Below, piece by piece: positions 1 through 64,000 of a DNA stretch of 64,000 nt. Both the position numbers and the translations under genes were made by a program. Each line of letters begins with the position of its first letter. Position 1 is the stretch's first letter. The DNA comes from Isoetes taiwanensis. Its lineage: Eukaryota; Streptophyta; Lycopodiopsida; Isoetales; Isoetaceae. The notes under the pieces were generated by a model. That model ran no database searches and had not been told where the DNA came from. It saw only the letters and a program-made list of their open reading frames with translations. The stretch covers positions 62,001 to 126,000 of the forward strand of contig JAJEKV010000100.1 in NCBI GenBank assembly GCA_021234155.1, written 5' to 3'.

Positions 1-245
1 TAGAGATCCGGGATATCATCTTTGCGAGGGAGAGGACTGCCGGGGAGCTTAGTTTTCTCGCGGGGTTCACCGTCATCCTGTTGTGTCACGTAACCCACTA
101 AGAGCGCCCAAATGCCGCCGCATACCTCGGGCGTATGGGATAGCAAGTCTACATCATCCGCATAGAGCAATTGCCTTTATATGTATGCCTCACGGTAGCC
201 GTGGGCCACCGCCCCCCATGTTCTTGCATCCAAGTCTCCAACTTG

Positions 246-629
246 TCAATGTAGAGACCAAAGAGCGTTGGAGATAACGAACATCCCCTGTTTAACCCCT
301 ATGGTGCTAGCAACTCGGCTGATCCGATGCGAGCAATGCAGCATATATCCCATCATAGAGTCTATAGATGACATTTTGTAAGTCCTGGGCATGCAAATAC
401 CGCAAATGTCGCCACAACAGTCCCGAGGGACCGTGATCATATGCCGATCTTGAAATCTATGAAACAGTACAGTGTCACGCCGGCGCATTGCGAGTAGTAG
501 CTTCCATAAGGATTTCGAGAGTGAATATATGGTCGACAGGGAGTGGGCAGGGCGAAACCCCGCCTGGCCAACAGTGCGCCTCCGCCTTCCCTCACCCACC
601 GAAGTTAACTTCTTTTCCACCACAATCAA
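246..629 (-). pseudogene. LINE reverse transcriptase fragment
   Basis: The minus-strand frame contains QAGFRPAHSLSTIYSLS, which matches the conserved QxGFRPGRST block of non-LTR reverse transcriptases. About 80 residues later comes GVKQGMF, matching the GVRQGCP block. The YxDD active-site region is not recognisable and would lie near or beyond the left window edge. The open frame is 127 residues, much shorter than a full domain. It belongs with the endonuclease remnant upstream. Confidence 0.75.
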
Positions 630-1419
630 TCATCCTCAGCACTGTCTTATGAATTGGGGTGACCTTGCTAACCATCCACTCTCCGGGAGGCCCTCCCTAA
701 TGGCCTCCGCTTAATAATGTTGTCCGAGGCCCTAGCAAAGCGGGCCCACCCCATTTCAATAACTTCGGCTTGAAGTCCCCGCAAGTCCTTTCGCTTTGCC
801 ATTAGCCGGTGTCTAAGGCCACGTTGGATGTCTTCCTCCGTGGAGCTGCAGCATTTCTCCTACCTGATCACGGAACCCCAGCAGCTGCTCTCGGGGATCA
901 TACTGCCTCCTCAAGCGATGCATCCACTAGTCTACGGTAATATTGCCGGTGGTTGATGCCTCTTGTACAACACCCCACGCCCGAAGGCTTTCGCCTCGAT
1001 CATCAACAAATCAAACATGCGGCTGGCGATGGTGCGCAATGTACGCACGATGCTTTTTGGATTTCAAGAATGCTCTATAGTCCGAATGGCTGCTTCACGC
1101 CGCAATTGTGGCTCAGACGAGGCGAAGTTGGGTCTTTAGAGCCTTGCACTCGGCGTCAAATCGGGGATTTTGAGGGAATCAGCGGTGTCCATTCGCGGCG
1201 ATCCCCTCACCGCAAAGCATGCACTAGCTGCCGTGAGTAAGGCATTTACAAGCCATTCCCACCTATCATGTAGCGTGCAAAGGGCATCAATCCCCTGCAG
1301 TTCACGTTCCAACACAGACTCATATTACGCTTGCTTTTCGATGATAGTGGGGATGTATCTCAACCCCGATGGTTTCTACTGCGTGATTGCGCCACCGAAG
1401 TGCTCCCAATCCAAAGTGA

Positions 1420-2322
1420 CATAAAGTGGATAGTGGTCCGGACAAAGCCTCCTCATCTCCCGTTTAGGTGTGCCAATTGACGGCTCAATGATCATGTCAA
1501 GTCCTACCACTTTGGAGCAAGGAGATAGTCTACCACGCTTAGCTCCACCATCATGTCTATCGCTCTTGCAAGTAAAACCCCGATTGCGGCCATCCGATCA
1601 TACCATTGCACACTACCATGTCAAAGACCGACAGAGTTGAACCAACTCCCTTCCAAAGGCGTTGGGATCAGATCTGAGAGATATCCGGCATATTGGGGGT
1701 GCAATTTGTTTCAAGCAAGCAGTGGGTCGAATCGGCCTCTCCCGGAAGGTAACCGACCGCGGTATGCGGTCGCGGCATTGAAATCTCCTAACAAGAGCAC
1801 ATGCCCTTGTCGGCGATATTGCTCTATGTCATCATACGGATCTCGTAAGGCATTTGTACATCCGTGGTTCCGCCTCACGGACTGGTAGAACTTAGAGGTC
1901 GTGCATGGGGTATATAACAAAGATGCAATAAATAATGGACGATCTCCGAGGCTCCAAAGATTCTCACCCACGTAGAAGGTTAAGTCCGTCCAGCCTTGTG
2001 GAGCGAGACCGTGGCTGCTATAGCATCTTTGAAGTAGCATGCCACCCATGGCGCACATTAGCGAGCGAGAAGCACTGGTATCCCAGGATGTCCGGTAGCT
2101 GATGCCCAAGATATACCCATGTCTCTTGCAAGAAGATGATGTCCATACCTGTAGCGATCCCAACAAGGCCACTGCCCTTCTTCCAGGGGAATCCCCTACA
2201 GTTCCATGATACAAGTCGAAGACACTGTCCCTATCTTTTGTGGCGGTTGTCCCCGCACCAGCCCCCAGGAGATTGCGGGGGCCGTTGTGGTGGCCCGGAG
2301 CATTGGGTCCTGGTTGTTGCAT
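1420..2322 (-). pseudogene. LINE endonuclease (EEP/APE-like) domain remnant
   Basis: A 203-residue open frame (2322-1711) ends in the strand-plus-turn LLLGDFNAAT, the GDFN motif typical of exonuclease-endonuclease-phosphatase domains of LINEs. Downstream in another frame (about 1430) is CPDHYPL, matching the family's SDH-type catalytic histidine motif. The domain is therefore split by at least one frameshift. In a living element it would nick the target DNA to prime reverse transcription. It lies just upstream of the reverse transcriptase remnant on the same strand. Confidence 0.75.
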
Positions 2323-2704
2323 CTGAGGTGAAAGGTCTAGATGTCCCTGGCCCCATCGCCGCTGCCTCTGCTACTGTTGGCCACGGAGGTACAAACACCT
2401 TCATCTTGCCATTAACCAAGCCTGCCAATCCCCCTGCCTGTCTGACTTGCCTGATTTTTGTGAACTCCTCTCGTCTCTCCTTTTGTTGCACTGGAGTAAG
2501 ATATGTGTCCAAGTATATTGATGTCCCCTTCAACCGGCTAGCACGTTGCAGCAATAGAGTCTTGGATGCCTGGTCCAACACTGTGAATTTGACCAGTCCC
2601 CTGACTCTGGTCGGGTTTCTCACCCCCAAATACTGCAGTTGTAATCTGTCCAGCACCAGGGCATTAAGCTTGACACATGAGAGAACCCATATCTTTGAAA
2701 ACAT

Positions 2705-3217
2705 AAAGGTTGGTGACAGCTTTCTAAGAGTTCGGTGCTAGAAATCTGAGAGTTTTATTCGGAAAATCTAATATAGGCACCTGAAGGAAGAATAAAGCAA
2801 GCTGGAAAATTCTGGACGGGACATCAATAATTCGTAAGACTGCTCTATTCTATTCTATTCTATTCGTAAGACTGCTCTTCTTTCCTGATCGTAGGAACTA
2901 TACAAAATAGCTTCTAGCTTTAAAAACTCCCATAATCTGGCACATTTTATATTGATGCAAAAAAGAGCTAAAAAACATCGAAATCGTATTATTTCGTTTC
3001 AAAAACACAATTTCAGATGATAGCATTTCAAGAAACACGATTTCAGATGGTAGCATGACATGAAAGGATACAGATTCGAACTCTAGAGGAAAAAAAAAAC
3101 AGACGTATCCGTCAAATAAAATCTTACCCTATGCATCTTCATCTTCATCCATCACAGATTTAGGCAATAGCAGCTTCCGCTCAGGGGGTTGCTTTCTCGA
3201 AACAAAATGACCTACTA
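2705..3217. other. AT-rich gap with TTCTA microsatellite
   Basis: No gene is visible. At about 2845-2866 there are four to five tandem copies of TTCTA, a pentamer that recurs at about 43120 and, on the other strand, at about 48206. The rest is AT-rich filler between the LINE and the CACTA element. Confidence 0.6.
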
Positions 3218-3259
3218 CACTACAACCCCAACATTTGGTCCACGGCTGAAAACAACAGT

Positions 3260-3530
3260 AAAAACAAAGTACGGATTGTTTTTTTTTTGAAGATTTGAAA
3301 AAAACTTACACGTAGTTATATGGAGGTGTGGTTTTTCAAGGATATGATGTAGTTTTTCTTAGGGAGCCGTAGTTTTCTATTTTAAGAATGTGTATTTTTT
3401 TTAAGGAGGTGTAGTGTCTTTTTTAAGGATGTGTTGTTTTCTCAAGCGGTATGGTTTTTTGAAGGGATGTTTTTTTTAAGGTAGTGTTTTTTTTAGGTGT
3501 GGTTTTTTATGGTTTTCTAAGAATCCATGT
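3260..3530. repeat. Left subterminal repeats of the CACTA element
   Basis: A run of loosely repeated units of about 20-25 nt with a core like GTGTRGTTTTTT followed by AAGGA, on the plus strand. The complementary array sits at the other end of the element. Repeats in inverted relation near both ends are usual for CACTA elements and probably bind transposase. Confidence 0.65.
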
Positions 3531-3623
3531 ATGACCAAGTTGTCCACATACCATTACTGCCACAAAATGGTGGCATAAAAGAGCTGTATGCATGCTTGAC
3601 ACAATCACTAGCATTTAACTTCG

Positions 3624-3643
3624 TGTGTGCGCGCGCGCGCGCG
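3624..3643. repeat. GT/CG dinucleotide run
   Basis: A short alternating GTGTGCGCGCGC tract just inside the CACTA element, before the minisatellite. It is a potential Z-DNA-forming purine-pyrimidine run. Confidence 0.8.
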
Positions 3644-3774
3644 CATGCTTGCTTGTAGAACGTGAAACTTGAAGACATCCATCACTTGGCAACTTGTAGA
3701 AGACACATTGATACGAAGAACCAAAGATAGACACTGGTTTGGCATCATATAGGCATTTCTTAGACTCAAACATG

Positions 3775-5370
3775 CCACACCCGCTCTAACATGCCACGTG
3801 GGCTCCAACATGCCAAGGTGGCTCAAATATGCCACGTGGGCTAGAACATGCCACCTAGGCTCCAACATGCCAAGGTGGCGCAAACATGCCATGTAGGATC
3901 CAACATACCACCTAGACTCCAACATGCCAAGGTGGCTCAAACATGTCACATGGGCTCCAACATGTCACGTGGGCTCCAACATGCCACATGGGCTCCAACA
4001 TGCCACCTAGGCTTCAACATGCCAAGGTGGCTCAAACATGTCACCTAGGCTCCAACATGCCACCTAGGCTCAAACATGCCAAGGTAGCTCAAACATGCCA
4101 TGCGGGCTCCAACTTGCCACCTAGGCTCCAACAAGCCAAGGTGGCTCACAACATGCCACCTAGGCTCCAACAAGCCAAGGTGGCTCACAACATGCCACCT
4201 AGGCTCCAACATGCCAAGGTGGCTCAAATGTGCCACCTAGGCTCCAACATGCCACCTAGGCACAAACATGCCAAGGTGGCTCAAACATGCCACGTGGGCT
4301 CCAACACACCAAGGTGGCTCAAACATGCCACCTAGGCTCCAACATACCACCTAAGCTCAAAGATGCCACGTGGGCTACAACATGCCACTTAAGCTCAAAG
4401 ATGCCATGTGGGCTACAACATGCCACCTAGGCTCCAACATGCCAAGCTGGATCAAACATGCCACGTGGGCTCCAACATGCCAAGGTTGGCTCAAAATGCC
4501 ACCTAGGTTCCAACATGCCACCTAAGCTGAAACATGCCAAGGTATCTCAAACATGCCACGCAGGCTCCAACATGCCACCTAGGCTCCAACAAGCCAAGGT
4601 GGCTCACAACATGCCACCTAGGCTCCAACATGCCAAGGTGGCTCAAATGTGCCACCTAGGCTCCAACATGCCACCTAGGCACAAACATGCCAAGGTGGCT
4701 CAAACATGCCACATAGGCTCCAACATGCCAAGGTGGCTCAAACATGCCACGTGGGCTCCAACACACCAAGGTGGCTCAAACATGCCACCTAGGCTCCAAC
4801 ATGCCACCTAAGCTCGAAGATGCCATCTGGGCTACAACATGCCACCTAGGCTCCAACATGCCAAGCTGGCTCAAACATGCCACGTGGGCTCCAACATGCC
4901 ACCTTGGCTCCAACATGCCAAGGTTGGCTCAAACATGCCACCTAGGCTCAAATATGCCAAGGTGGCTCAAATATGCCACGTAGGCTCCAACATGCAACCT
5001 AGGCTCAAACATGCCAAGGTGGCTCAAACATGCCACCTAGGCTCCAACATGCCACCTAGGCTCAAACATGCCAAGGTGGCTCCAACATGCCACGCGGGCT
5101 CCAACATGCCACCTAAGCTCCAACATGCCACCTAGACTCAAACATGCCAAGGTGGCTCAAACATGCCAAGCAGGCTCCAACATGCCACCTAGGCTCCAAC
5201 ATGCCAAGGTGGCTCAAACATGCCACGTGGGCTCCAACATGCCACCTAGGCTCCAACATGCCAAGACATGCCACCTAGGCTCCAACATGCCACCTAGGTT
5301 TAAACATGCCAAGGTGGCTCAGACATGGCAAGGTGGCTCAAACATGCCAAGGTGGCTCAAACATGTCAGA
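3775..5370. repeat. 19-nt minisatellite, about 80 units
   Basis: About 1.6 kb of tandem 19-nt units in two main alternating types: AACATGCCACCTAGGCTCC and AACATGCCAAGGTGGCTCA. Many units contain CCTAGG or CACGTG palindromes. Because 19 is not a multiple of three, three units read in frame give a 19-residue peptide period (for example MPPRLQHAKVAQTCH and onward), and long open frames appear on both strands as a by-product. Higher-order blocks are repeated (about 4100-4290 resembles 4560-4750). It lies wholly inside the CACTA element. Confidence 0.93.
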
Positions 5371-5499
5371 ATAAGACCTGCATATGTTGTTTAAGCCACC
5401 AATTGATCAGCCTGAATGGCTCCATCCTCTGTGTGCACTCTATCATTTTTGTGGATAGAAAGCAAGCAGGGAAAAAATTACTAAAGTCATATTTTAGAT

Positions 5500-6050
5500 T
5501 AGCTAGAACAACTTTGGCTAATTTAACCCAAAATACATAGGAAAACTTTCGAATGTTTGGCTAAAGTTGAATAATTTTCCTTTACTAGTTTTGAATGTTT
5601 GGCTATTTTTTGTTTGAACCTTTATATAAACTTTAGCCAAACATTTATGCTATGCCAAACTTTTTATTGTACGAACATATTAATAATAGAAATCTACTAG
5701 TTGGAGAACAAAAAACTGTCCATCTAATATAGTATTAGCAACCTCTATTCCATAATCTCATGAATAATCTCATATTTTATATTAGCTATTAAAAAGTATG
5801 GCTAATCTGTCCCTAAATGCATAGGAGAACTTTTGAACGTTTGGCTAAAGTGGAAGAATTTTTCCTCTCCTTCTTTCTTATGTTTGGCTAAACCTTGGTG
5901 TAAGGGAGGTCAACTTTGAAAATATTTGGCGATTTTTTTCTTTTTTCCAAAAATTTCCTCTTTTATAGTTTAGCCGTACTTTTTCAAAAAATGACCAAAA
6001 AATCGCCATTTGGCTAATATTAGCCGCTATTTTTTTCCCTGAAAGCAAGC
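5500..6050. repeat. Diverged duplicated MITE-like segment
   Basis: Two related stretches, about 5500-5575 and 5790-5890, share the order GGCTAAT, ACATAGGA/GCATAGGA, AACTTT, GTTTGGCTAAAGT and AATTTTTCC. Inverted pieces (CTTTAGCCAAACAT at about 5628) lie between them. The arrangement looks like an old miniature inverted-repeat element or a nested pair. No coding potential is seen. Confidence 0.5.
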
Positions 6051-7329
6051 CAAACTGCTCAAACAGACTGCACGCCATAGCACATGATATTCAGCAGTGC
6101 GCCGAAATGAGAACCAGCCCAAGGTTGTGCTTGCTCCTGAGATGATGCAAATCTATGAGTTTTGTGTTCCACTGTACGATGCAGAATTATGTTACCCTAC
6201 TTGTCAAGGCAATGAAACCTATCAACAAAAATGCGTGCATCTTCTACTCTGATTCTCATGGGGCAGTACAGAAGCTTGGGGGCTTGCCTTACAATTGGAG
6301 AGACAGACTGCTTCGCGGTGCCATCATCGTTGCCGAATCCTTCTTCCATTGCCTTGCTAATGCACACATCCTATATTATCCTTCAAAATAATTAGTGGAC
6401 ATTGATGCATGCAAAGCTTTAGGTCGACTATGGTGGAACCAAAGGAGGAGGTCTGGAGATTTGTGGGAGACTGCGACCGGAGCTCAGCAGTGAAGCCTTG
6501 ATTTTGCAAACCAGTGAGTCCGGGATTTATTTGTACATTTTCAGGTATTTATTGTTTATATATTTGACAATTCAATGGTTTATAATCCAATGGTTAAACT
6601 TAAAAAAAACTCAAAAGGTATCACTTAACCTAATTTATCTCTAACCATACGTAATGCACACTTGTTGTTCTTTTGTCCGATGGCCATATCTGTAGATTAA
6701 CTTGTGCAAGAATTAGGAAGAGTGGAAGGAGGGCAGGAAACATGCCTATAGAAATTGAACCTACTGGAACCGCCTATTGCAGGTAAAAATCTAACAAAGA
6801 AGAGGATGGGAAGGGGCTTAAGGGGATCTATGTTCGGCACTGCAGAAGATAAAGCCACCATAGCCACAACTTCCAAAGGTCGAAAAATATAGCATTTCGT
6901 TCTCTGATTGCGGTGATGGCTATGGGTTATGTAGTTAACAACCTTCTATGCATAGATCACCTTGAACCTATGCGAAATGCAACTCTGTGACTTGAATCTC
7001 TGTAAAATGCCGGAATTGTACTTACTGCCGAAACAGAGTAAAGAATAAGATTTTCACACTTACCACGTGCCAGAGGGTAATTCGCTCAAACGTGCATTAC
7101 GTAAGGGAAAGTCCATTGCCTCAAAATATTCACTCGAGAATATTCCCTCAGTGGCAATACAGCTTCGCCGCTTGGGTGCCGCCTCAAGAAACTTGCAATG
7201 GTCTAGGGCCATGTATTTACCTTTTTGACACGCATTTGTATACATAGTACTTGCATATGGGGAACATCAATATGTGGATCCGAGGTGTAATTTTTCCCAC
7301 CCTAGATCGGGTATATTTTTGAGAATATG

Positions 7330-8135
7330 CTAGGATCCAATGAACAAAAATAATAATAATAATAAAGAGTGTGCAATAATTCAAATTAATCATCCCGCCC
7401 TCCCATCCAATGGGCGGGATAATTTCAAATGCGTGTATTATGTTCCCATTCGAAACCCTATTCAGCACATCTGCATTCGAAACCCTATTCAGCATACTGT
7501 GCATGTCGACTCCAGCGGCCTCCTACTCCGGCCCCCTGTCCGGATCCAACTCCGGCCATTCCAGCGCATCCCGAGCACTCCCGCCCTTGGAGGTTCAGCG
7601 ACTCCCCTGTCTTAGCTTTTCATTGTTTTCTGTTGTTAGATTTGAAGGATCGAAACCTTCCATGTTTTCTTTTGTCAGATTCGGAGGCAAATAGGGAGGA
7701 TGGAGGCACCGGAATAGGGAGCATGGAGGCAAATAGGGATTCAGAGGCGAAGCTGCAGTCTATATGACAAGCTCTGGCAGCAAACAACGGCCATGGCAGA
7801 GCTCAAGGGATTACCTTCAATACAGGAAGAAGATTGGGCTCCAGATTGGCACCCTTATGGTATCTCCATGCTCTATTTTGTTTTTTGGAATTTTCCTTAG
7901 CTTGAGACTGACATGTGTGTGTGGTGCTCCCCTTTGTTGCCCAGGCCACCAGACCCTTGGCTGCCAGATTGGGCATGGAGGTCGATGATCTTTCCTTTGC
8001 AGAGCAGCAGCAGGTTATGGATTTGGGCGAAAAGCTTAGCTCTGTTACTCACCAGCTTCTTACTGCAGATCCATACACTACCTACTAAGATTAAATCCCC
8101 TTTCTTATTCTTCTATCTTGCCTCAATGTAGCTCT
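7330..8135 (+). pseudogene. Possible captured gene fragment in the CACTA element
   Basis: This stretch is more GC-rich than its surroundings and has a Pro/Ser-rich leader-like frame (7410-7694). Two exon-like blocks follow. One ends near 7858 with the reading LPSIQEEDWAPDWHPYG next to a GT. The second begins after an AG near 7945 and reads LGMEVDDLSFAEQQQVMDLG, ending at a stop near 8088. The frames do not join cleanly across the putative intron. I do not recognise the protein. CACTA elements often pick up host exons, which is the reason for this guess. Confidence 0.3.
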
Positions 8136-8779
8136 CCTTTGTGTCTGATGCATATTCCATGATGCATCTGGAGACTCTGGAGCTTTTGAGCACAAGAATA
8201 ACGTCCGTTTGGAGCTGTGAAAAGGGGTTCTTTTTCTTCTTAGAAATACTCTGTTTTTTGTTTCATGTTATGTCAGGTTTTAGCATAGATTAGAAGCTCT
8301 TCGATTTTGTATTGCTCTTCCGAGAGGCAGGGCTATTATGTATATCAGAATGTTACAGCAAAAAATAAGATAAATGTTGAGGCCACCTTGGAAGGGGTCT
8401 GGATGATGTTATTTTGTTCTTCCAAAGTAATATAAGATGAGAAAAGTTTCTTGGCCTTGTTTGTGTATTATTATGAGGTAAGCATCTTCCTGTGCTAGGT
8501 ATCTTTAGTTTCAATACAGGAGATTTATGAAGCTGCTGATTTTGGAATCTATTATTTGAAAATAAGATGATACTTTTGAAATGAACAATATGTGATTGTA
8601 TACTAAAAGATTGAAATGGGAAATGTATACTCATTAGACAATACAATAATTTATTTGTTACCATTGCAGTGTAATTCTCTTTCCTCATCACAACTAAAAA
8701 TAGCATTGTTAAGTTTCTTATATTTGTTATTTTGTTTAAAATCCACACATTGTTTAAAACTACATTAGAGAAAAACATG

Positions 8780-9180
8780 TGTTATTTTATGAAAAAACAA
8801 TACATGGTTGCCCTATAAACAATGAAAATAACATGTGGACAATTGAAGGAAAACTATGCTAAAAAGTTTACATACCATGCATTCTTTTTAAGTGAATACC
8901 ACATCTAAAAACCATGCATAGTTTCTATTTTTGAGCAAAAACTATACATAAAATTTACGCATTGTTTTTCTTAAAAACCACGTGAAAACAACACATAAAA
9001 ATTACGGGTTGTTTTTGCCTAAAAACCACACATGAAAACTACACGTTCTTTGTGTGTAAAAAAATACACTAAAAAACTAAGCGTTGTTTCTAGCATTTTC
9101 GGAACATTACTATGGGTGGCTTTTAAGTGTTGTTTTTTTGCAAAAAAGACAGCAAAAAACTACATGTAGATCAGATTTTG
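8780..9180. repeat. Right subterminal repeats of the CACTA element
   Basis: Degenerate units with a core like AAAAAACYACACR are spread over about 400 bp, complementary to the left array. They run up to the right terminal inverted repeat ending at 9191. Confidence 0.65.
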
Positions 9181-9191
9181 GGGTTATAGTG

Positions 9192-10460
9192 CTAACTAAA
9201 GCTTTGAGTCCATACTCCACCCATTCTTAACCCGACCTGCAGCAGACCATTCTTATCAGTCAGATCTCCATCTGTTCTTAGCTGAATCCTATGAAAAAAC
9301 CTCCTTAGGGCTTTTTATCCACAAAAACTGTCATCAATCAACGGATCAATCAACGAAGAAAAGGAGATATAACAACACCTTATCCATGATTTTTCTTCTC
9401 TGGATATCGCCCACGTGCCAAGCCCTAAGCCAATCGTGGCATATGCATGCCGATATCAAAGAGGTAGATCGATCTGCAGAAGAAATTTGGAAGGGGAAAA
9501 TCGAAATCGAAATTGTAGCCAAAATATTTTCCTGATTTTTGAAAATCGGATTTTGTTTCCGGTGGTTAAAAGTCCCAAAATCATAGGGAAATCATTAAAA
9601 AATTATTCCAAAAAAGTTTTTCTCCAGACCTGGAAATCCCAAATTAACAAGGTAGATAACGAAGAATTAAAATGCGCGGCTTTGCCTTCTTTTAGTTTAT
9701 CAAAAGATGATTTAAATACATACAGCCTTAGCATTATACATTGAAACATGATAATAGACACATCTAATGTCACATCATGCCATGGAAACTTTGCTTTGAC
9801 TTGGTATCTCCCAGAGCTATCTGGCCATCTACATATGGAAATTATAAGGCTGGGCATTCAGAGTTGGTATGGTGCGAAGCATTAGGAGCAAGAAGTACAT
9901 CAAAAGTTATAGGTGTGAAATGCTTTAAGAAGAAGTTCCTTGATGCTAACATACTTCAATTAGTGAATGAACTTGAAGAAATTCGAATAAAAGTATTAAA
10001 AGTGGAGCAACCCTAAGGGTGCTAATGGTTGCAAAAATAAATTGACATGTGATTTTATTTCTGTGACATTTAAGATTTGAAGATATTTGGTGTAAAGCCT
10101 AGCATTTGAGCTTTATAAAAATTAGTGTTTGCCACAAAGTTAGTTGGAGTCCTTATATTATTGCTAGTGAGAAGTAAATGATATAGAGCATGAATAAATA
10201 TAGAGTATCAATACTACAAAAATGGCCTATTAGATGATGATTTGCCAATTATAATACCCTTTGCATTTGGAAAAATACATTGCGCCCTTTTCTAAGCAAT
10301 CAATATGGAACATGCATTAATTATTTGAGTGCTTTCGATTCATAAGGCTAAATTAATATAATGGCTGTCTATTCATCTTTATTCTCCACCTTCGACTCCA
10401 CATTTATACCAATAAAATGTGCAAATTTTCCACATGCTCAATCCATCCTAGGTTGGCATT
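9192..10460. other. AT-rich gap, one unrecognised short frame
   Basis: Between the CACTA element and the HUH palindrome. The only protein-like reading is the end of a plus-strand frame at 9777-10016 (last part KCFKKKFLDANILQLVNELEE), an amphipathic helix with no family I can name. The rest is AT-rich with no visible feature. Confidence 0.4.
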
Positions 10461-10464
10461 GGCG

Positions 10465-12244
10465 ATGGCTTCGCGTCCGCGTGGAGTGGATGGAGCAGAG
10501 GAGAGCGAGTTCGGGCTTCAGCGGTGCAGTCCGTCGGCATGTCTTCTGGGAGCGACATGTGAGTCTGCTGTTAGTTCGTCAGGGATGTCGTCTGGGAGTG
10601 TCATCTCTTTATATGCTGTTTATTGGCTGTTGTTGCCACCGGTTTTGAAGTCGCCTTCATACTCTGCTCTGGTGAATTAGTGCTGGGATATCAGGATTTT
10701 GTGGCACCTGTCTCCGTTTTGTCCCTGTCTTGTTGTTTCTGCTGCAGTGGACCTGTGCTTTCGGCTCTGGAATTCTGCAATTCAGGTAACATGTTGAAGA
10801 GGGCAGCTAGATGTAGGAAACAAAGCTTGCCTCCTGAAGCAAAATTCCATTGTGTTGAGGATGCTTTCTCTGTGGGGAATATTGTGGGGATGTCTAAGGG
10901 TAGGGGTAGAGTAGAGGGTGAGAATGAGGGCACCGGCCTGTTGGATGTCAGCCTTACTCTGGGTTATGCTGGGACTGATGTTCCCCTTGCCATGTTTGAC
11001 AAACTTATGGATTTCTTGAAGAGCCAGACTGTTGCTGGGGCTGTGGCCCTTGAGAGGGGATCGGACCTGGATCACTTGCACTGCCAGGGAGTGCTGAGGA
11101 CCACGCTGAAGACGCCTGGCCGGCAGGGATCCTTCACATGTGCAAGGCTCTTAAGAATACAAGGACGCATTGTTTTGAGGGGTTAGTCGGATATTGCTTG
11201 AAGGACTTTGGGAAGGTCCACTTCAAAGTCTGTCTGCACAACGTTACTGACAAACAGATCGAAATGGGGAAAGATCTCTATCTGCTTCATGGTGCAGGTG
11301 ACCTGAAGAGCGTTGTCGTCCTGGATAACAAGAACTTATTGCACAGGGCCCATCATTTTGTTAAATACCATGGCAGGAAGCAGGCTGTCTGCCTCCCTCG
11401 TGTACACCGTATGCTGGATGCTCAGGACTGGAAAGTTCATTCTCTCTAGCCAATAGATCTTTCCTACTAACTGTGCGTTTATATCAGAGCATCGGGTGAA
11501 GGCAGCGTGGAGAATAACTCTTAATCCGTCACAAGCCATGCCTAGTGACGTTCGATGTGTGATATTCAATGTCCCTGCAGGTATGCAACCCGTGGAGCGA
11601 TTGGGTAAGGCACGGAAAAGATACTATGACGATACGTGCAGTCCTGGAGATGCGGATGAGGGTTTCGTGGACATTGTTGAGGAGGAATTCAGGCCTGCGA
11701 TGGAGGGGACGTCCGAGCAACCCGATTACATTCCCTTGAATTCTGCTGATTACACGATGGTTGTTAATTGATGGCATGTTTCATTGTTTCATCTTTGCAA
11801 CATGTTTGCTATGTTTGTATACGTTTAATTGCTGCAGGTTTGGAGTACTGATCTCACATGCATGCAGGGACATGCCTGTGCCATTTGCCTCCTACTGCCC
11901 AGGTGGAGAATGGGCAGCAACAAGTGGTGGAATCCCTCGCACCTCTTGATAGGCCTCCTGAACCTGCATTGCCTGAGGCATCCCCTGTTGAAAATCTGAT
12001 TTTCAGCGCCCTCCCACATCCTGCTGTAGCATCTGCAGATGCAGAGCGTGCTCATGTGGCATCTGAGCTACTGACTAGCGTTGTCAACATAAACACCCTT
12101 GCTGAAACAGTTGCAGCCTCTGTGCGTTTGCTTCGCATGCAGTTAGGCCGTCTTTTTCATGAGCTGGAGGACACCATTGGGACTATGGAGTGGGATGAGG
12201 TTGCGGTCTCGGCGAGGGAAAGGCAAGCACTTAGGAGCATATGA
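10465..12244 (+). pseudogene. HUH (Y1) endonuclease, Replitron-like, copy A
   Basis: The frame starts MASRPRGVD (10465), is interrupted by about 370 bp absent from copy B, and resumes at about 10890 with a Gly/Arg-rich stretch. Conserved parts follow: ALERGSDLDHLHCQGVLR carries the HUH motif as His-Leu-His (about 11080), and GYCLKDFGKVHF (about 11190) carries Y-x-x-K, the single catalytic tyrosine. A C-terminal half (YYDDTCSPGDADEG) ends at 11771. Frameshifts near 11110 and 11430 break the gene. Such enzymes nick one strand and bind the 5' end covalently to start rolling-circle replication. A further exon (11840-12244) gives a Pro/Glu-rich linker and a helical tail ending RERQALRSI. Confidence 0.7.
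11840..12244 (+). CDS. C-terminal exon of HUH element copy A
   Basis: An open stretch after a likely acceptor (CTGCAG at about 11835). It runs through QVENGQQQVVESLAPLD, a Pro-rich segment, then helices with SELLTSVVNINTL and LFHELEDTIGTMEWDEVAV. Copy B has the same exon at about 13360-13730 (minus) with mostly conservative differences and the same frame for long stretches, which suggests selection before the copies decayed. The function of the tail is unknown; it may be an oligomerisation or partner-binding part. Whether it is spliced to the HUH part is an inference from position. Confidence 0.5.
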
Positions 12245-12570
12245 ACTTGGCGCGGGCGTTGTTGCTGCGGGAATGAGGCATATAGACAGGTTCATTCTTA
12301 AGCTCTTGCATATATATTCTGCCTCTAACAAGTGCACAGGCATAGGACAGGCTTGCGAGGAGGCATGCACAGGCACTAAATATTAGAACCAATTGATGTG
12401 AACTGTTGTATGATTGAACTTTGGATAATTTTATGTTGCTGTTTTTTCTGTAGTTGCATTGCATGGTCTGCATGCAGCATGAATTGTGCATTTTGAAAAT
12501 TTAAAAAGCTTTCACTGAAATGTCATTGCATTAGCATTTGTATGTTTGAGCATTTGCATGGGACTAGCCC

Positions 12571-12614
12571 CCTGGCATAATGGGGAGCCCTGTGGGGAGC
12601 TCCATTATGCTAGG
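12571..12614. other. Hairpin directly before tRNA-like structure
   Basis: Left arm 12571-12588 (CCTGGCATAATGGGGAGC) pairs with right arm 12599-12614 (GCTCCATTATGCTAGG), with two unpaired bases and one wobble, around a 10-nt loop. It ends exactly where the tRNA-like fold begins and starts at the junction of the palindrome arm with the loop. Confidence 0.65.
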
Positions 12615-12985
12615 CGAAGCATCATGAGACCGGCTTCTGTCGGCGGGGTTCAAATCCCCGTGCTTCGTTATGTTCTTTGTCACTTTCTTTTTCTGGACAG
12701 CATGACAGATCCTGCAGGGAAGCGTATTCTCCAGCAACAATGGAGCTGTTGTACCATGTGGAGGTTGCGGGGTAGGCTGGTCTGCAACCATATATATGCA
12801 GCAGGTTGACCTCATGGGAATACCGCTTCCTCAACCTTTGGATGACGTGGAAATGGGGGTTTGACTCCATCTTGATTTCTGGTGGATGGCTGTGGTTATT
12901 GGGTTTTAGATATGCTTGGGAATATGCTTTGGATGAATGGATAGGATATAGCGATTATAGGATAGAGCGATTATGTATTATATGC
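12574..12985. other. Loop of the HUH palindrome
   Basis: Single-copy spacer between the two inverted HUH arms. It holds the hairpin and tRNA-like structure above, then a segment (about 12836-12960) with GATGACGTGGAAAT, GGGGTTTGAC and repeated AGCGATTATAGGAT. That segment matches 20160-20300, so it is probably the real 3' tail of copy A, kept only on this side. Confidence 0.6.
12615..12667 (+). ncRNA. 53-nt mini-tRNA-like structure (candidate)
   Basis: A 7-bp perfect acceptor-like stem is formed by CGAAGCA (12615-12621) and TGCTTCG (12661-12667). Inside are an 8-nt linker, a 5-bp arm with a 4-nt loop (12630-12643), and a T arm of 5 bp with the canonical loop TTCAAAT (12644-12660), each directly abutting the next. 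D and anticodon arms are missing. The layout resembles compact tRNA-like RNAs such as mammalian mascRNA, probably by convergence, or a class II tRNA that lost its 5' half. Expression and processing by RNase P or Z are untested. Confidence 0.5.
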
Positions 12986-14807
12986 TAGAGGGCTAATCCC
13001 ATGCAAATGCTCAAACATACAAATGTTAATGCAATGACGTCTCAGTGAAAGCTTTTTAAATTTTCAAAATGCACAATTCATGCTGCATGCACACCATGCA
13101 ATGCAACTACAGAAAAAACAGCAACATAAAATATCCAAAGTCCAATCACACAACAGTTCACATCAATTGGTTGTAATATTTAGTGCATGTGCATGCCTCC
13201 TCGCAAGTCTGTCCTATGCCTGGGCACTTGTTAGAGGCAGAATATATAGGAAGGGAAATGCAAGAGCTTAAGAATGAAACCTGTCTATATGCCTCAATTC
13301 CTGCAGCAGCAACGCCCTCGCCAAGTTCATATGTAAGTGCTTGCCTTTCCCTCGCCGAGACCGCAACCTCATCCCACTCCATAGTCCCAATGGTGTCCTC
13401 CAGCTCATGCAAAAGACGGCCTAATCTTAATGCGACCAAACGCACGTAGGCGCAGAATCGCTTTCAAAGAAGGGTGTTTATGTTGACAACACTAGTCAAT
13501 AGCTCAGATGCCACATCAGCACGCTCTGCATCTGCAGATGCTACAGCAGGATGTGGGAGGCCGCTGGAAATCAGATTTTCAACAGGGGATGCCTCAGGCA
13601 ATGCAGGTTCAGGAGGCCCATCAAGAGGTGCGAGGGATTCCACCACTTGTTGTTGCCCATTCTCCACCTGGGCAGCAGGAGGCAATGGCACAGGCATGTC
13701 CCTGCATGCATGTGAGATCAGTACTCCAAACCTGTAGCAATGAAATGAAACGCTTACAAACATAGCAAACATGTTGCAAAGATGAAACAAAGAAACATGC
13801 CATCAATTAACAGCCATCGTGTAATCAGCAGAATTCAAGGGAATATAATCGGGTTGCTCGGACGTCCCCTCCATCGCAGGCCTAAATTCCTCCTCAACAA
13901 TGTCCACGAAACCCTCATCCGCATCTCCAGGACTGCACGCATCGTCATAGTAACTTTTCCGTGTCTTAACCCAATCGCTCCACGGGTTGCATACCTGCAC
14001 GGACATTGAATAGTACACATCGAACGTCACTGGGCTTGTGACGGATTAAGAGTTATTCTCCACGCTGCCTTCACCCGATGTTCTGATATAAACGCACAGT
14101 TAGTAGGCAAATTCCATTGACTAGAGAGAATGAACTTTCCACTCCTGAGCATCCGGCATACAGTGTACACGAGGGAGGCAGACAACTGCTTCCTGCCATG
14201 GTTTTTAACAAAATGATGGGCCCTGTGCAACAAGTTCTTGTTATCCAATATGACAACGCTCTTCAGGTCACCTGCACCATGAAGCAGATAGAGATCTTTG
14301 CCCATCTCGATCTGCTAGTCAGTAACGTTGTGCAGACAAACTTCGAAGTGGACCTTCCCAAAGTCCTTCAAGCAATATCCGACCAACCCCTCAAAACAAT
14401 GCATCCTTATATTCTTAAGAGCCTTAAGAGCTTTGCACATCAGAAGGATCCCTGCCGGCCATTCACGGCATGAGGCGTCTCAGCGTGGTCCTCAGCACTC
14501 CCTGGCAGTGCAAGTGATCCAGGTCCGATCCCCTCTCAAGGGCCACAGCCCAGCAACAGTCTAGGTCCGATCCCCTCTCAAAGGCCACAGCCCAGCACCA
14601 GTCTGGCTCTTCAAGAAATCCACAAGTTTGTCAAACATGGCAAGGGGGATATCAATCCCAGCATAACCCAGAGTAAGGCTGACATCAGAGTAAGGCTGAC
14701 ATCCAACAGGCCGGTGCCCTCATCCTCACCCTCTACTCTACCCCTACCCTTAGACGTCCGCTCCATATTCCCCACATCCACTCCACGCGGACGCGAAGCC
14801 ATCGCCA
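12986..14807 (-). mobile_element. HUH-endonuclease element, right arm of palindrome (copy B)
   Basis: Inverted copy of 10461-12573. It lacks the 370-bp block present near the start of copy A. It also contains a tandem duplication of about 44 bp (GGTCCGATCCCCTCTCAA and following, about 14520-14610) and an 18-bp tandem repeat near 14672-14702. Outside 14807 the flank is unrelated to the flank of copy A, so homology stops just upstream of the start codon in both arms. Confidence 0.7.
13165..14803 (-). pseudogene. HUH (Y1) endonuclease, Replitron-like, copy B
   Basis: Read from the minus strand it starts MASRPRGVD (14803), continues GRGRVEGEDEGTGLLDVSLTL, and keeps the His-Leu-His motif (LERGSDLDHLHCQ, about 14505-14545) and the tyrosine motif with YCLKD (about 14370). 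The C-terminal half ends at about 13803. The C-terminal exon follows at about 13730-13360 with a break between NINTL and RLGRLLHELED. Internal tandem duplications and frameshifts make it non-functional. Motif retention in both copies supports the HUH assignment. Function would be strand nicking for rolling-circle transposition. Confidence 0.68.
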
Positions 14808-17800
14808 CCACACCCCTTCTAAAAACTACAGACAGAAGACCTAACCCAATCGACCATTGCAATCACAAACCCCATTTACTGACGTCAGCATTATAACATT
14901 TCCGCCTACGAATACACCCCAAAACTTTAGGAAATCTTAGGTTATTGCATGCCCAAACAACAATTGCAAAACTTAATGTTGTGAATGGATAATCTGCAAT
15001 ATTTCTTCTGGGCAAAGATACACACAACACGCCAAAATCAACACCGCTTCAATAAGCCAACCATTTTTTGCAATCAATACCCACTTCAGCCTTCCTCTAG
15101 TGGGCACAAATAGTGGTCTGGAAATACATGGATTTAGATGCAGACCTAAAATAACATAATGCGTTTAAAGCCAATAAATGTGTAATTAAACTTCACCTCA
15201 TGTTGAAGCAAAGCATGGGCTTTAGAACCGGCACACATACCTCAAATGAGAGCAGGGAGATGGATAGGCTAACATTCAATAAAATGTAAGTGAACTTCGC
15301 CTTTCATGTTGTTAAGTACTCTGAATCTTGTAAATAGAAATGAAAGCAAGAATGGCAACAAAAATACATCTAACAACAAAACTTCGGTAAATATACCACT
15401 ATCTAATGTAGAAGACAAACATATCTTTATCTTGCCAATTCTAATGTCTTTTGCTCCTCCTGTCGTTTCTGCAACAACAATCTATAAGAAGCAGTTATCA
15501 AATACTCCTACAGAGACTCTGATATCCTTTGCACCTCTTGTCATTTCTGCGACAGCATTCTACAAGTGGCAATTATGAAATAGTCCTACAGATACTTCTA
15601 CAATTATGACATTGCAAGGATCATATACTTCCCATGCGCATTGCTCATTACGTCTTGCAGTCAAGCTATCCACCACAATCCTGGTCCTTGTCCATTTCCG
15701 CACCCATTTTTGTTTCACCAGGCAAGAGTCCATTTTCCAGACTAAATCCTCTAGCATCCCAACTAGACTCCTATATATGAGCTCAAAATGCTCCAATATT
15801 CCCATCTTAAGGTACTTTTTGTTGCCATCCAATTTTCACTTCCTGCACCATAAAATGTATAGATCATATTCAAGGCCATGATCGAAGGAGAGGAGGAGAC
15901 TTTCCACATATATTCCACTTCTAAATGCTTCTACCGACCAAAAGAAGAAATAAACGAAAAAGAAAGAGAATATTTGGGGCCAAGAGAAGGTCGTCAAGTG
16001 CCGGAACAAAGCCTTATAGAAGTCTGTATCTAAACACATTCCAGTATCTAAAATTTTGCCTGAAATTGTGAAGTTATGTCGCTTAATGAAGAAGCAAAGC
16101 CAAATAGAATAACATTTACAAATATGCTCGATGGAAGAGCGAGGCAGACAAAATCATATTTACAAGTGGTTTGGGAGAATGCATACTTGAGGGCACGTAG
16201 GATAATATATTGAAAGCAGGATGAACATATTGGAATAATGGAATCAAGAATTCTCCGTCTCTTCTATGCTGTTTTTGCCCCGTGTATTAGCCGTCACCCT
16301 TGCATAGTCATTAAGCAATGTGCAATAAAAACAGAACACCTAATTCTCTCTGATATCTTCCAGTTCCATTAGCTTCTCAACACCTCTGGCATTTCTCAAC
16401 ACCTCTAGCATTGCAATGGTGTGACACAATGCTAGACAAAGAAGCAAAGCCAAACAAGTGTAGAGTCTCCCTAAATAACTAGAGCAAGAAATAGTTTACG
16501 GGGAGTAGCAGGCACAATTAAGACAGGACATGTCTGAACTCTATCTGATGCTTGATGAAACACCTGTTTGAACTCCGTTTGATAGTGCAACTCAATGAAA
16601 ATGAATGGAATTTAATCTAAACAAAAAATTGACAACATTTGCATTTTGCATGTAGAAATGTAGCATGTGTTCCACACACGCTTATTAGATAGAAGCAAAC
16701 TTAAGAAATAAGGAGAGTCAATATCCAATGGTATCACGATTAGATGCGCTCTGCATCATATAAAATAAGGCTGGGCCTATCTGAACTCTGCCTATTAATC
16801 AACGGAATTTTTGTCTAAACTTTGACTGATAGCTCAATGGAAAATGTTTGATGCCTGGGAATAGACACATCATAACCAATAGGTTGAAAGAACATGTTGA
16901 ACCAAGACTCTAAGAATGGTCAGAGGCATAGAATTGAAATGCTGAAAAGACTAAGCACACATTGAAAGTTGCATCTCAGTTTCCATGAATCGTTAGAAGT
17001 ATCTCAAACAACGCGGTTTCTCTCCAATAGTCGAAAATTTATTTTGTGCCCTTACCCTTTGCATTGGCCAGAGTTCTCCTCTATGAAAACATCCAGATAT
17101 ACAATGTATGAAGCCTGCAATACGATTATATCATTTATATCTATTCTAGAAGCAGGAAGGAAGCTAAAGTTTTATTACTGTGTAACTTATAAACATTAAC
17201 ACACCAGTGGGGCAGATACGCAAGGAGATTAGTTGATGTTTGCACTAATGACAAAAAAGTTGACATGCAAATGTGAAATTATTGCCCTGCGTGTCCTGTC
17301 CTTGGATTTCTTATATTATTTATTATCTGAATGGTGATTGAATCATATTTATCCCTGGGAATAAGGTATAGGTAGCACACTCTTCATGTATAGGGGAGGA
17401 AAAACAGTTGAAAAGGGATTGAATGGGACTGCATGAACAGAAGAAATGTACGAAACTGACGGAGCGAGCAATTAAAACCTCGTTTAAAATGTGAATCTAT
17501 TCATCAATATTTCAGCAGCCAAATTTGCAAAATGCAGCATGGCTAGACATAGGATTCAAGCTGCCTATAGCATTTAGATCCATTTTCCTTAATGTTATTG
17601 AAGCAGGAGGAAAGCAATTTTCCTGACTAAAATGAACTCCTGCTTATTTGAAATGTGATAAAAGCAAGTATATGAAGCTCCCAATTTGCTAAATGCATTT
17701 TGGCAATTTGCCACGGCATTTTTCAGGATGCATTCTCTCCTCTGGTAACCATGGCATTGAGCTGCTAAAAGCCATATCTATCTATATTCAAGAAAGCAAA

Positions 17801-18050
17801 GAACTCATTCCACCAGTCTATGAAGATTAAGAAATGTTCTTACAACTTTGAACTGTCAGCAAACCAGCATTTAACATACAACGCATCCATCTAGTTCCTC
17901 ACATCTAGCATGCCTTGTTTGCCCATTAGACATACTCAATGTATTAAACAGATCATGCAACATGCACAAAACTATTATGAATCGGTGTTTAAAAAAGACC
18001 AGGCAGCATATGCACTCATCATTACCAATTTTATTAGAAACAGTAAAGTA
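14808..18050. other. AT-rich non-coding stretch
   Basis: No convincing gene. Short frames such as 15306-15578 (+) and 15560-15832 (-) are low-complexity or unrecognised. The segment 15430-15560 holds a short direct repeat around TTTGCTCCTCCTGTCGTTTCTGC. Other mild repeats include CTCAACACCTCTRGCATT twice at about 16376-16410. It may be intron or intergenic sequence. Confidence 0.4.
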
Positions 18051-18052
18051 CC

Positions 18053-18345
18053 TTGTTGCATGCTCACGGGTTTGGACATTTAAACTACCAGCCTCAAGCT
18101 CTCCAGTGGTAGAATCAGTAATCAGCACAGCACAATCAGTCTGAAAAAAGGAAAGGAAGCATCAATTCATGAACATAAAGTCACGGTGTCCTAGAGCATC
18201 AATGACAATATAGTAGTACCTTGTGGTTTCAAACTTCCACAGAGCAATATCGATGGTAATACCACGCTTACGCTCAGCTTTAACTTTGTCATCGATTGGG
18301 GCCAAGGAGGCCAAGCGCTTATTTTCCAGGTATTTCTGATTGAGG
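18053..18345 (-). pseudogene. eEF1A (translation elongation factor 1-alpha) pseudogene fragment
   Basis: On the minus strand, 18345-18171 reads [20 protein letters not shown] and then [10 protein letters not shown], matching the switch region and the DAPGHRDF GTP-binding motif of eEF1A with Pro changed to Leu. After a stop and a short gap, about 18141-18053 reads [18 protein letters not shown] and QTREHA, again in family order. The normal protein is about 447 residues; here only about 90 near the N-terminal GTPase domain remain. Stops and substitutions show a dead copy. eEF1A delivers aminoacyl-tRNA to the ribosome. Confidence 0.85.
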
Positions 18346-18349
18346 ACAA

Positions 18350-19320
18350 GCCTTTACCCTAGATGGAGAAATTCTTAGATCTAAGGCCTGGAATTCATTT
18401 AAGCTGAGGTGGCTTGCTACGTGGATGGCCTAAAAAACCAGAAAATTTTGAGGATTGCTAGAGTTCATGGTAATTTTCCGAACCAAGATTAACTATGTCA
18501 TTGAATGATGACAATTTATGAGGACTAATTCTCGGAGTATTAAATAAAAGAAAAACTACCAAAATACTCTTATAAGTTTTGGTAATTAAATATTACCATA
18601 TTACACTTGGCTCAACTAAGTACATTGTATAGGAATAAAATATGAACAAATTATCACTTTGCCCCTACATATGGTTCCCAAAGACAAGATTAGTAGACGG
18701 AAACATTTGGTATAGTCTTCCACACTCAGAAGAATCTCTAATGAATTGCTCTACATATCCAATCAATGATGTGTTGCTGAACCAAGCAAATCTCTAGTAG
18801 TGTCTCCACTAGCCTTTCTTTATATAATGACATTACCTCTTGCGTATCAACTTCCAAACTTCCACGCCTTTAGAGTAGGCATATCTCTAGCCCTCTAGCA
18901 ACCATGCATTTAGGACTCAGTTAAATGCCCAAACCCGAGCCCAAACCTTTGTCCTAAAAACTTACATGTAACTGAGCAAAACCTAATGAACTCTTATATC
19001 CAAAGTGGTCAAGTAGATTTGGTTAAGGTTTGAAAGCTTCTAAGGTTTGACTAAATGTTATAATCTTTGCCACCTGAACTTTCTTACATTTGATTAACCC
19101 TTTATTTGTATTCTTTTAAGTATTATGTCACTTAATTAGGTTTCCAAAAGGTTGTTGGGGGGTCGTGTAACATAAGATTTTGCAAGGTTTAGCCATGTAT
19201 TCGTATCTAAAAATCGTATTTTGCTGACTCACAAATGTGGGTTTGGTTTGGCAATGGTCGAATGGGGTGTATTGGTGTTTTTGGGCAAGGGTTAATTTTT
19301 AGAAGTTTCCATGCAATTTA
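18350..19320. other. AT-rich gap
   Basis: No gene or clear repeat seen. A long AT-rich stretch between the eEF1A pseudogene and the tail-type element at 19.3 kb. Confidence 0.4.
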
Positions 19321-19658
19321 GGGTTTGCTATTTAGGGAGGGCGGCGTGGATATGGCGGTGGGGTTTCGCCAAAGACCGGATGCAGAAGAAGCAATGACGA
19401 TTGTGAGCAGGTGTCAGCTCTTTTAGTTTCAGCAGAGACCGGATTACTGTTACCAGAAACGGAGTTCTTAAGGAAGGCGGTTCCTGCGGATGATGCCTTC
19501 TTGCTGCACAATGTGGAAAAGCGAGATTGTTGCATGATTTTTCCTGCATCAGAGCGAGATTGTTGCATGATTCTTGTTGCCTCTAGCATGTATCAAGCTC
19601 TGAGGAAGCGGATTCATTGCTTTTCATGGGAAGGCATTGGTACTGCCGTCTCATAGCA

Positions 19659-19675
19659 GGGGGTTCAAATCCCCA
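19659..19675 (+). other. tRNA T-arm-like hairpin 1
   Basis: GGGGG, loop TTCAAAT, CCCC-A, followed by TTCTTATG. It is preceded by a weak CTGC/GCAG arm. It matches the tRNA B-box consensus (GGTTCAAATCC). No complete acceptor stem found. Confidence 0.55.
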
Positions 19676-19834
19676 TTCTTATGGCTGTTTGTTTTGTCCA
19701 TTTTCAGATTCTTATGGCTGGATGTCGTATAGATGAGCATGTGCTTGTGAATGACACAGAGGATTCTGTATGTGTTCTTGCAATTTTTTGTAGTGTTCTT
19801 AAGCAGGTTCCCATTCACATCTGACATTCTGGTG

Positions 19835-19865
19835 CCGATTGAGATCGGTGGGGTTCAAATCCCCA
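19835..19865 (+). other. Variable-arm plus T-arm-like double hairpin 2
   Basis: CCGAT, loop TGAG, ATCGG (19835-19848) is followed directly by TGGGG, loop TTCAAAT, CCCCA (19849-19865). This is the same architecture (5-bp arm with 4-nt loop, then T arm) as at 12630-12660, with different stem bases, so the pairs have co-varied. The 3' strand TTCTTAG follows but no matching 5' acceptor strand is seen. Confidence 0.6.
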
Positions 19866-20415
19866 TTCTTAGATGCAAACATGTGTATGGAAATAAGTTG
19901 TCCTGTTCTATTTTGAAGCGGTGTGTGCATGAGCATGTTCTTCTGTAGTTCAGAGGACGGCTTTGTGGCATGCAAAGGCTTCTTCTTATCTGTTGTTGTG
20001 GTGTGACCAGCTAGTTTTGTAAGTGCAGAGGCTTCTTCAAGAGCTCCTCCTGCACAGCAGCAATGGAGGTTGCAGAGTCTCTTTGGATTACATCTTTGCT
20101 TCTTTCTTACTGTTGTTGTGTATGTACTTGGTTGACTTAAATGGAATACGTTGTAGTGAACCTTAGGATGACGTGGAAATTGGGGTTTGACCCCATCTTG
20201 ACTTGCAAGGGACGGCTGCATTTTGTGCATTGGGAATATCACATGGAATATTCACATAATCAATGGTCGAGATTTAGCGATTATAGGATTTAGCGATTTA
20301 ACTATTTCACACGAAACTCAAGATCTACAAAATTAGCGGCAATAAGAGATATAAAGCTCATTTTCTGGGTTGCCCGAAAGGCAGACCCTTGAAAAGGTAG
20401 GTTGATTGAATATTA

Positions 20416-20643
20416 TTGAATTTGATGCAGAGAGAGGAATTTCTCCGCATTGAACGGTTTAAGGTCAAAGTTTTGTCTACGTTACGTGAGTTATTAGGTG
20501 ATTTGGTTGTCGTTGGTTATTGTGATATGACAGAGCGTCATCTGACCGTCCAATGCGAAGCCCACGGCATTTCATTATTGTCGAAAGAGACGACGAATCG
20601 TGACCAGAAAAAATGGAAACCGATGCATCAGTATAACTTTTGA
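20416..20643 (+). CDS. Unrecognised 75-residue open frame
   Basis: The frame begins MNLMQREEFLRIERFKVK, contains a hydrophobic strand (LLGDLVVVGYCDMTERHL) and ends KKWKPMHQYNF. The composition differs from the surrounding AT-rich DNA: many NCG codons and little codon bias of the kind seen nearby. It has protein-like alternation of helix and strand. I do not recognise a family. It may be an exon, since an exon-like block with AG/GT borders occurs at about 20933-20992 (AEAIATRESRLAAKRPLL). Confidence 0.3.
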   Translation: MNLMQREEFLRIERFKVKVLSTLRELLGDLVVVGYCDMTERHLTVQCEAHGISLLSKETTNRDQKKWKPMHQYNF

Positions 20644-22290
20644 ATTCTCGCATTAAAGGAGGAAGTTTTAGATTTTCACTATAGAGGAAATAGCGTGTCC
20701 AAGATAGTGCGACATGGCTAAAGCTCTGGCCTCTCTATCAATATGTGTATTCTCTTATGCTTCTCCAATCTTTTGTTCTGCCTGCTCACAACTAAAATAG
20801 TTTTCTACTTATCCATGTTTTGCAAAAGTTAAGGTGGAGAGGTCCTCTGTTTCTTGCCAGAATAGCCAATGTAGTGCTAAAAGTGGAGTACTATTGATAC
20901 TTCATTTTGATACTATTTACATGATGTTGCAGCAGAAGCTATAGCTACAAGGGAGTCTAGACTGGCAGCAAAAAGACCTCTGCTAAAAAAGAGGTAACAA
21001 GTCTTCTCTGGTGCACAAAAGAGCTAATTCTCCGTATTAATTTAGCTAGCTAGATTGGATGTTGTTTCTACTCTATTCCTTTAATCTGCACAAGAATCAA
21101 AATCATCAAAATCTAGGATGCCAAAATCCAGACCTAACAAAGAACTTGCTTTCTTATACATGGGCTAACTTCATTTGGACTTATTATGATGATTAATAAG
21201 ATGAAGTTGTTAAGATTTCGCAGAATCAACATTTAGACACACATTTTATTTCTACTGGACAAGATTACAGATTCCCAACTGCAATATAATAAGTCTAGTA
21301 ATTTAGGAACTTCAGTACTATAGTTCAAATGGCGACTGGTATGCAGATTGATATCTCTGAGAGGAGTAAATATTTACGGCGTGTATCCAAACAACATATG
21401 TATATGCTTCAGTTTAAACATTCATCTCAAAGCGATTAAAGTATACAATGGAAGGCGATCATTGCAAGTGGAAGGAATGTTTCACTACAATACCGTGATA
21501 ACATGCAAAGTGAGGCACGGAACTACGCAATTTGACTGTTTTGGACATGTGGGAAACATGTAGCTTTTTATTTATCATGGTTACTATGATAATGCAGCGA
21601 TGCAGGTTCCATTGAGTTGGCAGAAGTCTCCATGAAGAAATAATTGACAAAGGATTCCATAAGTGGGACACACTTCTACTAGCCGGTGGAATATGTAGGA
21701 GCCACTCTGGTTTAGATTTTTAACAGTTTCAACACATTTACTTATGGCAAATGATTCCATTCAAAAGGCCAGTCTTGAGAAAATACAATTCCAATTCAAA
21801 ATAAGAATGCAAAGATTCTAAGCAGCTTAATATGTTCTGAACGTTTTTCTACTCCATTCACAAGAAACCTTCATCTTTATGGTATATGCATATTCTGGTA
21901 ATATGGTATTCTTGAGCAACTGTTGCGACTGCACTTCAAAGAAACAACAGTAAATGCTTATATTCTTAGCATCTAGGGAGTCATAGCTAGTTGAAGCACA
22001 AGGTTCAACTTTTCTTTATAAGCTATATTGTGAATACTTTTTTGAATTATTGTGATATTTTGTCCCTGCCTCTTGCAGTCTTAGGCATATAGAAAGATAT
22101 GCAAAGCATGAGTTTTGGCAAGATTTATAATCCTATTCTACTTTTTATGCTTACAGCATATCATATATTCATTTTTCATGATATAGTAGTGCTCAGGGGA
22201 GTGGCTATGGGAGTAAGAGAACGAGAAAGAAAGCTAGACTCTTCAATAAATATCTTTGCTAAATTAATCTTATGGTTAAAATAGGTGTTT
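20644..22290 (+). other. Region with possible isolated exons
   Basis: A block at about 20933-20992 is open, preceded by TTGCAG and followed by GTAACA. A second open stretch at 21348-21563 includes IYGVYPNNI and MFHYNTVITCKVRHG and is preceded by TGCAG. Neither matches a family I know. The rest, including 21570-22290, shows nothing recognisable. Confidence 0.25.
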
Positions 22291-22299
22291 AATATTTTT

Positions 22300-22943
22300 T
22301 CTAAGATAAGGCATCGAATCTTTAGAAAAGGGTTGGGCCTATATATAAGGCGGCTACGGACAGAATCGAAAGGGCCAACAAAGTTTCGGGCGACAAGCGA
22401 ATCAGCTACAGGAACTTGTAGGCTGCTACAATACTTCAACGACCTAGACATAAAGGTCATCTGGGTCTACAATCCTCCTACATCTCACAATCGCAACCAG
22501 CTTGGGGGGCGACCGAGACTTCTATTGTTAGCTTCTATAATTTATCTACAGCTTCAACAAATCTGATTACTTCTTGAAACTCTTAGTACCCTTACCTTAT
22601 ATCTTGAGCTAATCTATTGTGGAAGCCTTTCTTGCTTGAATTGATTGATTATATTTCACCCATACCCTGCCTTAATCTATTCCAAAAGCTTGTATCCTTC
22701 ACTCTTGCTTGAATTTGTGAAATTGCAGCTAGAGAAGAATTCTCTAGTGTTAAATTGGATCTCCATAGACCTTTTCTTTCTCTTTCTAAACTCAGTATTT
22801 CTCTGGATTTCTCTTGCTCAGAATAACCCAGTTGGGTGGTGAGCTTAGCCGTTGAGGATGGACCTTGTCATTTGAGACATCTTTCACTTGCTTATTCTTA
22901 TTCAGTAATTATTGTTTTGTTTAAAGAATCAGTATTTGTACCA
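22300..22943 (+). mobile_element. LTR-retrotransposon 5' LTR (3' part)
   Basis: The sequence ends in CCA at 22943, three bases before a perfect primer-binding site. A TATA box (CCTATATATAAGG, about 22336-22348) lies about 600 bp before that end, as expected for an LTR promoter. The 5' border of the LTR is not clear. No matching 3' LTR is visible downstream within the window. Confidence 0.6.
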
Positions 22944-22946
22944 ATT

Positions 22947-22960
22947 TGGTATCAGAGCCA
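22947..22960 (+). other. Primer-binding site (initiator tRNA-Met)
   Basis: TGGTATCAGAGCCA is the sequence complementary to the 3' end of plant initiator tRNA-Met, which primes minus-strand synthesis in many Copia and Gypsy elements. It lies 3 bases after the LTR end. Confidence 0.85.
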
Positions 22961-23235
22961 CGTGATCTGCAAATCAATCCTTTGGATATGTCTACCGATC
23001 GCATCGGCGTACCTGAACAACATGACAGCTACATAGCAGACCAATTATTCTCGCCTCTTTCAATCAAGCAGAACACCAAAGACAGCTAGAATATTTGTGT
23101 TCAGCCTATAAATTTTTGCCCGAGCCTCCCACGCAAACTAATGCACCACAAAAATAACAATAACCTATAGTACAGATTAATGCACCATCGTCTGCTACTT
23201 GTGACGATTAACTATCAGACCATCGTCTGCTACTT

Positions 23236-23424
23236 GTGACGATTAACTATCAGGTCTGGAGCGTGTGATTTGGTTTCATCCAAATCATACTGTCACATTT
23301 AAGGGACTGGACGGGACTCGAACCCACTACCTCTGGAGTGGTAGCTGTGCAGCCTAACCGAAAAGGCCACGATGATTTGGATGAAACCAAATCACACGCT
23401 CCAAACCTGATAGTTAATCGTCAC
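23236..23424. mobile_element. Foldback element enclosing a tRNA-SINE-like head
   Basis: Two 53-nt arms, 23236-23288 and 23372-23424, are inverted copies of each other with about one mismatch. Between them is a tRNA-like A-box and B-box segment on the minus strand. The sequence before the left arm (ATCGTCTGCTACTTGTGACG) is itself tandemly duplicated (about 23185 and 23221). Confidence 0.7.
23291..23359 (-). repeat. tRNA-derived SINE-like head, minus copy
   Basis: On the minus strand, GTGGCCTTTTCGGTTAGGC (extending past 23359) resembles an A box and GGGTTCGAGTCCC a B box of RNA polymerase III promoters. The 69 nt at 23291-23359 are a perfect reverse complement of 23560-23628. The overall look is of a plant AU-like tRNA SINE 5' part. 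Confidence 0.65.
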
Positions 23425-23559
23425 ACTATCCTCCCCTCAAGGCCCTCCCTCCTTGAAGGCTTGCAACCGGGGGAATTGGGGGCGGACCAAACTCGATCTG
23501 CAAGGGACTGAACACCGAGGAGTGTGACGACAACCATCTGGACCCCCAACCCTATTACG

Positions 23560-23628
23560 GGTTAGGCTGCACAGCTACCACTCCAGAGGTAGTGGGTTCG
23601 AGTCCCGTCCAGTCCCTTAAATGTGACA
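23560..23628 (+). repeat. tRNA-derived SINE-like head, plus copy
   Basis: Identical to the reverse complement of 23291-23359 over 69 nt, with the B box GGGTTCGAGTCCC. It lacks the upstream A-box part present in the minus copy, since the flanking sequence differs before 23560. Confidence 0.65.
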
Positions 23629-23639
23629 CTACTGCTTCT

Positions 23640-24110
23640 TCATGTAAATGGTTAGAAAAAGTTATAGGTTTACCCATTTTCTCTGGTGAAAAGAGAAACC
23701 CTTTATTTCCACATAGAAAAGCTACTTCAAATTAGTAAAAGCTACAGAAAAATGTTTGACAGATATGGTTAGAACTTAGTGGCAGGGAAGAAAAAGAATG
23801 GACCCAAATATTTTGACATGGAAATGCTTTAGAAAAGCTTTTGAGGGTTATAATCTAGTTGCCAATTATCATGTCAAACTAGAATGGGACCACTTCAACA
23901 AGGCGATAATGAACCAGTCTACCAGTATACATCAAAATTCCAGTACTTGTCTACTAAAATGGATGGATTGAATGAGACGGATATCCCATAAAAGGCGTGG
24001 GACGAATGACACCTCCGTGCCCTCACCTGAACAGTTGGCCATCACAAGTGGTCTGAATTAGATAGAGGGCCTCCTGTATTTATATGATAGGAGCATCGTA
24101 TAGATTCGGG
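23640..24110 (+). pseudogene. Decayed gag of the LTR retrotransposon
   Basis: Several short frames together follow the pattern of plant gag proteins: FSGEKRNP near the start, EKEWTQIF, then HVKLEWDHFN followed by VYQYTSKFQYL. Each block is separated by stops or frameshifts. Position after the primer-binding site supports the call. No protease, integrase or reverse transcriptase follows; a different transposase-like remnant begins by 24.4 kb. Confidence 0.55.
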
Positions 24111-24419
24111 AAGCGTCACAATATCCAGAAAGAGTGGCTTAAAGAGGTCAATGCAATTTTGGAAGTACAGGATGCCGGCCTCTTTCTCAATCATTATGGA
24201 AATTTCATTTTTCTGATGTGTGTGTTTCGTAGCAAATGAGATTCTCGAAGTGAAACACCTATATTCAATCGAAGGGTACACTTGCATCAAGTGCAATTGA
24301 AAAAGAAAAGATGGCAATCAAGGAGCACTTTGCCGCACTTTGCATATCATGAGTCAGACCAAATATCATGTAGACAACTATATCGGCAGTGGAGAACATT
24401 TTTCTAGATGCAGCCTGAT

Positions 24420-26009
24420 AGATATTTTTGTCTGATTCATGATAAGATGGACCAACGTAAGACTTTCTTGCCAAGGCTAGATACTTTGCCCAAGCATTGT
24501 CAAAATGCTTTTCAGATGAAAGTAAGCTTGGAGGGTATCTTAACACATGGACATGGCACTGATACCTATAGATATTTTGTTCTTGATTTTGGAGGATGAT
24601 CTGAATTTCCATGTGAGTTCGATTTTCAAGTGCTTGAGAACACTAGAGACAGAAACTATAGAAAGGAGGAGGTAATCTTCATCAGCCCCCATTTTTTATG
24701 CTTTGATGGATGATCAACTGCTTACTTACCAAAGGCAGATAAAGAAGCACACATCGAAAGTGTCGAAAGAAACAGAAGGACTTGGAATGAGTTTCCCATG
24801 CAAGAAAAACAATTGTAAGAAGAACTATGTATTCAACTGGATAACTGTTGAAAAGAAAACAAGATGGATGTTTGTGGAAATGCCATATTTGACAGCAGTA
24901 GGAGTCTTCAAGTTTGTGAAGGTGGAGTTCATGATGGTTGGGCATACCCATGATTATATAAATGCATTCTTCGGTACTTTCTCTACTAAAATTAAGAGAG
25001 CGAACATGACAAGTCTCCTTGAACTCATGGATGTGTTTGAGAGTTGCATTGACCCTAACCCAATGGCCTTCTTGGTCGACGAGGTTGCACATCATTTGAC
25101 GAGGGATACCTGTTGGAGGGTAAGGATCAGTTGACAAGACACTCAAAGCCACTTTAGTTTATGTTTTGGGTGAGAGATAGAATACCAATCATGCAGTGTA
25201 AGTGGAGGCCAAGTGACAAGTTGTGGACATCTGTGCAAGGCATCAAAATGTGGCAAAGGGGGGCTAAGGGTAAAGTTCTTCTTCCTATGGTGAGCCAAAA
25301 CCACTTTTTCCTTCAAAAACGTTAAAGATTCTAGCCAACTAGTGAAGGGCATTGAGGATCACATAACACACTGGGAGAATGTTCAAAAAAGAAAGAACAC
25401 CTTATCACTCAAGAAAAATTACATGGACTCTTTAGTCAATTACTGAGAGAAAGTAGTATCATGCTTAGAAACAGAACAACTATGCGGGGTGAAGTTGAGA
25501 GATGGTTTCTTGCCAGAGATTAGATGGGAGGGTTCTCATGGCGCAAGCATATCAAAGAAAGTTGCACAGGGTCCCAACAATGGCTCTAAGTAATCTGTGG
25601 GAAGCAAGGCTTCAAAGCCGAGGTGTTTTGACCTCCCTGAGTGGGATCCTTTCAAAGACATTAAGGAAGGCTACTTTGTGCTAGTCAGGCTGACGATGAG
25701 GATTGTCCAATATGGTTAGGAATGGCAATCTCCGATGTTACCACCGCCATGCCAGATGGGGAGGAGTTATGTCCTGGATTCCAGGTTCAATATTGGAAGC
25801 CTGTTGAGAGGCATAAAAAAGGAAACTTGAAGGAACAATACTTCGACTGCTGGAGGATATATCTTGCTGATCCTCAAAGGAGAGAATTGATGAAGTGTGT
25901 GTTATGGTCGTACCCTGATTGTCACATTGCAAAGGACAAGACCCACATGATCCCAAAGAGGAAAATTGACAAAGGCCATGAGCAACCTCCATGCCATAGC
26001 ATGATATGA
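24420..26009 (+). pseudogene. DDE-like transposase remnant with GHTH motif (copy 1)
   Basis: Motifs occur in consistent order across frameshifts: HDKMDQRKTFLPRL (about 24438), THGHGTDTYRYF, QLDNC followed by KENK (about 24834), FMMVGHTHDYINAFFGTFSTK (about 24927), FWVRDRIPIMQCKWRP (about 25160), and GFQVQYWKP (about 25780). This motif set belongs to a large family of uncharacterised, transposase-like proteins of plants, fungi and animals; I believe it corresponds to the DUF7869 type, but cannot check. The acidic residues in HDKMDQ, QLDN and GHTHxDI would be the catalytic triad. A second copy lies at 57.2-58.7 kb. Confidence 0.65.
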
Positions 26010-26011
26010 GG

Positions 26012-26835
26012 GTAGATAATATTATTTGTATGTTATGATGCATGTGTCCTTGAAATTCTTGAGAGCTTTCTTCACTGTTTGTTTGTAGATTTTATGAGAA
26101 GCTCACAAGAACCGATTGTTGTTGTATGATGTGAATTGTTTCTAGTGATTCAATGCAAAATTTAGTTTCTCCAAGATGACTCTCATGTTACTGCATGAGT
26201 CTGAAATTTCAAAATCAGCCACACTTAAATTAAGTGCAATTTTTTTATGTATTGCAGAAGGAAAGATCTGTCTTTATTATAACATCAAGTTCAGAAGACT
26301 ATGAGATCTTGAATGTAAGATCACAGGTTAAAGGTTAGGTTTGGATTAATCCTCCAATAGCTTCTTTTTCTTGTTTGCCTTTAAACATGCCTTGTATTCA
26401 TCAAATTCCAAAGGCTAGAGTTGTTGGATATGGGTTCGATTCCCAAGGCACTTATAAGTAGCTAAGAATTGTTGCTGCTATTTCTATTTATTCATTACAG
26501 AGTATTAATAAACCATGTCATTGTATATTTGATGTATTTTTAAATAGTTAAAAGGGTATTTTTAATTATTTAAAAAACCATGTCGTTCGAGTTAGAGACA
26601 TGTATTTTTCATGTGGTAACGACCATTATGTATCCAATGCATAAGTTTTTATTTTATTTTTTGACATGTTTTATACTGTTGATATTCCAGTTCTAGGGTT
26701 CCTGTCACGAAGGTTAGGATTTAGTCTTATTTGGTATATTCCAGGTTGATCCTAGCTCGAAATTAGGATTTAGTGATAAGGATGGATTTAGTGATAATGT
26801 GCCTTACAACAATTGTCCATCTATTATATCTACAA
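26012..26835. other. AT-rich gap
   Basis: No gene seen. The sequence is AT-rich up to the start of the large palindrome at 26836. Confidence 0.4.
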
Positions 26836-27968
26836 GGGTTAAAGCACACTATAGTGTCTTATTTTAGTTGTCCCCATGTCCCCCTAATTAGTTTGAAAAT
26901 TAGTTCGAAAGGTAGTTAGACATTTACCTATTTTCGTGTTTTGCTTCAACCACCACCCCGCCCGAGAGAATTAAAAATTTGGGGGAGAATTTTCGGTGCA
27001 CGATCACTGATCACTGATCAAGAAGAATGTATGGACTTTCTCCTCAGATTTGGGTCTGACAGAAGATCAAATTCGGCCTTACAAGAATGTAGAGCCTTTT
27101 TGCATACTTTCTTTCGAAGACAAAATTTCGGGTCTGTTGCTTTGCTTTGAATCCAAGATTTCTTTCATTGTAATTTGATTTCAATAGACATGACTTTGCT
27201 TTGTTTTTTATTTGCATGTACCTTTGGTTTCCTTAAATTTTTTTGGTCTCTTATTATTTTTGTGAAGATCAAATTGAATTTCAAGATTGTAAGGCCTCTT
27301 GAAATTTCGTTTGAAGACTAAAATTTGGGTATGTTGCCATTCAAAGTTTGCTTTTAATCCAAGATTATTCTCATTCTAGCAATTAAAATTGATTGTAGTG
27401 CTCTCTTTGTTTTGTGTTTGATTTGCATGTAGATTTGGTTTCCTTCTTGTAATCATCCAGAAAAATATATCTGGCATGCATTCAAGAGCCACAATTAGTG
27501 ATCATTCTGTTATATCTTGTACTGATTCAAGAATGGTATAAACTTGTTTGTTCTAGAAGCATTATAAATTTTAGTATGTTATTTTGTTTATAGCAGCAAT
27601 TTGGTGGCCAGGATTAGTACAATGTTTCCCCCTGACTGTTGTAAACACAGGTTTGTTTGAAAAAAAAAAAAAAAAAAAAAAAGGGTGGTGCATGAAGCTC
27701 TTTGTGGGGAAAACTGATGGCAGAATTTTATGCTAGCTATAGGTGTAGTGATGCATCTATAGGAAAGAATAAGGGCTGAATTTTATGCAAGCTTATGCTG
27801 CAAATGCTTTAGCATGGCTTCTAAATACAAGTTAGTTTGGAGGAATGTGGTGCATTCTGATTTATTTTTTTTGGCATATTGAAGACTTAAAGTATTACGA
27901 TATGTAATTCCTTTTCTATATGATACTTTCTTACGTCTCGTTAATTTTGTAAGCAGGGACTATTATAG

Positions 27969-30650
27969 GTGCGAAGGTGGCGTTTGCGAGCAATCAAGAT
28001 GGAAGAAGTGGAGCAAAGAAACTTTATGGGAAAGAGGAAGAGGACAAGAGAGCAGGAGACTCTAAAGAAGAGGAAACAAAGAAAGAGAAAAAAAGAAGAG
28101 AAGAATGCTTTGATGCAGGAGTCCAAAGCTTATGCCAATCAAGTGAGTAAACAAAAGATTGTGTCTAATCTAGTGTTCTCATTCAAAAGGCAAGTTTGTC
28201 AAATGGATTTGGAAGAGAAAAGGGAAGTGCTAAATGATTTCTTGAAGCACAAAGAAATGGATGTCACTGCTGATCACTTGAAGGATTCAGAAGTCAAAAG
28301 GCATCTGATTGAGAACATTCGAGAATCTATTCAGACTATAAAAGGATCTAGTAGTTTAGATTCTATGGCTGCAAGAAGAAGTGTACTTGCCATGTCTATT
28401 GGGAAGGAGAGTTTAAATCAAGGTATTGGCAAGAGAAGTTTGGGAAAAGTTTTGGGAGTCCATCCTAAGCAGCCAAGGAAAAACGTAAAGAAGTGGACTT
28501 TAATAAGGAAGGATGGGTAAGGTCACGGAGGTTTGATTCAATTGACAAATATGTCATTGAGCTGGTTCAAAGTTTTTGGGACACAAATACAAGAGTTTCC
28601 CCTAATGCAAAGGATGTGAAGTTCAGAAGACTGGAAAGAAATGTGAAGGAGGAACATGCTACACATTATCTGGAGGATACTCAGGTGCAAATTATCTTTT
28701 GTTGATTTTTTTGGTGATATGTGCATCATTTGTAGATGTAGTTGTTGTTGCAGCTTATGTAGATGTAGTTGGTGTTGCAGCTAAGGTTTGAAGTACAGTT
28801 CTTAATATGCAACTTAAACATTTCGAAGCTGCTACGGTTGGTGGTCGAGATTCAACTTAGGTTGTTAGTATGCAGGTTGGTGTTGATTAGTGTTTGAGCT
28901 CCATTACATAGTTTGGGTTTGTGTTGCGAGAGAGCATGTTAAATAGTTAGACTATAGTTAGTGTTTCAGCAAGTGTTCGAAAGTTATGTCGATGGGTTGC
29001 GTTTGTGATTATGTTTGTTTGCGATTACGGTTGGTATTGCGGTTATGACCATTAGTTGCGGGGTTGTATATTTGTAGTTTGTGTTTCTGTTGTCATAGTG
29101 AGTTAAAGTGGCAGTTTATAGTTGCAGTTAGAGTAGAGTTACATGTTCATGTGTACTTGTTATTTGACATGTTACTCACATATTTCTTGATTATGTTTTT
29201 TGCGATCCGAGAGATGTTCATTAAATTCAAAGAGCAAAGACCCATAAATTACAATTGGCCAAAGAGCATTTGAAAAACTAAAACCATGGTATGTAATGAA
29301 ATTGAAACAGATTCAATTCATGTTGTTGCATTCATCATGTGAGGCTGCAGATGCTCTTGGATGGCTTAAATTCACTTAGAAATATGCATGTAGAATGTTG
29401 CACTGTGCATGTGAGGTATGCCAATCTACAGGGCCAACTATGTGTTGCCAAGACTATGAAGTATAAGTCAACCACTCACTCACGGCAATCCATATTGTGT
29501 CCTAAAGAAGAAAATCAAGAATTCCACAAGAAAGATTGCATTTATGGAGATTGTGAGCGGTGTGGTGTGTCTCGGCTACATTGTGTGTCCTCTAGAGTTG
29601 TCCAGAAGAAGGATTTGTGAGTTGGGAATCTTGGGATTATGAGGAAGGAGGTAAGGATAAGTGGGGAAACCCAAAAAAAAGTACTCGGCGTGGTGGAGGA
29701 AAACAAAACCAAAAGATCTTATGAACACATTGATTGATAGATTGGCAAAGTTTCTAGTGCACAGCTTTAGGCACAAATGGCAAGCGATGCAGTTTAGGGA
29801 TATGTTAGACAACCTCCCTTTTGGGGTTATTATATCGTAGTAGACTTTTGCGAGGAGAACTTCACAATTCCGGATGCGGGATCAAGTTCAATCTAGCGTC
29901 TTGGACAAGCAAGCAGTCACCATTCTTGTACAAATCACATACTATTTGGAGCCTTCATCAGGTGACGTCATCAAGGACATCCATTACTATATATCTGATG
30001 ATACAAAACATGACACACTATTCATTCAGCATGCATTTATGATGCATCACAAATTCATGAAAGAATAGGGTATACATCCAAAAAAGCATTGGGTATTTTC
30101 AGATGGAGCTGCATCCCAATTCAAAGCTGCCCGGCCATTCTATTTTGTAGGAAGGTATTAGCATGAGACACTCATTGAAATGATGTGGAATTTTTTCGGC
30201 TCAATCACGGCAAAGGGGAGCATGATGGGAAGGCTGCAGAGTTGAAAGCGGTGGCTAAGGAGATGATGAAGAGATCACGGTCTATAAAAAGTAGAATGTC
30301 TTCTGCGATATTGTGAATATAGCCAGGGAGAATTTCACAGCTGTTGCTCCATCTTCAAGTGTGAACAAGAAACCAGTAATAAGGTCGTTTTGGGAAGTGA
30401 TAAATGTGGATAGAAAGAATGCATGGGGTCTTTGAGACTGTGGAGGACCACGAGGAACATTCATTACATTGCATGCATTTAACTTAGCATCTCCACGCAA
30501 TTGCATATAAGGCATTTATCTTGTTTTTGTGCATATTGCCTTGATGCACAATGGGAGAAATATGTAGATGATTGGGAGCTCGTAGTTGTTGAGCCAAGCA
30601 AGACTATAGCTGATGAATCTGAGTTCTTGTGCAGATCCGAAAGAGCTCTA
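27969..30650 (+). pseudogene. DDE-like transposase gene, left arm (decayed)
   Basis: The first part (27969-28700) encodes a strongly basic, coiled-coil N terminus (KRKRTREQETLKKRKQRKRK) followed by a helical region, with a frameshift near 28500. The second part (about 29490-30650) repeats the transposase core of the right arm. It has a stop where the right arm reads KEQGIHPKKH, a frameshift at the SNHGKGEHDG motif, and other breaks. It does keep Gln where the right arm has a stop after KWQAM. Compared with the right arm it has an extra 39 bp near 28265-28305. Function as for the right-arm copy. Confidence 0.75.
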
Positions 30651-32284
30651 TTTTACGGAGATCTGTTGTGTTGAGTGATTTGGTAAGGGGAAGGAGATAA
30701 CTTATTTGTCGCGACTCAAAGGACAATGATGAGGACACTTTATTTTGGATGTTATTGTGTAATGAAAAGAGAAATATGTGGTTAGACAGATTTTAAAGCC
30801 TATGGGAATTGGTTTTATAAAGGGGAAGAAGTTTTAGAGGGAACTTACTACAAAAAAGTCCCAAGATAAACTACATGGGTTACACTTTATGTTCTAACGA
30901 GCAAAAGGCATTGTTTATGCAACCCAAGTTTGCTTAATAAGACTTGATATGGCACAAGCAAAACATAGACTGAAAGGAAACCGGGTTGTTTACAAACTTT
31001 GTGAAATTTGTGAAAAGATTTTAGACAATCTCCACGATGTGCTATCGGCATCGAAGAGGATTAAATATTCAGCTTGTTTACGGTTGGAATGTAGTTAGTG
31101 TTGCGTTTCATTTGCTATACTTGAAGCTTTAAGTGAAACAAACAGATCGAAGGGTCTGATTTATATTGTGTGCAGCTATGATGTCTATGTGAAGTTGCTA
31201 AGCATATTATTTGCAGATTGATGTAACTCTGTTATTATGTTGTTAATGTTTGCTGCTTCATCATCAACAAACAGTTATTTGAAGTCAAATTTTGGACTTC
31301 TATTGTACCGTTCTTTTTTCTTGAATAAAAAAAATATTCCTGCTCTGGTTTGGAAATATCAGATTGGATGTGTATTTATATTATCACTGTTTTGATTTGG
31401 AAGGGCTGATTACCTTCTGAACCATCAATGGCAAATTGCTGTCAAGTTCTTAAAAATTATATCTGGTACAAATTCAAGTACTTTTGTTTACTCAAAAAAT
31501 CCCAGCAAATCCCCATGCCTCACAAAGGTTGCTTCGACATGCATCATTGCACGCAGTGGTGCTTCCTCAGCCCAAGCTAGAATCGTATCCTGTTAGAATT
31601 GCTAGTTAATACTGTGAACTTATTAACTACCTATCTGTTACATTAGCCTGAAAATCTAGCTCCATTTCTTTAGCCATAATTCCGTGATCATCACTTGAAT
31701 ATGGTCTACATAAGTTTCATATGGTCACATTGTTTTACATCACATAAGTTTCTACATATGGTCACATAAGTTTCTACATCACTTGCATATGGTCACATTG
31801 TTTCTTTTAACTTCATAACTGTGTTATGGGTTTAGGGTTAATTAGAACACATTAGAACTATTTATGATTCCATAGTTTTAAATGCCTATTGGAATTTGCC
31901 TTTTGGCACTAGTTAGAGTATCTTATGACCAAATGCACTAGTTTAAGGCATCTTCAAATGCATCCATAGTTTAAGTACCACAATGTGCCTCTTGGAATTG
32001 AAATTTGAGATGGATGGTGATATAGCTCGCCTCAAGGAGCTGAGGGTGCCGAGGGTGCCGAATATGGTCTACGTAACTTGAATATATTGAAATCATCACT
32101 TGTCTACATTGTTTCTTTTAATTTCATAAGTGGGTTATGGGTTTAGGGTTATTTAGAACACATTAGGACTATTGATGCTTCCATAGTTTTAACTGCACTA
32201 GTTTAAGACATCTTTAAAGTTTAAATGCATCCATAGTTTCCATACGAGCACCATAAATATCGGACGCCGTCATATTATAGCCAC
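30640..32284. other. Spacer of the large palindrome
   Basis: No gene. It holds a direct duplication: about 31690-31990 and 32060-32245 share TCTACATTGTTTCTTTTAA, GGGTTATGGGTTTAGGGTTA and TCCATAGTTTTAA in order. The GGGTTTAGGGTTA pieces resemble plant telomere repeat but are not tandem. Confidence 0.55.
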
Positions 32285-34682
32285 GTGTATTTCAGATCTG
32301 CGCAACTCGTATTCATCAGCTATAGCCTTGCTTGGCTCAACAACTACGAGCTCCCAATCATCTACATATTCCTTGTTCAGGCACTTCTCCCATTGTGAAT
32401 CAAGGCAATATGCACAGAAACAAGATAAACGCCTTATATGCAATTGCGTAGGAGATGCTAAGTTAAATGAATGCACAGAATGAATGTTCCTCGTGTCCTC
32501 CACAGTCTCAGCACCCCATGCATTCTTTCTATCCACATTTAGCACTTCCCAATATGACCTTCTTACTGGTTTCTTGTTCACACTTGAAGATGGAGCAACA
32601 GCTGTGAAATTCTCCCTGGCTATATTCACAATATCAGCAACACATTCTACTTTTATAGACTGTGATCTCTTCATCATCTCCCTTAGCCACCGTTTCAACT
32701 CTGCAGCCTTCCCATCATGCTCCCCTTTGCCGTGATTGGAGCCGAAAAAATTCCACATCATTTCAATGAGTGTCTCATGCGAATACCTTCCTACAAAATA
32801 GAATGGCCGGGCAGCTTTGAATTGGGATGCAGCTCCATCTGAAAATACCCAATGCTTTTTTGGATGTATGCCCTGTTCTTTCATGAATTTGTGATGCATC
32901 ATAAATGCATGCTGGACGAATAGTGTGTCATGTTTTGTATCATCAGATATATAGTAATGAGTGTCCTTGATGACGTCATCTGATGAAGGCTCCAAATAGT
33001 ATGTGATTTGTACAAGAATGGTGACCTGTTTGCTTGTCCAGTACGCAGATTGAACTTGATCCTGCATCTGAATTGTGAAGTTCACTGCAAAGTCTACTAC
33101 AGATACAATAACCCCAAAAGGGAGGTTGTCTAACATATTCCTAAACTACATCGCTTGCCATTTGTGCCTAAAGCTGTGCACTGAAAACTTTGCCAATCTG
33201 TCAATCAATGTGTGCATAAGATCTTTTGGTTTTGTTTTCCTCCACAGACGCTGGAGTACGTTTTTGGGTTTCCCCCACTTATCCTTACCTCCTTCCTCAT
33301 AATCCCAGTACTCCCAACTCACAAATCCTTCTTCGGACAACTCTAGAGGACACAAAGGTAGCCGAGACACACCACACTGCTCACAATCTCCATAAATGCA
33401 ATTTTTCTTGTGGAATTCTTGATTTTCTTCTTTAGGACTTTGCGGGTGCTGCTCTTTGAATTTAATGAACATCTCTGACTGCAAAACATAATCAAGAAAT
33501 ATGTGAGTAACATGTCAAATAACAAGTACACATGAACATGTAACTCTACTCTAACTGCAACTATAAACTGCCACTGTAACCCACTATGACAACAGAAACA
33601 CAAACTACAAACATACAACCTACAACTAATGGTCATAACTGCAACACCAACTGTAACTGCAACAAACATAATCACAAACTGCAACCACTGACATAACTCG
33701 AACACTTGCTGAAACACTAACTGTAGTCTAACTATTTAACATGCTCTCTGCAACACAAACTGAAACTATGTAATGGAGCTCAAACACTAACTGCAACACC
33801 AACTGCAGACTAACAATCTAAGTTGAATCTCAGCCACCAACTGTAGCAGCTCGAAATGTTTAAGTTGCATATTAAGAACTGTACTTCAAACCTTAGCTGC
33901 AACACCAACTACATCTATATAAGCTGCAACAACAACTATATCTACAAATGATGCACATATCACCAAAAAAATCAACAAAAGATAATTTGCACCTGAATAT
34001 CCTCCAGATAATGTGTAGCATGTTCCTCCTTCACATTTCTTTCCAGTCTTCTGAACTTCACATCCTTTGCATTAGGGGAAACTCTTGTATTTGTGTCCCA
34101 AAAACTTTGAACCAGCTCAATGACATATTTGTCAATTGAATCAAACCTCTGTGACCTTACCCATCCTTCCTTATTAAACTCCACTTCTTTACGTTTTTCC
34201 TTGGCTGCTGCAATACATCTAGGATGGACTCCCAAAACTTTTTCCAAACTTCTCTTGCTAATACCTTGATTTAAACTCTCCTTCCCAATAGACTTGGCAA
34301 GTACACCTCTTCTTGCAGCCATAGAATCTAAACTACTAGATCCTTTTATAGTCTGAATAGATTCTCGAATGTTCTCAGCAGTGACATCCTTCATTTCTTT
34401 GTGCTTCAAGAAATCATTTAGCACTTCCCTTTTCTCTTCCAAATCCATTTGACAAACTTGCCTTTTGAATGAGAACACTAGATTAGACACAATCTTTTGT
34501 TTACTCACTTGATTGGCAGAAGCTTTGGACTCCTGCATCAAAGCATTCTTCTCTTCTTTTTTTCTCTTTCTTTGTTTCCTCTTCTTTAGAGTCTCCTGCT
34601 CTCTTGTCCTCTTCCTCTTTCCCATAAAGTTTCTTTGCTCCACTTCTTCCATCTTGATTGCTCGCAAACGCCACCTTCGCAC
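32270..34682 (-). CDS. DDE-like transposase gene, right arm (best-preserved copy)
   Basis: Three open blocks: 34682-33972 (236 aa, basic coiled-coil N terminus, possible nuclear and DNA-binding part), 33484-33146 and 33136-32270 (288 aa). The middle block has a Cys cluster, CIYGDCEQCG with a further Cys (C-x4-C-x2-C-x6-C), likely zinc-binding. The last block has DFAVNF, YWTSKQVTILV, FSDGAASQFKAA and FFGSNHGKGEHDGKAAELKR. The FSDG Asp and acidic residues around HGKGEHDG fit a DDE nuclease core and recall uncharacterised transposases of animals and plants; I cannot name the superfamily. A single in-frame stop at about 33144 separates the last two blocks, so it is probably inactive. Confidence 0.65.
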
Positions 34683-35801
34683 CTATAATAGTCCCTGCTT
34701 ACAAAATTAACGAGACGTAAGAAAGTATCATATAGAAAAGGAATTACATATCGTAATACTTTAAGTCTTCAATATGCCAAAAAAAAAAAAAAAATCAGAA
34801 TGCACCACATTTTTCCAAGATAACATGTATTTAGAAGCCATGCTAAAGCATTTGCGGCATAAGCTTGCATAAAATTCAGCCCTTATTCTTTCCTATAGAT
34901 GCATCACTACACCTATAGCTAGCATAAAATTCTGCCATCAGTTCTCCTGTAAGAGCTTCATGCACCACCTTTTATTAACAAACCTGTATTTACAAAAGTC
35001 AGGGGGAAACATTGCACTAATCCTGGCCACCAAATTGCTGCTATAAACAAAATAACATACTAAAATTTATAATGCTTCTAGAACAAACAAGTTTATACCA
35101 TTCTTGAATCAGTACAAGATATAACAGAATGATCACTAATTGTGGCTCTTGAATGCATGTCGGATATATGATGATTACAAGAAGGAAATCAAATCTACAT
35201 GCAAATCAAACACAAAACAAAGAGAGCACTACAATCAATTTTAATTGCTAGAATGAGAATAATCTTGGATTAAAAGCAAACTTTGAATGGCAACATACCC
35301 AAATTTTAGTCTTCAAACGAAATTTCAAGAGGCCTTACAATCTTGAAATTCGAATTTGATCTTCTGCAAATAATAAGAGACCCGAAAAAATTTAAGGAAA
35401 CCAAAGGTACATGCAAATAAAAAACAAAGCAAAGTCATGTCTATTGAAATCAAATTACAATGAAAGAAATCTTGGATTCAAAGCAAAGCAACAGACTCGA
35501 AATTTTGTCTTCGAAAGAAAGTATGCAAAAAGGCTCTACATTCTAAGGCCAAATTTGATCTTCTGTTAGACCCAAATCTGAGAAGAAAGTCCATACATTC
35601 TTCTTGATCAGTGATCAGTGATCGTGCACCGAAAATTCTCCCCCAAATTTTGAATTCTCTTGGGCGGGGTGGTGGTTGAAGCAAGACACGAAAATAGGTA
35701 AATGTCTAACTACCTTTCGAACTAATTTTCAAACTAATTAGGGGGGACAGGGGGACAACTAAAATAAGACACTATAGTGTGCTTTAACCCTGTATGCTTG
35801 C

Positions 35802-36233
35802 ATGTGCTTGGGTTCTGAGGCAAGGACATTAATGGCCTTGATTGGACCTTTACAACCTTTTCTATATAGTGCCATTTTTCGTCTTCCACTCACTTCCGAC
35901 TTCCAGTTCCTTGTTCTTCCCAGTGAGATCACTCAGTCCTCCAATTTCTTCCAGAGGGACATGACCAAGATCAAGAACACGGCCAGGAAGGCCGAGGAAT
36001 TATCCTCCCCGGAATCCTCCACTTCCAGCAATGCGGGCATGCAAATGACCTTTGTTGCTAAATTTTCATGCAAAGTGAATCGAGTCATTGAGCAAGGAGC
36101 TAAAGTTTCTAAAAGAGTCCAGCAGTGGATTGACCGTGTTTGCCCTCATGAGGAGCGCCTTTTGCAGATGACCATGCAAGCTGATGGACTTTATCTTTTT
36201 GTGGAGCTGCAGATGCCCCCTCATGATCACTAG
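35802..36233 (+). CDS. Unrecognised 143-residue open frame beside the palindrome
   Basis: Starts 9 bp outside the palindrome end. From the internal Met at about 35961 (MTKIKNTARKAEELSSPESS) it reads a Ser-rich linker, then a more ordered segment with VNRVIEQGAKVSKRVQQW and HEERLLQMTMQADGLYLFVE. I do not recognise it. It may be part of the neighbouring minus-strand unit's flanking DNA or an older gene cut by the palindrome insertion. Confidence 0.3.
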   Translation: MCLGSEARTLMALIGPLQPFLYSAIFRLPLTSDFQFLVLPSEITQSSNFFQRDMTKIKNTARKAEELSSPESSTSSNAGMQMTFVAKFSCKVNRVIEQGAKVSKRVQQWIDRVCPHEERLLQMTMQADGLYLFVELQMPPHDH

Positions 36234-36955
36234 ATACTGTCTTTTTACTTACTTATCCAAAGTGACTTAGAGCTTGCTTTTTTGATTTACTTAAGTATCG
36301 GCAACCGAGCTTGATTTTTTTTGTAAAGCATCCACCGATGGTTTTCCTTCTATGTAATATATGAGAAACTTTGTGTAATTTGAGCTTGCTTTTTAACGTA
36401 ACAGACAACCACATGATGGTTTTTCCTTAATATATGATGAAACTTTGTGTAATTTCTTTTGTCGAAGCGTGTAATTTCTTTTGTCCGGATCTATTAATGT
36501 ATTTACTTTGTGAATCATCTTTTACGCAAGTCCTACTTATCTTGTCAAAGGAAATACACAAAACCAAACTAGTTACAACTAATGCACTTCCAAACCAGGC
36601 TTGCGTAGGCAATGTTGAACCGGTTCCCAAACCGAGCTACAACCAAACCGGAAGCAATGTTGCGGTGGTTCCCATTGCTCTGATAAATCGAAGTCTTTCC
36701 ATTGCTTCTGATAATATGTTTATTGACCTCTTTGAAACAACTATTTGCTACTTAATCTTGAAACAAGTATTAAGTAGCACACTATGAATAAGTAACAAGT
36801 ATTTTAGGCTTATTGCACACTATGATTGTGCTCATATCAATGGACAAACAAACACATCTATTTGGTACAAAAAGTGGATACATTATTTCTAAATGCAGTT
36901 CAAAAAGTACATCAATTTAGATTATCAAGATGGCAACAACATGATCTTTGATCAA
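36234..36955. other. AT-rich gap
   Basis: No gene seen. The phrase TTTGTGTAATTTCTTTTGTC is locally duplicated near 36440-36485. Confidence 0.4.
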
Positions 36956-37720
36956 TCACCAACCATAATCAAATTTCATTATCCAAAATGTTAAATGCAA
37001 ACGGCATCGGTACATCAAAGAGTACTTAAATTTTTTCAGGATATCCATTGCTTGCTTAGAATCTTTATCCAACAGATTGGATAGTTTCTTCTCAAGCACG
37101 TAGTCTTTCAGATTCTCAACTTCCAATAGCCCCGCAAGGAAAGTTTTCAAATGTTCGAAGTGAAAATTACCTTCACGGCGAGATGGTTGATAACCGTTTG
37201 GGGTCACCTTTTGTGCCCGCGACTATTCTTGTAGCAGCGGTATAACATGTCATCAATTAAAAGCGTGTGTTGTGTTCAGCCCATGTTCCCTTGTATCTAG
37301 AGTTGTGGTAGACCTTGTTGAGATCTTTCGCAGAATAGGCTTTTGCTCACTTTAAATGATGTGTTTGTGCACACATCGAGTACCAAGTAAATAGCAACTT
37401 GTCTCTAAGACTCTTTGGAAAGGTATGCTTGAGATTAAATTTGCAGCCACACTTCGTCAATGTTGTCCGGATAGCAACCCCGAAGTGCTCCACGCACCAT
37501 TCCAAAACTCCAATGCTCTTGGGACTTAAAACCAATATCTTTGTGAGATTGAGATGCTTTGCCCCTCGCACCATCTTGAAGGTCTGGCGGGCAATAGTTC
37601 CCCTTTCTCAAACGAGCTTGCACAAAACTCCTTCAAGATCAAAAATTAAAAGCTTCATAGGCGGTTTAAGCCACTTATTGATTAAGAACATAGAGGGATC
37701 GCTATGTATGTCACCGCCAT
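36956..37720 (-). pseudogene. FCP1-like (HAD superfamily) phosphatase-domain remnant
   Basis: From about 37690 downward the minus strand reads PPMKLLIFDLEGVLCKLV, corresponding to HAD motif I with the second Asp replaced by Glu. It continues VLEWCVEHFGVAIRTTL (the helix after the CTD-phosphatase core), LRDKLLFTW, and LIDDMLYRCYKNS, which matches the DD of HAD motif III. The final block is NFHFEHLKTFLAGLLEVENLKDYV. There is a stop after KLV and a frameshift near 37208. Intact relatives in seed-free plants act as FCP1-homology-domain proteins; a role in the nearby element is not shown. Confidence 0.65.
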
Positions 37721-37882
37721 ACGTTTACTATTCTTTATAGTAGCCACCTGCTCTCTTGTACTTCCTGTAGAATTTAAATGTTAAAAACACGTACTAAGTG
37801 GAAGTTAAGAGATGGAATTGCTAAGTTACCAGGTGAATATGACTCCTCTGATCTCAAGGATTGACTTATTTGTTTGGGCCGT

Positions 37883-40445
37883 CTATACTGCTCCTTCAAC
37901 GCACAATTCTTTTTCACAGTGGTACTCAACATTCTTCTTCTCAAATTGGCTTAAGGCCCGGTTAGTCCCTCTTTTCTCCTTACATGGACTGTGATCAACT
38001 TTGCTTTTCATACTAGGTGATGATGCAGTATCACTTAGTTCTTGTCCATGATATGGCCTCTCCGGCACATGTTCTTTATCTGCAAACACTTTAAATATTG
38101 TAAGGACTAAGAATTCACTTATTGACCTTTCCATTTTTCTATAAGCTACCCGGTGGAAGTGACATTGTGGCCAAATCTTACGTCTCTTCAAGATAAATGT
38201 CATTCTCAACTTCAAAACATGCTTCACTCTTAATATCGGCTAAAACTTCTTTAACCACGACATGCGGATCAAGACTGCAGTAACAATTTCATAACACGCA
38301 CTCTATTGTCATAACACGCATGTCATTTTAAACATGCATATAACCTCAACTCATACAAAGAGTACATTACCTTCTTTGACATTATTTTCATTAATGACTA
38401 ACGCCCGTTTTTTGTGTTCTTCTTCAGCGATCAAAGGCTCTCAAGCGTCTTAGCGGAACTTGTTTTCCTTGGCAGAGGACATGGATGTTGGAGTAAAGGC
38501 GACCATTGCAAATCCTCCATTCCTTTTACGCTCCACATGCATAAACATTCCTCAATATAAGGTATGATCATTTCAAACTTATCATAAATGTACAACCAAC
38601 CATCACAAGACTCTATCATTGTGTTCATTTGCACTCTTTTTCGTCCGTTCAGACCAAGTAGAGATATCCATGTCATTGATATCTTGTGCTCACAATGGAT
38701 CTCGCAGCATTCTTCCGATACACTACACACAGAGACATACATGGTTAAATAGTTAAAAGAAAATGAGGCAAAAGAGTGATAATGTTCAACTACCTAAAAT
38801 GCACAAGACAACAAGGGAGATGATACGCATGCATGCATTCTGCAACAATGGTAGGTAGAAGCATGCCATTTGTTTTCAATGATCTGTGACAAAATGGGCA
38901 CGCTTCGTTCAATTGAATACTATCCTTCGTATTACTCATAACTATTGCTCCCTGTGGCAGCGGAGGATCCAAATCAAATGACTGACTCACATTTTGTCTA
39001 GCAAGTAACATTCTTTCAAGATTTCATCTTTTTCAGCTCATCCAATGTGCCATCCCTAGAAATTTCTGAAAGTAACAGGTCGTTACTTGCATCCTTTATG
39101 ACAGGTGTAATCTCAGCAAGTTCTTTTTTTTACGTAGGTCAATGGCGGACCTCAATGCCAACCCTTGCTATAGTGGGTAAGGTTGCAATTAATGCTTCAT
39201 ATATCGCCAATGTCACCCTCCAAGTGTGCTTGTTTCTTGCCAAGGCCTTTGATTTTGTCGGTTAAGTCATTGCTTTTGTCATTCATTGCCCGGCTTTCCA
39301 ATGCCAATCTGCTAATCTTATCTTCTATCCCTGAAATCCATTTTTTCAACCCTGTTGACATTGCTGTAACATGCATCTGATTAGACAAAATTGTATATAC
39401 AAACTGCAACAACACATGAGCATTGTTTGAGTTCAAACTGCAACTAATAGCTAACTAAAACTAAAAACAAACTGAAACTACCACCAACTGCAACTACTAC
39501 CAACAAAAACATTCGAATCGTGAACTACATTCAGAATCGCCATTCGAACTATAACTCCCAGATAGTTGCAACTTTCAAACCGGAAACGGTGACTACACCA
39601 AGAATCGACATTCGAATCAGTAACTCAAAGTAGTTTCAACTCGAACTGCAACTGCCAAAGTTGCAAATTGAACACCAATCTAGAACTCCACCAGTTCTAA
39701 GCGCCCATTGCAACTATTGCGCATATAAACAACTTCTAACACTAACTAAAAATAAGACTGCACTAACTAAAACTAACACTGCCACTCAAATGTCAAATGT
39801 AACTAACATGAACACGAGCTCAGAATAAACAACAGAAATTTAAACATATGCAAACGACACAAACACAAACTATGAACTATGGCAAACTGCCAACTTATCT
39901 ATTCACTCATCAAACAAGAAAGATACATCTAAATTACCTCGTGGATTGTTGCTGGAAGTTGCTCTCTACTTAGTGTTAGATGTTACATAGGAGCTGGGTG
40001 CTCTTGGAGACGATATGACTTTAGGTACGTCATTCTCCTCCTCTTCATCAATTGTAACGACATCTTCAGCACTATGACTCATTCTTTTAGTTCTTGAGGC
40101 TGAAGATGCATGCTCATAAAAGCTAATCCAATCTACCGTCTGCCCATTGCAATGTAACACAAAAGCCATCGCTAAAGCACCTGGAACCTGCCCGCCTAAA
40201 ACTTTATCTCTGTTGAATATTTTCTTGTATAGATCCACGAACTCCTTTTTTCTTTTCTCTTGTAGAAGCTTGTATCGGTAACAAGCTCTACCCTTCACTT
40301 TCTCACCCCACATCTTCCGCATCTCAATGGCATCGACCTTCTTCTCAGATTTATACAAATCCTTATAGGTGATCCCTCTCTCTTTGTCGGTCACGTTCTG
40401 CTTATCTTCTTCCATGAACCTAAAAATAAAAAACGAAAAGCACAA
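37883..40445 (-). pseudogene. Exon-like frames of a minus-strand transposon unit
   Basis: Four protein-like blocks occur in order on the minus strand. 40445-39966 (159 aa) is Lys/Glu-rich and contains CNGQTVDWISFYEHA and an acidic tail. 39436-39197 is a coiled coil (ISRLALESRAMNDKSNDL). 39011-38790 has a possible zinc finger (ACPFCHRSLKTNG then ECMHAYHLPCC). 38742-38431 includes CCEIHCEHK and DGWLYIYDKFEMIIPYIEE. Blocks are separated by AT-rich intron-like DNA. They may form one multi-exon gene with the FCP1-like part downstream, but I could not join them. The family is not recognised. Confidence 0.4.
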
Positions 40446-41433
40446 TTACAAACCACAAACTGACTATAATAATAAAGCAGAAAGACTTCTTTGGGAAAAT
40501 GAGTGTTCTAAACTCTTTTATGTCGCATCATTACTGTTTCTTTGATATGTAGCAACTCATTGACTAATATTAGGGCCACAATTTGCTGCCAAAAATGATA
40601 CAAATGTAAGCTTTGCAGGCATACAAATGTGCAAAACTTCCTGCAAATGTGCACTTACCTGTTAGCTTCAATAAAAAGCAAAGCCTGCTAAAGCAAATAA
40701 CAAGAAACACACAGCCATTTACATATACATGCGTTGAGACTTTAATAATGTTGTAATCAACGATGCTTTCTTTAATAAGAATTCTGTAAAAAAACAAATT
40801 TATTCTAAATGGCAGCCACTTCTTTCATATTGCATGTTTAAATGCAGAATTGAAACAAAGGCTTAAATTTGGTATGCTCAACCTTTGAAAAGTTTCAATA
40901 TGAAATTCTTGGCCACAGTTAGATGGCTTTGCTGCTCATATCTAAAATTTATCTTATCTGGGAACCAAAAAATTCTCTCAGGTCTTCACAAATCCGACTC
41001 CAAAGAGTGGATTTAAAAGGTTCCACCAAAGCTAGAATAAAGGGATGAAGCAAATCGAATGCCAAGGCTAAAGAAAAAATTGTAATAGTCTATGTTGCAT
41101 AACCAATCTTACTCAATAACTTCGAATCTTCAAATGGTAGCTTCCCTGTCACCCTGTCAATACATGCAGTGCAAATTCGTCCTTGAAAAATTCGAAATCC
41201 TGTTGTAACTGTTTAATTGATGCCACAATTGCAAGCCCCCAAATCGTGTTCTTGATGGAGGCGTCTGTGTGTGAACATCTGGTTCTGGAGATGCGGTGGC
41301 TAAGCTCTCGGGTGCTTGAAACGAGTTCCCCCCAAAATTTTGTCATTCTCACCATTCGAGTTCTTGGAGCTATTTTTGGACTAAAATTCCCACTATTTTG
41401 GATCTATTATTTGATGTTGCAAAACTAACATAT

Positions 41434-41458
41434 TGAGACACTATACCATGCTTTAACC
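41434..41458 (-). repeat. Transposon terminus related to the palindrome ends
   Basis: GACACTATACCATGCTTTAACCC matches the right palindrome end GACACTATAGTGTGCTTTAACCC (about 35770-35792) in the same orientation. Inside it, CCCCCAAAATTTT near 41330 also parallels CCCCCAAATTTTG near 35641. It probably marks the 5' end of the minus-strand unit at 36.9-41.46 kb. Confidence 0.6.
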
Positions 41459-41460
41459 CA

Positions 41461-43436
41461 CAATTTTGCACTCAACATGCGCCACATAATATTAATAACA
41501 AGCAATTTACATTTCAATGGACAGCAAAAACTGTGTAGCAACTTAGCAAGCTTTCTAGTTCCGAAAAAAATCGTGCACTCAATATGCTCTGCACTATGTG
41601 ATTTTTCAATGCCAGTTCAGTTTGTCCTACCAATCTTTGCCCTTTTTGTATTGCCTGCAGGGCAAAGCCTAGGGCTTGAGGGGATAACAAAGGAATATAT
41701 TAAATATGTACCAAATAGAAGGTACAGATTTGGCTAAAAAGCTTAAAAGAGGGTTGAAAATATGGAGGGACTTCCCATGTGAAAGCCTTAAACCGGTGAT
41801 GACCTATTGCCGGCGGTGGCCAGCAGGCCCTGCCACAAACAAAAATGCCGACCTCGGCCATTCCACAACGTCAAGGTAAGCAGAAAGCAGGTTTGGCCAT
41901 AGTCAAGGTAAGCAGGAGTTCTACCGGAGTCAGCTATCAAGGTAAACTTGGAGTTCTACTGGAGTTGCTGGCTATGGCTATGGCTTGGCCATGTCATTTA
42001 GCATTTCAGTATACCGGAATCACCTGCTGCTTCAAATTCTGGGGTGTCAGCAGTGCCTCCGCACTTCACACGTCGGCATTGCTTCCACCCCAGAATTTAA
42101 AGCAACAGGTGATTCTTGCAACGTGAAAAAAGAGTAACAATTGATTCTACTGGGTAAAAAAGCTGGAATGTAGGATGAAATCGATGGAATGGAGTGTGAA
42201 ATCGCTGGAACTGCGGGTAAAATCCCTGAATCCGTCGGCGATTTTGAAAACAGCTATATACTCGTGGAAAGAATTTGTGACACATGGCATGTCGTGATTC
42301 GCGAACGCGACAGAATTGTTGGTACATGTTTTTACGTTATGGCTATGGCTTGGAGCCTGCCATGGTTATGGCTTGAAGTTCCACTATTTTCTGCCTTCGG
42401 CCATGTTCCTCGATTGAAGCTTCACGCATAGCTAACTGGTTCTAACAGGTCAGGCAAGAATGCATTACCAATTTTCCATTCGTGATTAGAATGGTTGCAA
42501 CGTGGCAAAATATCATTGGTCAAGAAACAAGAATGCACACCAACTTGCCTTGAAGTTTTTGTATATAGGAATTTCCCTGTACTTGCAATTCCGCCGCCTT
42601 CTTGGTGTAACGTGAAGTTTGGGTATTTTTTTATTTTGACATGGCACTAGCGTGTCTGTCTGATGTGGCGAGATAAAAGACATTCTTGGACCCATTTTGG
42701 TCCCTCTTTCTCTGCGATGTAACTCTGCGACTATGGCATTTTGATGATGCCAAGCCAGAATGATGGCGCTGTCGTGTTAGTCTGTTTTAAGGTCAGATTA
42801 ACTAATGTGCGAGTTTTAGAAATATTTTTGTAATGATTTTTGGAAGATTGACTTAAGTTTTCTTGGTTCCTATCTAGAATGATGGCGATGATTTGAGATT
42901 AGATTTGATCATTTTGGAGTAATTTTTCTGAGACTTCATGCAAGGCCGACACATTTTTCAACTATTCGTGAAATGCCTATGAAAGATTGTGAACTAGTGA
43001 GCTTTTGTAGTAAATCTCGTGTCTGGAAGTTCGAAATGCCTATCTGTGAAGTTATTTTGGTGCAGCTTAGTCCATTTTTGCTAAGACTTCGTCATCTGCA
43101 AGCTTTAGTTGGTCTGTTTCTATTCTATTCTATTCTATGCTCCAAGAGTGTTCAATCATGGATTCTATTGTATCTTTCAAGGTATTTTAAGTTTTTTATT
43201 TGAAAGATGCTTTGCTACCTAAATAACTTGTTAATCTTGTTGTTAAACTTCATTTCAAGTTGTTCTTGGTTGGTCTCAAGGTGGAAAATGACTGCATGTG
43301 ATGGTTACACATTTCTTTTCGCATGTACTAGCTTAAGTAGGGTTAATTTTTTAAGATTAACTACTTAATGGCGTCTTCAAGGTGAATGGAAGACATGCCA
43401 ACATTTGAATTCAGTCTCTAGCAGAATGCACCTGTT
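41461..43436. other. Gap with one strong foldback and no gene
   Basis: Apart from the hairpin at 42017-42115 there are only short frames without recognisable content. GCTATGGCTATGGCTTGG recurs near 41970 and 42340. A TTCTA microsatellite (four copies) lies at about 43119-43138. Confidence 0.45.
42017..42115. repeat. 30-bp foldback (hairpin)
   Basis: Arm 42017-42046 (GAATCACCTGCTGCTTCAAA and on) and arm 42086-42115 are inverted copies with two mismatches in 30 bp, around a 39-nt loop. RNA from here could form a long hairpin; it could also be the remains of a miniature element. Confidence 0.75.
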
Positions 43437-45292
43437 ATTTAGAACATAGTTCCTTTAGGGAATATTTCAAATGTACCTGTTCGTTCTGAGAAGCAAAATA
43501 CTGGTGAGAATGTATCTGATGCTTCTAGGAAAGGGAAGCAAATCTGTGAAAATAGCTTTGGTACATTTATTGCCAAAGAATCTTGCAGTAGAGGCCTGTC
43601 AGATTTTGAGACCAATTTGGTTTCTAATTTGAGGGATGATGTTATAGATGCATATATGCGAGATGTTGAACGATCTGATGTTTCGGGTTCCCTTTGTGGA
43701 GATCAATGAAGAACTTCAGAAGGAAGTGGATGCCGGGTGCACAGAAGTTTGCTGATAAGATAAGATGGGCCAGAAAAAGATTTAATATCTGGAGGGAGCA
43801 TATAGGGATTTCAGTTGATAAAACATGAAGGAGCTGGACATTATTGAGTTTGTTGGGCAGCTCGAAAAGTTTATGCTGCAAGTGACGAAGTGTGATGGAC
43901 AATTTTATCCGACTGAATCGTGAGTTCTTATTATTCTGTTTCTATTTTTGTTCTTGAGTTTCATTTTGATATTTCTTTTTATTTCAGTCTGTAGGATATG
44001 TTTAGAAAGTTTGAAAATATTATACGAAGGCATCAAGAAATTACCATTGCAAATACTGGTGTACATCAATATCCTTTCGATATAAAGAAGAGTTCAATAT
44101 TTGAGAGAGAGAGACAATGCATAGGTCTGGAAGAACTCCTGGAGTTTGTAAGAAGCGGAAGAAAGTTGATGAAATTGCTTATGCTGATGAGGTTGCTTTG
44201 TTGGCTGACATCGACCACCAAATTACGCATCCAAAGGGTCTTCAAAGAAGGTAATTTATTAGTTTTTTTGCTTTCTTTGGTTGATTAATTTTATTTTGTG
44301 GTTCTTATCAATCTGTTTTTGTATCAGGTTTATATACTGTTGTGTGTTAAGGTTTGCAATTCTTGGTCAAAGGAGTTGCATCTATTGGTGATGTCAGATT
44401 TTGTGATTGGGATAGAAAATAGTATTGAGTATCTTGAATATGATGAGCGTACAAGTAAAAACTATGATTGTCACACTATCAAGAAGAGCAATTCAGAATG
44501 GGGTGTCGATGTTATGATTCCGATGTTGTTGTTACCTATAGGCATCTTTTGAAGCATCTGCCTGATTTGAAGCCGAGTGATAGTGAAGCAATTCCTTCGA
44601 AGTTTTGTTTCATGCAGTCAATTGTCCACCATATGGTATAATTCAGTGCATAAAGTGAATGCTCAAAAGTTAGCAGAGTGGATGAAATATATGCTAAAAA
44701 CAGTGGGTGTTAATAGGAAGTTTTCAGGAAAGTTTGTTTGCACTACTGCTATATTGAGAATGGCAAGGGCTAGGGTACCTCAGAATGTAGGCATGCACAT
44801 TACAGGGCAAAGAACACCCGAGGCATATAGCAGGTGATTGGATTGTTTATTTGTTTCTTATTTATGCCTTATTAATTTTATAACATTTATTTTTAATCTT
44901 TTAGGTATGACAAGACTACGGAGATATATGCTAAGTGTGCCATGTCAGTTGTTAGCAATCTATTCGATGAGGACGGATAACGGAGGATGTATGGAACTGT
45001 TTATGCTGAAGATTTGGATAGGTTAGATGAACAAGATCGTGCTGCTAGTATTTTGAAGGATCAGGTTGTATCACCTCCTCCAATCCAGCAAGTGAACAAT
45101 GATATTGTAAAAAAGGTAGATTCATCAAGCAAAGGTACCATTAGTTCTGTTGTTGCCAGTCTGTTAGACAGACTGCACGTTAATTCTTCTGGTGAGCTAG
45201 TTTTCGTTGTTCCCATTGTCAGAAAAGCTATGAATATGGAGGTTAGTATTGGCAGTATTACAGGTGGATCTTTCAGAACTGCAATATTCTGA
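43437..45292 (+). pseudogene. Crypton-type tyrosine recombinase, inactivated
   Basis: An N-terminal block (43437-43710) is open, ending DVERSDVSGSLCGDQ. It is followed by MKNFRRKWMPGAQKFADKIR, ELDIIEFVGQLEKFMLQVTK (core-binding-like) and FRKFENIIRRHQE. The catalytic block has WYNSVHKVNAQKLAEWMK, FSGKFVCTTAILRMARARVP, ITGQRTPEAYSR and, after a clean intron (44834-44904), YDKTTEIYAKCAM. In active enzymes of this type the first would be a His-x-x-Arg and the second TGH; here Lys/Cys and Gln stand in their place. The terminal Tyr is kept. Several stops and frameshifts occur. Such enzymes cut and rejoin DNA through the tyrosine. Confidence 0.7.
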
Positions 45293-45700
45293 TGCCAAGT
45301 ATTTCTCAGGATGAGTTGCATGATATCAATGGTGAATCCATTCTGCAGTTGAGATGCCTGTGAACTCAGTATTGTGATCTGAATATTTTGGAACTCAGTA
45401 ATGTTTTTTGGAATATTTTGAATGTTTTTGAATCAGTAACCTCTATACGGAGATTTAATTCTGCTTGCAAATCTTTTATTGGATCTTTGTAGAATTTTAA
45501 ATCTGTAATCATGTCAATACTTTTGTGTTCAATGTTTTCAATGTTTTGAATGGTTTAGTTTTGATATTAGAATGTTACTAACAAATAAAGAATGTAAGTA
45601 GAAAAAATAATGCAGGTATAAAATAAAAGTAGAATATTATAATAAAATAAAAGTAGATTGCAAGTAGTAAACAAGAATGCAGAGGCAACAATGCCCGATC
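45293..45700. other. AT-rich gap after the Crypton gene
   Basis: Locally repetitive: TTTTGGAATATTTTGAATG and TTTTCAATGTTTTGAATG variants, then AATAAAATAAAAGTAGA twice (about 45610-45655). No gene. Confidence 0.5.
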
Positions 45701-46574
45701 ACACTATCTCCACCCGATCAGGGTTATATTTTTTTTTTTTTTTTGGAAACCCTTCCGGGCTTCAAATTTCCCCTAAACCCGGTAGGGTTTCCAGAAGTGA
45801 ATCTCGGAAGGGTTTCCACAAAAGAAATAAAAATCACAGAGTATTTTTGGGTCCACGTGAAAATTCAATGAATGCTGCGGCTCTGCCGAACCAATTTGGA
45901 AGAAAAAATTTCGTGTTCTTAGTTTTATAGTTTGCATGTAGCAATTCTGTCGATTGGCGATCCGAAGCAACAATTCGGGGTTTACAGATAAGTAAGTAAA
46001 TAAGCAAAAAAAAAAAATTTTGTGGCATCAATTCCTGGTTTCCATGGTCCAGGAAGTTCTTATTTGGTTTGCAGGGCAAAAAACTGGGCTTTTTGCCATC
46101 GATCCTTTCTATCCATGGATATGGAGCCTCACTCAAAGAATAGCAACGGTTAGTCCTCTTTCCCTTCCTCTTTTCTACTTGTAAGTTTCATTTTGCTTGG
46201 AATGGCAGATCTGTGGTCGTACATAAAACCATCGATATATAAGGGTCCTTATGTGGTCAGAAAATTAGCTTTGTGATGCTCCCATTTTCTCAAAGAGGGC
46301 ACGACGGTTCCTACTTGGGCTATCAATACCTATCTGAATGGGATTAATAGAAACCCCTCTTTGGGCGTCGATTTGATCAAGCTTTAGCAAGTCTGATAAT
46401 AAAGTCTGCTTATCCCTGGCTTTGGGCTTCAGAGAAACAGGAAATAAACGGATTGTAGTTGTGCCAGTACCACTAGTGCTGCTACAGCCTGCCTAGTTGC
46501 TGCTACAGCCTGCCTGTTTCTAGCTCCAGGGGGTGGAGGAGGAGTTCCATTCTATTCCAAGACAACTATTAGGT

Positions 46575-46725
46575 AAGTTTAAAAGTACTGATCAAAGAAA
46601 ATTGTATGACCTTATGAATACTGATCAAAGAGAAGGGTCTGATTTTACTGATCAAAGAAAATCGTAAATGCTTTATGATCTTATGGATACTGATCAAAGA
46701 AAAGGGTTTGATTTTGCTTAAGTAG
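46575..46725. repeat. Tandem duplication of about 60 bp
   Basis: Two to three copies of a unit with ACTGATCAAAGAAAA, ATGATCTTATGGATACTGATC and GGGTTTGATTTT lie in direct order. They make a frame (46569-46841, minus) with repeated SLISIHKI peptides that is not a gene. Confidence 0.75.
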
Positions 46726-47261
46726 GCCAGGTCCATCAACAAATCGTTTTCCACTTTCTCTTGGTCAAGTAAATGTCTAGCACTGTGGCTAAGATCAATT
46801 CTGCAATATACGATCGTTTCATGTTTAACTCCTCGTTTCATGTTTTGAATATGCAGCCTTGGAGCATTCGCTTAGCTCTCCAAAATCAATGCATATATTA
46901 GGCTGTAACTCAAGCCCTTTTTTGGCCGAACACTGTGACAACTAGGAACATAATCTGTATATGGTGGGCTTTTGCATCCATAGAATGACAAGAAGAATTA
47001 TAAGGAATTGTTCCTTCTTATGTTGTTATGCGAACTGTGAAGAGTTTTGTTATTGTTGTCTTTGCAACTCCCGCAACTGGGGAAGTTTCATTAATTTCTT
47101 ATTCTCTGATAGCAGAGAAACCATATGAATTGCAGCTGCAAAAATCGAAATGTGGCATTATAATCGTAGAAGAGCGGTGGATCAGATGATTTTTGCAGTA
47201 CCATCACCATGGGCAGGTTGGGAAATTTCTTTCTTTGATTGAATTTGCTGCTTGAAGTTCA

Positions 47262-47411
47262 ATGACGATGGTGGTTATGGCAGAGAACCGTGGTATTCTT
47301 GATGTGGCAAATTTGCTAAAATATTCTGATTATGGACTGCCAGAGGACAAATTCCTGTTTGCATGTTTCAATCAGCTATACAAGATGCATCCTGAGATAT
47401 TTAATACAAGG
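47262..47411 (+). pseudogene. SEC: Captured exon of SECRET AGENT-type O-GlcNAc transferase
   Basis: The reading YSDYGLPEDKFLFACFNQLY continues KMHPEIF and closely follows the catalytic-domain segment GLPEDKFxFACFNQLYKMDPEI of plant SEC/OGT. Next comes a splice-donor-like AAG-GTATATG. Only about 35 residues are present and no neighbouring OGT exon is seen. In the intact protein this lies in the UDP-GlcNAc glycosyltransferase domain. Confidence 0.85.
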
Positions 47412-47701
47412 TATATGTTTCTCTTGCTCCCATGGAAGGTACTGCTATTTTTCAAGTCTTGTATTCAAGCCTTAGGGGTGCTTTTGTTGCATTTGCATTC
47501 TCTTTTACGACAAAATGACAGGCAAATGCTATGATGTTCATCATCTATTTCCATCTTAAGTACTTAACATGAAACCATCTTGAAATATTAACAGATTTAG
47601 AAAATAGATAGTATTTTTCTTGAATCGTAATACTATAAATATTAACAAATGTAAAGTAGAACTTGGACATAGATATGACAATCTAGAATCATGTTTTATG
47701 C

Positions 47702-47985
47702 AGGCAAGACAATGTCTGGCGGTTAGAGGATTGTTTCCTTTGCTTGTTGATCCTCAGGTAGTATAGCAGTATGTTTGTTAGTTTACTGTCGTATATTAGT
47801 GATGTGTTATTCCGTTTCCTTCTTACAGATCCATGCAAGCAATGCAACAAATGAGTTGACCTTAAGGATGGCAATAGACCATGGAAAGGTAAATGATATT
47901 ATTAAAGAGCATGACTGTATGGTTGTTTGTCAAAAGGTTGGGGAAACTGCAGTAGTAAAGATTATTGATCTGGACACTTTGAAGC
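47702..47985 (+). pseudogene. Captured exons of pyruvate kinase (C-terminal domain)
   Basis: Block one (47702-47756) reads QARQCLAVRGLFPLLVDPQ, followed by GTAGTA. Block two (47829-47985) reads ASNATNELTLRMAIDHGK, then HDCMVVCQKVGETAVVKIID. Both match consecutive parts of the cytosolic pyruvate kinase C-terminal domain (family wording VRGLFPML, ATNESVLKVALDHGK, VVCQKVGDxxVVKIIE), and the 72-nt gap has intron-like borders. No catalytic domain is nearby. Frames are kept, so capture may be fairly recent, but the piece cannot make an active enzyme. Confidence 0.88.
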
Positions 47986-48799
47986 TAGCAATTCACATCA
48001 TCTTGATGGTGAGAATCAGTGAGACATGGTGAGAATCATTGTGGAAAAGAATAAAAGAACAAAAACATCATGGAGATCATTCATAATGTTTATTTGGAAT
48101 TTGTAAGCATAACAGATGCCAGCAAGCCTTTGAGAAAATTGTTGCCAAGAATTATGTTATCATTTTAAGGTTCTGTACAATAGCAGTTGCACTAGGACAA
48201 GAATAGAATAGAATAGAATAGAATAGGACAAGAGAAATGAATCCACACCAGTGCATCATTAAGGTCATGTATGCAAAACCACTATGAATTATTAGCTGGC
48301 TATCATGACCATGTCTTTGTGATTAATGCACCTTTTCTTTGTTGATATTAGTTACAATGAGAGCTAAGATAAACCACAATGAATGTCGAGTTGGAAAACC
48401 TTAGGCATAAACCATAAGCATAAACTGAATCATGCACATTTATCATGCTATTGTGGAGAAAAGCATGTATAAACCAAGTAAATAAACTATCATAAGAAAG
48501 GATCATAATTAGCATATATAAACTATACCTTGCACCTTAACAACTTAAACGTGTTTGATCTACAAGCCTCAATCTAAAGGCCACAAAGATATGTGAAACT
48601 TAAAATTATTTTTTGTTGCAGGATCCTTATAAATGGTTGCCCTAACCCATGTGACGCAAGATGCTGCTGCTAAGTGCTTGCTAGCGCCGCGACGTCCAAA
48701 TCGTCCACTGGCATCTATAAGGTAGTTGGAGAAAACACTAGTAAGTTGCATTGATAAAAAAAAAAAAATAGTGCATACCCTTTAGAACTTTTTGATCAG

Positions 48800-49230
48800 A
48801 TGTGGAAACCCTTCCTATTTTCCCTCGTTTGTGGAAACCCTTCCTATTTTTCCATGGCATTGGAAATAGGAAGGGTTTCCATATGATTAAATATTGAATT
48901 CTCGAGTTACGTGCATATTTATGAGTGTGCCACATTAATGGGCGGCGTCCATTTAGAAAAGAAAAGCATGAATATTATAAATATTAAAAAAAAAGGGTGG
49001 AAACCCTTCCCATTTTCCGTGGAAACCCTTCCGGTTTTCAAAATAGGAAACCCTTCCTATTTTCCATGGAAACCCTTCCTAATTTCCGTGGAAAGCCTTC
49101 CTATTTTCCAAACTTAGAAATTCGGAAGGGTTTCTCGGAAATTAGGAAGGGTTTCCAATGAAAACCGAAAGGGTTTCCACGGGAAAATAGGAAGGGTTTC
49201 ATGGAAAATACGAAGGGTTTCTACGGGAAT
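48800..49230. repeat. GGAAACCCTTCC foldback cluster
   Basis: At least six GGAAACCCTTCC-type motifs on the plus strand and at least six of the complement lie within 430 bp, separated by short TATTTTCC or ATTAGG spacers. The first half of 48990-49110 is plus-oriented and 49125-49225 inverted, so the whole can fold into a long hairpin. A smaller inverted pair occurs at 48832-48882 and another at 45743-45828. Confidence 0.85.
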
Positions 49231-49235
49231 CCAAC

Positions 49236-50592
49236 CCGGGCGGCGTACATAAAACCATCGAACAATGCCCGAAAAGAATGTTGGACACGTGGCAATTTGA
49301 GATTGATGAATTGGCAGAATCAGAAGTAAGGGAGGGTGCCCGTCAACGGGGATACGTCCCTTATGGGGCGGCCCTACTTTGGTTTAATCCAACGGTTGTG
49401 ATTCATCTATTTAAAATTCCGAAAATTCCCGCCTTTTTTGCCTTTTCTTTGAACCCACCTAACTTTTTTTATAGAAGGTGAAATTCTCACGCACATGCCT
49501 CATTTGACTAGGTTGACCAAGAGCTTTAAAACAAGTACTCACACGTGTCATTTGGAGCACGTTTGCTATATGCACCATTGTGGGCACGTTGGTGCACCAT
49601 TAGGGGCAGAAAGGTCCCTCCATTTGGGGCCTCGTTACTCACTTACTAGGGCACCGGAGTGGGCGTTTTTAGGGTCATATGAAAGCCCCATTCTCAGGGC
49701 ACCCATCCGAGCCTGGAGGGCCATCAAACGATCCATTTTGCCCACTGGTGAACCGTAGGTGGGCACCCTCCCTTACCCAAATACTTTTCAATGGAGGAGA
49801 TCGAGATGGGCGGTGCAGGCATCCACAAAAGAGACCGAAATTGGTCGTCCGAGGTCTTTATCTGCTGGAAAATTCATCCGGATCGGACTAACAGAGCCAG
49901 ATGGCTCGTGTTTCCCGCTGAGTTTTCAGAGTGTAAATGAGGTCCTGATGATATCCTTCATATGATCAAGGATGCTTGAGATTCATATTGATTTCTTGTT
50001 TCTTGTATTTTCTCATATTTCGTTCGTTGATCTATTGGGTTTCAGGATCTATTGAGTTTTAGCGGAGTGGAGTAAATTGCTGGAATCCCTGTACTATGAT
50101 CCCGCAATGAAAGGGACATATCCTATGTTGTAAGCAGAAGGCTCCTTTTTTGTTCATACGGGCAACCCACTCTTTGTGCGACATCACCTTGTTTATACGG
50201 GCAGATAAACGATTTTACCACCCCTTTTCAGTGATATCGGAATGTGCTTGATAAATCAGAGCATCAACCACAAATAACCTTAGGCTGCTTCAAAAATAGA
50301 TGGCTTCTGAAAATATAGGCAGCACAACAAACTTTCGTTTTCTATCCAGGCATGCAAATACAGAAAATATAATGACTACTTTTATAAAATAGCTCCTCAG
50401 AGCCTCCCAATGATCAAATCAAGTCAATAATTGGTTCAATTGCCAAATGCAGATGGGATGCAAATTCAGTTAGCAATCATCTGCATGATACTTGAAACAC
50501 CCCATAACTTAGTACCGCGGTCACTGCATTAATATCCGAACCATAAGCAAAATGCTTCCTATTTGCAGATTCAAGGTAAAGTTCTTCACTTA
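49236..50592. other. Gap with possible promoter-like DNA and short frames
   Basis: A G-box-like ACACGTGGC lies at about 49284. Two plus-strand frames look somewhat protein-like: 49278-49481 (starting MLDTWQFEIDELAESEVREG) and 49791-49940 (starting MEEIEMGGAGIHKRDRNW, ending FPAEFSECK). I recognise neither. From 49941 to 50592, downstream of the BolA gene, there is nothing to name apart from its 3' untranslated DNA. Confidence 0.3.
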
Positions 50593-52827
50593 TTATAACC
50601 GTGGCTTCTCCTTTGCAGCTTCAGTTGGTGTTCTTGTTTTCAGCTGATCAACTGCATGCACTGCATTCTGCAACTCTTCCCAAATAGCTTTATAAACCAT
50701 GCGCTGTCTATTAACAGCTGACTGGCCCTCAAATGATGCTGATACTACATCAATGCTTCACCAAACAACAAGTTCAATTAGAAATTAGCATGCTAAGAGT
50801 CAAAATGGAGGGGGGCTACCTCACATGGCGACCATCTCCATAGGCATCCTGAACAACAACTTCCTCTGCATTCAATTGCTCTTTTATCTTTCATTTAACA
50901 CCATTGATAAGTAAACTATAGTTATCACGCCAAAAAAGCATGTGCAGTGACCTAATTATATTTTTCGTACTTTGAAATGATTACAAAGAAAGTTACATTG
51001 AAGACAAAGTTTCAAAGCACAATAGAAGCCACTAAAAATATTCTTCCATGTTAATCACCAAAGAGTAGAAAGCAAAGCAGACATAAAATATGCATTCTGT
51101 ATTCTTCTAATGGTCGAATACATAGACATCCTTTATACGACATGCAGCTGGCTATTTCCAAGTTTTGAGAACCACAACACTAATTTTGATTTGTGCTCTC
51201 ATTATATAATACAAAGCTTTTTCTGGTGTCATGTAGCTCAGAGGTGAAGAGGTTATCATCAGTATGGGTCCAGACAATATATTTTAGGATGTGGTATCCC
51301 GGACTCTAAATACGGCGGTCCGACATTTTGACTTTGTTGTTAAAGGAAGATTGCCGATTATCAATTGATATGTTCAAGATGCACATGACCACTGACTTTA
51401 ATGGTATTCACTCCTCTCAAGTTCTATTCACAGGCTTAAGTACAGGATCACTGTCTCCATCTTTCTATGCATCTTTTGCATACTTCTAAAGAAAACTTAA
51501 TGGAATTCGACAGCAGTTTCAGTTGATGGTTAAAGTAGTGGCTAAATCATAAGCAGAATTCAACTGCAATATTTCACGAATATAGGAGGCATAGAAATGC
51601 AATACTCATGGTACAAAAAGGTCTTGCGGCATAACAAGGCATGCCAGAATGATAAGATTGCTAAGATGGTGTCCAAAGGATGATGCAGTTGGCTGACTCT
51701 AATAATTAATTCCTAGATAGAAGCATACCCTTATGCACCTTTCCATCTAGAAGCAAACATTTAATGTCAGATAACCAAATAGACAGCAGTTTTGCATTGT
51801 ATTCATGGCACAAGAAGGACGTTTAGCATATGCCAGGAAGATAAAGATTTTTTATTTTAAGGCAAGATATGTTTTATTTTTATTCATAGTAGCCAGGTAA
51901 CCTAAACGTATCAAGCACGAATACTACGAAGATAAATATTCAAGTTATTTCTATGCATCTTAAGCATACTCTAAAGAAAATATTTAATGGAACTCATCAG
52001 CAGTTTCAGTTGATGGTCAACTAGGCGGTTAAATCAGTAAGCAGATTAACTGCAATATTTCATTAAGATAGGAGGGATACAAATGCAGTACTCATGGTAC
52101 AAAAAGAGCTTCCCACATGAATGCAAAATGATAAGATTGCTAAGATGGTGTCCACATTTTCATGCAGTTTGCTGACTTTAATAATTCATTCCTGATGAGT
52201 ATTCATGACCTTGGCCTGAGGAATTTTAAATGGGATTGCCAGATTAAGGATCAATGGGAGCTAATCAGACATGAAATCCAACTTCTAAAATTGCCACCAA
52301 CCAATTTACTAGTCAGCTCATGACAGGCAGACACCAATTGAATAGGCTGCTTGCCATTACATCCTTGGACTATTTGTAATAGATAGTGTAGTGTAATAAC
52401 ACAGATAAAAATGACAGGTTAGAGGGTGTTTGAACAATGAGAGTGGAGGAAAACCGAAGGCTTAACCCCATTAAAAAAAATTGAGCTAGTCTAACAGTTT
52501 CAAACTTTAACCAATTTTTGTTAATTTAGTTGGCATTGACGGAACAGACCAATGAGAAAGTAAGTGCACCCAGAAACCTACCTTATCTCGCATTGCCGAA
52601 ATAAGAGGCGAATCAATAGAGCCAGGACCAGAAACATGTATTGCCCGAACAGGTAAAAGGCTTCCCCTGCGATTTTCCCACCTGACTGCTGGCCAAGCAG
52701 CTATTGCGAAAGCATGATTCGGAAGGTTTCTAACGGAACAGGTAGAGAAGAGCAGCCCACGACCACGGTATCCTTTCAAGGCTAAAGTTGTGACAACAGC
52801 ACAAGGCCGACACATCGCCACAGCCAT
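50593..52827 (-). CDS. BOLA4: BolA-family protein, BOLA4-like
   Basis: Three exons join in phase: 52827-52582, 50887-50820 and 50755-50593, giving 158 residues. All introns have GT-AG borders (1694 and 64 bp). The first 65 residues are basic and Ser/Arg-rich and look like an organelle transit peptide. The BolA domain runs from [10 protein letters not shown] to the end, with [20 protein letters not shown] and [20 protein letters not shown], the family's nucleic-acid/glutaredoxin-binding helix-turn region, closing [11 protein letters not shown]. Plant BOLA4 partners monothiol glutaredoxins in iron-sulfur cluster and redox handling in plastids and mitochondria. The gene looks intact and is the clearest host gene with SEC12-like. 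Confidence 0.92.
51470..52195. repeat. Diverged direct duplication in BOLA4-like intron 1
   Basis: Segment 51470-51715 is repeated at about 51955-52195 in the same orientation. Shared stretches include CAGCAGTTTCAGTTGATGGT, ACTCATGGTACAAAAAG and ATGATAAGATTGCTAAGATGG. Similarity is about 80 percent by eye. It explains part of the length of this 1.7-kb intron. Confidence 0.8.
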
Positions 52828-53560
52828 CAGACTTTAAACCTTGAATATGAATATTGCTTATGTTTAATTTGAATTCCTATTTCTTCTTGGAGGGCCCTGT
52901 TTCCTGGTATAACAGGACGCCATATTTCGAACCATTGATACGGGCTAATTCTAAAATCCCCCAATGCACCCTAAATTCGGCGTCGGCCCTGTTTTGCCCT
53001 GTGCAAAATCAGGAAGCTCGGTGATGCTCCATGAAAAATGGCACGCAGTTTTGCACGATGGTGATGGCACGACGGCTATGTAAATTGTCCCCAGATGCTG
53101 GACTCCAAAGATAGGATAATGTTCCCTGCCGGACATTGTGCTAAGCCCGCACCCCAAGCAATGTCCGACAGGGAACATTCACTCCAAGCAATGTCGTGCG
53201 CGAAAATATTCGCCTATGTAATGGAGAGGGAGAAGATAATCTTGGCCTCCAAGGACAAACGGGCACGGTTTGCAAACCGTATGGCAAGGAAGTTTCTATA
53301 TTTGGTTTTCTTTAGCAAAGAACCATTGAGTACTTGGTGTTGGAAACTAGGGCAATTTTGTACGGTATGTATTTCGGGCTGGATGTAGTGCATCCATTTT
53401 CTTTGGCAATGGAGGCGAAGGTCTTGGCGTTTCGTGGCATGCGGGCCTGGTTGCCAGGGCCTTCTATTCCAGGTTTGTTCTTATCTTTTGACCTCCCCCT
53501 TCCCCTTTTTTTTTAGGAGTGCTCTTGTATTTGCCTTGAAGCCGGAAGGAACTTGCTTGG
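52828..53560. other. Upstream region of BOLA4-like and leader of HUH copy C
   Basis: Besides the hairpin, it contains a plus-strand protein-like frame: 53214-53330 (MEREKIILASKDKRARFA) and, in the next frame, LETRAILYGMYFGLDVVHPF (about 53340). The latter is vaguely like the start of an RNase H-type transposon domain, but I would not assign it. Confidence 0.35.
53118..53179. repeat. 21-bp hairpin
   Basis: Arm AATGTTCCCTGCCGGACATTG (53118-53138) pairs with 53159-53179 with one mismatch, around a 20-nt loop. It lies between the BOLA4-like gene start and HUH copy C. Confidence 0.75.
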
Positions 53561-53589
53561 TTATCGGCTGCCAGTGGCAATCCATTCGT

Positions 53590-54625
53590 CATGGAAGCCC
53601 TTGTTGTAGCAGTGCCTCCTGATCTTGCTTTAACTTTGCTTTTTGTTCTTGTTCTTCTGTCTATCATTGCTCTTGTCGGTATGAGGAAGGTTGCAAGGGC
53701 AACTGTTGTTCCAGGAGCTACCTCCACTAAGAAAAAGGGAAGGCTAAATTGTTTCAGCCTGGTGACCGCAGATGCATCGATGTTTTTGTGACTCTTTCTT
53801 GTAATGGGATGGACATTGATCTCTCAGTTTTTGGAAATTTAACAGGTTTTCTGAGGACCATGTGTATGGCTGGTGTGGTCAGTGTAGAGAGGGATCAGAG
53901 AATGACAATCTGCACTTGCAAGGTATCATGAGGATTGCTGCTCAAAAGATGTGAACTCAATCGGGTATATTTTAATTTGCAAGGTTTTGAAAGATCCAAA
54001 ATTGCACTGCTTTAAGGGGATTGTAGGTTACTGTCTTAAGGATATTGGAAAATTGCATCATAAATATGCTTTCCATAAGGTTACTGATGAGCATATTCTG
54101 GAGGGCAAGCAATTTTATGCCATGTATTATATTGGGGAATTGAAGAAAGATGTTATTCTTGATCAGGGGAACTTGATTTCTAGAGCAATCCACTTCAGGA
54201 ACTATCAAGTAAGTGGTAGGTTAAATCTGGGTTAATTTACATTCTCACAAAAATGATTAGGACGGAGACATTTTCTTTCTCGACTGCTTGGGTTATCCCT
54301 ATCAATTTTGCTTACATCCAAAAGAACCGCATACATGCTGCATGGCGAGTTGCTTGTAATCCATGTGTTGCTTCTGCTAAGGATGTAGTGTGTGTCATTT
54401 TTGGCTCAGGTGAGTGCATCAAGCCAATTGACAAATGAGAAGAGAAGACGCAGGTATTGGGATGATGCAGTATTGGAATGTGAGAACCCGGCTGACATCT
54501 TTAGGCCAGAAGACGTGCTAGTACCTGTGGGCACGAATTTCATACTATTTAATCTGGACGACTTCACTCTTGATGTTGGCTCATTTCACAATACTGTTAT
54601 GTTGGAAAATGTGATGGCAAAGTGA
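53590..54625 (+). pseudogene. HUH (Y1) endonuclease, Replitron-like, copy C
   Basis: Diverged third member of the family. In order: a hydrophobic leader-like part (53591), FVTLSCNGMDIDLSVFG (compare VSLTLGYAGTDVPLAMFD in copy A), an ERG/ERD segment, then NLHLQGIMRI where the HUH motif has Asn for the first His, then a frameshift. Next follow GYCLKDIGKLHHK (53951-54235 frame) with the Y-x-x-K tyrosine, RIHAAWRVACNP, RRRRYWDDAVLECENPADI and a C-terminal end at 54625. The C-terminal exon of copies A and B is not seen. Three frames are needed, so it is dead. Confidence 0.68.
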
Positions 54626-55259
54626 TGATGCCATCGCACTTGTATTTTGTTTATTTGTGCTATTGAATTTCTGATTTGGTTAACTTAAGCACAATTTCAT
54701 TAAAATGAGAAATTTCGTGATTCCAACTTGGGACGAAATTATTTTTAAGACATTTTTTAAGGCGTTTTATACGATAATGTGGCGCCACTTAGCTTTTTTT
54801 CACATATATTTTGTCCAAATTTGGTGCCATTAATATCAGAGGAAAAAAAAAACTGCAACTTAAGTTAGCAGGATTTACCTATTTTACACAAAGAGGGGCA
54901 TCATTAACTTCTCAAATTGACAAACTTAAACACATGCATTGAACATTTTTTATTTTAGTTTCAAAGCATGTTGAGGATGAAACAGTGCATGAATGTTGGC
55001 TTGTTAAAAAAAACCTTACGAAATTTGTTACTGAATTGAATCACCGTCATTAGTAGGATCATGCTTTTCTTTGGCAACGTTTATAAGAAATTCAAATCCT
55101 GCCCCACTAAATGCCTCTTCGTCAAAGTTGTAAGCTGCATTTTGAATCTCGATGTAACTGAAATCTTCAGTGGTACCAAGCTGGACGAAGTTGGCTCCAC
55201 GCCAAATCTTCTGGCATACCTGAACATGCATCCTTAACATGCTTTGAAACTAAAATAAA
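54626..55259. other. Gap with one protein-like minus frame
   Basis: The minus-strand frame 55240-55028 includes VCQKIWRGANFVQLG and AAYNFDEEAFSGAGFEFL and reads like an ordinary protein, but I know no family for it. The rest is AT-rich. Confidence 0.3.
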
Positions 55260-55570
55260 ATATGGCACCTTGAGGATCCATGGTGCCATTTGCACCTGCA
55301 GCACCCAAAAGAGTTTCCAAAAAAAAAAAAAATGTTTGATGCATATTGAGGATGCAAATGATGTGCATCCTTAGCATGGTCTGCTTTACCAAATGCATGT
55401 TGAGGATGCAAATGGCGCCATTTGCATTCACTAGCATGCATTTGGTCTGCTATATCAAATGCATGCTGAGGAGGCAAATGGAGCCATGGCGCCATTGCAT
55501 CATCAGCATGCTTAGAAATGGCGTTGAGGATGCAAATGGCGCCATTGTGCAATGGCGCCATTTGCATTTG
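55260..55570. repeat. AATGGCGCCATT palindrome repeats, part 1
   Basis: Irregular tandem units of about 30-50 nt combine GCATGYTGAGGATGCAAATG with the perfect palindrome AAATGGCGCCATTT. Related units continue at 56240-56860 beyond a LINE insertion. Confidence 0.8.
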
Positions 55571-55658
55571 TGAACAGGCTATTTGCTCAGACTTGAAGAA
55601 TCCTAGGCTATTTGTGAAGAGTTGAAGATTCCTGCTCTACCACCATACCTAGGTAAGT

Positions 55659-56176
55659 GTTGGTACATCCATTGACTCAGCGGCGTTGGAGGCGTGCTGG
55701 TATTCTCACAGTTGGTGCTTGGTATGAGGCAGGACACTTGTTGACTTAGGATGCTTTTCAGACTAAGTTTATGCTATCCCGATGGGACATGGCTCTGTGG
55801 CAAAAGCTGGCTGGCATTCTGCCAGACGCTCCTTCACAATCAGTTGATGTGCCTATTTGGACTGGTCCCCAAATTGTTAATGCACAACGTCTTGTGCATT
55901 CATTATATCAATAGCTGGTTGATGTTGACATTGTCCCCCCTCGATCTGGTTGGCAGCTCCGCATTCCCCCTCCTCAGTGGAAGTGTATGTGGTCTTGGGT
56001 CTGGAATAAATTGCTGCATCCCAAAGTTTCTACCTTATGGTGGCAACTCCTTCACAGATGTCTGCGGGTTAATGTGCTGGTTCATAAGTTTTATCCTCGC
56101 ATTTTTATTCCTGTCTCTGCATCTTTTTGGAATATTGAATAACAGTTTGTCGTCCTTTAAAAAAAAAAATATATAT
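55659..56176 (+). mobile_element. 5'-truncated LINE insertion with target duplication
   Basis: The 14-nt sequence ATACCTAGGTAAGT occurs at 55645-55658 and again at 56177-56190, flanking 518 bp that end in a poly(A) and TA run (56157-56176). Inside, the plus frame reads PPQWKCMWSWVWNKLLHPK and VSTLWWQLLHRCLRVN, matching the zf-RVT region at the 3' end of plant LINE ORF2. Target duplication plus 3' A-tail is the signature of target-primed reverse transcription. Stops indicate an old or dead copy. Confidence 0.85.
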
Positions 56177-56239
56177 ATACCTAGGTAAGTCTTTCTATAT
56201 GCATCGTGATTTTGTTAGAGCCATTCATCGCATGTTTAC

Positions 56240-56650
56240 CTCCCCCTCGGCACCCCCAAAGGAGCCATTTGGGGCGCCATTTGTAGCCCTCAAATGGCTT
56301 CATGGCACCATTTGTGGGGTGCCATGGAGCAGGTATACCATCCAAATGGCGCCAACTGGGGGGTGCCAGGGGGCAGTATACCACCCAAATGGCGCCATTT
56401 TGGGGGTGCCAGAGGGGGTAGGTATATCCCCCAAATGGTGCCATGGAGCCATTTGGAGCCCTCAGCCAGAGGGGGTAGGTATACCCCTCAAATGGCGCCA
56501 TTTGGAGGGTGCGGAGGGGGCGGTGTAGGGGGGTGCAGGGGGGTGATGTAAATGGCGCCATGGCGCTATTCGCATCCCCCCCCCCCTTTTTTGGGCTGCG
56601 GATGCAAATGGTTCCATGGCATCCTCAAGGTGCCATTTTGTTATTTTGCT

Positions 56651-56681
<31 letters not shown>

Positions 56682-56860
56682 GGGGGGTGGGGGTGGGGTG
56701 GAAATACGGAGATAATGCCCACCAAATGAGGGTATACCAGCCCCAGCCCCAGCGGGGGGCACCCCCATTTGGGGGATATACCTACTTCCTTTGGCACCAA
56801 CTGAAATGGGGGTATACCTCCCCTCCAGCACCCCTCAAATGGAGCCATTTGGGGTTGGAA
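56240..56860. repeat. G-rich and GGCGCC palindrome repeats, part 2
   Basis: Irregular units mix CCAAATGGCGCCATTTGGGG with GGGGGTGCCAGGGGG and GGTATACC. It contains a T run of about 26 (56656-56681) and GGGGTGGGGGTGGGG, which may form G-quadruplexes. Long frames here on both strands are low-complexity artefacts. Confidence 0.8.
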
Positions 56861-57238
56861 GATGTACCTGCCCCGGAGCATCCTCGGACTTGGCTCAAGC
56901 AAAGTACAATTGGCATATTGATTGCAAAAACTACGTTTTACGTGAAAAAAGATGTTTCTGTTTTCAAAACTAAGCATGCATTTGTACATGCAGAACCTAT
57001 CCTTGCTCGTCTTAAAAGCTGCCCAAAGTGCACAAACCCCTTAAAATTTGCCATTTGACTATTAATAGCCAATTTTTTCCATGTTCAATACCCATATTTT
57101 TCTATGCCATACATCAAGCCTCATATCCAATGCATCCAGCTCCCACCAGATGGCTCTTGGCATACAACCCAAGATGACCATCTTTGCTAATCATATTCCA
57201 TCTGTTGCCATCAATGAAGAGTCGGATCTAGCTAGCAT
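56861..57238. other. Gap
   Basis: AT-rich, no gene or repeat recognised. Confidence 0.4.
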
Positions 57239-58690
57239 CTAATATTTGGCAGTCATACTTGCCCAGTTTTGGAAACTTAAGCACAAACCAATCATTGTCC
57301 TGGTCCCCTTACTCACAAATAAGCCTGCTTCTGCAAAGTCCTCCAGGTCTGCATAGCCAAAAATGCCATTAAGGACCCCTCGAATGCATCGATCTTCACA
57401 CTTTACTTTCCAAGGCCAAGATGTAAAAATAGACATCAAAACACAAGCACAGTTTCATTATGTTTGAATAAAATTTGAATTTTGGCCCATTTTCTGAATT
57501 CATGCATCGATACAGTTTTCTCAAATTAATTGCCATCCTCAACAAGTGCTGGCCATGTTTCGGCTAGGAGCACTGGAATCTTGGAAATCTTAATAGCTTC
57601 TCTTCCTTCCTTATTGGAGGGAACTCAAGCAAACTATGTCCTCTATGTCCACATGATCACTGATCGTTATTGACCTCCATCTGTTCTTATAACGATTGAC
57701 ACAATTAGACAGATATACCTGGTCCCTCATAGGTACTAGCTCCCATCAAGTGATCGAATGGTCTCGAAATTCCCCTTCTTATCGTCCATTTGAGCCTCTT
57801 CAGTAATATATCCCACCCAAGTAGGGCACAAAACATCGTCAAGGCACACTAGAACAAACATACCTTTGTGTAGTATTTGAAGGGACTAAATTCAGGTATG
57901 GATCTATCTTTCCAAGGACCAACATAAGTAAGAGTGACGCTTGCAAGTGGCTCTATTACTGCAACCGGGTCAAGTTGGTCAGTTGGGACCTGCTAGTTTG
58001 TGGTCAGAAGTCCTCATAATATCTCTCAATATTTGCAACTTTCCCTAGCTCTTGCAAGAGCTGCATCTAATGCTTGATCATGGAGGTAAATTGTGTCGAA
58101 TAGTTGGTCTGCTCTAGGTTGCCCTTGTTATTTGTCGATATTGCAACCCAATGGAGGATATACTTGTGGATCCTATTGTGTAGTTGGCCCAGGTCTTTAA
58201 CTGGTTCTTTGGGTGACAATAATTTAGGATTCTTCAATGGCATCAAGGGCTTCCCACCCTATCCATGTTTCCACATCCTTATTCCTTCCGCAGATAGTCA
58301 TTACAGGAAGCTAAGTCTGGCCTTGTGGTACGTGACTGGTACATGACATGCTAGAGGGCTAGTGTGATTTGGCAATCTGTCATCACCATCCAGAATGTAT
58401 TCCTCGACGAACCCTTTTCAATCCACTTTATCAACAACACAGTGCATTAGTGCCTTGAGATTGCATTTAAGGAATTCATATAACAATTCAGGCATGGTTA
58501 ACACATCAGCTGTTTTGAGTGACGATGACAAGATCCCAAATAATCCAAAAATATCCTTATGCGTATGGCCAGGCATCACGAAACCCAAGTCAATCCCCTC
58601 AAACACTCCAAGATACACAATCTGGGATAAATATGAGAAGAAATACCTATTCTCGTTCTATCGAGATGCATTGTGTAGTTGCAATTGACG
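57239..58690 (-). pseudogene. DDE-like transposase remnant with GHTH motif (copy 2)
   Basis: From about 58690 downward the minus strand reads QLHN and NENRYFFSYLSQIV, then FVMPGHTHKDIFGLFGILSSS and, past 58418, ILDGDDRLPNHTSP. This parallels copy 1 (QLDNC-x-KENK, MMVGHTHDYINAFFGTFSTK, DQLTRHSKP) and keeps the Asp after GHTH better. QLDN has become QLHN, so a presumed catalytic Asp is lost. The minus frame 57439-57239 (CEDRCIRGVLNGIFGYADLE) may be its C-terminal part. The copies are clearly diverged from each other, so two separate old insertions are likely. Confidence 0.6.
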
Positions 58691-58694
58691 ATGG

Positions 58695-58880
58695 CTGTCT
58701 CTATCAATCTATAACTTCAGTTGTGTTGTTACAACATAGTGTTAAAACTTACTTCTAATTATAAGCAATACTTGATCGGAATGCTGATGGTTGTCTCTGG
58801 AATGCTGATGGTTGTCTCTGTCAATGTATAACTTTAGTTGTTGTTACAACATAGTGTTAAAACTTACTTTCTAATGAAAA
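58695..58880. repeat. Direct duplication of about 65 bp
   Basis: GTCTCTATCAATCTATAACTT through GTTACAACATAGTGTTAAAA occurs at about 58695-58760 and again at about 58812-58878 with few differences. Confidence 0.8.
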
Positions 58881-58937
58881 GCCGCCACTTATTTATTGTG
58901 TAATAGTTTATCAACTCCAATAGAAAACCTAATTTCC

Positions 58938-59385
58938 AATCCACATATTCAAAGGAATAGGATTTATACATGCAACACGTGCAAGATTAAAAATACATTT
59001 AGATGCATGTAGTACAAGCAATGCCTCATATTGCTAGAAATAAGGAGGCCATAAAGTGCTGATTTAAACATGCATATGATATGATCTGTTTGAAATCAAC
59101 ATGCCCTCATGGCATTGGAAGAAAAAAGGTTGTGGTATTGCTAGAAGACATTGCAACTTCATGCGAGTAGCCCTAACCAACTTGAAGCTTAAAGTAAGAA
59201 CCATTTATAGATAAAAAATCAAACTAAACATATTAAACAATGTCAAATATAAATAGTGCAAAATTACAATGCCCTTATTGACTCATTAATTCAAAAGAAT
59301 ATGATTTACCCATGCAACAGGTGCAAGAATAAAAATGCATTTAAATGCATGAAGTTAGTACAAGCAATGCCTCATAAAGCGATAA
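58938..59385. repeat. Direct repeat of about 95 bp, 350 bp apart
   Basis: About 58938-59036 and 59287-59385 share ATTCAAARGAATA, CATGCAACASGTGCAAGA and AGTACAAGCAATGCCTCATA in order. They may be ends of a small element. Confidence 0.7.
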
Positions 59386-59389
59386 GGTA

Positions 59390-60215
59390 TTCTCATAGGT
59401 AGGAGCTTTTCGACAGTCGTCCTGGCAAGTTTTTTTTTTGCACGACCTAAGGAACTCTAGGATCAAGTAGGGATTACTTGAGATCCGAACCATTTGGGCC
59501 GAGGAAGTCCGCTAGCAAGCAAGGTCTAAATAGCTAACCCCATAGCCCATCAACGATGGGCACCGTAACTAGTCTTATATATAGGGTGGCCTTTGCACCG
59601 AGTCGGACAAAAGAAGTGTTCGCGGCGACCAAGGTCGCAATAGATTTCATGAACTATCCTATGAGTATAAATTGGATGTTCAGTTAACCTCTTAAATGGT
59701 GCATTGCATCGTCTGCTACTTTGTAGGTGGTTGAAAAATGACTTGAAATGGATGGATCTGTGTGCATATAGCATATAAATACATGTATTTTTTGAGTTGT
59801 ATATGACTAATTGAGTCATTAATATATTTTTTGAGTTGTATATGACTAATTGAGTCATTATTTAAAGGCATGTACCCACAAATGGATTAAAGGAGCAATA
59901 TAATACATCTACTGTGGTTTGCAAACAAGCCAATTGATGAGGCTTTGGTGTCAAAAAATGCAAGAATAACCAACAATGGCATTGGGCCATTGGGCTTCTG
60001 GATTGACCAATATAAAAAAAATGCAAGAATACCTACAATGGACTAGAACTCGATCTAGGTAACTCGATTAGAGAATAGGCCAACATTCTATTTTCTTCAA
60101 TATAATGGCAAAGCACACATTGGTGCCGAGTTTACACAAATTCTCCTGTAATAAACTTACAAAAAAGAAATGTTCGCGGCGGGCCCGCAATAAATTTCTT
60201 TCTTGTAATATATAA
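59390..60215. repeat. Repeat-rich gap downstream of SEC12-like
   Basis: A 38-bp tandem repeat (TTTTTTGAGTTGTATATGAC and on) lies at about 59789-59864. The phrase AAAGAAGTGTTCGCGGCGAC followed by CGCAATAGATTTC (about 59610) recurs in diverged form at about 60165 (AAAGAAATGTTCGCGGCGGG, CGCAATAAATTTC), suggesting ends of a small transposon. No gene. Confidence 0.55.
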
Positions 60216-63200
60216 TCATAGATCCCCCAAAACTGCCTCCAACGGTGGCTTTGCTGGCTGATCTCTTCCCAGAGGGAAGTTCCAAAAACCATCTGAATAC
60301 TCATAAAAAATGATGCACAAAAAGGCTGAAAGTAAAAAAAGGCCAACAAGGAGCGAATAGACTTGCCAATCTGCAACAAGGGAATTCTAAAGTCAGATGG
60401 TAACTAGAGGTTAACAAAACCATGCACACAACATACCTTTCCATTCCAAGCGATTGACTGTTGTTACCATTATATCTGAATCGCGGGACAATGACAAAAG
60501 GCCCCTGAAACCATATCAACCAAGAATCCGCTAGTAAGGTTCATAATGCAGCAGAAAATTATCCTGCTTACTTACCGACTGTTTGAAGAAAATTCAAGAA
60601 ATGTGACTGCTGAGAGATGAGCACCTGGCACCTTTTGATGCAATGCCATTTCTTTTATTGGGACAATTCCAATGTCACCTTTTGAACTTCCACTATACAA
60701 ATACAAGATATAAATCAGTGACAGTCCATGCCAGCATATAGAAAAACAACGACGATTCAAAATGCACATAAAGGTTAATTTGGCATTAGAATATTAAACA
60801 CATCAAACTGTTAACGAGTTATATAACTTCAGCAAATGGACGGAAAATGCTTTAATAATACAGCAATGAGGTTTTTGACATACATTGCTAGCTGTTTCCC
60901 ATCAGATGAGATTGCAATTGCTGTAATATCACCCATGTTAAAGTTTTTAGATCCTATTCTTTGCCAGGTGGCAATTTCAAAAACTGCAATGCTGCTGTTC
61001 CATCCTGAAATCCACTACGGAACTAATTAATTGTAATTCCAATAGAGAACAGATAAATGAAAACCAAATATATTAACCTTTATTTACAACTGTAAATAAA
61101 AATGGCTTTTCTCCATCCAAAGAGAACCTACAAAATTCATAAACCTCATCCTGCAGGTAGAAAGAAAACAATTTAGTCTCTGAAACTTTTCATAAACAGC
61201 ATCAAGCTACTAACTTTGTTTCTTGGCAATGTTGTTGCAAGTGCAGCCTTAGAAAGGTCCCATATACGACATGACCCATCTTCCGTTGTTAACGCCAAAA
61301 ATAAGGTATCCAAACTGCAGAGCAGATTACAGCATTTCAGTATACGAACAAAATGTCACCGTATAGCTCAACTGGGCTTAAAAATCATATACCTGAAAGA
61401 CATATCTTTAACATATTTTATGTGCTCTTCAAGGACTAAATTCATGCCTGGCCAATCAAAAATGCGGAGGCGACCATCCTGGAAATAAAACTAACGCAAT
61501 TAAGATGATCACATACTATTCTTATTCTGTCACCTGGGATGTATAACATAGCAAGCATGCATGCTGATATAAATACACATATACCATCAGACGAACTAAT
61601 ACATAGTGGTGTCTCAAGCTATTTCAGTGAACTTCTCCATTCATAGTGATATCAGATCCAGCCTTCCAAATCTGCATCAGTTCTCAGTTGAAAGTAGTGT
61701 TTCTAAAATACTGCGTGTATTGAAGCAGCAGAAACTTGTAATGCTTATCCTCTTTGGGCAAATCTTCAAGTTGCACAGCTACTTTGTAGCAGTTCCATTA
61801 ATTCTTCCAGACTCAGCACAGATATCCTTTTCTAAATCAGATCACAATTCGGCAGCAGCATTTTCTATGACACTATCTCCAACTTTGAAATAGCTAGGTA
61901 TGCCTGGGACTCTTTTCTGTCGTTAATATGTTCAGGCAGCATGGTCTGGACAAGGATTGCAAGATAAGTACCGCAAAATATATCTAGTCTTCTCGGGTAT
62001 AATTGCAGCCAGCATCTACTTTATGCTGGTCTCTTTAAGCTCTTTGCGTTTGAAGTCTACGGCGGGTCCAACTTCTGGAAATACCCTAGTGGCCTTTATA
62101 TTCAGACACCTTTACTCATAGTTTGGCTTTTGGAAGACCATTAGCAATAATCATTACATTTGATTCACTTATATCTGTTTGGTGAAGCATTAGATATATG
62201 GGGTCAGGGAAGCCAGAGTGGAGAGGAACGAGTAGGAAAGAACATGGAATTGAAATCAGATATACAAGTTACTAATTTGTAAAACCAACAGGGCTGAATG
62301 GATCGCACAATTGACTGAGTCTTAGCTTCCCCATTGAATCCCATTACACACGAGAAACGTATCCAAAATTAACCAGGAAAGATATTCTCTAGTTGATGAC
62401 CTACAAACGGATTACTGAATATAACATATTATATGCTATAAGTAATTGCTTATCAAGTCACTTGAAGAAAGCCAAATGTGATGAACATGCCACAGATTAG
62501 ATTTCCATTGAGCTATTTTTCCAACAGCAGGTACTTAGCACTACACTACCCAGGCCTTATATATATTTAGTTTTGACCTTAGGTTATAGTAATGTACTGA
62601 CTTCTGAAAGGATGTGGCACAAACAAACATATCCTCAAATGACATAAATTATTCAATAGCATGTACCTGGCAAGATGTATGTGCTAGTTATGCATAGAGA
62701 ACAATAGCCAGCATGTTCACGTTTACACTAAAATGAGATGGTCCAGAGAATGTAAGTGGAGATATAATTAGACTGTGGTAAGAGTCCTAGGTTGACCCTA
62801 TATCTGGCTATTGGCAATTATCACATGTAAATCATGCATGATAAATGACAACCAGGTTTTCATTTCATCTCCTTGCATCTTCACCACCATGATCAAGTAA
62901 CTGGCGTATTCAGAACAAACTGCATATCTTCTTGATCCTAATTCTCATATTATTACTTTGTTTTTATCAAGAAGTCCTTGAAGTACTCACTTGTAAATGA
63001 TGCTATTGAACCAAAACCTATTCATTGGATAAAAGATGATCTATATACCAGTGATAACATAAAGGAAAGCATAAAACAAACATCAAGCACCTTTCCAGCG
63101 GCCGCCACCCTTGAACCATCTATACTGAATATTATCTGTTTCTGTGGCCCATAGCTCTCGAGAACTTGTAGGCCCTTCTCTGTTGGAATGAGAGTGGGCT

Positions 63201-63745
63201 GTTTTGCTATGTCAATCTCAATAAGTCTGTACAAAGAAGATTATCTTATCAATTTTCCTTCAAACCTACTCAATATTAGCCTTAATTATGTTTCATACCA
63301 ACCCAACAGTGCAACATCAACAGGAACTTCATGAGCAAGTGATGTAATTAGATGCATGATAACAATTTACATTAAGATGTTTACCTGCAGCTATTTGGCA
63401 GCAAACAAATAAGTGCATTTCCAGCTGGATGTGCAGCTAGGCCATAAGGGGATTCTTCCGTGGCCAAAATACCGATCTGATGACAATGTTAAATTGACAA
63501 AACTGAGCTTTTAAGACAAAAAGGACTTCATTCACAAAGGAAAATCGCACCTCTTTTTCTAGTGACCTAGATTTAAAGTTGTATGCTGCCAGATGCAACC
63601 CTTTATCCTCATCTCCTTTCCCCAGTAGGAGATAACCAGTTTCATCTTTTGGTGATGCTACTACCCACGCTGCAGCAGTTGCATTGGTCGAACGCCTCCG
63701 ATGGCTCCTCCTGCCGCCCATTTTGGGCTTTACTCTCAAACTCAA
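60216..63745 (-). CDS. SEC12-like WD40 protein with C-terminal membrane anchor
   Basis: Ten exons join in phase: 63745-63551, 63476-63385, 63226-63091, 61478-61393, 61314-61215, 61150-61078, 61004-60884, 60692-60576, 60504-60437, 60370-60216 (380 aa). WD40-like blades include AAAWVVASPKDETG, YGLAAHPAGNALICLLPNS, DGRLRIFDWPGMN, TTEDGSCRIWDLS, ITAIAISSDGKQLAIGSSKG and FLEFSSNSRGLLSLSRDSD. A single membrane segment (VYSLLVGLFLLSAFLCIIFY) follows, with a short lumenal tail. SEC12/PHF1-type proteins sit in the ER; SEC12 activates SAR1 for COPII vesicles, and PHF1 helps phosphate transporters leave the ER. I cannot tell which. An alternative start is Met9 (63721). Intron 3 (61479-63090) is the longest. 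Confidence 0.93.
61640..61800 (-). pseudogene. Protein-like fragment in intron 3 of SEC12-like
   Basis: On the same strand as the gene, a stretch reads LEDLPKEDKHYKFLLLQYTQ and continues with YFRNTTF, a stop, then LMQIWKAGSDITMNGEVH. It reads like a former exon but is not part of the WD40 protein. The family is not recognised. Confidence 0.3.
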
Positions 63746-64000
63746 TGCCAGAATAGATCATGGCGTTATGTCAACTCGCTTTAGTATGAACACGATTGCG
63801 CATATTCGTTTATAATCAGGATCGCGATTTATTTCATATTTGCTTACAGCTCAATTCTCCATTGTTCTCAGCATATCCCACACAGAAAAGTCAGCTTCTT
63901 AAGTCAACCACTCCCCTACAATAAAACGTGCTATACGCGGCAGAACATCTACGTTTTCCCTTTTTCTATTATATTATGCACATTTTCCCTTTTTCTATTT
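63746..64000. promoter_or_regulatory. Upstream region of SEC12-like gene
   Basis: AT-rich 5' flank of the minus-strand gene, with no distinctive element that I can name. The end contains a short duplication of TTTTCCCTTTTTCTAT. Confidence 0.4.

Follow-up and report, generated by a model that had tools for sequence, protein, structure and literature searches.

The segment at 10460–14973 of the window (the whole 64,000-nt stretch of Isoetes taiwanensis DNA analyzed here) is a degenerate inverted Replitron dimer, with its two copies joined tail to tail. Judged by their sequence, both arms derive from a Replitron, a plant transposon of the rolling-circle type. Inverted copies had been reported in a first-pass annotation, and the palindrome is real: 18 of the 19 inverted pairs listed run from arm to arm at 92–100% complementarity, with spans of 10460–12579 and 12981–14807, and the remaining pair (72%) is a small self-palindrome inside the right arm. 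The left-arm stretch 10493–10870 has no right-arm counterpart. Across the aligned arms 109 of 1733 positions differ (6.3%). Chance is excluded, because the arms align over ~1.7 kb and the genome contains 40 scored matches to a 240-nt core, the window's own two counted.

Comparison with 18 other loci of the same genome redrew the extent of both copies. The arm limits, previously taken for element ends, are truncation points and were ruled out as ends by this comparison; what had looked like a common start "4 nt before the ATG" marks the position where the left copy is cut off. The supposed short loop between the arms was ruled out as a spacer, since left-copy homology continues through it to about 12982, and 12574–12973 is the left copy's own 3' part. 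A genome search for other copies, which the first-pass annotation had proposed as the way to define the true ends, placed these at 14973/14977 (5') and at GCGATTA (3'). The left copy (10460–12973, plus strand), the antisense member of the dimer, is 5'-truncated at 10460 and complete at its 3' end, GCGATTA, where the terminal tandem repeat AGGATATAGCGATTATAGGATAGAGCGATTA (12943–12973, plus strand) forms the true 3' terminus. The right copy (12977–14973, minus strand), the sense member, reaches the family 5' end at 14973/14977, is truncated near 12977–12990 with ~400 nt of its 3' tail missing, and has internal deletions. The tail-to-tail junction between them (12974–12976) was judged by eye and is ambiguous by a few bases.

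The HLH motif (DHLHCQG) and the Y-x-x-K motif (GYCLKD) claimed earlier can be read from the sequence of both arms, and both genes are indeed broken, the two motifs falling in different frames within each arm. In the left copy the broken HUH endonuclease domain lies at 10971–11281 (plus strand). A profile search against Pfam PF21859 (Replitron_HUH) upheld the proposed Replitron-like HUH identity, with window fragment P0002 scoring above the cut-off of 28.5 bits (37.3 bits, 4.1e-9) and fragment P0001 below it (25.8 bits, 1.4e-5). A natural copy of the same family (C1064) has a 362-aa open frame that scores 75.5 bits to Replitron_HUH, and L046, a copy of the window's own family, carries both motifs in one frame.

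Full copies of the family are about 2.7 kb long and gene-less copies about 1–1.4 kb. When the printed copies were aligned by eye, the 5' end, (ATTA)AGTT..TTGTTTGGG, and the 3' end, ..AGCGATTA, showed no terminal inverted repeats. ATTA stands before 21 of 24 5' termini found with one sequence pattern in L009–L039, a sample that includes duplicates of one insertion and internal copies and excludes termini not fitting the pattern. Many 3' ends finish in ATTA as well, but only these 4 bp are shared, and on the 5' side they are part of the target. L030 has ATTA on both sides of the element, and of two unoccupied sites of a non-autonomous copy, one has ATTA before the point of insertion. No 8-mer was shared between the ends in 16 of 20 cases compared, several of them with truncated ends, and among the other four only the 11-mer of L014 abuts both ends. 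The window dimer, whose 3' end is aberrant, has no target-site duplication. Element tails hold several ATTA sites, and at L012 another element's tail stands immediately before a 5'-truncated copy. A LINE-like element moved by reverse transcription, a reading prompted by the 5' truncation, the tandem-repeat tail and L021 with its inversion-like form, was rejected in view of the HUH gene and of insertion after ATTA, which left no long duplication at either of the two sites for which unoccupied copies were compared.

In C996 the target is unoccupied, and comparison with it shows 10460–14973 to occupy one position, CACAACATTA^ATGCC, with neither duplication nor loss, so the dimer most likely entered the target as a single unit. 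The joined window flanks match C996 at 96% over query 50–320; C996 reads GGCATTAATGTTG at the place where the window has GGCAT, the insert and then TAATGTTG. In the empty site the left host flank (10300–10459) joins straight to 14974 onward, and the ATTA target tetranucleotide adjoining the 5' terminus (14974–14977, minus strand) is also present there. A second unoccupied copy, C907 (L081), has the identical junction and agrees with C996, which we infer to be the ancestral empty site and not a product of precise excision. Flank and empty site differ at 13 of 735 positions (1.8%), and arm divergence is 3.5 times as high (109/1733 vs 13/735; Fisher p 4e-7). Because the arms differ by 6.3% and the flanks by 1.8% from the empty site, the arms were probably already non-identical at insertion; a simple fold-back of one molecule would give identical arms, which is unlikely here unless mutation is faster in the element or the flank is under constraint. 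The earlier suggestion that the tail-to-tail dimer could be a by-product of HUH replication holds, with an empty site that fits unit insertion and two loci of similar topology in its favor; a one-molecule hairpin intermediate is less well supported, the arms diverging more than the flank. Searches for empty sites of L027 and of the L010/L024/L028 group found none, and that for L036 gave no full match.

In the two loci of similar topology, L027 and L085, the sense copy is damaged at its 3' end and meets the antisense copy at or close to the latter's 3' terminus. L085 belongs to another HUH lineage; its arms are 96.7% alike over 1678 bp and, unlike the window dimer, it has a complete 5' end on both arms. 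The arms of the window, L027 and L085 dimers differ by 6.3%, 5.4% and about 3%, and also in length. In a tree of the 3' part (18 rows, with 3 short or interrupted rows left out), the window and L027 dimers contribute four arms that group as one clade (100/100), within which the L027 arms pair with each other (87/86); the junction sequences and breakpoints of the two dimers are unlike. A search pattern that required two intact 3' termini to face one another no more than 30 nt apart matched 0 places (1 for the reversed-pattern control) with zero mismatches permitted, and the L085 junction deviates from it by one base. Another exact pattern for joined termini likewise matched 0 places. An inverted HUH partner was found in one of 14 HUH loci (L051), chosen mostly for long open frames, and an inverted self-match of at least 120 bp in none of 18 family loci, which makes dimers a minority product.

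The 3' region of the left copy contains a predicted long hairpin with a 15-bp stem and 3 inner pairs (12571–12614, plus strand), mostly within the supposed loop. Directly after it, the predicted fold, pair counts and a sub-threshold Rfam match point to a tRNA-like structure (12615–12667, plus strand) with a 7-bp acceptor-like stem, a small middle hairpin and a 5-bp T-arm with a TTCAAAT loop. The structure covaries (90 two-sided cells vs a shuffled mean of 36.6) and lies downstream of the HUH gene, on the gene's strand, in 10 of 20 further loci. The R1 search at E up to 1 gave no match in 15 of the 20 HUH loci L040–L059, L046 included, or in L009, L015, L016, L020 and L025, and 10 of the 20 loci L060–L079 lacked a strong match; in all these sets the locus sequences may end early. 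The full Rfam mascRNA-menRNA model (RF01684) aligned at 12615–12667 with 23.1 bits (E 0.22), under its gathering score of 42.5, and mascRNA was absent among matches up to E 2 in 8 other loci, in 4 of which the T-arm end of tmRNA matched weakly instead. On these grounds mascRNA homology was dropped, and the likeness to mascRNA/MEN-beta tRNA-like RNAs is one of architecture (acceptor-like stem, middle hairpin, T-arm). A tRNA gene was also dropped, as ARAGORN found none.

We lean towards an origin of the window dimer by HUH-driven copying in which the strand switched or folded back at the 3' end, most likely with insertion as one unit. On the minus strand, one copy would have been attached by its canonical 5' end to the target, immediately behind ATTA (CACAACATTA^ATGCC), and the copied strand would have traversed this first element in sense orientation. 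Near the element's 3' end, in or near the long hairpin, it would have switched to the complementary strand and landed precisely on the 3' terminus of another, closely related copy. The strand would then have run backwards and been joined to the target after the second copy's 5' end was lost. Observed directly are the topology, both outer boundaries as set against the empty site, a junction that falls exactly on a 3' terminus, a target without loss and the similar topology at two other loci; the single-stranded intermediate, the strand switch or fold-back and the HUH chemistry are postulated.

Two independent insertions could instead have built the structure, a second element entering the first's tail in inverted orientation, followed by loss of the first's tail and the second's 5' end. 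The several ATTA sites in tails and the neighboring insertions that L012 attests would suit this course, but the rest of the first element's tail would be expected beyond the second copy, and the window goes straight to the flank, neither losing nor gaining a base against the empty site. The deletion would thus have to end exactly at the element/flank boundary; at L085, too, the ~120 bases printed outside each arm resemble a host array and not an element tail. We consider this course unlikely. It is rather unlikely that the dimer arose at another place with identical arms, which then diverged before the whole moved here as a unit. Such a history would account for arms that seem older than the insertion, and the single clade of all four window and L027 arms agrees with it; however, the left copy's outer end is no canonical terminus, and the unlike junctions and breakpoints of these two dimers, together with the pairing of the L027 arms, favor separate formation.

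Inverted duplication of one already inserted Replitron by host break-induced or replication-fork template switching appears quite improbable. Fold-back duplications are a known outcome of host repair, but the arms differ more than the flanks do, and the junctions of all three dimers sit at or near 3' termini, in the window at the exact terminus of the left copy, which argues for element ends rather than random host breaks. Palindromes are a known class of artefact, but a fold-back chimera of assembly or sequencing is very improbable here, as it should have near-identical arms, not the divergences and length differences of the three dimers, and both flanks continue as in the unoccupied copies.

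Beyond the strand-switching origin that we favor for this dimer, we tentatively suggest a wider model, which we consider less likely than not: some Replitrons might transpose by way of a linear single strand anchored at its 5' end, with regular strand switching at the 3' end giving 3'–3' inverted dimers, and one lineage might carry a structured 3' element, a long hairpin with a tRNA-like fold, that mobility or transcript 3'-end formation requires in cis. Single-tyrosine HUH elements of the IS200/IS605 type insert immediately 3' of a fixed tetranucleotide and duplicate no target site. The window dimer likewise follows ATTA with no target duplication, but its element is eukaryotic. In parvovirus rolling-hairpin replication by HUH Rep proteins, inverted dimers joined through one terminus are expected. 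The window dimer shares the HUH enzyme and the joining through one terminus, but its element lacks palindromic terminal repeats and its arms were probably non-identical.

With Replitrons (Craig 2023; Pfam PF21859) the family has in common the HUH domain with HLH and Y-x-x-K, a ~2.7 kb element without terminal inverted repeats, shorter gene-less derivatives, and ATTA, which stands ahead of the 5' end and recurs at many 3' ends. A review passage gives Replitrons short direct terminal repeats of 5–11 bp, target-site duplications of 2–8 bp, lengths of 0.9–4 kb, into which both the full and the gene-less copies fit, and hosts among green algae, liverworts, mosses, lycophytes and ferns; that passage mentions neither tail-to-tail dimers nor a hairpin with a tRNA-like structure. 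Within the portions of the literature available on Helitron tail-to-tail forms, HUH elements with tRNA-like structures, mascRNA in plants and rolling hairpins, nothing was on point.

To our knowledge, the replication of eukaryotic HUH transposons is poorly known, and an abnormal intermediate may be preserved in this inverted dimer with its clean empty site. Dimer and empty site together point to insertion that starts with the 5' end, after ATTA, and is error-prone at the 3' end. Behind the HUH gene, the covarying tRNA-like structure offers a concrete component that can be tested, and a conserved fold of this kind in the tails of such elements is unexpected. If the wider model is true, these Replitrons would provide a eukaryotic transposon counterpart of rolling-hairpin replication.

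Self-comparison recovered the inverted arms seen in the first-pass annotation, which differ from each other at 109 of 1733 aligned positions (6.3%; 63 transitions, 46 transversions). The motifs DHLHCQG and GYCLKD, on which an HUH endonuclease had been proposed, are present in both arms, in differing frames within each arm, and a profile search upheld the assignment: Pfam Replitron_HUH matches two fragments of the window, one of them over and the other under the curated cut-off. In the Isoetes taiwanensis genome, where 150 of 2165 first-look candidates were scored, the 150 matches listed for this family all lie over the cut-off and many of them have open frames; there were none in 14 control genomes. 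In a copy from the window's own DNA family on contig C1064, the HUH reading frame is open over 362 aa. Its domain, motifs, size and absence of inverted ends make the element a Replitron; its direct repeats and duplications fit those described in a review (PMC10741241) only in part.

Comparison with 18 further loci, several truncated at one or both ends and including two pairs with shared flanks that are duplicates of one insertion (L010/L024 and L015/L016), gave a full element of ∼2.7 kb. The left copy (10460-12973, + strand) starts inside the element and terminates at 12973 with the family's 3' end, AGGATATAGCGATTATAGGATAGAGCGATTA, while the right copy (12977-14973, - strand) extends to the family 5' end and has its other limit near 12977. 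The palindrome hence consists of one 5'-truncated and one 3'-truncated copy. Two copies in inverted orientation stood up to the search for true ends in single genome copies, shared ends of the two arms did not, and what had been taken for a loop between them is the 3' part of the left copy. Other arrangements were seen at several loci: L012 (785-1138) is a head-to-tail cluster in which the tail of one element precedes a 5'-truncated piece and, after that, a fuller copy; L021 (1561-4004) has an inverted part of the gene and next to it an oppositely oriented tail, resembling a 5' inversion; and in L014 CTACGTATTAG flanks a copy with a shortened tail on both sides (around 1151 and after 4012). 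A second Replitron relative of ∼1.16 kb lies in the window at 19135-20299 (+ strand); its 5' and 3' termini are of the same kind, it has two T-arm motifs, and the DNA comparison showed no HUH match in it.

The joined flanks of the whole dimer match contig C996 at 96% (query positions 50-320). The junction on C996 reads GGCATTAATGTTG; in the window, 10460-14973 lies between GGCAT and TAATGTTG. This comparison gives neither duplication nor loss of target, with one base ambiguous. A third, more distant locus on contig C907 has the identical unoccupied junction, with other insertions nearby. Separately, C996 has ∼2 kb of additional sequence absent from the window (232-2264 of locus L080), which lies ∼110 bp from the left side of the empty site. 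Read on the minus strand, the element begins directly after ATTA. L030, a copy without the HUH gene, is in agreement: its target is unoccupied on contig C1044 (CTATTA^GAGTC), and a second unoccupied copy on C1026 has TTGTCAGAGTC at this point. Where the site is occupied, the insert begins after ATTA, passes a T/A-rich stretch and closes with ATTA. Among 24 5' termini found with one sequence pattern in L009-L039, a count that includes internal copies and duplicates of one insertion and covers termini within the pattern, the preceding bases are ATTA in 21, ATCA in two and CTTA in one.

Over three aligned stretches totalling 735 positions (12 window positions are shared by two of the stretches), the flanks differ between the window and C996 at 13 (1.8%), significantly less than the arms differ from each other (Fisher p 4e-7). 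Because the arms differ more than the flanks, they were probably already unlike at insertion if the C996 state is ancestral; this argument would be weaker if the element mutates faster, if the flank is constrained or if C996 lost an insertion by precise excision. A tree built from the 3' part with 18 rows, L009, L018 and L020 being left out, places the four arms of the window dimer and of a second dimer, L027, in one clade (100/100), within which the L027 arms pair (87/86) and the window arms have no resolved pairing. The core-region tree, with 23 rows and without the L027 arms, joins the two window arms as a pair (87/81).

L027, fetched because its tail matches had opposite orientations, has the topology of the window with different breakpoints: a 5'-truncated copy with an exact 3' terminus joins a copy with a canonical 5' end and a damaged tail. 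L085 (first seen as L051), from another HUH lineage and one of 14 HUH loci, 13 of them picked for long open frames, has arms of 1678 bp that are 96.7% identical and share the same 5' start; one copy lacks ∼1.26 kb before the junction and seemingly keeps a terminal repeat. Self-comparison of 51 loci, which detects overlapping inverted parts only, whereas the oppositely oriented tail of L021 has no overlap, gave inverted matches of at least 120 bp in L027, L051 and L048, the last having more inverted repeats downstream of its HUH gene (261-1413). The exact pattern of two intact termini facing each other occurs at no place genome-wide and its reversed control at one; the L085 junction is one base off this pattern.

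The dimer has a clean 5' end after ATTA, a 3' terminus at its junction and a ragged far end, features that fit a model in which HUH chemistry would anchor the 5' end first and the 3' end of a presumed single strand would then switch strands or fold back. Pieces of ∼63 nt of the element 5' terminus lie inside the HUH gene in L011 (2639-2701), L029 (1735-1797) and L019 (2551-2616), in the first two again after ATTA, and the gene matches flanking them overlap by about 15-17 nt; they look as an aborted insertion would leave them. Insertion by the 5' end first does not by itself explain copies with an intact tail and a missing 5' end, and L085, in which both 5' ends are complete, would need a different joining route for its far end.

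The tail of the left copy is predicted to fold into a long hairpin (12571-12614) followed by a tRNA-like structure (12615-12667, + strand) made up of acceptor-like stem, small hairpin and T-arm, and has a sub-threshold Rfam match to mascRNA-menRNA. An alignment of 15 sequences (11 of the window family, four of other Replitron lineages) has 93.3% of its cells paired; there are 33 two-sided changes (shuffled mean 11.4) in nine pairs (mean 6.1; 7 of 500 shuffles as high), counts that related sequences inflate, and the 27 further pair types are not above the shuffled 28.3. Strong matches (E ≤1.7e-9) to a model built from these sequences, all on the HUH strand, occur in 10 of another 20 HUH loci, which were read over 851 nt each and taken in list order from the Replitron_HUH search minus loci already fetched and two others. 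Twenty-eight model-fitted matches came from 28 sources preselected as earlier matches (27 matched, L027 twice, L035 not at the cut-off); in this alignment, which is biased toward the model and likewise inflated by relatedness, 91.6% of cells pair with 90 two-sided changes (shuffled mean 36.6), and neither the number of pairs that carry such changes (11; mean 9.4; 80 of 500 shuffles) nor that of pair types (36; mean 36.6) is unusual. Within the 64-kb window, the model matches only the dimer tail and its mirror and, more weakly, two places inside the element at 19135-20299. Among L040-L059, five of 20 loci match, four being training sequences and one cut by the locus end; the 15 others include L046 of the window's own family. 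Matching lineages have HUH domains like one another and like the window family, and the other lineages read gave no match.

Among the records listed in literature searches for HUH with a tRNA-like structure, mascRNA with plants and transposable elements, tail-to-tail forms of Helitrons and rolling hairpins there was no such report; Replitron dimers and the tail structure may nevertheless have been described already. Copies without the gene retain the T-arm, often with no acceptor stem recognizable by eye, which favours a role in cis over one in translation. The structure may be active as an RNA that takes part in 3'-end processing, or it may serve as a B box for Pol III or work as folded DNA.
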